From NCBI RefSeq assembly GCF_002159705.1, contig NZ_NFJD01000001.1, positions 496,001-560,000 of the forward strand: a DNA stretch of 64,000 nt, in the 5' to 3' direction. Shown here in pieces: positions 1 through 64,000 of this stretch. The stretch's first letter is position 1. Each line of letters begins with the position of its first letter. Under the pieces are notes generated by a model, which was not told the DNA's origin, did no database searches, and was given only the letters and a program-made list of their open reading frames with translations. This DNA is from Elusimicrobium sp. An273. GTDB lineage: Bacteria; Elusimicrobiota; Elusimicrobia; Elusimicrobiales; Elusimicrobiaceae. The position numbers and the translations under genes were made by a program.

Positions 1-1194
1 AGCCTGCGGCGGCAGCGGGCCTACGTCGCGGCTGGCAGGCACGGCGTAAGGCGTTTGCAGCAGTTTTTTAGCCAAATCGTCAAAGCCCCATTTGTCGTCA
101 AACGACAGTACGTAGCGGTATTGTTTTTTGGCTTTTTCCCGCGCGCCCAGCACGTCATACACCTCGCCCAAGCGCACTTCGTTCCACACGCCCCAGCGGC
201 TGGGTTCTTGGTTTTTAATGGCTTGTTGCCCTTGTTCAAACAAGGCGCGGGCCTGCTCAAAATTTCCTTTTTGCATCTGCACCGTGCCCAGCGCCGTATA
301 CGCGCGGGAAATGTAGATATCTTTATAAAAAGGATCGGTGCCGATTAATTTTAAGAAGTCTTCCGCTTGTTCGGTTACTTCGTCATAATGGGCGGTTTCG
401 TAGAGACAGATGATTTCCACATAATGCATCAGCGGGTTTTTGGGGTATTTGGCGCGCAGCTGGCGGATGTATTCCAGCGATTTTTGCGGGGCATAATACT
501 TGCTGTTGCGCGTATTTTGGATTTCAATTAAAATCAGTTTAGCACTGTCGGACGTAAAATGCGCTTTTTCCCGCGCCAGGTTTAGCTGGGCAACGCCTTC
601 GTCCGGATCGCCTTTAATGGCCACAATCTTGGCCAGAATTTTAATGACCGAGGGCAGCGTGCCCGCATAATACTGGTAAATACCCAAGCCGAAATAAGCG
701 TCGTAATAGGTGGGATCCAACTCGAGGGATTTTTCCAAGTTTTTGATGGCTCTGCGCCCGGAGAAATACGCCGTAATCCAGCTGCGGTTGCGCATGGTAA
801 ACATCGCGCGCAAGCCGTACAAGGCGCCAATGCCCATGTAGGCGTTGGGGTCTTCGGGGTATTGTTTAATCCAGCGTTTGATGCCCGCAATGGATTCATC
901 CAAAATTTGTTCAAATACTTTGCGCTGGCGGTCGTCGCTCAGTTCATACTCGTACTCGTAGCGGCTCCAGGCAATCATGGCGTTGCCAAAGTGGGCGAAC
1001 GGATGATCCGGATAGTCCTTAAACACCCGCTCAATGTTTTTTTGCGCGGTGTCAAAGTCCAGGCTGTACACGCCGTTGATGCCTTCCGTGGCGTATTGCA
1101 TCACGTCCGGCGGGAGCGTCAGCTCCGAAGACGCCGGAAGCGCCGCGGCCAGCATCAGCAGCCCGGCCGCCGCCCAGTGGAGCAGCTTCTTCAT
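1..1194 (-). CDS. Secreted tetratricopeptide-repeat protein (3' end beyond window)
   Basis: The frame is open from an ATG at 1194 down to base 1, so the C-terminus lies outside the window (398 codons visible). It starts with a signal peptide (MKKLLHWAAAGLLMLAAALPA) and continues as helical repeats of TPR type: YPEDPNAYMGIGALYG, DPTYYDAYFGLGIYQYYAG, YPKNPLMHYVEIICLYE and FEQARALFEQGQQAIKN are recognisable repeat pieces. A periplasmic scaffold or assembly role is inference only. The ATG overlaps the serS stop as TAATG, so it is translationally coupled to serS. No enzyme motif is visible. Confidence 0.75.
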   Translation of the reverse strand, partial: MKKLLHWAAAGLLMLAAALPASSELTLPPDVMQYATEGINGVYSLDFDTAQKNIERVFKDYPDHPFAHFGNAMIAWSRYEYEYELSDDRQRKVFEQILDESIAGIKRWIKQYPEDPNAYMGIGALYGLRAMFTMRNRSWITAYFSGRRAIKNLEKSLELDPTYYDAYFGLGIYQYYAGTLPSVIKILAKIVAIKGDPDEGVAQLNLAREKAHFTSDSAKLILIEIQNTRNSKYYAPQKSLEYIRQLRAKYPKNPLMHYVEIICLYETAHYDEVTEQAEDFLKLIGTDPFYKDIYISRAYTALGTVQMQKGNFEQARALFEQGQQAIKNQEPSRWGVWNEVRLGEVYDVLGAREKAKKQYRYVLSFDDKWGFDDLAKKLLQTPYAVPASRDVGPLPPQA

Positions 1195-2483
1195 TATTTT
1201 TTGGCCTCAATTTTGTCTTTGCCAAAATACGGGCGCAAGGCCGGCGGAATAATGACAGAGCCGTCCGCCTGCTGGAAGTTTTCCAAAATGGCGGCAAAGG
1301 TGCGGCCGACGGCCAGCCCGCTGCCGTTTAAGGTGTGCACATATTCCTGCTTGCCTTGCGCATTTTTGTAGCGCAGGCCCATGCGGCGGGCCTGAAAGTC
1401 CAGGCAGTTGGAGCAGGAAGAAATTTCACGGAAGCGGTTTTCGCTGGGCATCCAAACCTCAATATCATATGTTTTGGCCGACGAGAAACCAATGTCGCCG
1501 CTGCATAGTTCCACCACATGGTACGGCAGGCCCAGTTCTTTCAAAATTTCCTGCGCGTCCGACACCATAATCTCCAACATTTGGTACGAATGTTCCGGCT
1601 TGGAGAGCATCACGAGTTCCACTTTATCAAATTGGTGGTTGCGGATGAGGCCGCGGGTGTCTTTGCCGTAGGTGCCCGATTCTTTGCGGAAACACGGCGA
1701 ATACGCCGTCAGCTTAATGGGCAGTTCCGCTTCGGGAATCACGCGGATGCGGTTTAAATTGGTCAGCGGGATTTCGGCGGTAGAAATTAAAAATTGTTTC
1801 GGCTCGCCCACCAGTTCGTACATATCTTCGCGGAATTTGGGCAGCTGGCCGGTGCCGATTAAAATATCTTCGTTTACAATCACGGGCGGCAAAATTTCGG
1901 TATAGCCTTTCTTGGCGTGCATATCGAGCATAAACGAAATAATCGCACGTTCCAGGCGGGCGCCGTCACCTTTAAACAAAGCAAACCTGCTGCCGGACAA
2001 CGCGGCCGCGGCTTCAAAATCCAAAATGCCCAGTTTTTCCCCTACAGCTTGGTGATCAAGCGGTTTAAAATTAAATTTGGGCAGCGGAATCGTGCAGGGC
2101 AGGTATTCGGGGTTGTCCGCGTCCGACACGCCCACCGGAATGTGTTCGTTGGGCAGGTTGGGAATGCTTAAGAGCAAATCGTTGATTTCTTTTTTAAGCG
2201 GTTCCATTTCCGCTTCTTTTACCGCCATTTCTTCTTTGAGTTTTCCCACCTGGGCCATGGCTTCTTTGGCGGCGTCGTCGCCCTGTTCTTTTTTGATTTT
2301 GCCGATGGATTTAGACATCTCGTTGCGTTTGGCGCGCAATTCCTCCACACGGGCCAGCACGGTTTTATAAGCGCTGTATTTTTCCAGCACGCCGTCAATC
2401 TGCACCGCCAATTCCGGCTTGCGAAGCGACAGGCGTTTTTTTACTTCTTCAGGATTTGCAACGATATATTTGATGTCTAACAT
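1194..2483 (-). CDS. serS: Seryl-tRNA synthetase
   Basis: Charges tRNA-Ser (and the tRNA-Sec precursor) with serine in the cytoplasm. The 429 residues match the family length. The N-terminal third is the long antiparallel coiled-coil arm (LARVEELRAKRNEMSKSIGK region) that grips the tRNA variable arm. Class II motif 2 is seen as FRKESGTYGKDTRGLIRNHQ and motif 3 as LNGSGLAVGRT followed by the GSVIIPPALRPYFG tail, typical of bacterial SerRS. It lies 11 nt after the small membrane-protein gene and overlaps the start of the TPR gene by one base, so it sits inside a four-gene minus-strand operon headed by the CsgG-like lipoprotein. Confidence 0.97.
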   Translation of the reverse strand: MLDIKYIVANPEEVKKRLSLRKPELAVQIDGVLEKYSAYKTVLARVEELRAKRNEMSKSIGKIKKEQGDDAAKEAMAQVGKLKEEMAVKEAEMEPLKKEINDLLLSIPNLPNEHIPVGVSDADNPEYLPCTIPLPKFNFKPLDHQAVGEKLGILDFEAAAALSGSRFALFKGDGARLERAIISFMLDMHAKKGYTEILPPVIVNEDILIGTGQLPKFREDMYELVGEPKQFLISTAEIPLTNLNRIRVIPEAELPIKLTAYSPCFRKESGTYGKDTRGLIRNHQFDKVELVMLSKPEHSYQMLEIMVSDAQEILKELGLPYHVVELCSGDIGFSSAKTYDIEVWMPSENRFREISSCSNCLDFQARRMGLRYKNAQGKQEYVHTLNGSGLAVGRTFAAILENFQQADGSVIIPPALRPYFGKDKIEAKK

Positions 2484-2494
2484 AAAAAACCTCG

Positions 2495-2743
2495 TTATTT
2501 GTTTTCTAAATCGATTAAATACGGCTCCGGGAACAAATGGCGGTACGGCTTAAACGTGGCAACCGCATATTCCATCCCGTAAGCGCTCAGCAGGCGCACG
2601 CTGACCGGCGCCACCGAACTTTGCCCCGCCACCAGCGCTCCTACCGTCAGCGCCAGCAAAACAAACAGCGTTTTGATCAACATAAAAAAAGCTTTAAATA
2701 ACACCGCCGCAGATTGCTGGGCAAAGGAAGGGGTATGCGTCAT
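2495..2743 (-). CDS. Small single-pass membrane protein of unknown function
   Basis: An 82-residue protein starting at the ATG at 2743, which overlaps the TGA of the upstream CsgG-like gene as ATGA; this overlap decides the start over longer in-frame alternatives. One hydrophobic segment (AFFMLIKTLFVLLALTVGAL, about residues 18-37) is followed by a roughly 45-residue polar tail (LLSAYGMEYAVATFKPYRHL). I recognise no family. Coupling to the lipoprotein suggests the two work together at the envelope (inference). Confidence 0.6.
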   Translation of the reverse strand: MTHTPSFAQQSAAVLFKAFFMLIKTLFVLLALTVGALVAGQSSVAPVSVRLLSAYGMEYAVATFKPYRHLFPEPYLIDLENK

Positions 2744-3420
2744 TTTTGTTCCTGGAGTTTGGTAAGCTCTTTGGTAAAACTTTTTACTAGTCCGCGGGCA
2801 ATATAATCGGCCGCGTCCAGCGCGCTGGAGGAAGACGCTTCGTCCGAGCCGATCCAAATAATTTCGGCCGTTTCCACATCCACCAGCTTGGCGATAATGC
2901 CCACCCGCGCGTTAATGGTGTATTCCGTGGGGCGCACGTCCGTCGAGTGGGTATATTGCGTGCCCACGTTGCGGGTATATCCCACATAAGTGCCGTCCGG
3001 CAGCTGCATCACGTCCTGCGTGTACACCGGGCGCGCTTCCGTGCGGCGGGTGGCCGTCATCGTCAGTTCCGTGCGGGCCGGCGTGTACGAACTTACTTCG
3101 CCGATCAGCAGCACGTCCACTCCTAAAATTTTACCGATTTCGCGCGTCGTTTCCGGCGATAAATACCCCGAAACGGAAATGTTGTGCTCTTTTAGCACGC
3201 TTTCCAGCTGGGCGCGCTCCACCACTTTAAATCCGGCGTCAATCAGATATTTGGCAAACAGGTTTTCCACGCCCTGCATGGCCGGCCAAGTGTTGCTGAA
3301 CCCCATCACGCCGATGCGGTTCATTTGGTCAAAATTGTACGTTTTGCTGATGACGGTTTTGGGCGTACAGCCGTTTAGCGCCAGCAGGCAAAACAACGCC
3401 AGAGTTAAAATTTTCTTCAT
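2740..3420 (-). CDS. CsgG-family outer-membrane lipoprotein
   Basis: 226 residues with a lipoprotein signal: MKKILTLALFCLLALNGC, lipobox LNGC with Cys18 as the predicted lipidated residue. The body follows the CsgG/HfaB-type pattern: a first strand IGVMGFSNTW, then KYLIDAGFKVVERAQLESVLKE, SPETTREIGKILGVDVLLIG and a C-terminal VDVETAEIIWIG strand. Family members form or support periplasmic/outer-membrane secretion assemblies or regulate envelope enzymes; curli genes are absent here, so the exact role is open. It is the first gene of the operon continuing to serS. A perfect TATAAT (minus strand, 3427-3432) ends 6 nt before the ATG and no Shine-Dalgarno is present, so its mRNA is probably leaderless. 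Confidence 0.8.
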   Translation of the reverse strand: MKKILTLALFCLLALNGCTPKTVISKTYNFDQMNRIGVMGFSNTWPAMQGVENLFAKYLIDAGFKVVERAQLESVLKEHNISVSGYLSPETTREIGKILGVDVLLIGEVSSYTPARTELTMTATRRTEARPVYTQDVMQLPDGTYVGYTRNVGTQYTHSTDVRPTEYTINARVGIIAKLVDVETAEIIWIGSDEASSSSALDAADYIARGLVKSFTKELTKLQEQK

Positions 3421-3426
3421 ATTTTC

Positions 3427-3462
3427 ATTATATAATTTTTAGGCCGCCGGAAAAGGTATAAT
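3427..3462. promoter_or_regulatory. Divergent promoters with start-codon-proximal -10 boxes
   Basis: Minus strand: TATAAT at 3432-3427, then 6 nt, then the ATG of the CsgG-like gene. Plus strand: TATAAT at 3457-3462, then 6 nt, then the ATG of kdsC at 3469. Transcription starting 6-8 nt after each -10 would begin at or next to the A of the start codon. The AAAAGG before kdsC lies 12 nt from the ATG, too far for a normal ribosome-binding site. Confidence 0.6.
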
Positions 3463-3468
3463 AACCGT

Positions 3469-4065
3469 ATGAACACCCTCAGTCAGGAATTTATCCAAAA
3501 AGCGCGCCGCCTCAAGCTGCTGCTGACCGATGTGGACGGCGTGATGACCAACGGCACGCTAAGCTTCTTTACGGACGAAAAAGGCGTGGCGCGCGAAATT
3601 AAAAATTTTGAATCGCTAGACGGCATGGGCCTCTTGTTTTTGGCGTATTGCGGCATTCAGACGGGCATCGTGTCCAAGGGCGCCAGCAACACGCTGGAGT
3701 TTTGGGCGAAAGAATTGGGCATGAATTATCTGTTCTACAACACCTCTGTCAAACACCATGCGTTGGAATTTTTGCAAAAAGAATACGGCATCTTGCCCGA
3801 AGAAACGGCTTTCATCGGCGACGATTTAATTGACCTGGGTCTGCTCTCTCGCGTGGGGCTGCCCTTGGCGGTGGCCAACAGCGTGCCCGAAGCCAAAGCG
3901 TTGGCGCTCTACACCTCCCCCCGCCACGGCGGCGCCGCCGCCGTGCGCGACATTGCCGAACAAATCCTGCGGGCCCGCGGCGCGTGGGAGCAAGTCGTGC
4001 AGGACAACATCTCCGGCCGCTTTCAAAACCCCAAACGGCCGCTTCGTATTGTAAAAGGGTTGTAA
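3469..4065 (+). CDS. kdsC: 3-deoxy-D-manno-octulosonate 8-phosphate phosphatase (KdsC)
   Basis: HAD-superfamily phosphatase that releases Kdo from Kdo-8-phosphate for the lipid A-core linkage of LPS. Motif I is LLTDVDGVMTNG with nucleophile Asp21 and acid/base Asp23; motif II is the TGIVSKGAS segment; the metal-binding motif IV is IGDDLIDLGLL (Asp118, Asp119). The 198-residue length is slightly above the usual 170-190 and there is no cap insertion, as expected for the C0 KdsC subfamily. Other 8-phosphoulosonate HAD phosphatases are close relatives, so substrate rests on family similarity. Together with hldD at 28.9 kb it shows that the organism makes LPS. Confidence 0.88.
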   Translation: MNTLSQEFIQKARRLKLLLTDVDGVMTNGTLSFFTDEKGVAREIKNFESLDGMGLLFLAYCGIQTGIVSKGASNTLEFWAKELGMNYLFYNTSVKHHALEFLQKEYGILPEETAFIGDDLIDLGLLSRVGLPLAVANSVPEAKALALYTSPRHGGAAAVRDIAEQILRARGAWEQVVQDNISGRFQNPKRPLRIVKGL

Positions 4066-4106
4066 AATTTTTACAATATAAGGGATATTCTTTCAAAAGG
4101 AGTTTT

Positions 4107-4742
4107 ATGAAAAAATTACTTTTGCTGTGTGCTTTGTGCCTGGCCGTGCCTGCCGCCGCGCAGGAATACTACGGCCTGCAGGAATACGGCCTGCGCAAAA
4201 ACACCACCCGGATTGAATTTTACGGCGGGATGGTGCTGCCGCAGGACAGCTGGTTTCACAACGGCCAAGAAGTGGATTTGGGCGGCACCGGCTGGACGGC
4301 CGGCTTGGGCTTTGTGCGCAACATTACCCCGGTATTCGCCTTGGGGGTAGACGCCAACTACGCGCAGCCCGGCGACGGAGACAATTTTACCTCCGGCGGC
4401 CAGAACGCCTACTACCGCACCGGCATTGCCACCGGGCTCGTGACGGGGCGCATTAACTTCTTCCCCTCGCAGTCCACCCGCCTCTATATCCCCGTAGGCA
4501 TCGGGGTAGGGCATATGTTTGCCCGCCAGAAAAACGAAGACGGCTCCCACCTGACGACCGACAGCACCGACCTGGCCACCATGCTGGGGCTGGGGTTGGA
4601 ATTTGATATTGACGAAACGGTCATCTTCGGTGTGGAAGGGCGCTACTATTATTTGGACGCCAACGACGAATTCCACGATGCGCTGGGCAAAGGGCATTAC
4701 CATTATTTAACGGTTATGCTTAAGTTCGGCACGCGTTTCTAA
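4107..4742 (+). CDS. Outer-membrane beta-barrel protein
   Basis: 211 residues from the ATG at 4107, preceded by AAAGGAG. A signal peptide (MKKLLLLCALCLAVPAAAQ) precedes alternating amphipathic strands rich in Gly and aromatic residues (RIEFYGGMVLP, GWTAGLGFVRNI, FALGVDANYAQP, RLYIPVGIGVGHMF, TVIFGVEGRYYYL). The C-terminus HYHYLTVMLKFGTRF ends in Phe, the usual barrel-assembly signal. This is the general OmpA/OprF-like small barrel shape (about 8 strands) without a peptidoglycan-binding domain. No specific substrate can be named. A terminator follows directly. Confidence 0.75.
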   Translation: MKKLLLLCALCLAVPAAAQEYYGLQEYGLRKNTTRIEFYGGMVLPQDSWFHNGQEVDLGGTGWTAGLGFVRNITPVFALGVDANYAQPGDGDNFTSGGQNAYYRTGIATGLVTGRINFFPSQSTRLYIPVGIGVGHMFARQKNEDGSHLTTDSTDLATMLGLGLEFDIDETVIFGVEGRYYYLDANDEFHDALGKGHYHYLTVMLKFGTRF

Positions 4743-4755
4743 TCAGTCGTTTTTT

Positions 4756-4790
4756 AAAAAACCCACCGCTTGCAAGCGGCGGGTTTTTTT
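4756..4790 (+). terminator. Rho-independent terminator after the barrel gene
   Basis: Inverted repeat CCCACCGCTT/AAGCGGCGGG (4762-4783, one mismatch) followed by seven T residues. Confidence 0.85.
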
Positions 4791-4841
4791 ATAACCCAAA
4801 AAGTCTTTGGACGAACCGAAACAAAAAATTTTAAATACAGT

Positions 4842-5894
4842 ATGGAATCAAATATCTCCGTCGTGGTGATGACGTTACTTTCACTGATTGTGTTGGCAGC
4901 GCTGACGCTGCCTTTTCTGGTGCACAAAGTAGAAGAAGAATTGGAAATTTTTCTGCTGGTGTGCGGGGTGGCCGCGGTGACGGTGTCGGGCGCGTGGAGC
5001 GGGCATTTAATGGCCGAAGCGCTTAAAGAGCCCGTCGCCATTACGGCGGCCGTGTTGGTGCTGGGCGTTTTGTTTAAACGCTTCGGGCATCATACCGCCC
5101 ACGCCATCCACGCGCTGGAAAACAAAACCGGCCCGAAGACGTTATTGTTTTTAACGGTGTTTGTCATCGGGCTTTTTTCCAGCGTGCTGACCGCCATTAT
5201 TGCCGCCCTGATTACGGCGGAAATCATTAAACTGCTGGACTTGCCCGCCCGCGCCAAAACGCAGCTGGCCGTTTATGCGTGTTTTGCCATCGGCTTTGGC
5301 GCCATTTTAACGCCTATTGGCGAGCCGCTTTCTACCATCGTTATTGCCAAATTAAAGGCCGAGCCCTACCACGCGGATTTCTTTTTCCTGCTTCGTTTAA
5401 TGGGCGTATGGATTGTGCCCGCGCTTATTTTGTTTGCCGCGCTGGCCGCCCGCCTGGGCAAGCAGGCGCTTACCGCCAAACCGCAGCAGCAGGCCGAGGC
5501 GGAAACATACCGCCAAATTTTGCTGCGCGCCGGGAAAGTGTACCTGTTTGTAGCCGCGCTTATTTTACTGGGCGAAGGGCTCAAACCCTTAGCCGCGCGC
5601 ACGATTACCCATTTGTCCAAATATGCACTGTACTGGATTAACTCGCTTTCCGCCGTGTTGGATAATGCTACGTTAGCCAGTATTGAAATTATGCCGTCTT
5701 TACCGAAGGAAACCTTGGTCTTTTTGCTGGCGTCGCTTATCTTGGCGGGCGGGCTGCTGATCCCGGGCAACATCCCCAACATCATCTGCGCGTCCAAGCT
5801 GGGCATTAAAAGCCGCGATTGGGCCCGCGCCGCATTGCCGGTGGGCATTTTGCTGATGTTGGTTTACTTTTTCTTGCTCTCTATTGTATTATAA
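4842..5894 (+). CDS. DUF1646-family predicted cation transporter
   Basis: 350 residues from the ATG at 4842, almost entirely membrane-spanning with about ten hydrophobic segments. Recognisable pieces are TLPFLVHKVEEELEIFLLVCG near the start, ALITAEIIKLL, FGAILTPIGEPLSTIVIAKL in the middle and IPGNIPNIICASKLGIKSRDWA near the end. The paired IGEPLST and PGNIPN elements resemble the discontinuous-helix motifs of Na+/H+ antiporter-like carriers; substrate unknown. A possible promoter is TTGGAC (4807-4812), an 18-nt spacer, and TTAAAT ending 5 nt before the ATG, with no Shine-Dalgarno, so a leaderless start is possible. An ATG further upstream would lie within the preceding terminator. Confidence 0.7.
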   Translation: MESNISVVVMTLLSLIVLAALTLPFLVHKVEEELEIFLLVCGVAAVTVSGAWSGHLMAEALKEPVAITAAVLVLGVLFKRFGHHTAHAIHALENKTGPKTLLFLTVFVIGLFSSVLTAIIAALITAEIIKLLDLPARAKTQLAVYACFAIGFGAILTPIGEPLSTIVIAKLKAEPYHADFFFLLRLMGVWIVPALILFAALAARLGKQALTAKPQQQAEAETYRQILLRAGKVYLFVAALILLGEGLKPLAARTITHLSKYALYWINSLSAVLDNATLASIEIMPSLPKETLVFLLASLILAGGLLIPGNIPNIICASKLGIKSRDWARAALPVGILLMLVYFFLLSIVL

Positions 5895-5898
5895 GGAT

Positions 5899-6528
5899 AT
5901 GGACGACATTTTTATTAAAATTTTCCTCGCGCTGGTGCTGGGCGGCGCGCTGGGTTTGGAGCGGCAATACCACGACAAACCGGCCGGTTTTGCAACCAAC
6001 TGTTTAATCTGTTTGGGGGCGATGCTCTTTACGGTGCTTTCGGAAGTAATGGGCGAGGCCGGGGGCGACCCCGGGCGCATTGCGGCGCAAATTGTTACCG
6101 GTGTAGGGTTTATCGGCGCCGGATCCATTTTGCGGGACGGAAATAAAATTTCCGGGCTGACTACCGCCGCCGGCGTCTGGCTGGTGGCTGCCATCGGTAT
6201 GGCCGTCGGATACGGCCAATACTTTTGGGCCGCCTTATGCGCGGTAGCCATTTTAATTGTGCAGCTGGCCGTGCGCAAAACGTTAAAACTGGTGGAATTT
6301 GTCAAACATTACGACACGTTTTATCTCACCTGTGAACCCCGCTGGAGCGTGGTGGACAAAATCATCAAACAGATTGAAGCCCAAAACATTTCCATTTTAA
6401 AAAGCGAAGTCACCAAGCAGGATAACCGTTTCCACGTCAGCTTGGTGGCTACGTTTACCGGGCACGATTTCCAAAACATTACCAAAGAACTGCTGGAAAT
6501 GCCCGAGGTATACAGTTTGTTTAAATAA
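5899..6528 (+). CDS. MgtC/SapB-family membrane protein
   Basis: 209 residues. The N-terminal domain has the MgtC pattern: GGALGLERQYHDKPAGFATN, LICLGAMLFTVLSE, QIVTGVGFIGAGSILRDGN and TTAAGVWLVAAIGMAVGYG, about four to five membrane helices. Residues from about 140 (FVKHYDTFYLTCEPRWSVVD) form a soluble ACT-like C-terminal domain. Family members modulate Mg2+ homeostasis or F1Fo activity in pathogens; in gut commensals the role is unclear. I chose the ATG at 5899; a TTG at 5884 would overlap the upstream gene. It directly follows the DUF1646 transporter, so the two probably form one ion-homeostasis unit (inference). Confidence 0.8.
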   Translation: MDDIFIKIFLALVLGGALGLERQYHDKPAGFATNCLICLGAMLFTVLSEVMGEAGGDPGRIAAQIVTGVGFIGAGSILRDGNKISGLTTAAGVWLVAAIGMAVGYGQYFWAALCAVAILIVQLAVRKTLKLVEFVKHYDTFYLTCEPRWSVVDKIIKQIEAQNISILKSEVTKQDNRFHVSLVATFTGHDFQNITKELLEMPEVYSLFK

Positions 6529-6549
6529 CCTAAGGAGCGTGTACTTGCT

Positions 6550-7689
6550 ATGACGGATGACAAAACCCCTATCCCGCTGTTTAACCTCAAGGAACAGCAT
6601 GAAAGCCTGAAACCCCAAATTAATGCGGCCGCCCTGGAAGCCCTCAATTCCATGCATTGGCTGCTGGGCCCGCAGACGGAAAAATTTGAAGAGGAATTTG
6701 CCGCGCTGATCGGCGTCAAGCACTGCATTAGCTGCTCGTCCGGCGCCAGCGCCCTGCAAATTGCCTTGGGGGCCGCCGGCATCGGGCCGGGCGATGAAGT
6801 CATCACCACGCCGTTTACGTTTATCGCCACCACGTCTTCTATCTCCTTAACCGGCGCCAAATTTGTGTTTGCCGATATTGACCCCCGCACCTATAACCTA
6901 GACGTGCACGACGTGGAACGCAAAATTACCAAAAAGACAAAAGCCATTTTGCCCGTGCATCTCTACGGTTATCCCGCCAATATGGACGCTATTATGCACC
7001 TGGCCAACGAACACGACCTGAAAGTGATTGAAGACTGCGCCCAAGCGCATTTGGCCATGGCCGACGGCGTGATGGTGGGCGGCATTGGAGACGCGGGATG
7101 CTTCAGCTTTTACCCCAGCAAAAATTTAGGCGCCTGCGGCGATGCGGGCTGCGTAACCACCAATGATGACGACATCGCCAACCGCTGCCGCTCCCTGCGC
7201 CACAGCGGCCGTGCCTTGGGCAAAGCCTACGAATACGATTTGGAAGGCTCCACCCTGCGCATGGACGAAATCCAAGCCGCTATTTTGCGCGTTAAATTAC
7301 CGCATTTAGAGGAATGGACGGAAAAACGCCGCCGCGCCGCCGCTTTATATGAAGAAGGCCTCGCGGGCGTGCCCGTCGTCCTGCCGCCCACGCCGCCGGT
7401 GGGGTATGCGCAGTCGTACTATGTGTACACCATCCGCGCCGAAAAACGCGACGAACTGCAGGCTTTTTTAAAGGCCCGCGGCATTGGCTCGGCCGTCTAC
7501 TATCCGGTGCCCTTGTATAAACAGCCCGCCTATAAAAACCGCGGGTTTAAACCGGAAGATTTCCCGCAGGCCGAAAAAGCCGCCCAAGAAGTGCTTTCCA
7601 TTCCGATGTTCCCGGAAATTACGGAAGAACAAATCCACCGCGTGTGCGAAACCATCCGGGAATTTTACGAACAGGACGCTACGGTTTAG
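6550..7689 (+). CDS. DegT/DnrJ/EryC1/StrS-family PLP aminotransferase
   Basis: 379 residues, typical for sugar-nucleotide aminotransferases that make aminodeoxy-sugars for surface polysaccharide. The PLP-anchoring lysine is Lys191 in SFYPSKNLG, the cofactor aspartate is Asp162 in VIEDCAQAH, and the N-terminal [20 protein letters not shown] and [13 protein letters not shown] segments are family hallmarks. C-terminal [20 protein letters not shown] is also canonical. Substrate (4-keto versus 3-keto dTDP/UDP sugar) cannot be told from sequence. No other sugar-nucleotide genes are adjacent. AAGGAG lies 12 nt upstream of the ATG, longer than optimal. Confidence 0.87.
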
Positions 7690-7707
7690 TAATTTGTACC
7701 GCAGAAA

Positions 7708-7735
7708 AGCCGGGCGCCGCAGGCCCGGCTTTTTT
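7708..7735 (+). terminator. Terminator after the aminotransferase gene
   Basis: AGCCGGG/CCCGGCT stem (7708-7714 with 7724-7730) followed by T6. The stretch from here to 7893 holds no supportable gene on either strand. Confidence 0.9.
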
Positions 7736-7893
7736 ATGCTTGTTAAAACAGCTTGCATGCAGCCCCCAACGAACGCTTGTCGGCTTCTTTTGCCGCCCCT
7801 AATGGCCTTTGCGGAAGTATCCGCCTGCTGGGAAAATGGAAATTTGCCGCGAAAATAAAAATTATCCTTATTTTTTAAGTATTTTTTAATCAA

Positions 7894-7927
7894 TAAAAAG
7901 CACCCCCCGCTTTTGCAGAGGGTGCTT
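7894..7927 (-). terminator. Terminator after parB
   Basis: On the minus strand AGCACCC/GGGTGCT forms the stem (7926-7920 with 7905-7899) and is followed by a T run. It closes the GT4-lepB-parA-parB operon. Confidence 0.85.
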
Positions 7928-7944
7928 TAAAAGGTGCGGCCAAA

Positions 7945-8844
7945 TTACAGCATTTTATTTTTGAGCCGGCTGGCGATATTATCCAATTCATCCAGCGAAT
8001 GGTAATGAATCACCAACGTGCCTTTTTTCATATTTTTGCCGCATTTGACTTCCACTTTCGTGCCCAACGCCGTTTGCAGGTCGTTTTCAAAAGAGGCAAT
8101 TTCCACCGGTTTTCCGGCTTTGTCTTCTTTTTTGACCGGGAACATCAACGCCCGCGCCGCCGCTTCGGCTTGGCGGACGGACATTTTGGTTTTGAGCATT
8201 TTTTTAAATAATCCGTCCCGTTTGGCGCTGTCCGTTACCATAAGCAGGGCCCGGCCGTGGCCTTCGGAAAGGGATCCTTCCTGCAGGGCTTGTTGGATTT
8301 CCGGCTCCAAATCCAGCAGGCGCAGCGCATTGGAAATGGCCGCCTTGGATTTGCCGCAGTAAGAAGCCAAATCCGCCTGCGTAATATAGAATTTGCTCAT
8401 TAAATTGCGGTAGCCCAAGGCCGTTTCAATGGGGTTTAAATCTTCGCGCTGAATGTTTTCAATCAAGGCCAAGGCGCACATTTCCTGGTCGCCCAAGTGT
8501 TTGTGGACAATGGCGTCAATTTCCGTCATCCCCGCCAGCTGCGTGGCCCGGAAACGCCGTTCCCCCACCACAATTTCGTATTTATCCAACCCGGCATCGT
8601 ACACCACAACAATGGGCTGCGTAAGCCCGTGTTCTTTAATGGACTGGGCTAATTCTTGCAATTTTTCTTCATCAAACACGCGCCGCGGCTGAAAGCGGTT
8701 GGGCACGATTTTATTAATGGCAATCTTGGTAACGCTCATGCCGGGCGTTTGCGCTTGCTGGGCCGCTTCGGCCGGCATTTGCATGACTTCCTGCGTTTGT
8801 TTAATTAAAGCATCTAAACCTTTACCTAAAGCCTGTCTGGACAT
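7945..8844 (-). CDS. parB: Chromosome-partitioning protein ParB (CTP-dependent DNA clamp)
   Basis: 299 residues. The N-terminus SRQALGKGLDALIKQ is the ParA-stimulating patch typical of chromosomal ParB. Box I GERRFRA and Box II ENIQREDLNPIE form the CTP-binding/arginine-rich region. A helix-turn-helix follows (TQADLASYCGKSKAAISNAL), then a C-terminal dimerisation region. ParB loads on parS palindromes, spreads, and recruits ParA and condensin for origin segregation. It starts 2 nt after the parA stop, so both are co-expressed. Two parS-like palindromes lie 0.9 and 1.9 kb away within the same operon, and dnaA is about 6 kb away, as expected for an origin-proximal par locus. Confidence 0.96.
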   Translation of the reverse strand: MSRQALGKGLDALIKQTQEVMQMPAEAAQQAQTPGMSVTKIAINKIVPNRFQPRRVFDEEKLQELAQSIKEHGLTQPIVVVYDAGLDKYEIVVGERRFRATQLAGMTEIDAIVHKHLGDQEMCALALIENIQREDLNPIETALGYRNLMSKFYITQADLASYCGKSKAAISNALRLLDLEPEIQQALQEGSLSEGHGRALLMVTDSAKRDGLFKKMLKTKMSVRQAEAAARALMFPVKKEDKAGKPVEIASFENDLQTALGTKVEVKCGKNMKKGTLVIHYHSLDELDNIASRLKNKML

Positions 8845-8846
8845 CG

Positions 8847-9680
8847 TTATCCTCCAAAATCGTAGTTCAAGGGCATTTCACCCGTCATTTTAAAATCTTT
8901 ATATTGCGTCGGATCGGCCCCGCGGCGGGTTAAAAATTCAATCGCCAACTGAATATAGGCATTGGCACCGCGGCAGGCGGGGTCATAATCAAAAATGGAC
9001 TGCCCAAAGCTGGGCGCTTCGGCCAAGCGGATATTGCGCGGAATCGGCGTTTTGTACACTTGGTCGCCAAAAAAGCGGCTTACTTCCGCAAAGACTTGCT
9101 TGGATAAATTCATACGCGCGTCATACATGGTCAGCACGCCGCCGTCCATTTTAAGCTTGGGGTGCAAAAATTGTTTGATTTTAGAGACCGTGCTCATAAA
9201 ATGAGCCAAGCCTTCCATGGCGTAATACTCGCATTGAACGGGAGTAATCACGCTGTCCGCCGCCATCATAGCATTGAGCGTCAGCAAGCCCAAAGAGGGA
9301 GGACAATCAATAATAATATAGTCGTACATCCCGCGAAACGGGGCCAGGGCGTCTTTTAGCATATTTTCCCGGCCGCGTACGTTTACCAGTTCCACTTCCG
9401 CGCCGGCCAAGTCCTTACAGGCCGGGAGAACATCCAGCATTTCGCTGGAGGTCTGCCGCACGACTTGTTCAAACGGAGCCGTTTTGGTCAGCAAATGGTA
9501 AACCGATTTTTCGCCGTCTGCCACCGTAACGCCTAAGCCGGAGCCGGCGTTTCCCTGCGGGTCAAAATCCACCAGCAGCACTTGTTGGTTTAAGCAAGCT
9601 AAAGCATATGACAGATTGATAGAAGTGGTAGTTTTTCCTACCCCCCCTTTCTGGTTGGCAACAACGACGATTTCTCCCAT
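8847..9680 (-). CDS. parA: Chromosome-partitioning ATPase ParA (Soj family)
   Basis: 277 residues from the ATG at 9680, chosen because GGAGG sits 4 nt before it; an ATG 12 nt further up has no such site. The deviant Walker A motif is NQKGGVGKTTTSINL with signature Lys11 and Lys16; Walker A' is VLLVDFDPQGN and Walker B DYIIIDCPPSLG. These identify a Soj-like MinD/ParA ATPase without an N-terminal DNA-binding domain, i.e. the chromosomal type. It forms nucleoid-bound dimers that ParB releases, moving origins apart. It lies downstream of lepB with a parS-like site in the 88-nt gap and is followed 2 nt later by parB. Confidence 0.96.
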   Translation of the reverse strand: MGEIVVVANQKGGVGKTTTSINLSYALACLNQQVLLVDFDPQGNAGSGLGVTVADGEKSVYHLLTKTAPFEQVVRQTSSEMLDVLPACKDLAGAEVELVNVRGRENMLKDALAPFRGMYDYIIIDCPPSLGLLTLNAMMAADSVITPVQCEYYAMEGLAHFMSTVSKIKQFLHPKLKMDGGVLTMYDARMNLSKQVFAEVSRFFGDQVYKTPIPRNIRLAEAPSFGQSIFDYDPACRGANAYIQLAIEFLTRRGADPTQYKDFKMTGEMPLNYDFGG

Positions 9681-9749
9681 AAATCCTCCCATAAAAGTAT
9701 ACTTATATTAAACATTAATTAAACCAGAAAAGCAATAGAGCGGATGAAT

Positions 9750-9765
9750 GTTTTCACGTGAAAAC
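9750..9765. promoter_or_regulatory. parS-like 16-bp palindrome, site 1
   Basis: GTTTTCACGTGAAAAC is a perfect palindrome just after the lepB stop and upstream of parA. The central 12 bases TTTCACGTGAAA equal the core of the classical parS sequence (TGTTTCACGTGAAACA); the outer dinucleotides are swapped (TG to GT, CA to AC). An identical 16-mer occurs at 10756. Confidence 0.75.
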
Positions 9766-9768
9766 CAA

Positions 9769-10737
9769 CTATTTAATCCAACGCACCCGGTTAAGCGGCC
9801 AATGGATAAACCAAGCTTTTCCTTTGATGTTTTCCCGCGGCACAGGGCCCCAAAAACGGGAATCGCAGGAATTATCCCGGTTATCCCCCATCACAAAATA
9901 CGTGTTTTCCGGCACGGTAACCGGGCCGAAAGAATCGCGCAGATACAGCCCCAGATAATTATCCAACTGGTGTTCTTCCCACACCTGCTGATAGTGGGCT
10001 TTATCTTCTTCTGCAAAATATGGGGTGCGCTCTATATCTTCATACAACTCATAGTCTTGCTGAGGCAGTTCCTTGCCGTTTACCCAGGGGCGGCCATTAA
10101 TTACCTGCACCGTATCCCCCGGCATAGCAATAACCCGCTTTACAAAATCTTTCCCGTATTGGCTGCCGCCGCAGTTTTGCTGTTGGCGGTCTTTTGCCGG
10201 AAAGCGAAAGACGATAATATCCCCGGGTTTGATTTCTTCAAACTGCCCAAAACGGATATTGGTAAGCGGAATCCGAAAGCCATACGCGGCTTTATTTACA
10301 AACAGGTGGTCGCCTTCCAACAGCGTATTATGCATAGAAGCGGACGGAATCTTAAACGCTTGGATAAAGAAAAACATCACAAACGCCGCTACAAAGCCCG
10401 CAAAATATACCGTATTGCTCCACTCCAAATCGGCTTTCATCAACTTTTCTTTTTTCTTTTCATCCGATTTCAGGGCATGCGTATATCCATAAACGGCACA
10501 GGCGGCCGCGATGACGATACTGGCAATAATTTTACCGGCTCCAACCGGCTCTCCTGTTCCTCCGCCCATTACAAAGAAAAGTAAATAGGCCGCGCATAAT
10601 AAAATAATAAATAAGAAAGAAGCATGCCAATACCCAAAGGCTTTGGCCGTTTGTAATTTTTGTTTTTTAGTTAAGTAGCGGGTGGTCAGCGTAAAGGCAT
10701 ACATAATACAAGCTGCCAGAAAAAGACGTTGTTCCAT
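9769..10737 (-). CDS. lepB: Signal peptidase I
   Basis: Cleaves signal peptides from exported proteins at the outer face of the inner membrane. In 322 residues the catalytic Ser is Ser134 (IPSASMHNTLLEGD) and the general-base Lys is Lys200 (KRVIAMPGD); box E reads MGDNRDNSCDSRFWGPVP. Before the catalytic domain there are three hydrophobic segments (about 5-20, 41-57, 68-84) plus the anchor at about 110-128, more than the two of E. coli LepB. A charged stretch SDEKKKEKLM separates them. It is flanked on each side by an identical parS-like palindrome and lies 8 nt after the GT4 gene. Confidence 0.95.
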   Translation of the reverse strand: MEQRLFLAACIMYAFTLTTRYLTKKQKLQTAKAFGYWHASFLFIILLCAAYLLFFVMGGGTGEPVGAGKIIASIVIAAACAVYGYTHALKSDEKKKEKLMKADLEWSNTVYFAGFVAAFVMFFFIQAFKIPSASMHNTLLEGDHLFVNKAAYGFRIPLTNIRFGQFEEIKPGDIIVFRFPAKDRQQQNCGGSQYGKDFVKRVIAMPGDTVQVINGRPWVNGKELPQQDYELYEDIERTPYFAEEDKAHYQQVWEEHQLDNYLGLYLRDSFGPVTVPENTYFVMGDNRDNSCDSRFWGPVPRENIKGKAWFIHWPLNRVRWIK

Positions 10738-10745
10738 TTAGACTC

Positions 10746-11858
10746 CTATTGTTGTGTTTTCACGTGAAAACTCTTGTCTTTAATTTGTTGATAAAGGTGT
10801 TGATATTGTGGAGAAGTATCCGTCATCCGAGCGGTTAGTTCCAACGAGCGCGCTCCCATTTTCCGACGGAGCTCCGCGCTTTGGGCTAGCTCCGTTAGCA
10901 GACAGCTAAGCAGCGTAATATCCTGTGGATAAAACACAAAGCCGTTTTGCCCGTGTTCGACCCATAAGGGCATATCCCCAACTTGGCTGACTACACACGG
11001 AAGCCCTACCCGCAACGCTTCTAATAACGCCAGCGGCAGGGATTCTTCCACAGAGGAAAGAACAAATACATCTGCCATATTTAGCCAGTCATTAATATGC
11101 GCTTGTTCCCCCGGCAAAAACACTTCCTTTTGCATATGCGTGGAAGCGATATATTGCTCCAGCGCATTGCGTTCCTTCCCCTCCCCAACATAGATTAACC
11201 GTGCGGAAGGAACCGTGCGCAGCAGATTGCGAAACGCCTGCAACAGCGTAAGCGGGTCTTTCACCGGGGCTAAGCGCGCTACACTGATAAAAATAGGCTG
11301 ATTGGGTGCAAAACCGTATGTTTTGCGCATCAGATTCCGTGCCTTTTCATCCGGGAAAAATACCCGCGGATCGGCTCCGTTGGGCAACAGATAGACTTTC
11401 TCTTTTTGATAATTTTGATGTTCCACCAAATAGCGGGCGGTGGTAAACGATTCGGCAACCGTTAACGTGTCCAAATCTTTTAAGATACGGTCTGTCCAGC
11501 GCAGGGCAAACGATTTTTTGGATAAGTCAAAATGAGGGGTTGTAAGAAGCGGAATATGCGTGCCGGCACAAGCCACCCGCGTATATTCAATCGCCCGGTA
11601 AAGCATAGCATGCATGATATCCGGATGAAAGGCTTTGATCCGCGCCGCCAAGCGCTGAATAATCCGCAGGGAATACCATTTCATTTCCAGCGATTCTACC
11701 TCTATCCCTTTTTGCTGTAAGGCCCGGCCCACCGCCCCCAACGGTTTTAATGAAATTACTTTTACCGTATTGGCTTGGCACATATACAACACCAATTCCG
11801 CCAATGCTTTTTCCGCACCGCCGGTTTCGGTAGAAGTAATCACATATAAAATCTTCAT
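10746..11858 (-). CDS. Glycosyltransferase family 4 (GT-B) protein
   Basis: 370 residues. N-terminal YVITSTETGGAEKALAEL is the acceptor-side glycine loop of GT4 enzymes. The C-terminal domain has FISVARLAPVKDPLTLLQAF, LIYVGEGKERNALEQ and the EX7E nucleotide-sugar motif SVEESLPLALLEAL. It transfers a sugar from an activated donor in surface glycan synthesis; donor and acceptor are unknown. The last codons (S-F-H-V-K-T) are written by the second parS-like palindrome. TATAAT ends 7 nt before the ATG with no ribosome-binding site, a leaderless arrangement. Confidence 0.9.
   Translation of the reverse strand: MKILYVITSTETGGAEKALAELVLYMCQANTVKVISLKPLGAVGRALQQKGIEVESLEMKWYSLRIIQRLAARIKAFHPDIMHAMLYRAIEYTRVACAGTHIPLLTTPHFDLSKKSFALRWTDRILKDLDTLTVAESFTTARYLVEHQNYQKEKVYLLPNGADPRVFFPDEKARNLMRKTYGFAPNQPIFISVARLAPVKDPLTLLQAFRNLLRTVPSARLIYVGEGKERNALEQYIASTHMQKEVFLPGEQAHINDWLNMADVFVLSSVEESLPLALLEALRVGLPCVVSQVGDMPLWVEHGQNGFVFYPQDITLLSCLLTELAQSAELRRKMGARSLELTARMTDTSPQYQHLYQQIKDKSFHVKTQQ
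10756..10771. promoter_or_regulatory. parS-like 16-bp palindrome, site 2
   Basis: Second exact copy of GTTTTCACGTGAAAAC, lying inside the last codons of the GT4 gene. No third copy of this 16-mer was seen in the window, although CACGTG alone occurs in several coding regions. Confidence 0.75.
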
Positions 11859-11871
11859 ATGGTTTATTATA
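11859..11871 (-). promoter_or_regulatory. -10 box directly before the GT4 start codon
   Basis: TATAAT at 11871-11866 (minus), then AAACCAT, then the ATG. No clear -35 hexamer and no Shine-Dalgarno. Confidence 0.55.
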
Positions 11872-11930
11872 GCAAGTTTGCCAACTGCCGGATAAATTTA
11901 TCCGAACGAAATAATAGATTATAAAAAAAG

Positions 11931-11951
11931 GGCCTCCTTGCGGAAGCCCCG
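11931..11951 (-). terminator. Terminator after the rubredoxin gene
   Basis: Minus-strand stem between GGGGCTTCC and GGAGGCCC (one mismatch) followed by T7. Closes the oxygen-defence operon. Confidence 0.8.
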
Positions 11952-12009
11952 GGAAGGTATCTAAAAAATACTTAAAATTTAAGCATTTTTTTCAAAACCA
12001 GCCTAAAAT

Positions 12010-12171
12010 TTAATTTTCCGGCTTAAACTGATCCTTTCCTACCCCGCAAACCGGGCAAACCCAGTCTTCTTTTACATCTTCCCATTTGGTTCCGGCCGGA
12101 ACGCCGTTGTCCGGATCGCCCACTGCGGGGTCATACGTATAACCACAAACTTCGCACACATATTTTACCAT
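12010..12171 (-). CDS. Rubredoxin
   Basis: 53-residue iron-sulphur electron carrier. Two CxxC knuckles (Cys6, Cys9 in [12 protein letters not shown]; Cys39, Cys42 in [14 protein letters not shown]) bind one Fe. The length and the intervening [15 protein letters not shown] segment are classical for clostridial-type rubredoxin. The start at 12171 is fixed by AGAGGA upstream. It lies last in an operon with tpx, superoxide reductase, flavodiiron protein and a flavin reductase, and probably carries electrons to the flavodiiron protein and the superoxide reductase. Confidence 0.97.
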
Positions 12172-12193
12172 AAGATATTCCTCTCTTTTATTT

Positions 12194-12706
12194 TTATAAA
12201 TGAGTTGCACCCGCCGGCGTTTTGCCTTTGATGACATCATGGTAGTACGCATACGTCAGCGCCGTACCCTGCGGCTTAATCACTCCGGCGTCTTTTACTT
12301 CGCCTACAAACAAGGTGTGACTGCCGACATCCAACGTCTGGCACACTTCAATTTCCATATACGAAAGCGTGTGCTCCGTTACAATCGGACAGCCTAAAAA
12401 CCCTGTTTTATGCGGCACTTTGGCCAATTTATCAAACGTCCGTCCCGTCCGAAAACCAAAAATTCCGATAAACGGAAGCGGCGTTTGTTGTTCCAGCGGC
12501 ATGGCGGCAAAAACACGGCTTTTGGTAATCATTTCGTGCGTCAGACTCTTTTTATTGACGGAAATCGCCACGCGGGCCGGTTCCGCCGTTACTTGGAAAA
12601 CGGTATTAACAATCAGTCCATTCTGTTTTCCTTCGTCTGCCGTCGTAACAATATACAAACCATACGTCACGTAATGAAGGCCTTCGTTAATGTCTTGCGC
12701 CGACAT
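12194..12706 (-). CDS. Flavin-reductase-like (FMN-binding split-barrel) protein
   Basis: 170 residues of the flavoredoxin/flavin reductase domain type: [24 protein letters not shown] near the start, [14 protein letters not shown], and [15 protein letters not shown] toward the end. Related domains in anaerobes form part of high-molecular-weight rubredoxin (flavin reductase fused to rubredoxin); here the two domains are separate adjacent genes, which supports a role as NAD(P)H-dependent reductase feeding the neighbouring rubredoxin (inference from context). It sits 9 nt after the flavodiiron gene and 22 nt before rubredoxin. Confidence 0.87.
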
Positions 12707-12715
12707 AGAACACTC

Positions 12716-13912
12716 CTATTTTACTTTTTCCGCCAATTTTTTGCTGACGGCTAGCCCCAAATCCCGGCAGGCTTGTTTTACTTTTTCGTCGGGAACAAAC
12801 AAAGATTTAACCGCCGGCGCTACCACTTCCACGTTCATGCTTTCCAACGTTTTGGTCAGCTCGTCCACCGGCGAACCGTTCCAGCCGTATGAACCAAACG
12901 CCGCACCGACCAGGCCTTTTTTGCGAAGGCCCTTTAAATAGCACAAAACGTCTGCCATCGCCGGGAAAATCTGGCTGTTGAGCACCGGAGAGCCAATAAG
13001 CAACGCGCTGGAATCCAACAGTTCCGTCGCCACGTCGCTGCGGTGATTGGAATGCATGGAAAGCTGTTTGACTTCCGTTCCCCCCGCCCGCAGGCCGTCG
13101 GTAATATAATTGGCCATTTTTTCCGTGCTGCCCCACATCGTATCATAGACGACAATCGCCTTATTTTTAGGCGCCTGAGAAGCCCATTTGGCGTACAAAC
13201 TAATAATTTTGGAAGGATCTTTGCGCCAAATAAACCCGTGATCCGGAGCAATCATCCGAGGAGAAAGCCCCATCTTTTGCACTTGCCCTAAAAAGCGCAG
13301 CACAATATCCGAATACGGCAACACGATATTGGCGTAGTATTTCTCGGCCTCGTAGAGCCACAGGCGTTCTTCGTTCTCGTCGTCAAACAATTTGCTCGTG
13401 GCATAATGCATGCCGAATACGTCGTTGGTAAACAAAACGTTTTCTTTTTCCAGATAGGAAAACATACTGTCCGGCCAGTGCAGCATGCGGGCTTCTACAA
13501 ACGAAATCGTATCGCCGCCGACGTCGATCCGGTCGCCGGTTTTGACGGTTTTTAATTTCAAATCACAATGAAACTGGGCCGTAATATCCTTAAAGCCCAT
13601 ATCGGACACATACACTTCCTCGGGCTGGATATAATTGACTGCCTGCGGCAGGGCGCCGGAGTGATCCATCTCCGAATGGTTGGAAATGATGATTTTAATT
13701 TTTTTCGGATCGATCACGCTTTGGATCCGTTCCATCATTTCGCCGTAAAATTCTTTTTTTACCGTATCAATCAGCGTGGGTTTTTCCCCCATCACCAAAT
13801 AAGCGTTATACGTCGTGCCGCGTTTGGTGGAATACCCGTGAAAATCCCGGATGTTCCAATCAATCGCACCCACCCAATAAACATGCTCTGAAATTTTTAC
13901 CGCTTCCATCAT
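12716..13912 (-). CDS. fprA: Flavodiiron protein (FprA, rubredoxin:oxygen/NO oxidoreductase)
   Basis: 398-residue A-type flavoprotein that reduces O2 to water (or NO to N2O). The N-terminal metallo-beta-lactamase-like domain carries the diiron ligands in SNHSEMDHSG (His79, Glu81, Asp83, His84), with further ligands in ARMLHWPDSM and in DHGFIWR. The flavodoxin domain begins near residue 253 with VVYDTMWGSTEKMANYI, the FMN phosphate loop. AGGAG lies 9 nt before the first ATG. A strong hairpin separates it from the upstream superoxide reductase gene. Confidence 0.96.
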   Translation of the reverse strand: MMEAVKISEHVYWVGAIDWNIRDFHGYSTKRGTTYNAYLVMGEKPTLIDTVKKEFYGEMMERIQSVIDPKKIKIIISNHSEMDHSGALPQAVNYIQPEEVYVSDMGFKDITAQFHCDLKLKTVKTGDRIDVGGDTISFVEARMLHWPDSMFSYLEKENVLFTNDVFGMHYATSKLFDDENEERLWLYEAEKYYANIVLPYSDIVLRFLGQVQKMGLSPRMIAPDHGFIWRKDPSKIISLYAKWASQAPKNKAIVVYDTMWGSTEKMANYITDGLRAGGTEVKQLSMHSNHRSDVATELLDSSALLIGSPVLNSQIFPAMADVLCYLKGLRKKGLVGAAFGSYGWNGSPVDELTKTLESMNVEVVAPAVKSLFVPDEKVKQACRDLGLAVSKKLAEKVK

Positions 13913-13937
13913 AGTTGCTTTCTCCTAAAGTCAATAA

Positions 13938-13963
13938 GCGCCCTCCACAGACGAGGAGGGCGC
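13938..13963. other. Intercistronic hairpin between superoxide reductase and fprA
   Basis: GCGCCCTCC and GGAGGGCGC form a perfect 9-bp stem with an 8-nt loop. There is no T run on the downstream (minus) side, so it is better explained as an mRNA-processing or stability element, or weak attenuator, than as a full terminator. Confidence 0.6.
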
Positions 13964-13969
13964 AAAAAA

Positions 13970-14356
13970 TTAATTTTCTTTCTGCCACAAACCGTGCAAA
14001 TTGCAGTATTCCCGCGCGGTTACTTTTTCCGCCTTGGTTTCAAATACCGCTTCCGGCGCGTCGCCGGGTTTTAAGTATTTGCGCTGCACTTTGCCGCATT
14101 CTTCGCAAATCAGCTCAATCCATTCAATATAATGGGCGTCCAGCATCGGGTGCGCCACACTGCCTACTTTAACACGATACCCCCCTTCAATTTTTTCAAT
14201 TACCGGTACGTGTTTTTCGGTTGCTCCGTCGGTGGTGCCGGGGTTTTGCAGTTGCATCGGCTTGCCGCAGCAGACCAGTTCCCCCCCGCCGGCGTGTACA
14301 ACTTCCACCATGTTTCCGCATACAGAGCATTTATAAATTTCGTTTACTTTCGTCAT
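13970..14356 (-). CDS. dfx: Desulfoferrodoxin (2Fe superoxide reductase)
   Basis: 128 residues. Center I: Cys10, Cys13 (YKCSVCGN) and Cys29, Cys30 (VCCGKPM), the desulforedoxin-type FeCys4. Center II: Glu47-Lys48-His49 (EKHVP), His69, His75 ([12 protein letters not shown]), Cys118 and His121 (CNLHG), the catalytic FeHis4Cys. It reduces superoxide to H2O2 without making O2, using rubredoxin as donor. The start at 14356 follows AGGAG. Its upstream neighbour, thiol peroxidase, removes the peroxide formed. Confidence 0.96.
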
Positions 14357-14369
14357 AAAGTTTCTCCTG

Positions 14370-14879
14370 TTACAGTACTTTTTGTATTTCAGCAAGCACT
14401 TCTTTGTAATCCGGTTCTTGCGTCACTTCAGGAACAAACTGGATATATCTTATTATACCTTGTTTGTCCACTATAAAAACGGCGCGCGTTAACAACCCTA
14501 AATCTTCCAACAGTACCCCGTAGTCTTGCGCAAAGCCAAAATTGCGGTAATCCGAGGCGGTAAGCACCTGCTTAATTCCGTTGGCGGCGCACCACCGGGC
14601 CTGCGCAAACGGCAAATCCCGGCTGACGGTTAAAATGGTTACGTCCCCCGGCAAAGCGGCCGCTTCCTGATTAAAACGGCGGGTTTCCAGACTGCATACC
14701 GGCGTATCTAACGAAGGCACGCACGAAATAACCAATACCCGCCCGGCAAACCTGTCAGAGCTGACCGGCTCCAGCGAGTTGCCCACCAATTGGAAAGAGG
14801 GGGCTTTGTCGCCGATTTGAAGCGTATGTCCACTTAGTGAAACGGCTAGGCCATTAAACGTAATCTTGGGTGTATTCAT
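14370..14879 (-). CDS. tpx: Thiol peroxidase (Tpx, 2-Cys peroxiredoxin)
   Basis: 169 residues. The peroxidatic Cys62 lies in [15 protein letters not shown] and the resolving Cys97 in [12 protein letters not shown], the two-cysteine arrangement of bacterial Tpx. It reduces H2O2 and alkyl hydroperoxides with thioredoxin. Cys53 is an extra cysteine where the family usually has Thr. It heads the minus-strand oxygen-defence operon (tpx, dfx, fprA, flavin reductase, rubredoxin). No good ribosome-binding site is seen directly before the ATG. Confidence 0.94.
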
Positions 14880-15193
14880 ATTTATTAATAATAATTCCTA
14901 TTAATATTGTAGCTTATTCTGTAATAAAAAAGAAATCTCTTTTATTATAAAAGGAATATCCGAACTGCACAAGCCCAAAAACTAACTAGTTTCCTTTTTA
15001 AAAAGTGTTTTTTTAGTAAAACCTTGTAAAAATGCATTTCAGTATTTTATAAGGGGGAAGGGGCTTATTTTTTAAAAAATGAAAATTTGAGCGTTTTTTA
15101 GCTATTTAAAATCATTTTCTATGTTTTTTATCATTGACCTGCCTAAAAATAAGTGGTAATATTTAAGAAATACTTCTTTATGGCGGCATTATT
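14880..15193. other. AT-rich gap between tpx and dnaA with the dnaA promoter
   Basis: No gene is supported here. The gap is strongly AT-rich with runs of T and A. A good sigma-70-type promoter points into dnaA: TTGACC at 15134-15139, a 17-nt spacer, TAATAT at 15157-15162. No perfect TTATNCACA DnaA box was seen. The AT-richness makes it a candidate unwinding element next to the DnaA-box cluster on the far side of dnaA. Confidence 0.5.
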
Positions 15194-16561
15194 GTGGAGA
15201 ATTTACAAGCTTACCCCCAGTTGATTCCCGTTTTTCAGGATATAGAAAATATTATAGGAAAAGATCCGTACGACATGTGGTTGCGTCCTGCCCAATTTAT
15301 CTATGAAGGCAACACGCTGACCATTACCCTTCCCAACCAATTTTGGGGGAAAACCATTCGGGAACGCTACGAAACGATTATTACAGACGCTTTTTTGAAA
15401 CATTTAGGAGCGGAAATTACAGTCGTGTATGCGGTCTCTGCGCAAGCGGCGGCTCCGGCCGTCAACTCGGCAGAAGACGTCATCCCGGCCGCTCCCGCAC
15501 CGGCGCCTGTTATTAAAAAAAATCCGTTTCCCTCGCGCTTAAATTCCTCGTATACCTTTGATAATTTTATTGAATCCCCTTCCAACCGCTTTGCTTATAA
15601 AGCGGCCGAAGCGGTAGTGCACAAACTGGGTAACCGTGAAAATAACCCGCTGGTAATTTATTCCGCCCCCGGGCTCGGAAAAACCCACCTGCTGCACGCC
15701 ATCGGAAACCAAATTTTAAAAGAAAATCCCGATGCGCGCGTCTTGTATATGTCCGGCGAGGAATTCGTCAGCGAATATATTGAAGCGCTGCAAAATAAAT
15801 CATCGGAAAGCTTCCGCAAAAAATACCGTTCGCTGGATTGTTTTTTAATGGACGATATTCAGTTTGTGGCCGGAAAATCCGCCAGTGAAATTGAATTTTT
15901 CTATACCTTTAACGCGCTGTTTGAAAGCCGAAAACAAATTGTGCTTTCCTCCGACCGCACCCCGCAGCAACTGGACTTGGACGAGCGTTTGTCCTCCCGT
16001 TTGCTCTCCGGCATTATTGCGGAGGTGAAGCGCCCTAATTTAGAAACCCGCATTGCCATTCTGCGCCAAAAACGCGATTCCATTAATTTTGATATTGGCG
16101 ATGATGTCCTTTCGTTTATTGCAGAAGGCATTCAAACCAATATCCGCGAATTGGAAGGCTCGCTGTTTAGGCTGGTAGCGTATTGCAGCATGCACGGCGT
16201 TACGCCCACTATTGCCATTGCCAAAGAACTGCTGGCGGATATTTTAACCAACGAAACGGATTTAAACATTAACGTAAACGTAATTAAAAAGATCGTCGGC
16301 AAACATTTTAATATCCGCATGGAAGATTTCAATTCCAAACGTAAAACCCAGTCCATTGCCTGGCCGCGGCAGATTGCCATGTACTTAACCACAGAACTGA
16401 CGGATTTGTCGCTGCCGGAAATCGGGCGGGAATTTAACCGCGACCACAGCACCGTCGTACACGCAAGAGACGTAGTGAAAGAAAAAATAGAGCAGGATCC
16501 GTTTTTTGCGGCCGAAATCAATCAAATTATTATGGATATTAAAGCTGTGGATAAAAAATAA
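15194..16561 (+). CDS. dnaA: Chromosomal replication initiator DnaA
   Basis: 455 residues starting at a GTG (15194); the ATG 14 nt upstream is out of frame. Domain I is at about 1-80 ([15 protein letters not shown]), followed by a short Ala/Pro linker (85-110). The AAA+ domain has Walker [15 protein letters not shown] (Lys163) and Walker [10 protein letters not shown]. The C-terminal DNA-binding signature is [15 protein letters not shown]. It binds TTATNCACA boxes, a cluster of which follows the gene. Genes to the left mostly run leftward and those to the right rightward, marking this as the origin region. Confidence 0.98.
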
Positions 16562-16697
16562 AAAACAGTGGATAAGTGGGGGAAAAAGAACACTTAACTG
16601 CGAACGATTTTTGGGGCGGTGTATGATGTGGATAAAAAAAGCAAGTTATACACAGGGCCGCCGGACAGATTGTATAGGTAAATAAACAGAATCCACA
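16546..16697. other. oriC: DnaA-box cluster, probable oriC (dnaA-dnaN gap)
   Basis: Perfect TTATNCACA boxes: TGTGGATAA at 16546-16554 (reverse), TGTGGATAA at 16627-16635 (reverse), TTATACACA at 16646-16654 (forward). Near matches: AGTGGATAA at 16567-16575 and GAATCCACA at 16689-16697. The first lies in the last codons of dnaA. Clustering in 150 bp between dnaA and dnaN, plus the transcription-direction flip and nearby parAB, supports oriC. Confidence 0.75.
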
Positions 16698-16730
16698 CAA
16701 TAAACAAGACATATAAATAGGGATTAAGAT

Positions 16731-17839
16731 ATGAAAATAAATATTACTAAAGACACGCTCTTGGAAGGAATTCAAATTGTTTCTGCGGGTGTTTCGTCTC
16801 GCACCACGCTTCCGATTTTGCACAACTTTTTAATGGAAGCGCAGGGCGGAAAATTAAAACTCGTCCGCACCGATATGGAAATGGCTACCATCCACTACGT
16901 AAACGCTGAAGTGGAAGAAGAAGGCAGCATTACCGTGCCGATTAAAGAATTTTCCGATATTATTAAAAACCTTCCGGATGATAAAGAAATTAATCTCTAC
17001 AGCGATGAAAACAATAAATTTCATATCAAATCCGGCAAAAGCAAATTTTGGGTCATCGGTACGCCGAAATCCGAATACCCGGCCATCCCGGAAGTGGAAC
17101 GCGCCAACAGCGTTTCTTTAGATCCGCTCTTGCTGCAGCAAATGATTGAAAAAACGGCTTTTTCCGCTTCCACGCAGGAAACCCGCTATATTTTAAACGG
17201 CTTGTTGTGGAACAATACCGCCGAAAAATTTGAAATTGTAGCGACGGACGGCGGCCGCCTGGCGGTAGCCTCGCACGAGGCGTTGCCCGGCAGCCAGGAA
17301 TTTAAAATTATTATTCCTACCAAAGTCTTAACGGAACTTTGCCGCTATATTACCATTGCCAAACCCGGCAAAGACAGCAAAATTGAAGTAAACGTGGCGT
17401 CCAACCAGGTCAGCTTTATGATGAACGAAACGACGTTTATTTCACGCTTGATTGAAGGAAATTTTCCGAATTATAAACAAGTCATCCCCACTAAGAAGAA
17501 CATTGGGTTTGAAGTGTTTGACAAAGAATTACTGGCTTCCACCCGCCGGGCTGCGTTGTGCGCGGGCGAATTTGGAAGCGTGGTGAAATATAAGCTTGAA
17601 AATAATACGCTGACGGTTTCTTCCAATTCCCAAAATATGGATTTTACCGATGAACTGCCGATTGAATACACGCAGGAAGCGTTTGATGCGGCCTTTAACC
17701 CGCAGTATATTATTGACGTATTAAAAAACATTTCGTCGGAAAAAGTTTCTTTCTCGTTTATTAATGCGTCCCAGCCGGTGCTGATTGAGCCGGTGGGCGA
17801 TGCGACGTTTAAATACGTCATTATGCCGGTGAGAGCGTA

Positions 17840-17840
<1 letters not shown>
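16731..17840 (+). CDS. dnaN: DNA polymerase III beta subunit (sliding clamp)
   Basis: 369 residues, the normal beta-clamp length, in three repeated domains. N-terminal MKINITKDTLLEGIQIVSAGV and VSSRTTLPILHNFLMEA are characteristic, as is the C-terminal FKYVIMPVRA ending, which forms the partner-binding pocket (MPxR). It tethers polymerase III to DNA. It follows the DnaA-box region and its stop overlaps the next start as TAATG. Confidence 0.98.
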
Positions 17841-20639
<2,799 letters not shown>

Positions 20640-20704
20640 CCGCTTCCGGGCGGTTTCAAACGCCGCCCGGAACAACGATTTATCCGTAACAGGAGATATT
20701 TTTA

Positions 20705-23224
20705 ATGAGTGAAGAAACCAACAACCAGCCCCAAGCCCAAAACGCCAATGTGGACTTGTTTGGCAACATCCAACAGCGCGACATCGCGGGCGAAATGCGC
20801 TCGTATTACATTGATTACGCGATGAGCGTCATCGTCGGGCGCGCCTTGCCCGATGTGCGCGACGGCCTCAAACCCGTACACCGCCGCGTGTTGTATTCCA
20901 TGAACGAAATGGGGTTGAAATACAATAAACCCTACAAAAAATCCGCCCGTGTGGTGGGCGACGTGTTGGGTAAATACCACCCGCACGGCGATACCGCCGT
21001 ATACGATACGCTGGTGCGTATGGTGCAGGATTTTTCGCTGCGTAAGCCGCTTATTGACGGACAGGGCAACTTCGGCTCCATTGACGGCGACTCCGCCGCC
21101 GCCATGCGTTACACCGAATGCCGCCTGCAGCGCATCTCCGAAGAAATGCTGGGCGATTTGGACAAAGACACCGTCAAAATGATCCCCAACTACGACGGTT
21201 CGCTGATGGAGCCGTCCGTGCTGCCGGCCAAACTGCCGGCGCTGTTGGTCAACGGGTCTTCCGGTATCGCCGTCGGTATGGCCACCAACATTCCCACCCA
21301 TAACCTGGGTGAAGTGTGCGACGGAATTATCGCCTACATCAAAAACCCGGATATTTCCACCAAAGAGATGATGAAAATCATCAAAGGGCCCGATTTCCCG
21401 ACGGGGGCCATCATCCGCGGCACCAAAGGCATTTACGAGTATTTTGAAACGGGCCACGGCAGCGTCAAAGTGCAGGCCTCTACGGAAATTGAACAGCGCA
21501 AGAACGGGCGGGAAGCCATTATCGTAACGGCCATTCCGTACCAGGTCAACAAAACGGCGCTGATTGAAAGCATTGTCGGCTTGGTAAGAGACAAAAAGGT
21601 AACCGATATTTCCGACATCCGCGACGAGTCGGACAGACGCGGCATGCGGCTGGTGATTGAAGTCAAACGCGACGGCAACGCCCAAGTGGTGCTGAACCAC
21701 TTGTTCAAACACACCCAGCTGCAAACGTCATTCCCGGTCAACATGCTGGCCATTGTAGACGGCCGCCCGCGGGTGTTATCGCTGAAAGAAGTGATGAAGG
21801 CGTACGTCAAACACCGCCAGGAAATTGTTACCAACCGCACCAAATTTGATTTAAACAAAGCCCAAAAGCGCGAACATGTGCTCAACGGGTTGCTGGTGGC
21901 CATTGCCAATATGGACGAAGTGGTGGCCATTATCCGCAAAGCCAAAGACCCGACGGAAGCCAAGTTTACCTTAATGTCGCGCTTTACGCTGTCGGAAGTG
22001 CAGGCGCAGGCTATTTTGGATATGCGCTTACACCAGCTGACCCAACTGTCCGCCCTGGCGATTGAAAACGAACGCAAAGATTTGCTGAAGTTGATTGCCG
22101 ATTTGCAGGACATTTTGGGCAACCCGCAGAAAGTTTTGGACATCATTGTAGAAGAACTGCAGGAACTGAAAAAGGATTACGGCGACCCGCGCCGCACGGA
22201 AATCGGTTCGGACGTAACGGACTTCTCCATGGAAGATTTGATTGAGAAGGAAGACGTCGTCATTACCATCTCCAACGACGGCTACGCCAAACGCATTCCG
22301 CTTTCCACCTACAAGAGCCAAAACCGCGGCGGCAAAGGCATCATCGGCAGCCGCACGAAGGAAGAAGATTTTATTGAGCATCTCTTCATTACTTCGTCGC
22401 ACGCGACGATTTTGATGTTCACCAACCGCGGCCGCGTGTTTGCGCTGCGCGCGTTTGAAATTCCCGAAGGCAACCGTCTGTCCAAAGGCAAAGCCATCGT
22501 GAACTTGCTGCAATTAACGGGCGAAGAAAAGGTAACCTCGGCGGTGGCGATTGAGGAATTCAACCCCAAACACTGCGATAATACGTACCTGACCATGTGC
22601 ACCCGCTTCGGCAGCATCAAACGCGTGGAACTGAGCGAATTTGCCAACATCCGCCGCACGGGCATTATTGCCATCGGCTTGGAAGAAGGCGACGTGCTCG
22701 TCGGCGTGCAAACCACGCACGGCAAGTCGGACATTATCGTAGCCACCAAGAACGGCAAATCCATCCGCTTTGACGAAAACCAGGTGCGCAGCATGGGCCG
22801 CCCGGCCAAGGGCGTGCGTGCCATCAACCTGGCGCAAGGCGACGTGGTGGTGGGGATGGAACAGGCCCCGGCCGATGAACCGCAGCCCGATGTGCTGTCC
22901 GTCTGCGAAAACGGCTTTGGCAAACGCACCGAATTCAGCGAATACAAACGCCAAAACCGCGGCGGCATGGGCGTCATTACCATCAAAACCAGCGCCCGCA
23001 ACGGCTCGGTCGTAGGCATTAAGCTAGTGGACGAAAGCAAAGACCTGATGATCGTAACCGAAAAAGGCATGACCATCCGCGTGCGCTGTGCAGACATTCG
23101 CTCCGTCAGCCGCAACGCCCAAGGCGTCACGCTGGCCAAGCTCGAACCCGGCGACAAGATCGCCCGCATTGCGCCCGTCGTCAAAGATGACGAGGAGCAC
23201 GAACCGGAAGAAGCTTCCAAATAG
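20705..23224 (+). CDS. gyrA: DNA gyrase subunit A
   Basis: 839 residues. The catalytic Tyr is Tyr136 ([10 protein letters not shown]). The quinolone-determining segment reads [16 protein letters not shown], with Thr97 at the position of E. coli Ser83 and the acidic Asp101 kept. The C-terminal beta-pinwheel includes a GyrA box QNRGGKG, distinguishing it from ParC, and a second, variant repeat QNRGGMG. An AGGAG precedes the ATG by 7 nt. It is followed by a strong terminator. Confidence 0.98.
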
Positions 23225-23247
23225 CGTTTTTCCGTTCGGTTCATTTT

Positions 23248-23277
23248 ATCCGCCCTCGGTTTCGGGGGCGGATTTTT
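23248..23277 (+). terminator. Terminator after gyrA
   Basis: ATCCGCCC/GGGCGGAT-type stem (23248-23272) followed by T5. Confidence 0.88.
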
Positions 23278-23316
23278 GTTGCAAAAACAGGCCCCTTCCG
23301 GACGGATTTTGTCAGC

Positions 23317-23330
23317 TTACCGAGCGGTAA
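23317..23330. promoter_or_regulatory. 14-bp palindromic operator candidate before the GH13 gene
   Basis: TTACCGAGCGGTAA: two perfect 6-nt arms with a 2-nt centre, the form bound by many TetR-family repressors (ACCGnnCGGT). It lies 7 nt upstream of the -35 box. Its exact reverse complement occurs at 25019-25032, before the ATP synthase operon. Confidence 0.6.
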
Positions 23331-23337
23331 AAAAAGG

Positions 23338-23366
23338 TTTACAACCGCCCCAGAAAGTGCTATAAA
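23338..23366 (+). promoter_or_regulatory. Sigma-70-type promoter of the GH13 gene
   Basis: TTTACA at 23338-23343, exactly 17 nt, TATAAA at 23361-23366, then AGAGGGG as ribosome-binding site before the ATG at 23387. Confidence 0.75.
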
Positions 23367-23386
23367 AATAAGAGGGGAATTTTGTT

Positions 23387-24850
23387 ATGAGAACCAATCC
23401 GCACATTTTAGAAATTAATACGCGCTCCTGGCTCAAACGCCTGGAAGCGCGCTATGGGCATCCCCTTACTTTGGACCAAGTGCCGGATGAGTATTGGCAG
23501 CGGGCCAAAGATTTAGGGTTTGACGCGATTTGGTTTATGGGGGTATGGAAATTGAGCCCGGCCGCCGAGCAGATTGCACGCTCCAACCCGGACATACAGG
23601 CCCAAATCCGCGCCATTAAACCGGATTTTAAGCCGGAAGACATCACGGCCTCGCCGTATGCCGTGTACGAATACACCGTAGATGAAGCGTTGGGGGGCGA
23701 CGCGGCGTTGGCCGCCCTGCGCGGCAAATTAAACGCGCTGGGAATTAATTTACTGTTGGATTTCGTGGGCAACCATACCGCCATCGACAGCCCGACGGTA
23801 ACGTCCGACCCGGATTTGTACATCAACACCGGCACGCAGGAACCGCATGCGCACAAGGATTGGTTTTTCAAAAACGCAAACGGCGTTTATATTGCGCATG
23901 GGAGAGACCCGTATTTCGCCCCGTGGACGGATACGGCGCAGCTTAACTATTTCAACCCCAAAACCCGCGAATTTATGCTTAAAAATCTGTTGCACGTGGC
24001 GGATTTGTGCGACGGGGTACGCTGCGATATGGCGATGCTCTCGCTCAACAAAGTCCAGCGCGACACGTGGTGGGAATTTATTGGCGGCAATTTGCCCAAA
24101 GAAGAATTTTGGCACCAGGCGCTGACGGCCGTGCACGACAAACACCCCGAATTTATTTTTATTGCCGAAGTGTATTGGGGATTGGAGTGGGATATTCAGG
24201 AACTGGGTTTTGATTATACCTACGATAAAGTACTGTATGACCGGCTCCGCTTTTCCAATGCCGAGAACATCAAAGGCCACCTGGGCGCCGAGCATTTGTT
24301 CCAAATGCGCTCCATCCGCTTTACGGCCAACCACGACGAAGAAGAAAGCTTAAAAGCGTTCGGGAAAGAAAAATCCCTCGCCGCCAGCACCATTATTGCC
24401 ACGCTTCCCGGCGCGCGGATGTTCCATTTATTCCAACTGTTGGGCCGCCCGGAACGGATGCCCATTCAGTACATTAAAGACGATTTCCAAGCCAATATGG
24501 AAGTGGCCCAATACTACGAAAAATTGCTGCATATCGCTTCCGACCCGGCGTTTCACGGCGGGCAATGGACGCTGCGGGACGTGGCTTCCATAGCGATGGG
24601 TGATGATTCCAACCGCAACATCCTGGCTTGGCAGTGGAAACAGCGCAACACCGGCAAGCTGATTGTGATTAACTACAGCAGTGCACCGGCCAACGGGCGG
24701 TTGTCTTTAAAAGGCGTGTACGGCCCGGACAGCCAGATTACGGAAGAGCTGACCGGCGAAAAAATCACCGTTACGCCGCAAACGCTTTCGCAAGGGTATG
24801 AGCTGCATTTAAAACCCTATGAAAGCAAAATTTTTACGTACGCCGTATAA
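23387..24850 (+). CDS. GH13 alpha-amylase-family glycosidase (cytoplasmic)
   Basis: 487 residues with no signal peptide. The (beta/alpha)8 catalytic barrel shows the four GH13 regions: LLLDFVGNH (region I), GVRCDMAM with nucleophile Asp214 (II), IFIAEVYWGLEW with acid/base Glu261 (III) and TANHDEEE with Asp317 (IV). The opening INTRSWLKRL is typical of a subgroup of intracellular alpha-glucan-acting enzymes. A small C-terminal beta domain follows (about 400-487). Exact bond specificity is undetermined. It is a single-gene unit with its own promoter and terminator, and an operator-like palindrome shared with the atp operon. Confidence 0.9.
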   Translation: MRTNPHILEINTRSWLKRLEARYGHPLTLDQVPDEYWQRAKDLGFDAIWFMGVWKLSPAAEQIARSNPDIQAQIRAIKPDFKPEDITASPYAVYEYTVDEALGGDAALAALRGKLNALGINLLLDFVGNHTAIDSPTVTSDPDLYINTGTQEPHAHKDWFFKNANGVYIAHGRDPYFAPWTDTAQLNYFNPKTREFMLKNLLHVADLCDGVRCDMAMLSLNKVQRDTWWEFIGGNLPKEEFWHQALTAVHDKHPEFIFIAEVYWGLEWDIQELGFDYTYDKVLYDRLRFSNAENIKGHLGAEHLFQMRSIRFTANHDEEESLKAFGKEKSLAASTIIATLPGARMFHLFQLLGRPERMPIQYIKDDFQANMEVAQYYEKLLHIASDPAFHGGQWTLRDVASIAMGDDSNRNILAWQWKQRNTGKLIVINYSSAPANGRLSLKGVYGPDSQITEELTGEKITVTPQTLSQGYELHLKPYESKIFTYAV

Positions 24851-24854
24851 CAAC

Positions 24855-24883
24855 AAAAACCCCGCTTCCCGGCGGGGTTTTTT
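24855..24883 (+). terminator. Terminator after the GH13 gene
   Basis: AACCCCGC/GCGGGGTT stem with a 6-nt loop and a T6 tail. Confidence 0.92.
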
Positions 24884-25002
24884 ATGCGCTTGCCGTTTCT
24901 TTTCTTTAGCAGGAAAACTCCCCGCAACTTCTTTAGATTTACTACAATAAAAGAAAGCGGTATTTTGGTTTCGCCAAGATAGCTTTTTTGGTGAAAGTTT
25001 TT

Positions 25003-25032
25003 TATAATATAGATATACTTACCGCTCGGTAA
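25003..25032 (+). promoter_or_regulatory. ATP synthase operon -10 box and overlapping operator palindrome
   Basis: TATAAT at 25003-25008 precedes TTACCGCTCGGTAA at 25019-25032. The palindrome would cover the first transcribed bases, a repressor-like position. It is the exact reverse complement of the site at 23317. GGGGGA precedes the atpZ ATG at 25050. Confidence 0.6.
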
Positions 25033-25049
25033 ACAAACCGGGGGAAACC

Positions 25050-25307
25050 ATGGCGCTGGGGCCATTTACCAAGCAAGACCATTTGGAAATTACGACGTTG
25101 GGAATGGAATTTGCCGTGTCCGAGATATTAGGTGCGGGCGCGGGGTATTGGCTGGATCAGCGGTGGGACACTTCGCCGTGGATGTTGCTGGCGGGGGCGG
25201 GCGCCGGGTTTGCGCTGGGGATGTATCAAGTTATCCGCGGCGCAGGCAAAATGTCCCGCAGTAAAACAAATTTGAAAAAGGTAGAAAAAGAAGATGGACG
25301 TCGCTGA
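25050..25307 (+). CDS. AtpZ/AtpI-type accessory membrane protein
   Basis: 85 residues with two hydrophobic hairpin helices: FAVSEILGAGAGYWLDQRW (about 22-40) and PWMLLAGAGAGFALGMYQVI (about 44-63), then a basic tail. This is the pattern of the short AtpZ family encoded ahead of ATP synthase operons, implicated in Mg2+/Ca2+ handling and rotor assembly. It overlaps atpB by 14 nt, so they are translationally coupled. Confidence 0.78.
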   Translation: MALGPFTKQDHLEITTLGMEFAVSEILGAGAGYWLDQRWDTSPWMLLAGAGAGFALGMYQVIRGAGKMSRSKTNLKKVEKEDGRR

Positions 25308-26055
25308 GATTATTGCACACCATATTTTGGATCACGATTGGGGGGTTACGCTGGACGGGTTCCGCCTGCCGATCACCACACATTCCGTTACCTTGTTGGC
25401 GATAAGCGTGGTATTGTTGTTGGGGCTCTCGTGGATTGCCCGCTTGGGGCCCAGCCGCGCAGGGCGCCTGCTGAAGACCTTGATGGAAGAATACGTTTCG
25501 TTTATACGGGACGGCATTGTCCTGCCTAATATGGGCAAAGAAGGAAAAAGCTTCCTGCCGTATTTTTGCACCCTGTTTTTGTTTGTGCTGTGCAGCGCTT
25601 TGGCGGGGCTGATTCCCAATATGAAAACCGCCACGGCCAACATTTCCGTTACCGCCGCGCTGGCGTTGTGCTCGGGCGGACTAATCTTATATTGCGGGCT
25701 TAAATTCCACGGCCCGATCGGGTTTTTAAAAGGGTTTATTCCGTCCGGCACGCCGGGCTGGCTGGTGCCGCTTATTTTCCCGCTGGAAGTAGTCAGTATG
25801 ATCATCAAAGTATGCGTACTGGCGATTCGTCTTTTTGCCAATATGCTTTCGGGGCATATGGTGCTGATTTGCTTGCTGCTGATTATTTTTGTAGTCGGAC
25901 AGATGCACATTGCCGCAGGGGCGGGCGCGCTGCTGCCGGCAATGGGGTTGGAACTTTTTATGACGTGTCTGGAACTGCTGGTGGCGTTTTTGCAGGCGTA
26001 TGTATTTACGCTGTTAACCAGCATTTTTGCCGGATCGGTCATTCATACGCATTGA
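25294..26055 (+). CDS. atpB: ATP synthase Fo subunit a
   Basis: 253 residues, about six membrane helices. The essential stator arginine is in VLAIRLFANMLSGHM, facing the c-ring carboxylate. LEVVSMIIKVCVLAIRLF and LQAYVFTLLTSIF are hallmark helices of subunit a. It forms the half-channels for ion passage. It starts within atpZ and is followed by atpE after a 47-nt gap with a ribosome-binding site (AAGGAG). Confidence 0.96.
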   Translation: MDVAEIIAHHILDHDWGVTLDGFRLPITTHSVTLLAISVVLLLGLSWIARLGPSRAGRLLKTLMEEYVSFIRDGIVLPNMGKEGKSFLPYFCTLFLFVLCSALAGLIPNMKTATANISVTAALALCSGGLILYCGLKFHGPIGFLKGFIPSGTPGWLVPLIFPLEVVSMIIKVCVLAIRLFANMLSGHMVLICLLLIIFVVGQMHIAAGAGALLPAMGLELFMTCLELLVAFLQAYVFTLLTSIFAGSVIHTH

Positions 26056-26102
26056 TTTAAAAAATCTAGCAACAGGGCTTTGGCCCAAAAGGAGAAAAAC
26101 AT

Positions 26103-26333
26103 ATGGAACTCGTAGCACTGAAATATATTGCCGCTGGCCTGGGCGCCGGTTTAGTTGTGATCGGAGCGGGGCTGGGGTTAGGAAAAATCGGTAACGCTGC
26201 GTTGGAAGGGATTGCCCGCCAGCCGGAAGCCGGTGCCGATTTGCGCTCTACGATGATTGTAATCGCCGCGTTGTTGGAAGGCGCCGCCATGTTGGGGCTG
26301 GTAATCTGCCTGTTGACGCTGGTGCTCAAATAA
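26103..26333 (+). CDS. atpE: ATP synthase Fo subunit c
   Basis: 76 residues, two helices joined by the polar loop IARQPEA. The ion-binding carboxylate is Glu59 (VIAALLEGAAML). The residues next to it (Gly, Ala) and the Lys28 in helix 1 do not fit the Na+-ring signature (Gln in helix 1; Glu-Ser/Thr and Tyr in helix 2), so proton coupling is likely (inference). Confidence 0.96.
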   Translation: MELVALKYIAAGLGAGLVVIGAGLGLGKIGNAALEGIARQPEAGADLRSTMIVIAALLEGAAMLGLVICLLTLVLK

Positions 26334-26353
26334 TCCGTTAGGACGAAGAACGT

Positions 26354-26848
26354 ATGGAAGATTTGTTAAAGCCGGACTACGGCGTGCTGGTACTGACCGT
26401 CTGCAACTTTTTACTGTTGGTGTATTTGCTCAAGAAATTTGCGTGGAACCTCATTATTGGCGGGTTGGAAAAACGCGAACAGCAAATAGCCGACGATAAA
26501 AAGCAGGCGCAGGACGCCCGCGCCGCCGCGGAAACGCTCAAGCAGGAGTTGGATGCGAAATTGGCCCAGATTTCCGAAGAAGCCTCCAAACGGATGGCGG
26601 AAGCGGTAAAAATCGGAGAAAAGCAGAAAGAGCAAATTCTTTCCGCCGCCAAAGAACAGTCCGACCGGCTGCTGGCGCAGGCCAAAGCGCAAATTGAAGC
26701 GGAAAAGAACAAAGCGCTCGCGGACGTGCGGGGTGAAATTGCCCGTACGGCGGTGCTGGCTGCCTCCAAGGTGGTGCAGCAGCAGATGAGCGAACAGTCC
26801 GCCAAGAGCGTGGTAGACCGCGTGTTGGAAGAAATAAAAGCGAAGTAA
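26354..26848 (+). CDS. atpF: ATP synthase Fo subunit b
   Basis: 164 residues: one N-terminal membrane helix (YGVLVLTVCNFLLLVYLLKKF) followed by a long charged coiled coil (ADDKKQAQDARAAAETLKQ onward) ending with a delta-binding segment (SVVDRVLEEIKAK). It forms the peripheral stalk that holds F1 against the stator. A single b gene is present, not b/b'. It lies 2 nt before atpH. Confidence 0.94.
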   Translation: MEDLLKPDYGVLVLTVCNFLLLVYLLKKFAWNLIIGGLEKREQQIADDKKQAQDARAAAETLKQELDAKLAQISEEASKRMAEAVKIGEKQKEQILSAAKEQSDRLLAQAKAQIEAEKNKALADVRGEIARTAVLAASKVVQQQMSEQSAKSVVDRVLEEIKAK

Positions 26849-26850
26849 CT

Positions 26851-27378
26851 ATGAACAGTTCAGACAGACTTGCGGTGCAGCGTTATGCCGCCGCCTATAA
26901 CGATTTAAGCGCTACGAACGAACAAGCCCAGCGGCGCGCACAGGATTTGCGCGCCGCGCAAGAGGCGCTTTCGTCCGTGCGGGAGGTAATGACCAGCCCC
27001 CGCGTCACCGCCCGGCAAAAAAAGCAGGCGGTGCGTGCCGCGCTTTCCCAGGCGCCGGAGACGGCGTCGTTTGTGGAACTGTTGATTGACGCAAAACGTT
27101 ACCCGCTTTTAGATGCCGTTACCCGCCGCGTGGGGGAATTGTTGGACGAGCGGATGGGTATTTTGCGTGCGGAAGTGGTGTCGGCCCGCGCGCTGAGCCC
27201 CGAACAGAAAAAACAAACGCAAGAGGCCCTCTCGGCGCGTTACGGTGCGAAGGTGGAGGCGTCTTTTTCGGTTGACCCGACGCTGTTGGGCGGTCTGAAA
27301 ATGACTTGCCGGGGGGAACTGATAGACGGCAGCTTGCAGGGGCGGCTTATGAAACTGCAAGAAGAGTTGACACATTAA
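26851..27378 (+). CDS. atpH: ATP synthase F1 subunit delta
   Basis: 175 residues. N-terminal helical domain (RLAVQRYAAAYNDL) and the C-terminal signature DPTLLGGLKMTCRGELIDGSL identify subunit delta (OSCP), which links the b stalk to the alpha/beta head. The middle is helical and Ala-rich as usual. Confidence 0.93.
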   Translation: MNSSDRLAVQRYAAAYNDLSATNEQAQRRAQDLRAAQEALSSVREVMTSPRVTARQKKQAVRAALSQAPETASFVELLIDAKRYPLLDAVTRRVGELLDERMGILRAEVVSARALSPEQKKQTQEALSARYGAKVEASFSVDPTLLGGLKMTCRGELIDGSLQGRLMKLQEELTH

Positions 27379-28926
<1,548 letters not shown>

Positions 28927-29865
28927 ATGGACGCGAAAACGAAAAAGAAATACTTGGTTACCGGCGGCGCCGGATTTATCGGCAGCAATATCGCCAAAAC
29001 CTTGGAAGCCCAAGGCCATGAAGTAACGGTCATGGACGATTTTTCCAAGAACGGACATTTCAAAAACCTGATCGGGTTCAAAGGCGACGTCATCACCGCG
29101 GATTTGTTTGAATACATGCCCACGGATATGTATTTTGACGCCATTTTCCACGAAGCCGCCATTACCGATACGACGGTGATGGATCAGAAAGCCATGATGG
29201 AACAAAACGTGGAAGCCTTTAAAAACCTGCTGAACTTTGCCGCGGAAAACGAAATTAAAAAAGTAATTTACGCTTCTTCCGCCGCCACATACGGCAACGG
29301 CCCCGTGCCCAATGTGGAAACGCAGCCCACGCACCCGGAAAACGTATACGGTTTTTCCAAAGTGATTATGGATAACGTGGCCCGCCAGTTTGCCGAAGAC
29401 AATAACGATATGACCATCATCGGCCTGCGCTATTTCAACGTCTACGGCCCCGGGGAATACTATAAAGGCAAAATGGCCAGCATGGTATACCAGCTTTACA
29501 ACCAGATGAAAGCCGGCAAACGCCCGCGCGTATTCAAATACGGCGAACAACAGCGCGATTTTGTGTACGTAAAAGATATTGTCAAAATCAATCTCTGCGC
29601 GCTCAACAACGGCAAAGAAACCTGCGTCTACAACGCCGCCACCGGCATTCCGCGCGACTATAACGCCATCATTGCGTGCCTGAACAAAGAGCTCGGCACC
29701 AACCTGGAACCGGAATACATTGACAACCCGTATCCGTTCTTCCAGCTTAAAACGCAGGCGGATATGACGCTGGCCAAGGAAAAACTCGGCTACGAGCCGG
29801 ACTACTCGCTGGAAGCGGGTATCGCCGACTATGTGTCTATCCTGGAAGGGCGCAACAGCAAATAA
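28927..29865 (+). CDS. hldD: ADP-L-glycero-D-manno-heptose 6-epimerase
   Basis: 312-residue extended short-chain dehydrogenase. The NAD(P) loop is VTGGAGFIGSNIAKTL; the catalytic Ser lies in YASSAATYGNG and the Tyr/Lys pair in VYGFSKVIMDN. GEYYKGKMASMVYQLYNQ and QQRDFVYVKDIV are specific to HldD/RfaD rather than to general UDP-glucose epimerases. It makes ADP-L-heptose for the LPS core. It sits between atpA and atpG with no gap on the atpA side and 9 nt on the other, inside the ATP synthase operon, and shows no obvious codon-use difference. Confidence 0.9.
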   Translation: MDAKTKKKYLVTGGAGFIGSNIAKTLEAQGHEVTVMDDFSKNGHFKNLIGFKGDVITADLFEYMPTDMYFDAIFHEAAITDTTVMDQKAMMEQNVEAFKNLLNFAAENEIKKVIYASSAATYGNGPVPNVETQPTHPENVYGFSKVIMDNVARQFAEDNNDMTIIGLRYFNVYGPGEYYKGKMASMVYQLYNQMKAGKRPRVFKYGEQQRDFVYVKDIVKINLCALNNGKETCVYNAATGIPRDYNAIIACLNKELGTNLEPEYIDNPYPFFQLKTQADMTLAKEKLGYEPDYSLEAGIADYVSILEGRNSK

Positions 29866-29874
29866 GGAATTGTC

Positions 29875-30777
29875 ATGGAATCACTTAGGGACATACGGCA
29901 AAATATAAAAGCCATCAAATCCACGCAGCAGATTATGCAGACGATGAAGATGATCTCCAGCGCCCGCATCCGCCGCGCCCAGGAAGCGATGGAAGCCGCC
30001 CGCCCGTTCGCCAAGAAGATGTTGGAAATGGTGGACGATTTGAAACAAGACATTTTAGCGATGCCGCAGCCCGACGAAGGCGAAAGCTGGGAAGGGCGAT
30101 TTTTCGTAAACAAAACGGGAGATCCCCGCAAAATCGGGTTGCTGGTCATCACCGGGGACAAGGGGCTGGCCGGCTCTTTTAACGCGGTGATTTTACGCAG
30201 CGTCTTGCAGTTTTTAAAAGCAAACAAAGACAAAGAAATTTTTGTTTTTGCGGTGGGTAAAAAAGGACGTGATTTCCTCGCCCGGTTAAAAATGCCCCAG
30301 CTGCATTTGGCCTATGAAAGCGTGGGGATTTTCCCCAAGGTGTCGTATGCGCATGCCGAGCTGTTGGGAGAAGCGGTTTTAAAGACGTTTTTTGAACAGA
30401 AATTAGGCAGCGTTACGCTGATTTATAACGACTTTAAATCCCTGGCCAGCCAGAACTTGGTGGAACAGAAAATCCTGCCGTTTGATTTTGAAGCGATTAC
30501 AAAAGATCGGGAAGAAAGCGACTTTCTGTTTGAGCCTGGCATGCTGGAAATTTTCAAACTGTTGGTGCCGCGGCTGTTCAAAGCCAACATGTACCGCTTT
30601 TTGCTGGAATCCCAAGCGGCCAACTTGGCGGCCACGATGAACGCCATGGACGCCGCCAGCAAAAACGCAGGCGAACTGGTTACCGCGCTGGGCGTGAAGC
30701 TCAACAAAGTGCGCCAGGCGGGCATTACCAACGAAATTTTGGATATTGTCAACGGAGCGGAAGCTCTTAACAGTTAA
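29875..30777 (+). CDS. atpG: ATP synthase F1 subunit gamma
   Basis: 300 residues. N-terminal SLRDIRQNIKAIKSTQQIMQ and MKMISSARIRRAQEAM plus the C-terminal AMDAASKNAGELVTALGVKLNKVRQ helix are the rotor coiled coil; LVITGDKGLAGSFNA is also diagnostic. It is the central stalk that drives catalysis. It follows hldD by 9 nt. Confidence 0.97.
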   Translation: MESLRDIRQNIKAIKSTQQIMQTMKMISSARIRRAQEAMEAARPFAKKMLEMVDDLKQDILAMPQPDEGESWEGRFFVNKTGDPRKIGLLVITGDKGLAGSFNAVILRSVLQFLKANKDKEIFVFAVGKKGRDFLARLKMPQLHLAYESVGIFPKVSYAHAELLGEAVLKTFFEQKLGSVTLIYNDFKSLASQNLVEQKILPFDFEAITKDREESDFLFEPGMLEIFKLLVPRLFKANMYRFLLESQAANLAATMNAMDAASKNAGELVTALGVKLNKVRQAGITNEILDIVNGAEALNS

Positions 30778-30782
30778 TTTAA

Positions 30783-32216
<1,434 letters not shown>

Positions 32217-32219
32217 GCT

Positions 32220-32630
32220 ATGTCCAAAAAACTGACCCTGAACCTGATTACGCCGGAAAAACAACTCATCTCCAACCGGGAAGCCGATATGGTGGTCTTG
32301 CCCGCTTTGCTGGGGGAGATGGGCATTTTGCCCGGGCACATCAAAACCATTGTGCAGCTGGGTATGGGTTCACTGCGTTATAAAAACGACGGCAAGGAAG
32401 AAGAATTCGCCGTACTGGGCGGCTTTGCCGAGGTGTTGCATAACGTGGTTAACGTGTTTGCGGAAGGGGCGGATTTGGCCGACGAAATTGATGAAGAAGT
32501 GGAAAAACAGAAAATCAAAGCCGTCAAAGAATCGCTCTCCCGCAAAGATGCCGATATTGATTTTGAACTGGCTGAAATTGAAATCAAGCAGGCGATTGCG
32601 CGTATGAAAGTGAAAAAGAGACATATGTAA
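32220..32630 (+). CDS. atpC: ATP synthase F1 subunit epsilon
   Basis: 136 residues. The N-terminal beta-sandwich shows LNLITPEKQLISNREADMVV, MGILPGHIKTIVQL and FAVLGGFAEVLHNVVNVFAE; a two-helix C-terminal domain follows (the regulatory arm). Last gene of the operon, 3 nt after atpD; a terminator follows. Confidence 0.95.
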   Translation: MSKKLTLNLITPEKQLISNREADMVVLPALLGEMGILPGHIKTIVQLGMGSLRYKNDGKEEEFAVLGGFAEVLHNVVNVFAEGADLADEIDEEVEKQKIKAVKESLSRKDADIDFELAEIEIKQAIARMKVKKRHM

Positions 32631-32644
32631 TTTTGTGTCTTGCC

Positions 32645-32673
32645 AAAGCCTCGCGCCGACGGGGCTTTTTTTA
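32645..32673 (+). terminator. Terminator of the ATP synthase operon
   Basis: AAGCCTCG/CGGGGCTT stem (one G-T pair) followed by T7. Confidence 0.8.
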
Positions 32674-32696
32674 ACGGGATGCAACAAGGAGAAAAA

Positions 32697-33539
32697 ATGA
32701 CATCCAAACCGATTGTGGTGGGACTGGGAGAAGTGCTGTGGGATATGCTGGCGGAAGGCAAGCGGCCCGGCGGGGCGCCGGCCAATGTGGCGTATCATGC
32801 GGCGCACCACGGCGCGGAAGGATGGTTAATAAGCGCCGTCGGGCAGGACGCGTTGGGCGACGACTTACAGCAACAATTACACGCAGGCGGCGTGCAGCTG
32901 GAGGTGGCCCGCGTTCCGTTTCCAACGGGCCGCGTAGAGGTAACGCTGCAGCAGGGCATTCCGTCGTACCGCATTGTAGAAAATACCGCCTGGGATCATA
33001 TCCCGCTTACGCAGGCGGCTTCGCGCCTGTTGGCGCGGGCGGACGGCGTGTGTTTCGGTTCACTGGCGTTTCGCACAGCGGAGTCGCGGCGCAATTTGTC
33101 GGCCCTGCTTGCCGGTATGCCGGCTGAAACGTTAAAAGTATTGGATATTAATTTGCGCCAGCCATATTATTCCAAAGAGCTGCTGGAAACCCTGTTGGGC
33201 CTGTGCAACGCGCTTAAAATAAACGATGACGAGTTAAAAGTTTTAGCGGATTATTTTAATTGGCCGACAGAGAGCGTGTGTGCGGAACTGATGCGGCGCT
33301 ATGGCCTTCGGTTTCTTATTTTAACGGCCGGGGCCCAGTACAGCAACGTATATGCCCATGGCACCCTTTCCCATTTGCCTACACCCGCCGTGCAAGTAGT
33401 GGATACGGTGGGAGCCGGTGATTCCTTTACGGCGGCGTTTGTGTGCGCGTGGCTGCGGGGCGAAAGCCTGGAGCGGGCGCATCAGCAGGCGGTGCAAACG
33501 GCCGCCCGCGCATGCGGGCATGCGGGCGCTTGGGATTAA
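32697..33539 (+). CDS. PfkB-family sugar kinase (fructokinase-like)
   Basis: 280 residues from the ATG at 32697, which has AAGGAG 7 nt upstream. The N-terminal KRPGGAPANVAYHAAHHGA and the C-terminal anion-hole motif VDTVGAGDSFTAAF (catalytic Asp in GAGD) define the ribokinase/PfkB family. VLDINLRQPYYSKELLE and LKINDDELKVL resemble bacterial fructokinases, so fructose is the likeliest substrate (inference). It stands as a short unit between the atp terminator and the prohibitin-like gene, with no transporter or other sugar gene adjacent. Confidence 0.87.
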   Translation: MTSKPIVVGLGEVLWDMLAEGKRPGGAPANVAYHAAHHGAEGWLISAVGQDALGDDLQQQLHAGGVQLEVARVPFPTGRVEVTLQQGIPSYRIVENTAWDHIPLTQAASRLLARADGVCFGSLAFRTAESRRNLSALLAGMPAETLKVLDINLRQPYYSKELLETLLGLCNALKINDDELKVLADYFNWPTESVCAELMRRYGLRFLILTAGAQYSNVYAHGTLSHLPTPAVQVVDTVGAGDSFTAAFVCAWLRGESLERAHQQAVQTAARACGHAGAWD

Positions 33540-33595
33540 ACAAAACGCTTTGCATAGATAAAAAGCAGTTAAACACAAAATCATAAGGAGAACAA

Positions 33596-34405
33596 ATGAG
33601 AAATATAACCCCTATTTCCGTAAGTTGGAAAAAACTGGCTGTACCGATAGTGGCCTTGGTGTTGCTGATCGGTGTGTTCAATTCCTTTTTTACGGTTTCG
33701 GCCGGCAGTGTGGCGGTGAAACTGCGCTTTGGAAAAATTGTAGGCGCGTACGGAGAAGGCCTGCACGCCAAAGTGCCTTTTGTGGATAAAGTGGAAAAAT
33801 TTTCCGTCCGCATCAAAAAAGATTCGTTCCAAACGGAAGCGTTTTCAAAAGATTTGCAGACGGTAGGCTTAACTTTGGCCATCAACCACCGCATTTTGCC
33901 GGATACGATTGAATCCATTTACCGCAACTTGGGGCCGCAGTATACGGCTACGGTCTTAAAACCCATGGTGGAAGAATGGACAAAAGCCGTTATCGCCAAA
34001 TACTCGGCGGACAGTTTGATTTCCAACCGGGTAGAAGTGGCGCGGGAATTGGATCAGATTTTAAAAGAAAAAATGAAAGAAAAAGAAGTTATCGTGTCCG
34101 ACATTGCCATTACCAATTTTGAATTTTCTCCCCAGTTTTTAAAAGCGGTGGAAGAAAAACAAATTGCCGAACAAGAAGCCAAGCGGGCCACGAACCTGGT
34201 GGAAAAAGTGAAAAAAGAAGCCGAGCAGAAAATCCTGCAGGCGGAAGCGGAAGCCAAATCCCTGCGCTTGCAGCGGGAAGTGGTGTCGGACGAGCTGATC
34301 AAACTGCGCCAGGTGGAAGCGCAATTAAAAGCCATTGAAAAATGGGACGGGCATATGCCCACGTATATGGCCGGAGACCAAATGCCGTTTGTCATGACGA
34401 AATAA
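33596..34405 (+). CDS. Prohibitin/SPFH-domain membrane protein
   Basis: 269 residues with an N-terminal membrane anchor (LAVPIVALVLLIGVFNSFF, about 14-32), an SPFH domain (FTVSAGSVAVKLRFGKI, GEGLHAKVPFVDKVEKF) and a charged coiled-coil tail (AEQEAKRATNLVEKVKKEAE). This is the prohibitin type, which forms ring-like membrane scaffolds and often restrains FtsH-like proteases. No ftsH or nfeD is nearby. Good ribosome-binding site (AAGGAG). Confidence 0.88.
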   Translation: MRNITPISVSWKKLAVPIVALVLLIGVFNSFFTVSAGSVAVKLRFGKIVGAYGEGLHAKVPFVDKVEKFSVRIKKDSFQTEAFSKDLQTVGLTLAINHRILPDTIESIYRNLGPQYTATVLKPMVEEWTKAVIAKYSADSLISNRVEVARELDQILKEKMKEKEVIVSDIAITNFEFSPQFLKAVEEKQIAEQEAKRATNLVEKVKKEAEQKILQAEAEAKSLRLQREVVSDELIKLRQVEAQLKAIEKWDGHMPTYMAGDQMPFVMTK

Positions 34406-34437
34406 AAAATGTAAAAACAGTTTGGTAAAGGTATAAT

Positions 34438-34466
34438 AAAAGGAAGGTTTCGGCCTTCCTTTTATT
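34438..34466. terminator. Hairpin terminator after the prohibitin-like gene
   Basis: AAAAGGAAGG/CCTTCCTTTT with a 6-nt loop, followed by ATTTTGT. It comes directly after a TATAAT-like sequence (34433-34438), so the region may hold both a terminator and a promoter. Confidence 0.65.
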
Positions 34467-34487
34467 TTGTCTGCACGTGGGGGACGT

Positions 34488-35621
34488 ATGAAAACATTTT
34501 TAAAAATCGTGTTGTTGCTGGCGGTGTTGGCGGGGGTGTATGTTTTTGTGTTTTATAAAACGCCGCAGCAGCGGGAATTTGAGCAAACCTTGTCGGCGGC
34601 GCAGGCGGGGGATATGCAGGCGGCGTTCAAGGTGGCGGGTTTATATGCGGCCGGCCAAGGCGTCAAAACGCCCGACGGCGCGCAAGCGGCCGAATGGTAC
34701 CGCAAGGCGGCGGCGGACGGAAACGTGGAAGCGGCTTGGAAGCTGGCCCAACTATATATTGAGGGGAAAGTCCTGCCGAAAAATTTGGAAGAAGCGGCCG
34801 TTTATTTGCAGTTGGCCGCGCGCGAAGGCAACGCACAGGCGCAAACCGAACTGGGGCGTTTTTATGAACAGGGATTAGGCGGTTTGCCGTCCAGCCGCGG
34901 GGAAGCGTTGAATTGGTATTTGCAGGCCGGACAGCAGGGAGATGCGCAAGCCCAAGAACGCGCACAGGACGTGCAGCTGGAAGACCCGCAGCTCTATGAA
35001 GAAGTAACCCGTTTTCAAGCGTTGCTGGCCAGCGCCAAAACGGGCGATTCGCAGGCGCAGCTGGAAGTGGGGCAAATGCTGCGTGAAGGGTATGTGATTG
35101 CCCAAAACAACGAAGAAGCGGCCCGCTGGTTTACGCAGGCGTGGCAGGAAGGGGAGAAACTGCCGCAGGCCGCGTATGAACTGTCGCGGCTTTATCAAAA
35201 CGGGGAAGGCGTGGAAAAAAATGAAGCCAAAGCCATGGAGCTCTTGGGCGCGGCCGCGCAAGCCAAAAACCCCGATGCACAATACCAAATGGGCACCTTG
35301 GCGTATGGTGCCAATCCGCCCAAATACGAAGATGCTTTCGCGTGGTTTTCCAATGCGGCGGCCGGCGGGCAGGCGCAGGGCCAATATATGACGGGCTTTA
35401 TGCTGATGCAGGGGCAGGGAACGCCCAAATCGGTAGAGCTGGCCATTCAATTCTTCCGCAAAGCGGCCGAACAAAACCATACCGCCGCACAATACGTGCT
35501 GGGGCAAATTTATTGGAAAGGGCTGGGCGTGCCGGCCAATAAAAAAGAGGGGGAACAATGGCTCCGCCGCGCAGCAGACAGCGGCAACGAAGCGGCAAAA
35601 GCATTGTTAACATCTAACTAA
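34488..35621 (+). CDS. Membrane-anchored Sel1-repeat protein
   Basis: 377 residues from the ATG at 34488. An N-terminal membrane anchor (IVLLLAVLAGVYVFVFY) is followed by about eight Sel1-like repeats of roughly 36 residues, e.g. AAFKVAGLYAAGQGVKTPDG, AAWKLAQLYIEGKVLPKN, AQTELGRFYEQGLGGLPS, AAYELSRLYQNGEGVEKN and AQYVLGQIYWKGLGVPAN. Such solenoids are protein-interaction platforms, usually facing the periplasm; the partner is unknown. Confidence 0.88.
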   Translation: MKTFLKIVLLLAVLAGVYVFVFYKTPQQREFEQTLSAAQAGDMQAAFKVAGLYAAGQGVKTPDGAQAAEWYRKAAADGNVEAAWKLAQLYIEGKVLPKNLEEAAVYLQLAAREGNAQAQTELGRFYEQGLGGLPSSRGEALNWYLQAGQQGDAQAQERAQDVQLEDPQLYEEVTRFQALLASAKTGDSQAQLEVGQMLREGYVIAQNNEEAARWFTQAWQEGEKLPQAAYELSRLYQNGEGVEKNEAKAMELLGAAAQAKNPDAQYQMGTLAYGANPPKYEDAFAWFSNAAAGGQAQGQYMTGFMLMQGQGTPKSVELAIQFFRKAAEQNHTAAQYVLGQIYWKGLGVPANKKEGEQWLRRAADSGNEAAKALLTSN

Positions 35622-35623
35622 TA

Positions 35624-35654
35624 AAAAAACCGGCTTTTATTCAGCCGGGTTTTT
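35624..35654. terminator. Bidirectional terminator between convergent genes
   Basis: CCGGCT/AGCCGG stem flanked by an A7 run on the left and T5 on the right; serves both the Sel1 gene and the minus-strand protease operon. Confidence 0.85.
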
Positions 35655-35655
35655 C

Positions 35656-36897
35656 TTACATATATTCCAAGAACGAGGAGCCGGTTCGCAAATTTACGGA
35701 AATTAGTTTTTGGCTGGTGGCTTTGGTCTGGCCGGTTTGGATGGTGCCGCCTTTTACAATCGCAATTTCCAAAACGCCGGAATGCGGCAGTTCGATTAAA
35801 TTTTCCAAGTGGTTATAATCCACGCGGGATTCTTCCCGCCAAGGAGTCACGGTGCGGAGCGTGATGCCTAATTTTTTGACGCTGACGGAATAAATGTATT
35901 CGTCTATATTAATTTTGCCAATGGTGCGGCCGTTTAGCACCAAATCGCGTTCTTTGATGCCGTTGTGGTGGGCGGCCTCCAATAAATCTTTTAAGAAAGA
36001 AATCGGCACGGCATAACTTTCTTGCTTGGAGCGGGAACTGCCGCAGTGAATGCCTACCAACTCATTTTGTTCGTTAATTAACGGCCCGCCGCAGGCGCCG
36101 GCCCGCTCGTGATTGCCAAACTCAAACGAAGTTACAATTCGGCCGGGGGTGGACTGCAGCACTTTGCGGTTGGGCACTACGTGGAAGTCCCCTTCAAAAA
36201 ATCCATAGGAGCGCAGTACTTCGTTGGGTTTGGGTTCGCGTTTAGCCAGCGTGAACGGAAGTACCAAATCGGAAACGTCTTCATTGATTTTAAAAATGGC
36301 GATATCGGCCATGCCGGTATTTCCTTTGGCCACCACCGTAACGGGAATATCGTACGATAATCCCACGTCCAAGCTAAGGCGCAGGTGGATGTCCGGGCCG
36401 ACATAGTCCACCATATGTGCGGCGGTAACACCCCAGAGATATTTTTTGCCTTGGTATTCTTCTTCAATAAAAAAAGCGGTCCCTTCCAAGGGAATGAAAT
36501 CTTGCAGGAACGGATTTCGCAAAGTTCCTACGCGCTGCCGCAGCTGTGTGTCAAACGCCGCCATTTTACGGCGGGTTTGCTCTTGTTGTTTGGCGAGGGC
36601 GATGACTAAGGCAAAATTCACTTGTTTTTGCAGCTGCCGGGCCGTTTCTTGGGTGGTCAGCGGCAGCGGAGGCAGCGGCAGTGCCGGCAGGTTTTGGTGC
36701 GGGGCTGTTGTTTTGGCCAAGGCCGCCGCGGCGGCGGGGCTGGCGGGCAGGAGCGCTTTTGCGGCCGTTTGGGGCGCCTTTTGCGCGGCCACTTTGCCCA
36801 GTGATTTAAAAACCGGCTTTAGCGTTTTTTGTCCATAGGCAAAAGGCGTATGAGCCAACGAAAATACAAGTACCCAAAGCAGGATGTTTTTTTGCAT
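35656..36897 (-). CDS. Secreted chymotrypsin-fold protease with Cys nucleophile (paralogue B)
   Basis: 413 residues. Signal peptide (MQKNILLWVLVFSLAHTPFAYG), an Ala/Pro-rich spacer (about 35-80), a helical part, then a double-barrel protease domain. The triad positions are His161 (WGVTAAHMV), Asp198 (GMADIAIF) and, where trypsin-like enzymes have GxSGG, Cys269 in AGACGGPLI. GIHCGSS and YAVPISFL form the substrate-side strands. About 110 C-terminal residues have no recognisable domain. A GxCGG nucleophile box is typical of viral 3C-like cysteine proteases and uncommon in bacterial trypsin-fold proteins; it could also mark a non-catalytic relative. It follows paralogue A after a 1-nt gap. Confidence 0.75.
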   Translation of the reverse strand: MQKNILLWVLVFSLAHTPFAYGQKTLKPVFKSLGKVAAQKAPQTAAKALLPASPAAAAALAKTTAPHQNLPALPLPPLPLTTQETARQLQKQVNFALVIALAKQQEQTRRKMAAFDTQLRQRVGTLRNPFLQDFIPLEGTAFFIEEEYQGKKYLWGVTAAHMVDYVGPDIHLRLSLDVGLSYDIPVTVVAKGNTGMADIAIFKINEDVSDLVLPFTLAKREPKPNEVLRSYGFFEGDFHVVPNRKVLQSTPGRIVTSFEFGNHERAGACGGPLINEQNELVGIHCGSSRSKQESYAVPISFLKDLLEAAHHNGIKERDLVLNGRTIGKINIDEYIYSVSVKKLGITLRTVTPWREESRVDYNHLENLIELPHSGVLEIAIVKGGTIQTGQTKATSQKLISVNLRTGSSFLEYM

Positions 36898-36898
36898 T

Positions 36899-38110
36899 TT
36901 ATTTTCGCTCCGTGTGTGTTACTTTGCCGGAAGCCGTGTCCAACGCATAGACAAAAATTCTTTTTCTGGAAGAAGAACGGTCTCCTTGTTGGATGGTCAC
37001 GTAGATACGGTCAAGGGGCTGTATCTCCAAGAAGGCTTCCAAATGACTGTAGTTCATAAAAGGGTAGGCCGGAATCGTTTTAATCAGGTTGCCGTTGCGC
37101 ATTTGTTGGATAGAAACGATATTTTCATCCGGGTGCAGCCAGGCAATGGTTTTGCCCAGCACTTTAACGGGCACGGTGCTTTCAATGGGCAGGCCGGACT
37201 TTTCCTGCCGCACCAGGCGCAGCACCCAAGAAATCGGAACAATTTGGGTAAACGAATGAATGGGGGTTGGAAAAGAGTTGGATACCAAACTAAACCACGC
37301 CGCGGTTTGGGCCAATTCTTGGGGCATAATGCCTACAAATACGCCCATGACTTTTCCGTTTTTTAAGACGGGTGAGCCGCAATATCCGCTTCGCACGGGG
37401 AAATTTTCGTACCGGGCTAAAATGCGGTGATTACTGGCAAACAACACATCCACCCGGGGGAACCAGCCGAAGTTTCCGTGCGAAAAGCCTGCCGACTGTA
37501 CTTGTTCTTCCGGGGTGGGGAGCACATAGTCGGGCTGAAGCGGGGTGATGTAATCCAACGCTTGCGGCGGAATGCGAAAAACGGCAATATCCGCGCCATG
37601 CACGTTTCCTTCCCGCACGGAAAAGACTTGGAAAAACAATTCCTGCCCGGCGGGCGTTTTAAGCGACATATACGGCGACCGGCCGATGTCGTCTAACACA
37701 TGGCGGGCGGTAACGCCCCACACCTGGCCGTCAATTTTCACGGCAAAAGCGGAGCCTTTCCCGTGGGTTTTAGGGTCGTATTGCAGGGTAAACACGGCGC
37801 GTTTGATTTTTTGCGGCGCCGGCAGCAGCGGGCGGGGCACGTCTACAGAAACTTTGGGCATAAACAACGGCGTCGCCGCGGACAACACCTGCTGGGTGGA
37901 CACTTGTGCAAAAGCCATATTGTCCAACGCCTGCCAGTTTATTTTGGGGAACGTTTGCTTCAGCGAAGGAGAGCGGTTAAAGAAAAGGTTTTTGGGGCCC
38001 CATAGTTGTTTTAAAAATTTCGTCAGATCTTTTTGCGCAAAAACGGGCGTTGTCCCGCCGCACAGCAGGGCAACGATTCCGAAAAATGCAAGGGTCTTTT
38101 TGATATTCAT
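36899..38110 (-). CDS. Secreted chymotrypsin-fold protease with Cys nucleophile (paralogue A)
   Basis: 403 residues. Signal peptide (MNIKKTLAFFGIVALLCGGT, cut near TPVFAQ). The protease domain starts near 105 (FTLQYDPKTHGKGSAFAV). Triad positions: His137 (GVTARHVLDD), Asp174 (HGADIAVFRI), Cys244 in SGYCGSPVL where Ser is expected. Both paralogues therefore share Ser-to-Cys with the flanking glycines kept. The C-terminal 100 residues resemble those of paralogue B in position but not clearly in sequence. It leads a two-gene operon with a 45-nt leader carrying a GC hairpin and GGAAGG, behind an unusual promoter element shared with the secreted gene at 47.1 kb. Confidence 0.75.
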   Translation of the reverse strand: MNIKKTLAFFGIVALLCGGTTPVFAQKDLTKFLKQLWGPKNLFFNRSPSLKQTFPKINWQALDNMAFAQVSTQQVLSAATPLFMPKVSVDVPRPLLPAPQKIKRAVFTLQYDPKTHGKGSAFAVKIDGQVWGVTARHVLDDIGRSPYMSLKTPAGQELFFQVFSVREGNVHGADIAVFRIPPQALDYITPLQPDYVLPTPEEQVQSAGFSHGNFGWFPRVDVLFASNHRILARYENFPVRSGYCGSPVLKNGKVMGVFVGIMPQELAQTAAWFSLVSNSFPTPIHSFTQIVPISWVLRLVRQEKSGLPIESTVPVKVLGKTIAWLHPDENIVSIQQMRNGNLIKTIPAYPFMNYSHLEAFLEIQPLDRIYVTIQQGDRSSSRKRIFVYALDTASGKVTHTERK

Positions 38111-38161
38111 CCTTTCCTTCCCTGGGCCGGGGCGGAGCCCCGCGCCAAATCCCGATACTAT

Positions 38162-38245
38162 AATGTACTGCTTTTGTATTCTAAAAAAAAGGGTCTAAAG
38201 TCCCAAAAAAGAACGTTTTTAGTCCCATAAAAAAGTAGGACTAAA
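38162..38245 (-). promoter_or_regulatory. Protease-operon promoter with repeated GGACTAAA-type element
   Basis: Read on the minus strand: TTTAGTCCTA (38245-38236), 10 nt, GGACTAAA (38225-38218), later GGACTTTAGACCC (38203-38191), 23 nt, then TACATT (38167-38162) as -10. The same ordered parts, including TTTAGTCCTA-N10-GGAC and GGAC-N3-AGACCC-N23-TACA(A/T)T, occur before the gene at 47090. Confidence 0.55.
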
Positions 38246-38278
38246 TAAAAAACCCGGAACGAACCGTCCGTTCCGGGG
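38246..38278 (-). terminator. Terminator after glyA
   Basis: CCCGGAACG/CGTTCCGGG perfect 9-bp stem; on the minus strand it is followed by T6. Confidence 0.9.
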
Positions 38279-38295
38279 GAAAAGAGAACACGCCC

Positions 38296-39543
38296 CTATT
38301 GCAACTGCGGATAGAGCGGGAATTTTTCCAAGAATTTTTTGACTTGCCCGGCAATTTGCGCCAAGTACGCTTCGTCCTGTGCGTGCGAAATGGCGTCGTC
38401 AATAAACGCCGCCACTTGCGCCATATCGGCCTCTTTCATGCCGCGCGTGGTTACGGCCGGCGTTCCCAGGCGAAGGCCGCTGGTTACAAACGGTTTTTCG
38501 GGGTCAAACGGGATGGTGTTCTTGTTGGCGGTAATGCCGGCTTTGTCCAGGGCGGCTTCGGCGGCTTTGCCGGTGAGGCCTTTGGAGCGCAAATCAATGC
38601 ACATCACGTGGCTGTCTGTTCCGCCCGCCACCAAGCGGTAGCCGCGGACCAGCAGGGCCTGGGCCAAAGCCGCGGCGTTTTGTTTGACTTGGTGCTGATA
38701 CGCTTTAAATTCGGGCTTTAACGCTTCCCCAAAGCAAACGGCCTTGCCTGCAATCACGTGCATCAGCGGCCCTCCTTGCGTGCCGGGGAAAACGGCCGAG
38801 TTGATGGCTTTGGCCAGTTTTTCTTTGCACAAAATCAGCCCGCCGCGCGGCCCGCGCAGTGTTTTGTGCGTGGTGGTGGTTACGACGTCTGCATACGGGA
38901 AAGGGTTTGGATATTCGCCCGCAGCAATAAGCCCCGCGTAATGGGCCACGTCGCACGCCAGATAGGCCCCGCAGGAATCGGCGATTTCGCGCAGGCGTTT
39001 CCAGTCAAACACGCGCGAATAGTTGGACGCTCCCGCCATAATCAGCTTGGGTTTGTGTTCCAACGCCAGATTGGCGGCTTCGTCGTAATCAATTTCTTCG
39101 GTGTCGGGGCGCACGTTCATGGCCACAATGCGGTAAAGTTTGCCGGAAAAATTCATCGGGTGTCCGTGGGTCAGGTGCCCGCCGTGGGAAAGGTTGAGGC
39201 CCAGCACGGTGTCGCCGGGTTGCAGGAGGGCAAAGTAGACCGCCATATTGGCCTGCGCGCCCGAATGCGGCTGCACGTTGGCGTGCTCGGCGCCGAAAAG
39301 CTGTTTGGCGCGGTCAATGGCGAGCTGTTCCACTTCGTCTACAAATTCGCATCCGCCGTAGTAGCGTTTGCCGGGGTATCCTTCGGCGTATTTATTGGTC
39401 AGCACCGAGCCTTGCGCCTGCATGACGGCCAGCGAAGTAAAATTTTCCGAAGCAATCAGCTCCAATTTTTCGCGCTGGCGGCCGAGTTCTTTGGCTACCG
39501 CTGAAAAAACGGCGGGGTCAGTTTTTTGTAAATCCGGATACAT
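38296..39543 (-). CDS. glyA: Serine hydroxymethyltransferase
   Basis: 415-residue PLP enzyme interconverting serine and glycine with tetrahydrofolate, the main one-carbon source. The PLP lysine lies in [48 protein letters not shown] in pieces and [20 protein letters not shown] are hallmark segments. It is a single-gene unit with its own terminator; the gap to the divergent deoxyhypusine synthase-like gene carries two palindromes that may control one or both. Confidence 0.98.
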
Positions 39544-39573
39544 GGGGGGTACGCTCCTTGGGCGGCAGCCAAG

Positions 39574-39652
39574 GGCAGAAAATTTCTGCCGTGTTTTTGC
39601 CGCAAAATTTTATATATTTTCTATAGAAAATACGGTGTATATTTAATATAAT
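39574..39652. promoter_or_regulatory. Divergent control region with two palindromes
   Basis: GGCAGAA-AAT-TTCTGCC at 39574-39590, and the perfect 18-bp palindrome TATTTTCTATAGAAAATA at 39615-39632. TATAAT at 39647-39652 points toward the plus-strand gene at 39695. Either palindrome could be an operator for glyA or for its neighbour. Confidence 0.5.
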
Positions 39653-39694
39653 TTACTAAATAGAAGTAAATAAATCCAGCAGAGGTGTAAAGAA

Positions 39695-40771
39695 ATGGCA
39701 AAACTTACCAAAAAAGACTTTCTCAAAGACACCATCAAACACATTGACCTCAAAAAATACAATGTGGTTCCTATGGTGGAAGCCTTTGGGAGCATGGCCT
39801 ACGCTTCCCGCGAAGTGGCCAGAGCGAGCAAAATCTACAATATGATGCTGTCTGACAAAAAATGCTCCGTCATTTTGTGCATCGCGGGATCGCTCGTATC
39901 CGCCGGGCTTAAAAAAGTAGTGGTGGACATGATTCAAAACAACATGGTTGACGCGATTGTTTCCAACGGCGCCAATATCGTAGACCAGGACTTCTTTGAA
40001 GCGTTGGGTTACAAACACTATATCGGCACCCCCTATAACGCCGACGACAACTTGCTGCGCGACCTGCACATTGACCGTATCTACGACACCTATATTGACG
40101 AAGACCAACTCAAAGAATGCGACGAAACCGTCCATAAAATTTGCAATTCCCTGGAGCCCCGCCCCTACTCTTCCCGCGAATTTATTTGGGAAATGGGCAA
40201 ATGGCTGGAGAAAAAAGGCAAAGGAAAAGACTCTATCGTCTACAACGCTTACAAATACGGCGTGCCCGTGTTTGTGCCGGCCTTCTCGGACTGCTCGGCC
40301 GGTTTCGGCTTTGTAGCCCATCAAACCGAACACCCCGAAGCCCATGTGTCTATCGACAGCGCCAAAGACTTCTTGGAACTGACCAAAATCAAAATCAAAG
40401 CCAAAGAAACCGGATTGATGATGTTCTCGGGCGGCGTACCGAAAAACTTTGCCCAAGACACCGTGGTGGCGGCCGAAATTTTAGGGGCGGATGCTCCCAT
40501 GCACAAATACGCCGTGCAAATTACGGTGGCCGACGTGCGCGACGGTGCCTTGTCCGGCTCCACCCTCAAGGAAGCTTCTTCCTGGGGTAAAGTTTCCACC
40601 GCGCTGGAACAGATGGTGTACGGCGAATGCACGACCTTGATTCCGCTCATCATCGGCTACGGCTACCACAAAGGCGCGTGGAAAAAACGCAAAGCGGCCA
40701 ACTACGTCAAGTTCCTCCAGGACGAAGACGCCAAAGTGGCGGCTTTGAAAGCCAAAAAAGCCAAAAAATAA
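39695..40771 (+). CDS. Deoxyhypusine synthase-like protein
   Basis: 358 residues. The fold signature is clear: VPMVEAFGSMAYASREVARA, CIAGSLVSAGLKKVVVDMI, IVSNGANIVDQDFFEALG, then FSGGVPKNFAQD carrying the lysine equivalent to the catalytic Lys of eukaryotic deoxyhypusine synthase, and LKEASSWGKV at the end. Bacteria have no eIF5A to modify, and bacterial homologues have been linked to polyamine (e.g. homospermidine-type) synthesis, so polyamine metabolism is more likely than hypusine formation (inference). No other polyamine genes are nearby. The C-terminus is Lys-rich. Confidence 0.88.
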   Translation: MAKLTKKDFLKDTIKHIDLKKYNVVPMVEAFGSMAYASREVARASKIYNMMLSDKKCSVILCIAGSLVSAGLKKVVVDMIQNNMVDAIVSNGANIVDQDFFEALGYKHYIGTPYNADDNLLRDLHIDRIYDTYIDEDQLKECDETVHKICNSLEPRPYSSREFIWEMGKWLEKKGKGKDSIVYNAYKYGVPVFVPAFSDCSAGFGFVAHQTEHPEAHVSIDSAKDFLELTKIKIKAKETGLMMFSGGVPKNFAQDTVVAAEILGADAPMHKYAVQITVADVRDGALSGSTLKEASSWGKVSTALEQMVYGECTTLIPLIIGYGYHKGAWKKRKAANYVKFLQDEDAKVAALKAKKAKK

Positions 40772-40777
40772 ATTGCG

Positions 40778-41632
40778 ATGCGACTGAAAACCGCGTTTAT
40801 CAGTTTGATCCTGCTGATCTGCCCGTGTGCGTTATGCTACGGGCAGCTCAGTTTTTCGGGGGTCAACGGGGAACGCGGCTACGCCGCTTTGCGGGCCCGG
40901 TACCGGCTGGATTTGGATAACGGTTTTGTGTTTACGCCCATGTACGGGTATTACCGGATGACGGATAAAGAAATAGACGAGGCTGGCTCCACCTCGCGCT
41001 ACGGGCTGGAAGTATCGTATGAACTAAACGACGCCTGGCGGGCACTGGCCGAAGGGTTTTGGCAGCCGCAGGCCGTTGGATATCAGGCGGTGGGGTATGC
41101 GGCGGGGCTTGGCTGGAAGCCGTTTTACCGCTGGTGGATTTTTAAAAACCCGACGCTTACCGGTTACGCCGAGCAGACCCGCTACCGCACCTACGTGGAC
41201 AAGCAGGGCAACGATTTGCCGTCCGGCGCGTTTGGCGAAGTGGAAACCGGCGCGCATGTAGAAGCGTCCGCCGACGCGGGAAACTGGAATGTGCAAGCCG
41301 CTTGGCATAAAGTGATAGAATATAGTAGCAACCCGCCGCATAACCTTACTTTTAGCTGGGCCAATATCCCTTTTATGACGGCGGTGGTGCAAGGATTTGT
41401 AAAAGAAGCCGCCGCGGTGCGGCTGAGCTACCGCACGGAATTGATTACGCCGTATGCTTCGTTGGCGCGGTACCGCTACAACGAACTGAGCGACACGGCG
41501 GCAGCCGTCAGTGCGGGGCTGCATGTACATTTGGGGGAGATGTCTTTATCGGGCGGGGTGGAAGTGTTTGAGCCGCGCCGGGAAGATAACCGGAAAACGT
41601 ATTTTTCCATGTCCGCCGAAGTGGAATTCTGA
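40778..41632 (+). CDS. Predicted outer-membrane beta-barrel protein
   Basis: 284 residues with a signal peptide (MRLKTAFISLILLICPCALCYG) followed by regularly alternating strands: GYAALRARYRLDL, FVFTPMYGYYRM, YGLEVSYELND, GYAAGLGWKPF, LTGYAEQTRYRTY, AAVRLSYRTELI, and a C-terminal MSAEVEF ending in Phe. About twelve strands are plausible. Function unknown. It follows the deoxyhypusine synthase-like gene by 6 nt. Confidence 0.7.
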   Translation: MRLKTAFISLILLICPCALCYGQLSFSGVNGERGYAALRARYRLDLDNGFVFTPMYGYYRMTDKEIDEAGSTSRYGLEVSYELNDAWRALAEGFWQPQAVGYQAVGYAAGLGWKPFYRWWIFKNPTLTGYAEQTRYRTYVDKQGNDLPSGAFGEVETGAHVEASADAGNWNVQAAWHKVIEYSSNPPHNLTFSWANIPFMTAVVQGFVKEAAAVRLSYRTELITPYASLARYRYNELSDTAAAVSAGLHVHLGEMSLSGGVEVFEPRREDNRKTYFSMSAEVEF

Positions 41633-41642
41633 CGGAGGGTGT

Positions 41643-42083
41643 ATGCGCCAAATTGATTTGCATTGCAATATAGACGAAGACGTCTTTTCGCTTACGATTT
41701 TTCTAACCCGGTTGCTGACGGGGCTGGTGCTGTTGTACGTTACCATCGGCAGCCTGCTTTTTTACCGGGAATTTTTATATAACGCCACCGCTATTGGCCT
41801 GCCGCTTCCGGTGCCGGTTGGGCTGACGGTGCTGGTGGCGGAACTGTTTTTGGCGCTGTTTCTGATTTTGGGCTGGTTTACGCGCCCGGCGGCGTGGCTG
41901 TCCGTGTTGTGCACGGCCGTGATGGGGGTTATCTTTTTTGCATCGGATTTCAATAAATTGTATGTAGCGCTGCTGGTGCTGCTGCTGACGGCGTTGCTGC
42001 CGGCGGCGTTATTGGGCCCTGGAAAAATCAGTTTAGATTACAAACACGCGGTGCGCCGCGCGCAAAAATCACGCAGAGGTTAA
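41643..42083 (+). CDS. DoxX-family membrane protein
   Basis: 146 residues, four membrane helices (LTGLVLLYVTIGSLLFYREF, VGLTVLVAELFLALFLILGW, AWLSVLCTAVMGVIFFA, ALLVLLLTALLPAALLGP) with the DoxX pattern of a glycine-rich third/fourth helix and ALLGPGKISLDY end. Family roles are varied (quinol/redox-linked). GGAGGG precedes the ATG by 4 nt. It lies 3 nt before dnaX, so it probably shares transcription with dnaX-recR-comEC. Confidence 0.72.
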   Translation: MRQIDLHCNIDEDVFSLTIFLTRLLTGLVLLYVTIGSLLFYREFLYNATAIGLPLPVPVGLTVLVAELFLALFLILGWFTRPAAWLSVLCTAVMGVIFFASDFNKLYVALLVLLLTALLPAALLGPGKISLDYKHAVRRAQKSRRG

Positions 42084-42086
42084 GTT

Positions 42087-44018
42087 ATGGAAATGTTAGA
42101 AGAGCAAAACCAATATGTCAGTTTGGCAAATAAATACCGCCCCCAAAAATTTGAAGATATGGTGGGGCAGGAAAGCATTTCCAAAACCTTGCAAAACGCA
42201 TTAAAGCTGGGGCGCATTGCGCATGCGTATTTGTTCTATGGCCCGCGCGGCTGCGGTAAAACCACCACGGCGCGCATTTTGGCCAAAGCGCTTAACTGCA
42301 CCGGGCACGGCAACAACAAGCCCACGCCCGAGCCCTGCGGGCAATGCCCGCAGTGTTTGGAAATTGCCCAAAGTGCGGATATGGACGTGCTGGAGCTGGA
42401 CGCCGCGAGCAACACCCAAGTGGAAAAAGTGCGCGAGGCTATCATTGATACGGTGGCGCTGGCTTCGTCGCGCGACCGGTTTAAAGTATTTATTTTGGAC
42501 GAAGTACACATGCTTTCCACCAGCTCTTTTAACGCGCTTTTAAAAACCATTGAAGAACCGCCCGCCCATGTGGTGTTTATTTTGGCCACGACGGAAAAAC
42601 ACAAAGTGCCCGCCACCATTGTCAGCCGCTGCCAAACATTTCGTTTCCGCCCGCTGACGGTGGAAGAAATCAGCACGCATTTGCTGGATTTGGCCGGGGC
42701 GGAAAATATAGACCTCACGCCGGGGGCGGCCAAAATCATCGCCAAAAACGCCGGCGGCGCCATGCGCGACGCGCTGACGCTTTTAGACCGCGCCATCGCC
42801 TACAGCGGCGAGCGGATTGACGAAAAAGCCGTGGGCGAAATGCTGGGCCTTACCCCCGATGAGTTAATTAAGCAGGCGGTGGACGCGCTGGTGCAAAAAA
42901 ACGGCCCGCAGTTGCACCGGGTGTTTGAAACGCTTAAAGAAGAAGGCTTTGACGCCAATGCTTTTTTGAAAGATTTAAAAAATACGCTGGGCGATTTGTT
43001 TTACTTTTCCTTGGGCCAAGGCGAAGAACCGTTTGCGGGGGCGAAGGAAACCGTCAAAAACGTATCTTCCGGATTTTTGGCGCAGCTGTCGCGCAAGATT
43101 AACAAAATTATTGAAGAAGTAAAATTTTCGGACAATGCCCTCGTCAGCGCCGAAGTAGGCATGTTTACGGTGATGGACAGCTGCTTGGACATTGAATCCT
43201 TTATCCGCCGCTTGGAAGCCTTGGAGCGCGGCGAACCCGCCTCTTCCGGCCCGGCTTCGCCGGCGCGTCCTCCGCTCTCCCACGCGCCCGCGCAGGCAAC
43301 GCCTGCCGCGCGCACGGCTAAACCGTCCGTTCAAAAGGCGGTGCCGGTGTCGCCAAAACCGGCTGTTGCCGCCAAACCGGCGGTAAACACGCAGGAAGAT
43401 ATCCTGGCAGATGACGAAGAAGAGGAAGACGCTTCGCTTTCGCCGGCGGCGGCCGCTTCGTTGCAAAAAACGCTTTCCAACCGCCAGATTTGGGATAAAA
43501 TGCTTCAGCAGTTTGCCAAAAGCCCGTTTGTGTATGACGTGATGACCAACTGCTCCGTTACGTTTAGCGATGCCCAATGGACGCTTCATTTTGCTCCCGG
43601 AAAAGAGTTTTATCAAATCCCGGCGCAAAACAAACTGCCGGAATTGGAACAAGCCGCCCAGAAAATAAGCGGCCGCGTGATTCGCATCCAGTTAGGCACG
43701 CCGGAACAACCCTCCGCGGCGCAAACCGCCCCGCGGACGGAAAGCGTCAAAAAACCTTCCGCGCAAGCCGCCAAACAACCCGCCAAAGCCGCGCCTTGTC
43801 AGGAGCCGGCCCCCGTGCGGGGAACGGCGCCCCATGCGGCAGAAACCGCTTCGCAGAAGCAATCTGCCCCTGCGGGGAGTTCCCGTGCGGTTATTTCGGA
43901 AGAAGAACCTTTTGTAAAAGGCAATTTTGAAGCCGATGCCGCGGCCGGGGCTGCGGCGGATACGCCGGAAGAAGTGAAAGACATTTTGGAAATTTTCCCC
44001 GGTGAGTTGATGGCGTAA
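42087..44018 (+). CDS. dnaX: DNA polymerase III subunit gamma/tau
   Basis: 643 residues. The clamp-loader AAA+ core shows SLANKYRPQKFEDMVGQ, Walker A GPRGCGKTTTARIL, a Cys zinc finger (CTGHG and CGQCPQC), DEVHMLSTSSFNALLKT and the SRC sensor VSRCQTFRFRPL. The C-terminal third is a low-complexity Ala/Pro/Lys linker (about 395-455 and 555-600). I see no A-AAA-AAG slip site, so a separate gamma form by frameshifting is not evident. Confidence 0.96.
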   Translation: MEMLEEQNQYVSLANKYRPQKFEDMVGQESISKTLQNALKLGRIAHAYLFYGPRGCGKTTTARILAKALNCTGHGNNKPTPEPCGQCPQCLEIAQSADMDVLELDAASNTQVEKVREAIIDTVALASSRDRFKVFILDEVHMLSTSSFNALLKTIEEPPAHVVFILATTEKHKVPATIVSRCQTFRFRPLTVEEISTHLLDLAGAENIDLTPGAAKIIAKNAGGAMRDALTLLDRAIAYSGERIDEKAVGEMLGLTPDELIKQAVDALVQKNGPQLHRVFETLKEEGFDANAFLKDLKNTLGDLFYFSLGQGEEPFAGAKETVKNVSSGFLAQLSRKINKIIEEVKFSDNALVSAEVGMFTVMDSCLDIESFIRRLEALERGEPASSGPASPARPPLSHAPAQATPAARTAKPSVQKAVPVSPKPAVAAKPAVNTQEDILADDEEEEDASLSPAAAASLQKTLSNRQIWDKMLQQFAKSPFVYDVMTNCSVTFSDAQWTLHFAPGKEFYQIPAQNKLPELEQAAQKISGRVIRIQLGTPEQPSAAQTAPRTESVKKPSAQAAKQPAKAAPCQEPAPVRGTAPHAAETASQKQSAPAGSSRAVISEEEPFVKGNFEADAAAGAAADTPEEVKDILEIFPGELMA

Positions 44019-44020
44019 GT

Positions 44021-44614
44021 ATGAAAAGTTTAGACCGTTTCATCCGTGCTTTGCGAAGACTGCCCGGCGTAGGCCCGCGGCAGGCGGAACGTTTTGCCGC
44101 CTATTTTTTGCGGGCGTCGCAAGGCGAAACGGAAGAGTTTATCCATGCGCTGGCGGCCATCAAGCAGGACGTTAAATTGTGTCCCCAGTGCTTTAGCTAC
44201 AGCGAAGACGGCCTGTGCGAAATCTGCCGCGACCCCGACCGCGACCGGGGGCTTATCTGCGTGGTGGAAGACCCGCAGGACATTGAATCGCTGGAAAAAA
44301 CGGGCGCGTATAAAGGGCTGTACCACGTGCTGCACGGCGCCATTTCACCCATGGACGGGCGCGGGGCGGAACAGGTGAAAGTGCGCGAACTGTTGGAACG
44401 CGTCCAGCATGCGCAGCCGCCGGTGCGGGAAGTGATTATCGCCACCGATCCGGACAGCGAGGGCGAAACGACGGCCCTGTATCTGGCCGATTTGCTGCGC
44501 GGGCTGGTGGGGCAGGTAACGCGCATCGGCTATGGCGTGCCGCTGGGCGGCGATATTGATTATATGGATGAAATGACGCTGGGCTATTCCCTAAAAGGAC
44601 GCACCAAAATCTAA
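44021..44614 (+). CDS. recR: Recombination protein RecR
   Basis: 197 residues: helix-hairpin-helix start RRLPGVGPRQAERFAAY, zinc finger LCPQCFSYSEDGLCEIC, Toprim domain (ICVVEDPQDIESLE; IATDPDSEGETTALYL) and the C-terminal GDIDYMDEMTL. It loads RecA at gaps with RecO (and RecF). It follows dnaX by 2 nt; the usual ybaB-type gene between dnaX and recR is absent. Confidence 0.97.
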   Translation: MKSLDRFIRALRRLPGVGPRQAERFAAYFLRASQGETEEFIHALAAIKQDVKLCPQCFSYSEDGLCEICRDPDRDRGLICVVEDPQDIESLEKTGAYKGLYHVLHGAISPMDGRGAEQVKVRELLERVQHAQPPVREVIIATDPDSEGETTALYLADLLRGLVGQVTRIGYGVPLGGDIDYMDEMTLGYSLKGRTKI

Positions 44615-46476
44615 TGCATCCCGATCTGTACAAAAGGCCGCTTTTGTGGTGTTTGGCGGCGCTTATTTGTTTGCTTCTGTGTTTTTATCGTCCCGCTCCT
44701 GCCAAGCGGGATGTTTTTCATGCCTTGCCGCAAAAACAAGTTACGCTTACCGGAAGGGTGGCGCATTTCCCCGTTCATAAAAAGAAATCCACCAATGCCG
44801 TTGTGAAGGTCTTGTCCGTAAACGGACAGCTGGCAGACGGCTATGTGTATGCGCGGTTTGCAGGGTTTGAACCGCAGTGGCAAGATACCCTGCTCCTACA
44901 GGGCCGCCTGCAAAAGCCGTACGGCATTCACCTGTTGGGGAATTTTGACTGGCGGCACTATCTGGCCCAACAGCATATTTTTACGGAAAGCAAAGTCTCG
45001 CAGGCGCAGGTGGTGCGCCCGGCGGGGGTGTTCTTCCGCGGGCTGAGGGCGCTGCGGGAAGATATTTTGCACACGTTTGAGCGGTCATTTGCGCCGGAGC
45101 TGGCGGCCATTGCAGGGGGCGTGCTGTTGGGCGAGCGCGGGGAAATATCCCCACGGCTCTATGCCGATTTTCAAGACAGCGGCGCCGTGCATCTGTTGGT
45201 GGCTTCCGGCGGCAATGTAGGGTTTGTTACGTTAATTACCGTAGGGCTCTGCGCGTTAGTGGGGCTAGGCAGGAAGAAAACCATTATCTGCGCGCTGGCG
45301 GTGGCCGGGCTCTACACCTTGGCGGCCGGGGCCGACGCCCCGTTGGTGCGGGCCTATTTTATGGCGGTCTGTGCGTGTGTGGGGTATTTGCTGGGGCGCA
45401 ACAGCGGGGTGTTTCAGGGGCTGTTGGTGTCTTGTTTTATTATTTTGTGTCTGGAGCCCGCAAGCGTGTTTGAAACGGGGTTTCAAATGTCGTTTCTGGC
45501 GACGCTGGCCATTATCGTGTGTTTGAGCAATTACCGGCTTCCCGCCGCGTGGCCGGGGTGGGTGCGCTTTTTTGCGCAAATCTTTTTGGCGACGCTTTCC
45601 ACCCAGCTGGTGCTGCTGCCGATTTTTACCAATGTGTTTTATAAAGTTTCCGTGACGGGCCTGCTTTCTAATATGCTTTTGGTGCCGTGGGCGTCCACCT
45701 TAATGGGCATTACCTTTGGCTACTATGTGTTCACGCTGCTGCATATGGGGTTTTTACTGCAGGGGCCTGCCGCGTGGGGGCTGGAAGGATTTAAAATGTT
45801 GGTGGAATTTTTTGCGTCTTTTAAGCTGTCTTCCGTTCCGGCCGCGGCGTGGAGCCCGGGCGCCATAGCGGCGTATTATGCGGGGCTGTTTTGGCTGTTT
45901 CATCTGCCGCAAAAACAGTTCGCCCGCAAACTCTTCTGGCCGTGCCTGATCGTTGCGGGGATGGCGCTGGGGGTGCAGGCGTGTTTCTTTTCCGGCGGGC
46001 GCGTGTATTTGCTAAACGAGTGGAACAAAAACGCCGCGATCGTAAAGCTCTCCAACGGCAAAGTGTTGTTGTTTGAGGCGGGCATTGCACCCGAAAAACT
46101 GACATCGGCCCTTTATAAAATAGGAGTGCAAAAAGCGGACGCCGTACTGACTTTTTCGCATGCGCCCGTGCCCAAGGAGCTGGAGACCCTTTCCAAAACG
46201 GGCACCGTCATCCGGCCTTTCACACCCGGCGTCTGGCCGGGGGACACCCTGCCCGCGGCCGGCGTGCCGGTACGGGTTACGTGGGGGGAACATCAAACCC
46301 GGCAAGGGAAAATGTGGATTAATGCCGGCTACAGCGGCACCCGCTTGGATGACGTTTCCTATTGCTTTGCAAGCCGGGAGCAAGACATTTGCCTGGGGGC
46401 CGGGGCGCGGTTTGTGCGCATTGGGGAGAACGTGCATGCCAACCAAAGGAATCAAACCGTAAAGCTTCAAATTTAG
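44614..46476 (+). CDS. ComEC/Rec2-family DNA-uptake channel with degenerate metallo-hydrolase domain
   Basis: 620 residues. An N-terminal OB-like segment (VTLTGRVAHFPVHKK) and the competence membrane domain (VLLGERGEISPRLYADFQDSGAVHLLVASGG; GADAPLVRAYFMAVCACVGYLLGR) span about ten helices. The usual ISGLHV reads VASGGNV. After about residue 465 (VYLLNEWNKNAAIVKLSNG) a metallo-beta-lactamase-like fold can be traced, but the metal motif HxHxDH is missing (LTFSHAPVPKELETL), so nuclease activity is probably lost. In competent bacteria ComEC conducts single-stranded DNA into the cytoplasm. Its ATG overlaps the recR stop by one base. Confidence 0.85.
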   Translation: MHPDLYKRPLLWCLAALICLLLCFYRPAPAKRDVFHALPQKQVTLTGRVAHFPVHKKKSTNAVVKVLSVNGQLADGYVYARFAGFEPQWQDTLLLQGRLQKPYGIHLLGNFDWRHYLAQQHIFTESKVSQAQVVRPAGVFFRGLRALREDILHTFERSFAPELAAIAGGVLLGERGEISPRLYADFQDSGAVHLLVASGGNVGFVTLITVGLCALVGLGRKKTIICALAVAGLYTLAAGADAPLVRAYFMAVCACVGYLLGRNSGVFQGLLVSCFIILCLEPASVFETGFQMSFLATLAIIVCLSNYRLPAAWPGWVRFFAQIFLATLSTQLVLLPIFTNVFYKVSVTGLLSNMLLVPWASTLMGITFGYYVFTLLHMGFLLQGPAAWGLEGFKMLVEFFASFKLSSVPAAAWSPGAIAAYYAGLFWLFHLPQKQFARKLFWPCLIVAGMALGVQACFFSGGRVYLLNEWNKNAAIVKLSNGKVLLFEAGIAPEKLTSALYKIGVQKADAVLTFSHAPVPKELETLSKTGTVIRPFTPGVWPGDTLPAAGVPVRVTWGEHQTRQGKMWINAGYSGTRLDDVSYCFASREQDICLGAGARFVRIGENVHANQRNQTVKLQI

Positions 46477-46507
46477 CTATAATAAAAAGGCACCTTTGGA
46501 GGATTGT

Positions 46508-46996
46508 ATGGAACAAGCGGAACTGAAAGAACATGCCAAATTTTTAAAAGAAGCCGTTAAAATGGCCGAAAAGGGAATGCTCTCCGGCAAGGGCGGCCCG
46601 TTTGGCGCGGTGATTGTGAAAGACGGCAAAATTATTGCCCGCGGCTGCAATCAGGTAACCTCGTCCAACGATCCCACCCGTCATGCGGAAGTGGACGCTA
46701 TTCGCAAAGCATGTAAAAAATTGGGAACGTTTGAATTGAAAGACTGCGTAATTTATTCTTCCTGCGAGCCGTGCCCGATGTGCTTGGGCGCCATTTATTG
46801 GGCCCGCCCCAAAGCGCTGTTTTTTGCGGCCGACCGGTTTACCGCCGCCAAATACGGCTTTGACGATGAATTTATTTATAAAGAAGTGCCGCTGCCGGTG
46901 GAAAAACGCTCGCTTAAAACGTTTTGCATTGATTTGGAAAACAAAAACGAGCCGTTTGAAAAGTGGAACGAAAAAACAGATAAAATCACGTATTAA
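46508..46996 (+). CDS. guaD: Guanine deaminase (CDA-fold)
   Basis: 162 residues from the ATG at 46508 (GGAGG 5 nt before). Zinc-dependent deaminase: His59-Ala-Glu61 (TRHAEVDAI) and Cys89/Cys92 (SCEPCPMCLGAIYWARP). Features shared with bacterial guanine deaminases are GKGGPFGAVIVKDGKIIARG, TSSNDPT and the C-terminal YGFDDEFIYKE with domain-swapped tail. It converts guanine to xanthine. A tRNA adenosine deaminase is the main alternative but would lack the FDDEFIYKE tail. Confidence 0.88.
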   Translation: MEQAELKEHAKFLKEAVKMAEKGMLSGKGGPFGAVIVKDGKIIARGCNQVTSSNDPTRHAEVDAIRKACKKLGTFELKDCVIYSSCEPCPMCLGAIYWARPKALFFAADRFTAAKYGFDDEFIYKEVPLPVEKRSLKTFCIDLENKNEPFEKWNEKTDKITY

Positions 46997-46998
46997 CC

Positions 46999-47024
46999 AA
47001 AGCCCCGTTTAGACGGGGCTTTTT
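46999..47024 (+). terminator. Terminator after the guanine deaminase gene
   Basis: AGCCCCGT/ACGGGGCT stem (47001-47020) followed by T4. It abuts the upstream element of the next promoter. Confidence 0.88.
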
Positions 47025-47083
47025 AGTCCTAGTGAAAAATAGGACAAAAGACCCTCGAAAAAAACGGATATATCTTTTACAAT
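47022..47083 (+). promoter_or_regulatory. Promoter with element shared with the protease operon
   Basis: TTTAGTCCTA at 47022-47031, 10 nt, GGACAAAAGACCC at 47042-47054, exactly 23 nt, TACAAT at 47078-47083. Six nt later comes the ATG at 47090, with no Shine-Dalgarno, so the transcript is probably leaderless. The same ordered parts and the same 23-nt distance are seen on the minus strand at 38162-38245. Confidence 0.55.
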
Positions 47084-47089
47084 ACCCAT

Positions 47090-48112
47090 ATGTACCGAAA
47101 AATTTTATTGTTTATTTTAAGCATTGCCTGCGGAAGCGGCGTGTCCGCCCAAACGTGGCAAAAAGCGCTGGAAGGCGCCCAAAAAGCGCTTTCCCGCCCC
47201 GGCGCGGCGACGGTTTCCTCCAGCCGGGCGGCCTTATTAAATGCACGCATGGGCATGACATTGCCGGCCAGCCAAGGGGTAGGCTTATGGGTAGACAGGC
47301 GTCTTTCTCCGCTCACGCCGGTTCTTTCCAACCGGCTGCGCGCGTGGGCCGTTTTAAGTAACCGCCTGATGCTCAAAGACCAACCCTTGCGGGAAAAGCA
47401 ATTGCAATTTTTTGCCTCGCACGACCAAGTGCCGCAAGGAGTGCTGGCGGCATTCCCGGGAACGCCGCTGGATTTCCCGCACCGGTTGGGAGAAAAAACG
47501 CAATACGTGCTGTTTGGCGGCAAAGAGGGCGACTTGCAAATGGAAGCGCTTTTTAAAAAATTTGCGCTTCAATACCGCAAAGCTTTTGCAGATAAAAAAG
47601 TGATTATTCTATCCGGCACACTGCCCGACCGGGGCGTCAAATTTGCCTCTGAATTGTACGCCGACGAGAAGGACAGAGGGTTTATCCGCTCGTTCGTGCG
47701 GGAGGGTTTTTCGGTGGCGGGCATCGGCGATGCGGGCCCCAAGCCGGAAGGGTATTTGCAACAGGAAAAAACCAATTTGATTATTTCCGCCGCGGAAGTG
47801 CCCGCCGCGGAGGCCGCCCGCAGTCTGCATTTGTACCGCAGTTTAGCCAAATGGAAAGAAGCCTTTCCGCAAGCGGTATTTTTGATATACGTATCTCCCA
47901 TGGCGGCCGCCTATGATTGGCGGTATTCGCTGGCCAACTCCCTGCCGAAAGAGGCGGTGTTCTCGGTTAGTTTGACGTCGGTGCGCAACACGAAGGAGTT
48001 CTTGTTCCACCGGTGGAATAATTTTGCGTATGCCAAGCCGGGCGTGCTGGTGTGGAACGATGACGTTTGGGCCCGCATGAGCGGGTTTGACGCGCAGATG
48101 ATTGCCCCGTAG
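47090..48112 (+). CDS. Secreted protein of unknown function
   Basis: 340 residues with a signal peptide (MYRKILLFILSIACGSGVSA). The N-terminal part to about 135 is Ala/Arg/Leu-rich and helical; a more regular alpha/beta part follows (ADKKVIILSGTLPDRGVKF, KTNLIISAAEVPAAEAARSL, AVFLIYVSPMAAAYDWRY, EAVFSVSLTSVRNTKEF) ending with PGVLVWNDDVWARM. I do not recognise the family. It shares an unusual promoter element with the Cys-protease operon, suggesting co-regulation. Its stop codon abuts that of the convergent nagZ gene with no terminator between. Confidence 0.65.
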   Translation: MYRKILLFILSIACGSGVSAQTWQKALEGAQKALSRPGAATVSSSRAALLNARMGMTLPASQGVGLWVDRRLSPLTPVLSNRLRAWAVLSNRLMLKDQPLREKQLQFFASHDQVPQGVLAAFPGTPLDFPHRLGEKTQYVLFGGKEGDLQMEALFKKFALQYRKAFADKKVIILSGTLPDRGVKFASELYADEKDRGFIRSFVREGFSVAGIGDAGPKPEGYLQQEKTNLIISAAEVPAAEAARSLHLYRSLAKWKEAFPQAVFLIYVSPMAAAYDWRYSLANSLPKEAVFSVSLTSVRNTKEFLFHRWNNFAYAKPGVLVWNDDVWARMSGFDAQMIAP

Positions 48113-49528
48113 TTACAGTAAAACCGGCATTTTGCCTTGGGGGGTAAGCTTCCCGGCCAGTACGTCCGCCGCCGCCTGCTGAAAAGCGGGTGCGGGGCTG
48201 AAAGCAAACAGCTTGCCGCGGCAGGGGATGTTATCAACTGTCCACGGGTTGGCAAAGCTGATGGCAATGCTGTGCGGGTGGTTTTGCAGGGCTTGTTTGA
48301 CCTGTTGGATTTCTTGTTCGTCCAGTCCTATTTTTCCCTTATACGCTTGGTAGCGCCGCCAGCAAAGAACGGCCAATTTCCCTTCCTGCCCGTTAAAAGC
48401 TTCCGTTTTAATATGGTGTTGCTGCAAGGCTTGCAAGAAAGGCTCTTGCGATAAGTGCTCGTCATTGCCGACGGACAGATAATACAGCGTTTCTCCCGCA
48501 GTCAACGTAAGCGGCGCGCCCAAAAGTGTGAGCGCTTTGTGTGCCGTGCGGGCCGAAAAATCCGTCGGCCCGAAGGCGGCCGCCTGCGTGGTGCAAGGCA
48601 CTTCGTCTGCGCGGGCGCACAAAAAATTTTGCTGTTGCATTGCTTGCTCCAGCAGGGCTGGCGGCAGGGTTTGCTTGTTTAAAAAATCTAACAGTTCAAA
48701 GGGTTTCTCCGGCACCAGCAAAATATGCGCCCCCGCCAAAAAAGCTTTTAAGGCGGCTTTCTTTTCATCTCCCAGCGCTTTCATACCCAACGCGTCCGTA
48801 CACACACATCCGGCAAAGCCCATTTGTTTTTTGAGCAAATCGGTCATCAGCGTATGGGAAACCGAAGCGGGATATTGCTCGTCTAACGTGGGCACCAATA
48901 AATGCCCCACCATGACGGCGTCTGCCTTGTTTAAAAGTTGCTGAAAAGGCACCAATTCGTGCGTCAGAATATGCTGTTTGGTAGAGAGCAACACGGGAAG
49001 CGCCAGGTGCGAATCCGTGGCCGTGTTCCCGTGCCCCGGGAAATGTTTTAAGCTGTTTAGCGCGCCGCCCTTGGCCAGTCCGTCCATAAACGCTCCCGCG
49101 AGGCGGGTTACTTTTTGCGGGTCTGCCCCGAAAGAACGAGTGTTTACGATAGGGTTTTGGGGATGGTCGGCCAGGTCTACCACCGGGGCGAACACCCAAT
49201 CCACCCCAATGCTTTTGGCTTGGCGGGCGGTTAAAAACCCTTTTTCTTCGGCCAAGGCCGTATCGTCCGCCGCGCCGAGGGCCAGGTTGGAGGGCAGCAG
49301 CTCCGCATCCGGCAGCCAGCGGCCCAAACCGTCTTCGTAATCGGCGGAAATTAAAATGCGTTTATGCGGGGAAGCGGCGCGAAGCGCTTGCGTCAAAGCG
49401 GCCACTTCCGCACGGGTTCCGCCATAGAGGCAAAACCCGCCTACGCCCATGCGCGCCAGCTGCAGGGCTTCTTCCTGCGGGGTCTTTCCAAACCAAAAAC
49501 CGGGGTGTACCAAACGGTTGATATTCAT
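48113..49528 (-). CDS. nagZ: Beta-N-acetylglucosaminidase (NagZ-like, GH3)
   Basis: 471 residues from the ATG at 49528, which overlaps the anmK stop as ATGA. GH3 motif SLKHFPGHGNTATDSH carries the catalytic Asp172/His174 dyad of NagZ enzymes; the nucleophile is Asp245 in CVCTDALGMK. No signal peptide, so it acts in the cytoplasm on imported anhydro-muropeptides. A C-terminal domain of about 130 residues follows the barrel, more than the single-domain proteobacterial form but shorter than the Bacillus form. Last gene of the recycling operon. Confidence 0.88.
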   Translation of the reverse strand: MNINRLVHPGFWFGKTPQEEALQLARMGVGGFCLYGGTRAEVAALTQALRAASPHKRILISADYEDGLGRWLPDAELLPSNLALGAADDTALAEEKGFLTARQAKSIGVDWVFAPVVDLADHPQNPIVNTRSFGADPQKVTRLAGAFMDGLAKGGALNSLKHFPGHGNTATDSHLALPVLLSTKQHILTHELVPFQQLLNKADAVMVGHLLVPTLDEQYPASVSHTLMTDLLKKQMGFAGCVCTDALGMKALGDEKKAALKAFLAGAHILLVPEKPFELLDFLNKQTLPPALLEQAMQQQNFLCARADEVPCTTQAAAFGPTDFSARTAHKALTLLGAPLTLTAGETLYYLSVGNDEHLSQEPFLQALQQHHIKTEAFNGQEGKLAVLCWRRYQAYKGKIGLDEQEIQQVKQALQNHPHSIAISFANPWTVDNIPCRGKLFAFSPAPAFQQAAADVLAGKLTPQGKMPVLL

Positions 49529-50613
49529 AACGTAATTTTCCCTAACACAGCATCTTTCCGTGCGCCGGTGGCGCGGGAGCAATGATTAATTTGCCCGTGC
49601 AGTGCCCGCCAGGCAAACAAGGCAAACGCCGCACTTTCTTTGGCCTGCGGGTCGATGCCGTAGGATAAAGTCGTGGTAATTTTTAGCGCGGGCAACAGGC
49701 GGCGCAAAAAGGCAAGGAGCGTGTGATTGTAGCACCCCCCGCCGGATACCACCAGTTCCCGGCGGCAGGCCGCGGGCACAAATTGCTGAACGGCCTGAGC
49801 CACGGCCGCCGCGGTAAACCACGTGAGCGTGGCCAGCAAATCGGCGGTACTTTTAAAATCGGCACGGGGGAAATATCGGTCAAGATATTTTTCCCCAAAG
49901 GTATTTTTGTCTAAACTCTTGGGAGGCTTTTGCAAAAAGTATTTTTGGCGCAGCAGTATTTGTACGCGTTTTACATCCGGCGTGCCGCGTGCGGCCGTGC
50001 GGCCGTTTTTATCAAACGGCTGCTTGAGCAGGCGCTGAGCGGCCAAATCCAGTAACGTATTGCCGGGCCCCACGTCAAACCCGAAGGTTTTTATGTTTTT
50101 GCCGACGACGGAAAAATTGGAAATGCCGCCTACGTTAAGCAAAATTTTGGGGGTGCCGCGCCCCCACACATAGGCGTCAAAAAAAGGAATTAAAGGTGCC
50201 CCCTGCCCGCCAAGCGCCATGTCCATCGGCCGAAAGTCCGACACGACCGGCCGCCCCGTTTGCACGGCGATAAAAGAAGGCTCGCCGATTTGCAGGGTGT
50301 TGGGCACGGCGTCATAAGGGCCGTGATAGATCGTCTGCCCGTGCGAGCCGGTTACTTCCAAATCGGCGGCGGACAAGTGAAACTCTTTTAAAAATTTTTG
50401 AACGGTTTTGGCGTATAATTTGCCCAGTTCAAAATGCAGGGCGGACAGCTCCGCCGCCGGCAACGCGTATGCCGTTAATAATTTTTGCTGAAGACGGGAG
50501 GGATACGGGTAATTTTTAAAATGCAGAATACGCAGCGGCCGCAGCTGTACGGCGCTGACGGTCAGCCCGTCTGCGCTGGTGCCGCTCATCAGTCCTAACG
50601 CAAATTTAGCCAT
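49525..50613 (-). CDS. anmK: Anhydro-N-acetylmuramic acid kinase
   Basis: 362 residues from the ATG at 50613 (a TTG one codon earlier is the alternative). The N-terminal GLMSGTSADG phosphate loop, GQTIYHGPYDAVPNTLQIG, GGQGAPLIPFFDAYVWG, LLNVGGISNFSVVG and FDVGPGNTLLDLA are the AnmK family motifs of the ASKHA fold. It opens and phosphorylates 1,6-anhydroMurNAc to MurNAc-6-phosphate, the MurQ substrate. It overlaps murQ by 8 nt and nagZ by 4 nt. Confidence 0.94.
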   Translation of the reverse strand: MAKFALGLMSGTSADGLTVSAVQLRPLRILHFKNYPYPSRLQQKLLTAYALPAAELSALHFELGKLYAKTVQKFLKEFHLSAADLEVTGSHGQTIYHGPYDAVPNTLQIGEPSFIAVQTGRPVVSDFRPMDMALGGQGAPLIPFFDAYVWGRGTPKILLNVGGISNFSVVGKNIKTFGFDVGPGNTLLDLAAQRLLKQPFDKNGRTAARGTPDVKRVQILLRQKYFLQKPPKSLDKNTFGEKYLDRYFPRADFKSTADLLATLTWFTAAAVAQAVQQFVPAACRRELVVSGGGCYNHTLLAFLRRLLPALKITTTLSYGIDPQAKESAAFALFAWRALHGQINHCSRATGARKDAVLGKITL

Positions 50614-51502
50614 CAATCACCTTGGTTAAAAAACCGTTTTGCTTTTTTAATAATTTTTCGGCTTCTTTTTTAGACGCTTTTTTGCGGTGCATGACTACCG
50701 CGGTTTTAACGTTTTTCCCCGCCGCCTGCAGCAGCTTGGCGGCGGTTTTTTCGTCCGTTCCCGCCACGGTGCAAATTAACCGAATGGCGCGGGCGACCAA
50801 TTTTTCATTGGTGGGCTGAACGTCTATCATCAGGTTGCCGTAGGTTTTGCCGCACAGCGTCATGGCGCCGGTGGTAATGGCGTTTAAGGCCATTTTGGTG
50901 GCGGTGCCCGCTTTCATGCGGGTAGACCCGCACAAGGCTTCCGGCCCGGTCGGCAGAGCAATATGCACCTGCGCGTGCGGGCAGAGGGCCTGCGGATTGC
51001 AGGAAATAAGAGCCGTGCCTGCGCCTATTTTTTGGGCTTCTTTCAGCGCGCCCAGCACATAGGGCGTGCGGCCGCTGGCGGTCAGGCCGATTACCAAATC
51101 GTCTTTTTTGGCGGCGCGGGCGATTTCTTTCGCGCCTTGCCGGGCGTCGTCCTCGGCTCCTTCCTGCGAACGGAAGACGGCCTTTTTCCCGCCGGCAATT
51201 AACCCGATAATTTGCGAGGGTTTGGTGCCAAACGTGGGCACGCATTCCACCGCTTCCAAAATGCCCAGCCGCCCGCTGGTGCCGGCACCGATAAAAATAA
51301 TTTTTTTATGCCGCGCGTAGGCGTGCGCCGCCATGACCATAACGGCCGCAATCTCTTTGTTGGCGGCTTGCACGGCGCGTGCGGCGTTGAAATCTTCGCG
51401 GTTTATTTTGCGGGCGATTTGGCGCGGGGTGGATTTATCCAAATCCATCGTATTCGGGTTTCGGGTTTCCGTGGCAATCATATTTAAATTGACCGGTTTC
51501 AT
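50606..51502 (-). CDS. murQ: N-acetylmuramic acid 6-phosphate etherase
   Basis: 298 residues. SIS-domain lyase: FIGAGTSGRLGILEAVECVPTFG (in pieces), RSQEGAEDDARQGAKEI with the catalytic Glu, and VIGLTASGRTPYVLGAL. It splits the lactyl ether of MurNAc-6P to give GlcNAc-6P and lactate. ARAIRLICTVAGTDEKTAAKLL forms the C-terminal UBA-like helices. Its ATG overlaps the ampG stop (ATGA), indicating tight coupling of import and breakdown. Confidence 0.95.
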   Translation of the reverse strand: MKPVNLNMIATETRNPNTMDLDKSTPRQIARKINREDFNAARAVQAANKEIAAVMVMAAHAYARHKKIIFIGAGTSGRLGILEAVECVPTFGTKPSQIIGLIAGGKKAVFRSQEGAEDDARQGAKEIARAAKKDDLVIGLTASGRTPYVLGALKEAQKIGAGTALISCNPQALCPHAQVHIALPTGPEALCGSTRMKAGTATKMALNAITTGAMTLCGKTYGNLMIDVQPTNEKLVARAIRLICTVAGTDEKTAAKLLQAAGKNVKTAVVMHRKKASKKEAEKLLKKQNGFLTKVIDG

Positions 51503-52842
51503 TGGGCATCCTCCAGCGAGTGTTTGTGAGTGCGGAAAGAAGCTTCCGTTTCTTCAATGGATTTAATTTTAAAAGAAAGCGGCACCACCGCTACCGTTAC
51601 TAAACTGACGAGGCTGGCCAGCCAAAAGAAACCCGTGTATCCCAGCCGCGCCTGCAGCCAGCCCGAAGCCATGGAAGGAAGCATCATCCCCAAGGCCATA
51701 ATGCCTGTGGAAATGGCATAATGGGAGGTTTTGTAAGCGCCTTGGGAAATATACATAATAAACACGGTAAATGCCATTAACGCAAGGCCGTTGCCTAAAT
51801 GCTCCAGCGTAATCAGCACCGTAATCAGCCCGGTGGAGGGGTGCGCCCATGCCATATAAGCGTAGAAAAAATTGGGCAAAATTAAAATCACCGCAAACGG
51901 CCAAATACATTTTTTAAATCCGTATTTTCCCAACAGCCAGCCGCCTGCCAAATTGCCTACGACCACCGCCCCCAGCCCCAGCGTGCCTTTAATCAGCCCG
52001 TAGGTTTGCACGCTTAATCCCAAGGCGCCTTCGGCCTGCGGTTTGAGTAAAAAAAGCGGAACAATTTTTTCTAAAAACGCGTCCCCCAAGCGGTAGAGCA
52101 AAATAAACGCCAAAATATACAGGATGTTCTTTTGCGTGAAATACGTTTTGAATGAATCTCCCCACGCGTTGCCGCGCGCCGCGTGCACGGGCCGGTCTTC
52201 CGCCGGCTTGGGCAAAATAAACCGGTGCCACCCGGCCGCCGCCGCAAATAAAGCGGCCAAAAACAAAAACAACAGCGCCCAGTTAAACGGCCAAGGAACA
52301 AGCGGTTGTTGCCCGGCGGCCCCCGCCTGAGAAAGGGCCCCCACGCCCGCTACCAATAGGCCGCTGCCCAAAATCATGGCCAGACGGTAAAAAATGGTGC
52401 GGATGCCTACAAACTGAGATTGCTGCACCGGCGTCAAAGCAAGCAGGTAGTAGCCGTCGGTCGCGATGTCTAGCGTGGCGGAGGCAAAAGCACCCGCCAG
52501 CAGCCCAAAGAGTGAAAGATAAAAGAAAGTTAAACTGCCCTGGTGCGCCGCAAAAGAAAATGCTTCCCACGCCGTAAGGGCGGCCAAAAGCAAAAATACG
52601 CCCGCCAGCGCGGTTTGGGCGCCCAGCAGCCAGCGGCGCTTGGTGGAGCGGGCGTCTATCCACGGGCTCCAGAACATTTTTAAAATCCACGGCAGATACA
52701 GCCACCCCGTCCAAAAGGCGATTTTTTCGTTGGAAAAGCCCAGGTCGGCATACAGCACGGTGGAAACCGTGTTGATAATAATGTACGGAAACCCTTCCGC
52801 CAGATACAGCGAAGGGATGTAATACCAAGGATTTTTTGTCAT
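51499..52842 (-). CDS. ampG: AmpG-type muropeptide permease (MFS)
   Basis: 447 residues, 12 predicted membrane helices. PSLYLAEGFPYIIINTVSTVLYADLGFS is close to the AmpG start, and the DARSTKRRW loop and ASATLDIATDGYYLLAL helix match the family. It imports GlcNAc-anhydroMurNAc peptides released from the wall. It leads into murQ, anmK and nagZ by 4-8 nt overlaps, and its ATG directly abuts the stop of the AI-2E-family transporter gene, so five genes probably form one operon. Confidence 0.9.
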   Translation of the reverse strand: MTKNPWYYIPSLYLAEGFPYIIINTVSTVLYADLGFSNEKIAFWTGWLYLPWILKMFWSPWIDARSTKRRWLLGAQTALAGVFLLLAALTAWEAFSFAAHQGSLTFFYLSLFGLLAGAFASATLDIATDGYYLLALTPVQQSQFVGIRTIFYRLAMILGSGLLVAGVGALSQAGAAGQQPLVPWPFNWALLFLFLAALFAAAAGWHRFILPKPAEDRPVHAARGNAWGDSFKTYFTQKNILYILAFILLYRLGDAFLEKIVPLFLLKPQAEGALGLSVQTYGLIKGTLGLGAVVVGNLAGGWLLGKYGFKKCIWPFAVILILPNFFYAYMAWAHPSTGLITVLITLEHLGNGLALMAFTVFIMYISQGAYKTSHYAISTGIMALGMMLPSMASGWLQARLGYTGFFWLASLVSLVTVAVVPLSFKIKSIEETEASFRTHKHSLEDAQ

Positions 52843-53859
52843 TTATTTAAACGCGTATTTCCCGCCCAGCAAATCCGCCAGCGGTTTGGTAGTTTCATTG
52901 CGCTCCAGCGCAATTTTGATAATAGCCGTCATCGGCACGGCCAGCAGGGCGCCCATAATGCCCCACACCAGCGCCCAGAAAATTAAGCAGGCGATGACGA
53001 CGATGGGGTCTAAATCCATTCCTTTTCCCAGCCATTTTGTTTCCAAAATGTTTCCGATGATGAAGTGAATGGTCGTCAGTAAAATAAGGGCCAGCAAAAT
53101 ATGCCAGTCAAACCCGTATTGCAGGAACAATACTGGCATGGGCAGCAAGGTGGAAATAAACGGCCCGATGTTGGGAATAAAATTGAGCACAAACGTCAGT
53201 ACCGCCAGCATGGAGGCCAGTTCCGTTTTAATGGAGGCCAGCACCACCCAAGTAAATCCGGCGGCCAACAGCGAAACAAAAATTTTAATCAGCAGGTAAA
53301 AGGAGATTTGCTTTTGGATGTTGCCCACGAGGGAGGGTTTATCCGCCGAGGCTTTGCCCATAAAAATGAAGATGACAAACAGCGTAATGAGCATCAGGTT
53401 GGTTAAAATAGAAACCAGTGTGCTGCCCACGCTTTTAAGCATATTAAATACAGGCAGTTTGGAGACGGTATCGGCCACGAATTGGGAATTGATGTTCACC
53501 CCGAATTTTTGGGAGTTCATCAGCAGCCAATCCAGCGTGTCGTTTAGCCGCTCGCTGTAAATATCGGCTCCAGCCACAAAGCTTTCAATGGAGCCGGAAA
53601 TAAACAATACCGACAAAACGACAAAGGCCAAAAACGCCACAAAACTCAGCACCAGCCCCAAGCCGTAAGGAACTTTCCATTTTTGTTTGAGCCATCCGGC
53701 CAAGGTGCCGGCAACCATGGAAATAAACAGGGCAATCACGAAGGGCATCAGCATGGTTTTGGTGTATACCAACACGCCGGTGGCCGCGGTGGCGGCTAAA
53801 ATCATTAAGCAAACGGTGTTGATGGGGGCTAATTTTTCTAATGACGTTTTTGTAAACAT
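52843..53859 (-). CDS. AI-2E family (PerM/YdiK-like) transporter
   Basis: 338 residues with about seven to eight membrane helices in the family pattern: TKTMLMPFVIALFISMVAGTL, the large soluble segment around 85-140, LLAGFT-like LAAGFTWVVLASIKTE, VLTFVLNFIPNIGPFISTLLPMP and C-terminal WGIMGALLAVPMTAIIKI. Members export varied small molecules; the family name does not prove AI-2 transport. GAGAGG precedes the ATG. First gene of the peptidoglycan-recycling operon. Confidence 0.86.
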   Translation of the reverse strand: MFTKTSLEKLAPINTVCLMILAATAATGVLVYTKTMLMPFVIALFISMVAGTLAGWLKQKWKVPYGLGLVLSFVAFLAFVVLSVLFISGSIESFVAGADIYSERLNDTLDWLLMNSQKFGVNINSQFVADTVSKLPVFNMLKSVGSTLVSILTNLMLITLFVIFIFMGKASADKPSLVGNIQKQISFYLLIKIFVSLLAAGFTWVVLASIKTELASMLAVLTFVLNFIPNIGPFISTLLPMPVLFLQYGFDWHILLALILLTTIHFIIGNILETKWLGKGMDLDPIVVIACLIFWALVWGIMGALLAVPMTAIIKIALERNETTKPLADLLGGKYAFK

Positions 53860-53982
53860 AATACCTCTCTTGTATTTAGTATAGCATAGGTTTGGGCGGG
53901 GCGTGCGCGGTGTTTTGGAAGAGAAGAAAAGAAAAGCTTTTCAAAAAGAGATGGAAATTGATATAATAAATATACAGTTTTC

Positions 53983-54057
53983 GGGCAGTTGGCGCAGCGG
54001 TAGCGCGTCCGCCTCACACGCGGAAGGTCACAGGTTCAAATCCTGTACTGCCCACCA
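53983..54057 (+). tRNA. tRNA-Val (anticodon CAC)
   Basis: Acceptor stem GGGCAGT/ACTGCCC closes 53983-53989 with 54047-54053; discriminator A and encoded CCA end at 54057. The anticodon stem-loop reads CCGCCTCACACGCGG with CAC, decoding GUG. The T arm is AGGTTCAAATCCT. TATAAT-like sequence lies about 20 nt upstream (ATATAATAAATAT). Confidence 0.96.
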
Positions 54058-54483
54058 TTTAAACCCCGCTCTTGGCGGGGTTTTTATTTAGGCAGAAAGC
54101 GCGCAAACTGCTTTGCGCGCGGCAGGATTTGAAAGCCGCAGCGATGTGCGAGTTTGCCAGTAGGCAAGGCGAGCACCGCGAGGCGGGCCTGCGAGCCCCG
54201 AGCGTCAGGGAGGGGACTTGTAGGCAAAGTCTGTACGGCTCCCCATTTAAACCCCGCTCTTGGCGGGGTTTTTATTTAGGCAGAAAGCGCGCAAACTGCT
54301 TTGCGCGCGGCAGGATTTGAAAGCCGCAGCGATGTGCGAGTTTGCCGGTAGGCAAGGCGAGCACCGCGAGGCGGGCCTGCGAGCCCCGAGCGTCAGGGAG
54401 GGGACTTGTAGGTAAAGTCTGTACGGCTCCCCATTTAAACCCCGCTCTTGGCGGGGTTTTTTATTTAGGCAGAAAGCGCGCAA
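54057..54483. repeat. 188-bp tandem repeat downstream of tRNA-Val (about 2.3 copies)
   Basis: Copy 1 is 54057-54244, copy 2 is 54245-54432, and a third partial copy is 54433-54483. Copies 1 and 2 differ at only about two positions (CCAGTAGG/CCGGTAGG and GTAGGCAAAG/GTAGGTAAAG). Each unit starts with the terminator, has a hairpin GCGCGCAAA/TTTGCGCGC, and ends CTGTACGGCTCCCCATTT, resembling the tRNA 3' end CTGTACTGCCCACCATTT. Open frames inside are short and unconvincing. No gene is supported from here to 54595. Confidence 0.85.
54061..54086 (+). terminator. Terminator after tRNA-Val
   Basis: CCCCGC/GCGGGG stem with T5. Identical copies recur at about 54249 and 54437 as part of the tandem repeat. 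Confidence 0.85.
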
Positions 54484-54595
54484 AGGGATTAGCCCCAGCT
54501 TATTGGGGAACGGGTTATTTTTTTATATACTATTTATAGATATTAAACTGTCTGCTTTCAGCAGGCACTTTTTCTTTTAAGGAGATTTTTAAACT

Positions 54596-55282
54596 ATGGA
54601 TTGGGGTCTGTTGGTAAACTCTTTTATCGGTATGCTGTCCATTTTAAACCCGATCGGCAACGTGCCGATATTTCTGGAACATGTGGAAAACGAACCGCCC
54701 AAAGTGCAGCGCGCCGTGGCGCTGATGATGGCGCTGGCCATTTTCCTGTTGCTGACGGCCTTTTTCGTGTTTGGAAACCGCATTTTAACGCTGTTTGGCA
54801 TTACCATTCCGGCGTTCCGGCTGGCGGGGTCTATTATTATTTTAATTGTCGGCCTGCGCATGTTGCAGGGGAAAAGCAAATTTGAAAGCCACGGCATTGA
54901 AACTGCCGCCGCGCAAGGCAACACGTTTGACCAGGCCCGCAACCGCCTGAGCCATATTTTGGTGCCGGTGGCCATGCCGCTTTTTATCGGGCCCGGTTCC
55001 ATTACCACGGCCATTTTGTACGCGGAAAAAACGACCACTTTTTCCATGGCGATGATGATGATCGGCGTCTTGTTTTTAAGCTCCGCCATCGTGGGCGTGT
55101 GTTTGGTGGGGTCGCGCTATATTTTTAATAAAATCGGCCCGAACGGAACGCAGATTGTCATCCGTTTTATGGGTATGATTTTGTGCGCCATTGCCATGCA
55201 GTTTATGATTGACGGCGTAGCGCAGCTGCTGCCGGGGGTGTTGGATTCCACCTTTACCCACGCGGCGGGCGCCGAAAAATAA
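54596..55282 (+). CDS. MarC-family (UPF0056) integral membrane protein
   Basis: 228 residues, six membrane helices: FIGMLSILNPIGNVPIFLEH at the start is the family hallmark, then IFLLLTAFFVFGNRILTLFGI, FRLAGSIIILIVGLRML, LVPVAMPLFIGPGSITTAIL and IRFMGMILCAIAMQFMIDG. Function is poorly defined despite the historic name. AAGGAG lies upstream. Own terminator follows. Confidence 0.9.
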   Translation: MDWGLLVNSFIGMLSILNPIGNVPIFLEHVENEPPKVQRAVALMMALAIFLLLTAFFVFGNRILTLFGITIPAFRLAGSIIILIVGLRMLQGKSKFESHGIETAAAQGNTFDQARNRLSHILVPVAMPLFIGPGSITTAILYAEKTTTFSMAMMMIGVLFLSSAIVGVCLVGSRYIFNKIGPNGTQIVIRFMGMILCAIAMQFMIDGVAQLLPGVLDSTFTHAAGAEK

Positions 55283-55298
55283 ATTTTTTGTTGCTGTC

Positions 55299-55326
55299 GG
55301 GCGGCTGTAAAAAGCCGCCCTTTTTT
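55299..55326 (+). terminator. Terminator after marC-like gene
   Basis: GGGCGGCT/AGCCGCCC perfect stem, 6-nt loop, T6. Confidence 0.92.
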
Positions 55327-55354
55327 ACGGGTGTAAGATAAGTAGAATAAGGCT

Positions 55355-57361
55355 ATGGATCATTTTAAACTTGTTTCTCCGTTTAAACCCGCGGGCGACC
55401 AGCCCAAAGCCATTGAAGCGCTTACCCAAGGCGTGCTGGCCGGCGTGCCGCGCCAGACGTTGCTGGGGGTGACGGGCTCGGGGAAAACGTTTACCATGGC
55501 CAACGTCATTGAACGGCTCAACCGGCCCACGCTTATTTTGTCGCCCAATAAAGTATTGGCGGCACAGCTGTATGCCGAGTTTAAACAATTTTTCCCGGAA
55601 AACGCCGTAGAGTATTTTATTTCTTACTACGATTATTACCAGCCCGAAGCCTACATTCCGCAAACCGATACGTATATCGAAAAAGATTCCGCCGTCAACG
55701 AACACATTGACAAACTGCGTTTAAAGGCCACCACCTCGCTGCTGACGCGGCGGGACGTGATTGTGGTGGCGTCCGTTTCGTGCATTTACAACATCGGCTC
55801 GCCGGACAGCTTCCGCGAAATGCGCATTTACGTCAAAAAAGGCGCCGAGATGACGCGTTCTTCCCTTTCGGGGCAGTTAATCAAAATCCAGTACCGCCGC
55901 GATGAAATGGAATTTGCTTCCGGCAATTTCCGCATGCGCGGCCCGTATACCGATATTATGACGCCCTACAGCCAAAACGCCATCCGCGTAGAAATTGCCG
56001 GCAAGACGATTGCGCATATTTATGAAATCCACCCCATTACGGGCAACGTACTGGCGGAATTGGACGAAGCGTGGATTTACCCCGCCAAACATTTCGTGGC
56101 GACAGACGAGGACACGCAAAACGCCATTGAGCAAATCCGGCGCGACCTGGACATCCGCCACGCGGAACTTTTAAAAATGGGCAAAGAACTGGAAGCCTAC
56201 CGCTTAAAACAGCGCACCGAGTATGACCTGGAAATGCTGCAGCAGGCCGGTTTTTGCCCCGGGATTGAAAACTATTCCCGCTATATGGACGGCCGCAAAC
56301 CCGGCGAGCGGCCGGCGTGTTTGCTGGATTATTTTAAAAGATACGACGATTTTTTGATGATGGTGGACGAATCCCACGTAGCTTTGCCGCAGGTGCGCGG
56401 TATGTTTAACGGCGACCGCGCCCGCAAACAGATGTTGGTGGATTTCGGTTTCCGTCTGCCGTCGGCCCTGGACAACCGCCCGCTTAAATTTGACGAATTT
56501 GAAAAACTCATGCCGGCCACGGTGTTCGTCTCCGCCACGCCCGGCCCGTATGAACTGACCGTAAGCGGCAACCATATTGTGGAGCAGGTCATTCGCCCCA
56601 CAGGGCTGGTAGACCCGAAAGTCTACATTCACCCCACCGCCGGACAGATTGACCATTTGGTGGGAAAAATCACCGAGCACAAAAAACGCGGCGAACGCAC
56701 GCTGGTGCTGGCGCTGACCAAAAAAACGGCGGAAGATTTAAGCGCGTTTTTTACGGAAAAGAATATCAAAACGCGCTATTTGCATTCGGATATTGAAGCG
56801 TTAGACCGGGTGGAAATTTTAAAAGAGTTCCGCCAAGGAAAATTTGACGTGCTGGTAGGCATTAACCTGCTGCGCGAAGGCATTGATATCCCGCAAGTGG
56901 GGCTGGTAGCCATTTTGGGAGCGGACAACGAAGGCTTCCTGCGCAATACCACCACGCTGATTCAAATTTCCGGCCGCGCCGCCCGCAATGCAGACGGCGA
57001 AGTAATTTTGTACGCCGACCGGCAGACCGATTCCATAAAATACGCCTTAAACGAAATGAACCGCCGCCGCCAATTGCAGGAAGCTTATAACAAAGAGCAT
57101 CACATTACGCCCAAGACCATTCAAAAAATGGAAGTGGACTTGAAAGAACTGCAGCAGCAAACCAAAACGAGCGCCTTTGGCATTTTAAGCCAAACGTTGC
57201 CGGAGCCGACGCTCAAAAATATCCAGTCCGTGGAAAAAGATTTGGAACAGCAAATGCTCCAAGCGGCGGACGCGCTGAACTTTGAACTGGCGGCCGAATT
57301 GCGCGACCGCTTGTTTGAGTTGCGCCAAATGCGCGTAAAAGGCGGCGGGAAAAAGAAGTAA
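55355..57361 (+). CDS. uvrB: Excinuclease ABC subunit B
   Basis: 668 residues. Helicase motif I GVTGSGKTFTMAN, the damage-probing beta-hairpin YYDYYQPEAYIPQTDTYI, motif II MMVDESHVALPQ, motif VI QISGRAARNADG, and the C-terminal UVR motif AADALNFELAAELRDRLFEL that contacts UvrC. It verifies DNA damage in nucleotide excision repair. TAGAAT ends 6 nt before the ATG and AAGG is only 2 nt away, so the start is probably leaderless. Confidence 0.98.
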   Translation: MDHFKLVSPFKPAGDQPKAIEALTQGVLAGVPRQTLLGVTGSGKTFTMANVIERLNRPTLILSPNKVLAAQLYAEFKQFFPENAVEYFISYYDYYQPEAYIPQTDTYIEKDSAVNEHIDKLRLKATTSLLTRRDVIVVASVSCIYNIGSPDSFREMRIYVKKGAEMTRSSLSGQLIKIQYRRDEMEFASGNFRMRGPYTDIMTPYSQNAIRVEIAGKTIAHIYEIHPITGNVLAELDEAWIYPAKHFVATDEDTQNAIEQIRRDLDIRHAELLKMGKELEAYRLKQRTEYDLEMLQQAGFCPGIENYSRYMDGRKPGERPACLLDYFKRYDDFLMMVDESHVALPQVRGMFNGDRARKQMLVDFGFRLPSALDNRPLKFDEFEKLMPATVFVSATPGPYELTVSGNHIVEQVIRPTGLVDPKVYIHPTAGQIDHLVGKITEHKKRGERTLVLALTKKTAEDLSAFFTEKNIKTRYLHSDIEALDRVEILKEFRQGKFDVLVGINLLREGIDIPQVGLVAILGADNEGFLRNTTTLIQISGRAARNADGEVILYADRQTDSIKYALNEMNRRRQLQEAYNKEHHITPKTIQKMEVDLKELQQQTKTSAFGILSQTLPEPTLKNIQSVEKDLEQQMLQAADALNFELAAELRDRLFELRQMRVKGGGKKK

Positions 57362-57402
57362 TTCGGCCGGGTGCAGGCAAGATAAATTGGTAAAATATAA
57401 CT

Positions 57403-57987
57403 ATGGAAGAAACAAAAGTTCCCCTTAAAAAAGTTGAAAAAGTAATCGGTTTGGAAACCGTGCCCAGCACGCAGGACTTGGCCTTGGAGTTGGCCCGCAG
57501 CGGCGAGGCGGAAGGCACGTTGGTACTGGCTTGTGAACAGACGGCGGCCCGCCGGCTGGACGGCAGCCGGTTTCACGCGCCGGAAGGCGGCATTTATTTT
57601 ACGCTTATCTTGCGCCCCCAGCGCGCCGATTTGTGCGCCTTGTCTTTAAGCCGGCAAACGGCGCAGGCTTTGGCCGATGCGCTGGCCGCCGTTTTTGACC
57701 TTAAAACCAAAGTGAAAGACGGCCACAGCATTTTGGCGTGGGACAAGAAAAACCGCAAATGGAAAAAAACGGCCGGCGTTTTGGCGGAAACTTTTTTTGA
57801 AGAAAACGGACGCTTTGCCCTGGTGGGCGTGGGCGTAAATGTGAACAACCGTGTTCCGGCCGGCAAAGAGCCGCACCTGAGTTTAAAACAATGCGCAGGG
57901 ACGGAGATCAGCAAGGAACTGCTTTTGGACGAACTTTTAACGGCCTTTTGGAAGCAATACGCCTATTGGCTTAAATCGGCGTGTTAA
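57403..57987 (+). CDS. Divergent biotin-protein ligase-like protein
   Basis: 194 residues, catalytic-domain only (no N-terminal HTH). VPSTQDLALELA, EGTLVLACEQTAAR, GGIYFTLILRPQR, KKTAGVLAETFF and FALVGVGVNVNN follow the BirA order. But the biotinyl-AMP loop GRGRRGR is replaced by ARRLDGSRF and the KWPNDI motif by KDGHSI, with a charged insertion before KTAGVL. It may be a strongly diverged biotin ligase or a relative with altered substrate. TAAAAT ends 6 nt before the ATG and no ribosome-binding site is present. Confidence 0.65.
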   Translation: MEETKVPLKKVEKVIGLETVPSTQDLALELARSGEAEGTLVLACEQTAARRLDGSRFHAPEGGIYFTLILRPQRADLCALSLSRQTAQALADALAAVFDLKTKVKDGHSILAWDKKNRKWKKTAGVLAETFFEENGRFALVGVGVNVNNRVPAGKEPHLSLKQCAGTEISKELLLDELLTAFWKQYAYWLKSAC

Positions 57988-58004
57988 CGCGCAGATTTTC
58001 AAAT

Positions 58005-58037
58005 AAAAAAACGCCCGTTTCATTGCGGGCGTTTTTT
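58005..58037. terminator. Bidirectional terminator between birA-like gene and response regulator
   Basis: ACGCCCG/CGGGCGT stem flanked by A and T runs on both sides. Confidence 0.9.
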
Positions 58038-58053
58038 ACGGACGGAAAGTGTT

Positions 58054-58419
58054 TTAGTCTCCCAACGCTTGTTTGGCCTTGGCGACAAAATCCGTTAAGA
58101 CAAAAGGCTTGGAGCAAAACGCCTTTACCTGCGGGTGGGTGGAGAACAGCTTTTCCGATTCCACTAAGGCCGAGGTAATAATGACGGGAATGGAAGAAAG
58201 CGTTTCGTCTTCGGACATGATTTTCACGATGCTGGCCCCGTCCAACCCCGGCAGCATCACGTCCAGAATGACCAAATGAGGGTGCACTTTTTTGATGGTG
58301 GCGATGGCATCGCGCCCCGTTTGGCAGGAGAATACTTCGTATCCTTCTCGGGTCAGAACCAGCGTCAGCAAATCAATAATGCTGGCTTCATCTTCTACAA
58401 TTAAAATTCTCTTTTTCAT
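58054..58419 (-). CDS. Single-domain response regulator
   Basis: 121 residues, a lone receiver domain: acidic pair Asp10/Glu11 (IVEDEAS), phospho-acceptor Asp53 (LVILDVMLPGLDG), conserved Ser/Thr in VIITSALVES and Lys104 in FCSKPFVL. No output domain, so it acts by protein contact like CheY or Spo0F. No histidine kinase is adjacent. The ATG at 58419 is used here; a TTG 12 nt upstream sits very close to AAAGGG. Confidence 0.9.
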   Translation of the reverse strand: MKKRILIVEDEASIIDLLTLVLTREGYEVFSCQTGRDAIATIKKVHPHLVILDVMLPGLDGASIVKIMSEDETLSSIPVIITSALVESEKLFSTHPQVKAFCSKPFVLTDFVAKAKQALGD

Positions 58420-58447
58420 AAGCGTTTTCAATCCCTTTATTTAATTT

Positions 58448-58455
58448 ATTATACT
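58448..58455. promoter_or_regulatory. Overlapping divergent -10 boxes (response regulator / tilS)
   Basis: Minus strand TATAAT (58453-58448) for the response regulator; plus strand TATACT (58450-58455) ending 7 nt before the tilS ATG at 58463, which has no ribosome-binding site. Confidence 0.5.
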
Positions 58456-58462
58456 TTTTTAT

Positions 58463-59206
58463 ATGACAAAAAAAAGCTTTAACGCTTCCGTTCTGCCCCG
58501 CATGCGGGCGTTTGCCGGCCGCTTGATCGGCCGGGGGGACGCCGTGCTGGTGGGGCTTAGCGGAGGGGCCGACTCGGTGTGTTTGCTGCATTTTTTGCGC
58601 TATTTGGCGGGTGAAAAACACTTTGCGCTGGCGGCGGCGCACGTCAACCACGGGCTGCGCGGCAAAGATGCCGAAGCCGACCAGCGTTTCTGCCGGCAAT
58701 TATGCAAAGAGTTGGAAATTGAGTTTTTAACCCTTAAAACCGATGCCAAAAAATATGCGGATAAATTTCATTTAAGCCCGGAGCACGGCGCGCGCAAAGC
58801 ACGTTATGAAGCGTTTGTAAAATTGGCCCGCAAATGGGGCGCTAACAAGCTGGCGCTGGGGCACCAGCTTGACGACCAGGCCGAAACGGTTTTATTAAAT
58901 TTACTGCGCGGCACCAAAGCCAAAGGCTTAGGCGGCATTCCGGTGCGCCGTCCGCTGGCAAAAGGCATTGAAATCGTGCGCCCGCTGTTATGCATTACCC
59001 GGGCCGAAACGGAAAGCTATTTGCAAAATAACGGGCTGTCCCACATTACCGATCAAACCAATTTTGAAGACGTCTACACCCGCAATTGGATTCGCTCCAC
59101 CCTGCTTCCTCTCTTAGAAACCAAACAACCGCAAATTAAAAGCCACCTGTCCCTGCTGGCGCAGGACATTACCCGGTTGCTGGAAGAAACTTCTTGCCGC
59201 AATTAA
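58463..59206 (+). CDS. tilS: tRNA(Ile)-lysidine synthetase, short form
   Basis: 247 residues. PP-loop VGLSGGADSVCLLHFL, then AAAHVNHGLRGKDAEADQRF and LALGHQLDDQAETVLLNLLRG, all diagnostic for TilS N-type ATP pyrophosphatase. It converts C34 of tRNA-Ile2 to lysidine. It ends soon after the catalytic domain and lacks the C-terminal domains of longer forms. Convergent with the hydrolase gene 15 nt downstream. Confidence 0.9.
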   Translation: MTKKSFNASVLPRMRAFAGRLIGRGDAVLVGLSGGADSVCLLHFLRYLAGEKHFALAAAHVNHGLRGKDAEADQRFCRQLCKELEIEFLTLKTDAKKYADKFHLSPEHGARKARYEAFVKLARKWGANKLALGHQLDDQAETVLLNLLRGTKAKGLGGIPVRRPLAKGIEIVRPLLCITRAETESYLQNNGLSHITDQTNFEDVYTRNWIRSTLLPLLETKQPQIKSHLSLLAQDITRLLEETSCRN

Positions 59207-59221
59207 ATCTATTCTAACGCA

Positions 59222-60007
59222 TTACGCCTGCTGCAAAAAGCGGCAAAGTTCCCGTTGGGCGTATTTTTCGGCAAACGGGGAATGGCTGCAGCGCTCCCAC
59301 AAAATAGTCTGCGGCCGAATACCGCACGCTGTAAGCGGTTCCAACACCCCCGCGGCGGGGTGTGGGTCTTGCAAACCGTGCAGTACGCTGACGGGGCACT
59401 CCAAGCCGCGGGCGGCCTGCAATAACACTCCTTCCGTGCGCAGGCGGGCGGCTTGCGGCCAGACGGCTTGATATTGGCGGGCGTCCACCTCCAAGGCGGA
59501 ATCGTCATAAGGGGCGGGAAAGGCAAAATCGGTTTTTTGGCTCAGTTCTTCCAGCGTGCGCAACGCTTGCGGGGAAGCGGCATTGTTTTTCTCCAGTTGC
59601 CGCAGCGCTTCTTGAAAGGCTTTTGCCTCTGGTGGGGTTAATAGGGAAAGTCTCCTTTCTAAAATCTGCGGAACAAATTCATCCGTAAGCGGCGGGCAGG
59701 AAATCAACACCAAATGGCGGACGTTTTGCGGATGTATCGCCGCGTACAATAGCCCCAGCCACGCCCCCCACGAGTGCCCCGCCAGCGCAACGGGCGGCGT
59801 AAGCGTTTGAATTTGCGCGTGCAGTTCCTGCAGCAGTTCTGCTACGGAAAATGCCGTTTGCAGCAGTTCCGCCGCGGCGCGCTTTTGGCCTACTTGCGCG
59901 GCCAGCCCCGCCAAACTGCCCCGCGCCCCCGGCCCACCGTGCAGCAAGGCCAAGGTATAGGGGGCTTTGCCATATAGACGGATGGAGGCGGAAAGAGGGG
60001 CGGACAT
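59222..60007 (-). CDS. Alpha/beta-fold hydrolase
   Basis: 261 residues. Oxyanion-loop LLHGGPGARG, nucleophile elbow LAGHSWGAWLG, likely acid in LHGLQDPHPAAG and catalytic His in ERCSHSPFAEKYA. The HGGPG loop and overall layout resemble proline iminopeptidase and related serine hydrolases; substrate cannot be assigned. AGGAG precedes the ATG. It is divergent from murE. Confidence 0.85.
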   Translation of the reverse strand: MSAPLSASIRLYGKAPYTLALLHGGPGARGSLAGLAAQVGQKRAAAELLQTAFSVAELLQELHAQIQTLTPPVALAGHSWGAWLGLLYAAIHPQNVRHLVLISCPPLTDEFVPQILERRLSLLTPPEAKAFQEALRQLEKNNAASPQALRTLEELSQKTDFAFPAPYDDSALEVDARQYQAVWPQAARLRTEGVLLQAARGLECPVSVLHGLQDPHPAAGVLEPLTACGIRPQTILWERCSHSPFAEKYAQRELCRFLQQA

Positions 60008-60071
60008 AGAGAAAACTCCTAAAAGCTATTTTTTCGTTTCCTACATTCTATCAATTTGATACCATATTGCT

Positions 60072-61535
60072 ATGTCTTCCAGCATCGTTTTACAAAAAGC
60101 GGCCGAAAACGGCCTTACCGTAACCGGGCTGACGTTCCGCTCGCAGGACGTGCGCCCCGGATTTGTATTTTTTGCCTTAAAAGGCGCCAATGCAGACGGC
60201 AACTTGTTTATAGACGACGCCCTGGCCCGCGGAGCGGGGATGGTGGTGTCTATGTTCGCGCCTGCCAAGCCTTGCCCGGCGCTTTATTATCAGTCGGCCG
60301 ATATTGACCGCGACATGGCTGACGCCGCATACGAATTTTACGGGCGCCCTTCCGACGCCATGCACATGACGGGCATTACCGGCACCAAAGGCAAAACGTC
60401 CATTGCGTATTTGCTGGAATCTATTTTAACAGCCGCCGGGCATAAAGTAGGCGCGTTGGGGACGGTAAACTACCGCATGGCCGGGCAAGTCCTCTCCAAG
60501 GCGCCCAACACTACGCCCGCGGCGCTGGTACTGTTTGAGTTACTTGCCCGCATGAAAAACGGCGGCTGCGACAGTGTGGTGATGGAAGTGTCTTCGCACG
60601 CGCTGGAATTGCAGCGGGTGCGCCATATTTGGTACGACACGGCCGTGTTTACCAATTTGCAGCGGGATCATTTGGATTTTCACCACACCTTTGAAAATTA
60701 TTTTAAGGCCAAGCAAAAATTATTTGAAAACTTGGCCGATCCGCACAATTTCAAACCCAACCGCGTGGCCGTGATTAATGCAGACGATCCGTACGGCAAG
60801 CGTTTGCTGGAGCTTTTGCAGGGCCGTGTAAAGACGGTAACGTTTGGGTTGGAAAGCGAAGCCGATTTTAAGGCGCAGGACATTCAAGAAACCTTGGAAG
60901 GCACTTCGTTTTCTATAAACGGCACGCCCATGCACATCCGCCTTTTGGGCCGGCACAATGTGTACAACGCCCTGGCCGCGTGTGCCGCGGCGTGGGTGCA
61001 CGGCGCCGACGAAGCGGCCATTGTGCGCGGATTGGCCGCCTTGCCGGGCGTACCGGGGCGGATGGAACGCATAGACGAAGGACAGCCGTTTTCCGTCTTT
61101 GTGGATTTTGCCTATACCGACGAATCGCTTCGCCGGGCGTTTGATACGGTGGAGCCTTTTAAAAAAGGGCGCGTATTGGTGGTTTTCGGCTGCGGCGGCC
61201 AGCGCGACCGCACCAAACGGCCGCTGATGGGAAATACGGCCTGTTCGCGCGCGGATCGGGTGTTTTTAACCAACGACAACCCGCGCTGTGAAGATCCGCA
61301 GCAAATTTTTAACGATATTTTAGCCGGGATGAAAGATTTTTCCAATTATCAAATCATCCCCGACCGGGCGCAGGCGATTGAAAGCGCTTTAAAAGAAGCC
61401 CAACCGGGCGATATTGTCATCATCGCCGGGAAAGGGCACGAAGATTATCAGCTGGTCGGTACGCAAAAAAGACATTTTTCCGATCAGGAAACCGTCCGGA
61501 CGTGGTTGCAAAAAGAGAAGAAAAAATATGTTTAG
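60072..61535 (+). CDS. murE: UDP-MurNAc-L-Ala-D-Glu:meso-DAP ligase (MurE)
   Basis: 487 residues. ATP loop TGITGTKGKTSIAYLLE, VVMEVSSHALELQRV and the substrate motif LTNDNPRCED: DNPR is the meso-diaminopimelate signature, so the wall is of the DAP type. FVDFAYTDESLRRAF replaces the usual DYAHTPD-like segment, keeping the Asp. It adds the third residue of the stem peptide. No Shine-Dalgarno precedes the ATG. It overlaps murD by 8 nt. Confidence 0.96.
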   Translation: MSSSIVLQKAAENGLTVTGLTFRSQDVRPGFVFFALKGANADGNLFIDDALARGAGMVVSMFAPAKPCPALYYQSADIDRDMADAAYEFYGRPSDAMHMTGITGTKGKTSIAYLLESILTAAGHKVGALGTVNYRMAGQVLSKAPNTTPAALVLFELLARMKNGGCDSVVMEVSSHALELQRVRHIWYDTAVFTNLQRDHLDFHHTFENYFKAKQKLFENLADPHNFKPNRVAVINADDPYGKRLLELLQGRVKTVTFGLESEADFKAQDIQETLEGTSFSINGTPMHIRLLGRHNVYNALAACAAAWVHGADEAAIVRGLAALPGVPGRMERIDEGQPFSVFVDFAYTDESLRRAFDTVEPFKKGRVLVVFGCGGQRDRTKRPLMGNTACSRADRVFLTNDNPRCEDPQQIFNDILAGMKDFSNYQIIPDRAQAIESALKEAQPGDIVIIAGKGHEDYQLVGTQKRHFSDQETVRTWLQKEKKKYV

Positions 61536-62922
61536 AAAAGACAAATTAAAAGGACAAAAAGCCTGCGTGCTCGGCTGGGGCAAAAGCGGGCGTGCCGCGG
61601 CGGCTTTGCTGGCGGCAAACGGATTTGAAGTATTAATCAGCGAGGAAGCGGCCATTTCCCACGCCGCTCAGGCCGTGCTTCCGCCCGGCGTAACGCTGGA
61701 GACGGGCGGCCATTCCGACCGAATTTTTGAATGCGGATTTTGGATTAAAAGCCCGGGCATTTTCCCGCGCCATCCGGTGTTGGTGGAAGCCAAGAAGCGG
61801 GGAATCCCCGTGTTTAGCGAATTGGAAACCGCTATTGCGTTTATGCCCAAAGGCATCCGCCTTTTTGCCGTAACCGGCACCAACGGCAAAACCACCACCA
61901 CGGCGCTGTTGGGTGAAATTTTGAAGGAAAATGCCGCCCGCGAAAACAAAGGCCGCGGCGTGCATATTTGCGGCAACATCGGCAGTCCCGTTTCGGCTTG
62001 TGCGCCCCGGGTAAAAAAAGGGGATGACGTGGTGATTGAAGTGTCCAGCTATCAGCTGGAAGACAGCACCTATTTCCGACCTCATTATGCGTGCCTTTTG
62101 AATGTGACGCCCGACCATCTGGATCATCACGGCGGGATGAAAGGCTACATCAAGGCCAAAGCCAAAATTTTTAAAAACCAGCGCGCCAATGATGTGCTGG
62201 TGGTAAACGGGGCCGACGCCGTGTGCGCCCAACTGGTGGAAAAAGCCAAAAGCGAAGTGCTGGCTTTTTCTACCCAGCCCAAACATTTGCTGAAAACGGA
62301 TGTATTTTTTGACGGAGACGAACTGATTTTCAGCGAAGGGCACCAGCTGCGCCCGCCGCACCTGAAAGGAATTCATAACATTGAAAACGCCATGGCCGCC
62401 GCTTTAATGGCGTTTGCCGCCGGCGTGCCCGCCGATACCGTGCGGGCCGTGTTTGACCGGTTTGAAGCGATGGAGCACCGCATTGAACAGTTTGCCTATC
62501 ACCGCGGCGTGGTGTACGTAAACGATTCCAAAGCTACGAATTTGGACTCCACCATTACCGCACTGAAAAGTTTTGATAAAAACCGCAACTTGTGGCTGAT
62601 TTTGGGCGGGCGGGACAAAGGCGCTTCTTACGAAGTGCTGATTCCGTATCTCAAAGACTATTGCAAACAGGTGCTGACGATTGGCGAAGCGATGGATAAA
62701 ATTGAGCGGGAACTGCACGGCGCCGTACCGCTGACGCGCTGCGAAACGCTGGACAAAGCCGTTCAAACCGCCATGCGCGGCGCAACGCGGGGGGACATTG
62801 TGCTGTTGTCGCCGGCGTGTTCCAGCTTTGACCAATTTAAAGATTTTGAACACCGCGGCAAAATCTTTAAGCAACTGGTCAACGCCTATATTTTTAAAGA
62901 GCGGACGGACGGGAAAAAATAA
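61528..62922 (+). CDS. murD: UDP-N-acetylmuramoylalanine--D-glutamate ligase
   Basis: 464 residues from the ATG at 61528, inside the murE end (8-nt overlap). N-terminal Rossmann-like VLGWGKSGRAAAALL, ATP loop AVTGTNGKTTTTALLGEI, VVIEVSSYQLED, and C-terminal VNDSKATNLDSTI with the lysine that orders ADP, plus LLSPACSSFDQFKDFEHRG, are MurD hallmarks. It adds D-Glu to UDP-MurNAc-L-Ala. Confidence 0.97.
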   Translation: MFRKDKLKGQKACVLGWGKSGRAAAALLAANGFEVLISEEAAISHAAQAVLPPGVTLETGGHSDRIFECGFWIKSPGIFPRHPVLVEAKKRGIPVFSELETAIAFMPKGIRLFAVTGTNGKTTTTALLGEILKENAARENKGRGVHICGNIGSPVSACAPRVKKGDDVVIEVSSYQLEDSTYFRPHYACLLNVTPDHLDHHGGMKGYIKAKAKIFKNQRANDVLVVNGADAVCAQLVEKAKSEVLAFSTQPKHLLKTDVFFDGDELIFSEGHQLRPPHLKGIHNIENAMAAALMAFAAGVPADTVRAVFDRFEAMEHRIEQFAYHRGVVYVNDSKATNLDSTITALKSFDKNRNLWLILGGRDKGASYEVLIPYLKDYCKQVLTIGEAMDKIERELHGAVPLTRCETLDKAVQTAMRGATRGDIVLLSPACSSFDQFKDFEHRGKIFKQLVNAYIFKERTDGKK

Positions 62923-62936
62923 ACCGCGCTTGCTTT

Positions 62937-62967
62937 AAAAAACCCCGCCTAAAAAGGCGGGGTTTTT
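62937..62967. terminator. Bidirectional terminator between murD and murC
   Basis: CCCCGCCT/AGGCGGGG stem, 4-nt loop, A run left and T5 right. Confidence 0.92.
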
Positions 62968-62969
62968 AA

Positions 62970-64000
62970 TTATTTGCTGTAATGCAGGCAACAGTTGCCC
63001 AACATGCAATTTTTGCATCCCGATACGCTTTGCCGTTCTTTTAGCGAGGCCAGCAGTTTGCGGGCAAAATCCGTCAGCGTCGGGTCGCGCGCGCCCAGCA
63101 CCAGCAGAATATCCCCCGGCTGTGCGGCGCCGGCCATTTCGGCCAAAATGCGTTCGCGGCAGTCGTCGTAGCTGACGTTCACGCCGCGCGCTTTTAGCCC
63201 TTCGTACACCGTCCGGCAGGAAACGCCCTGCGGAATGGTGCCGCCCGGATAGTACACTTCCGTCAGCCACAGGTGGTCTTGCGGGCCGATGTGTTTGGCA
63301 AAACTTTCCACAAATTCCGGCGCCAGCAGTTTAATGGAAGTAAATGCATGCGGCTGGTAAAACGCCAGCACGCGTTTGCCGCGCAGGTGGGCGGCGGCAA
63401 TGGTGGCGCCCAGTTTGTGCGGGTTGTGGGCAAAATCGTCAATCACTTCAATTTTGTCGTAACTGCCGATGCTGGCAAAACGGCGGGCGATGCCTTGGAA
63501 TTTGTTGAGCGCTTTGGCGCAAGTATCCAAATCTACCCCCATTTGCAGGGCGGCCGCCACGGCGGCTACGGCATTGCTTACGTTGTGCAAGCCGGGCACG
63601 TGCAGGCGGAAAGGCTGGCCTTGAATGGTAAAGTCCGAACCGAAGCCGTCCACTTTTATTTCGCTCGGGTGTACGTCCCCCAGCGACAGGCCGAACGTTT
63701 TGGCCTGCGGGGCCAGTACGCGCAGGTTTTCTTCTTCGGCGTTAATGATGGCGGTTTTGCAGTGGGAGATAAATTCTTTAAAATAGCCCTGCAGTACGGA
63801 AATTTCTTTGTGGTCTTTCTGCAAGTTCAGGCAGACGCCCAGGTACGGCTTGTATTTGACGATGGAACCGTCGCTTTCGTCGGCTTCAATGACCAAAATG
63901 TCCGAATTTCCCTTATATACGTTTCCAAACACGCCCTGTTCTTTTTGCAGCGATAAAATCGCCGCGCCCGTAATGACCGAAGGGCTCATCCCGGCAAAGG
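62970..64000 (-). CDS. murC: UDP-N-acetylmuramate--L-alanine ligase (5' end beyond window)
   Basis: The frame stays open to base 64000, so the N-terminus and ATP loop lie outside; about 343 codons are visible. VIEADESDGSIVKYKP, NVSNAVAAVAAALQMG, DDFAHNPHKLGATIAAA and RVLAFYQPHAFTSIKLL identify MurC, which adds L-Ala to UDP-MurNAc. The C-terminus carries an unusual cysteine cluster (GCKNCMLGNCCLHYSK, four Cys in CX2CX4CC) not usual for the family. It is convergent to murD although it acts one step earlier. Confidence 0.93.
   Translation of the reverse strand, partial: FAGMSPSVITGAAILSLQKEQGVFGNVYKGNSDILVIEADESDGSIVKYKPYLGVCLNLQKDHKEISVLQGYFKEFISHCKTAIINAEEENLRVLAPQAKTFGLSLGDVHPSEIKVDGFGSDFTIQGQPFRLHVPGLHNVSNAVAAVAAALQMGVDLDTCAKALNKFQGIARRFASIGSYDKIEVIDDFAHNPHKLGATIAAAHLRGKRVLAFYQPHAFTSIKLLAPEFVESFAKHIGPQDHLWLTEVYYPGGTIPQGVSCRTVYEGLKARGVNVSYDDCRERILAEMAGAAQPGDILLVLGARDPTLTDFARKLLASLKERQSVSGCKNCMLGNCCLHYSK

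Follow-up and report, generated by a model that had tools for sequence, protein, structure and literature searches.

The window analysed here, a 64,000-nucleotide stretch of an Elusimicrobium genome, contains two adjacent open reading frames (ORFs) that lie on the minus strand, are separated by 1 bp and whose coordinates were confirmed: P0002 (36899–38110, 403 aa), the first of the pair, and P0001 (35656–36897, 413 aa), the second. Each encodes a signal peptide, a helical segment (a spacer in P0002 and a long helix, residues 83–116, in P0001), a trypsin-fold domain and a C-terminal domain. On one side of the pair lies a glyA-like gene, on the other a gene for a Sel1/TPR-like protein. A terminator-like hairpin on the minus strand (38253–38277) lies between the glyA-like gene and P0002 and forms the upstream boundary, promoter-like sequences precede P0002, and a second, bidirectional terminator-like hairpin (35630–35648, listed on the minus strand) follows P0001. 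On the basis of these features, all of which are consensus matches only, the pair looks like one self-contained bicistronic transcription unit. The Sel1/TPR-like repeat protein (34467–35621, plus strand) adjoins the pair and is transcribed towards it, with the bidirectional terminator in between.

The signal peptides were assigned by eye to residues 1–26 of P0002 (38033–38110, minus strand) and residues 1–23 of P0001 (36829–36897, minus strand); the two junctions read HTPFAYG followed by QKT and TTPVFA followed by QKD. In both proteins the segment terminates in A-x-A/G-Q, an end that is conserved across the family as A-x-A-Q (Q23 of P0001 is conserved in at least 90% of sequences), which agrees with the suggestion in the initial annotation that both paralogues carry signal peptides. 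The annotation had also proposed that both keep the His and Asp positions and the glycine frame of a trypsin-like protease, with Cys in place of the nucleophilic Ser. This was confirmed: the triad residues are His137/Asp174/Cys244 in P0002, with the nucleophile box SGYCGSP, and His161/Asp198/Cys269 in P0001, with AGACGGP. Both nucleophiles are encoded by TGC codons on the minus strand (37379–37381 for Cys244 and 36091–36093 for Cys269).

Several lines of evidence assign the catalytic domains of P0002 (approximately residues 105–307; 37190–37798, minus strand; Foldseek and VIA-align 2) and P0001 (approximately residues 122–312; 35962–36534, minus strand; Pfam and VIA-align 2) to the trypsin fold of clan PA. 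The Pfam family Trypsin_2 matched P0001 above the cut-off (E 8e-7) and P0002 below it (E 3e-4); with a limit of E 0.1, it also matched 78 of 84 relatives. Models computed with AlphaFold2 from 84 sequences were confident (pLDDT 88.0 for P0001 and 89.1 for P0002), and both showed the double beta-barrel of clan PA when compared with solved structures by VIA-align 2. The P0001 model matched HtrA/Deg proteases, with Deg1 as the best (Z 22.6, 2.4 Å rmsd over 195 residues), and the best match of the P0002 model was MamO (Z 20.7, rmsd 2.5 Å over 176 residues), with Deg, Spl and viral serine proteases as further fold neighbours. In the model of P0001, the third strand is followed by a short helix that begins with the His; the Asp comes ahead of a strand, and the Cys is part of the loop leading to strand 272–274. 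Thus, as far as the models can tell, the three residues occupy canonical sequence and secondary-structure positions; distances between them were not measured. The structure prediction called for by the initial annotation yielded confident trypsin/HtrA folds, and of the two results that it had listed as refuting, neither was obtained.

The C-terminal regions of about 100 residues, described earlier as unassigned, are real and conserved and remain without a Pfam assignment. They form beta-rich domains in the AlphaFold2 models (approximately residues 308–403 of P0002, 36902–37189, and 313–413 of P0001, 35659–35961, both on the minus strand). No PDZ match was found by Pfam in the window proteins or in the 84 relatives, and comparison of the C-terminal domain with the PDZ domain of Elusimicrobiota HtrA by hhalign gave a probability of only 1.2% (profile comparison only; the domain was not folded alone). 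The family resembles HtrA/Deg proteases (MEROPS S1C; Pfam Trypsin_2) in its double beta-barrel (Z about 22), periplasmic targeting, His and Asp positions and Trypsin_2 match, but differs from them in its Cys nucleophile, its lack of a recognisable PDZ domain, its different conserved C-terminal domain and its tandem expansion.

To what extent the Cys is fixed could be seen from the relatives. Relatives of P0001 occurred in 24 of 61 related genomes, all belonging to the genus of the window, with up to 12 copies per 1.6 Mb genome. From these loci (Elusimicrobiaceae, UBA1436-like gut MAGs), 127 non-redundant ORFs were collected, 121 of which had Cys at the nucleophile position and none Ser. The triad was H-D-C in 113 of them, so that His, Asp and nucleophile follow the clan PA order with a conserved GxCG frame, and H-N-C in six; two more were fragments that kept the Cys. 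In an alignment of 69 sequences with a mean column identity of 16%, the only invariant columns were H161, G267 and C269 (P0001 numbering), and D198 and G270 were at least 90% conserved. A further alignment of 84 named records from a collection scan (Elusimicrobiaceae and Elusimicrobiales MAGs, including UBA1436, Sheep Rumen RGIG6754 and RUG129), which largely overlaps the earlier set, contained 81 Cys and no Ser; the exceptions were A, H and Y, and in two of these three the Asp or His had also changed. Paralogues with the fixed Cys share only about 20–25% identity, and the dN/dS ratios (NG86) of the 12 most similar pairs with 60–99% identity were 0.14–0.26. The claim that the Cys has been selected is thus borne out, homologues do not show random residues at this position, and random decay can be ruled out by the conservation of the Cys together with the dN/dS values. 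Since Ser is absent throughout the 127 ORFs, the family does not belong to the S1 serine proteases.

The ORFs that have lost the Cys include the combinations S-D-H, D-N-Q, D-N-N and Q-D-W, in which mostly the other triad residues have gone too; such joint loss would be expected if these residues work together. Five paralogues (L036, L039, L048, L098 and L105) are intact genes without the nucleophile, and usually without other triad residues, and are likely pseudoenzymes. About 5% of the family is degenerate in this way, so some members appear to be pseudoenzymes. Whether this could apply to the whole family, with a fold retained for binding or scaffolding, as in MamO, and a Cys whose conservation reflects, for example, metal or ligand binding, has to be considered, because the triad is clearly lost in a few paralogues and the best VIA-align 2 match of P0002 is itself a described pseudoprotease (MamO; PMC4794232). 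However, MamO was only one of many HtrA-fold structures matched at near-equal Z, and His, Cys and the GxCG frame are the best conserved elements of a very divergent family, with the Asp at 90% or more. We therefore regard a family of pseudoproteases as unlikely.

A structural role of the Cys in a disulfide was also considered. Cys244 is the sole Cys of mature P0002, and 31 of the 84 relatives have a single Cys after residue 25. An intramolecular disulfide is therefore excluded for P0002 and for those relatives that have just one cysteine beyond the signal peptide. In addition, family searches of three genomes of the genus, one of which was the draft genome of the window itself, found no DsbB or VKOR, and nothing above the cut-off for DsbA. 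This absence is consistent with an extracytoplasmic free thiol.

Beyond the genus, we searched 341 genomes of the phylum with a family profile and looked at 20 of them more closely. Giant ORFs of a sister genus (open frames of 1077–5734 aa) contained the same Cys domain, often in tandem, and the domain was likewise embedded in one genome of the phylum that is more distant (G297). Self-processing would be compatible with such an arrangement. Acyl-enzymes formed on a cysteine can also react with nucleophiles other than water, and the Cys triad might accordingly carry out acyl transfer, transpeptidation or self-processing, for example in the anchoring or maturation of surface proteins, rather than general proteolysis. 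On the other hand, members in the genus of the window are mostly stand-alone proteins of 360–500 aa, and neither a sorting signal nor a partner substrate was found next to the pair in the window, which makes such a function doubtful for the family. The giant ORFs of the sister genus (L244–L248 in G102, G103 and G101; genus g12; about 1050–5700 aa) carry the Cys trypsin-fold domain once or several times, and giant ORFs sometimes mix different copies: domain 2 of L175 has Ser (PGSSGSA) and domain 3 of L173 lacks a nucleophile. Separately, one locus of the collection (L112, G015:C8) is a 782-aa open frame in which one Cys-protease copy follows directly on another, perhaps through gene fusion of tandem paralogues.

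The other phylum matches examined were serine enzymes, namely HtrA (PGNSGGP) and a small Trypsin_2 protease (PSSSGSP), both of which are also encoded in the genome of the window; the nucleophile of another match, L227, was Ser in GFSGGP. The small Trypsin_2 proteases of the genus (about 260–280 aa, PSSSGSPVF; for example, L220 in the genome of the window) share fold family and organism with the Cys family, but they have a Ser nucleophile, lack the C-terminal domain and form a separate, well-supported branch. In a tree of 75 domains from which the nucleophile columns had been removed, the Cys/Ser label changed twice on the best tree, compared with approximately 23 changes in shuffled data. Holding all Cys sequences together was not rejected (p-AU 0.40), and only 7% of bootstrap trees gave a single Cys/Ser change. 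A single origin of the Cys is thus not rejected by this tree, but it is not proven either.

The initial annotation had pointed out that GxCGG is a hallmark of viral 3C-like cysteine proteases, which raises the possibility that the family descends from a viral chymotrypsin-fold cysteine protease by horizontal transfer. The two groups share a Cys nucleophile within a chymotrypsin fold: like picornain 3C and 3C-like proteases (MEROPS C3, C30 and C37; clan PA), the bacterial proteins have the Cys in GxCGG/S, followed in most members about 15 residues later by an S1 His in GxHxG. Weak matches to Pfam Peptidase_C3 were observed in 12 of the 84 members (best E 4e-4), and phmmer matched P0002 to 3C proteases in the nucleophile segment only (E 0.005). 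However, the viral enzymes are polyprotein proteases without a signal peptide, the similarity is weak and restricted to this segment, and the best structural matches were not 3C proteases but HtrA/Deg or viral and bacterial serine enzymes. Full-domain profile matches were likewise to HtrA and V8/Spl enzymes, and the family profile detected Ser Trypsin_2 relatives in the same phylum. Searches limited to close relatives found none in 2.9 million viral contigs or 50,697 phage records, and no plasmid relatives were found. Genes of the P0001/P0002 type are chromosomal genes of bacterial genomes and are not encoded by positive-strand RNA viruses. Membership in the viral Peptidase_C3 family was rejected for both window proteins, whose scores (12.3 and 13.6 bits) were below the cut-off of 22 bits. 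Taking these scores, the absence of viral, phage and plasmid relatives in the above searches and the HtrA-like fold neighbours together, we place the family outside the viral families. Because the fold neighbours are cellular HtrA/Deg proteases, joined in the case of P0002 by Spl and viral serine proteases, what remains of the proposed 3C likeness is a local motif and the chemistry in common. Viral ancestry is unsupported, and we consider it very improbable.

Two further database matches should be mentioned. P0001 weakly matched RT-Protease_XI (E 1e-11) and LmuA trypsin-like parts in PADLOC, and P0002 matched phrog_9683 (‘protease', E 4e-7). The RT-Protease_XI and phrog_9683 matches probably reflect the common trypsin fold. 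A role in defence is unlikely given the signal peptide and the absence of defence genes in the neighbourhood.

Judging from sequence, the two paralogues probably differ in substrate specificity. When aligned with HMMER using the family profile, the GIHCGS segment of P0001 corresponded to GIHWGG of V8 protease and GVHTGS of arterivirus nsp4. The His of this segment forms the S1 pocket of Glu/Gln-specific clan PA proteases. It is His284 in P0001 (codon 36046–36048, minus strand) and is kept in 58 of the 84 relatives; the P0002 clade has Phe and the H-N-C clade Glu. P0001 thus shares its S1-pocket His, in GxHxG, with V8-type and 3C-type enzymes and probably prefers Glu or Gln at P1, an inference from sequence for which cleavage data are lacking. 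P0002 lacks this feature, and its Phe suggests that its specificity probably differs from that of P0001. The V8 glutamyl endopeptidase and the Spl proteases of Staphylococcus (S1B) are also secreted and share the GSPvxNexxevvGIHxG segment, with their S1 His aligned to His284 of P0001; however, they have a Ser nucleophile and no C-terminal domain, and the sequence similarity is only distant. The H-N-C subclade (L030, L035, L037, L038 and L183–L193) combines Asn for the triad Asp and Glu for the S1 His (GIExGGY) with a retained Cys. In related genomes its members stand third in the tandem cluster; the cluster in the window has no such gene. This coordinated change suggests a distinct activity.

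Of the readings considered, the proposed bacterial family of envelope or extracellular cysteine proteases has the best support; proteolysis itself has not been demonstrated. We estimate a probability of roughly three in four that P0001 and P0002 are cysteine endopeptidases of clan PA that act outside the cytoplasm, originated by a bacterial Ser-to-Cys switch and belong to a large, tandemly expanded family of Elusimicrobiaceae. The sequence, its conservation, the purifying selection, the predicted fold and the phylogenetic clustering result from the analysis itself; activity, specificity, the direction of the switch and the role are inferred. As periplasmic or secreted endopeptidases with a chymotrypsin/HtrA double barrel and a Cys nucleophile, these proteins would work like the chymotrypsin-fold viral cysteine proteases: the His-Asp pair would activate the Cys thiol for attack on the peptide carbonyl, and water would hydrolyse the resulting acyl-enzyme. 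The family probably originated from an HtrA/Trypsin_2-like serine protease by one or very few Ser-to-Cys switches in bacteria. Its most likely role would be protein degradation or processing outside the cytoplasm in the anoxic gut, the paralogues having diverged towards different substrates.

According to a survey of the PA clan, its nine cysteine families are proteases of positive-strand RNA viruses, and its cellular members are listed as serine enzymes (PMC6524800). In the literature searched, which was covered only in part, we found no description of a cellular cysteine family in clan PA. For the viral TEV protease, exchange of Cys for Ser costs about 10^4-fold activity (PMC4576821). Such a cost suggests that the fixed Cys in the bacterial family is a real specialisation. 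It seems fairly probable that the family represents cellular clan PA cysteine peptidases in which a Ser-to-Cys switch took place independently of RNA viruses, and which have become an expanded and diversified arsenal of secreted proteases in gut Elusimicrobiota. With a bacterial family that combines a fixed Cys, purifying selection and numerous paralogues, the Ser/Cys switch of this fold would become directly testable in cellular enzymes, with serine relatives available for comparison in the same organisms; the family would also supply natural, secreted and possibly Glu/Gln-specific cysteine proteases.
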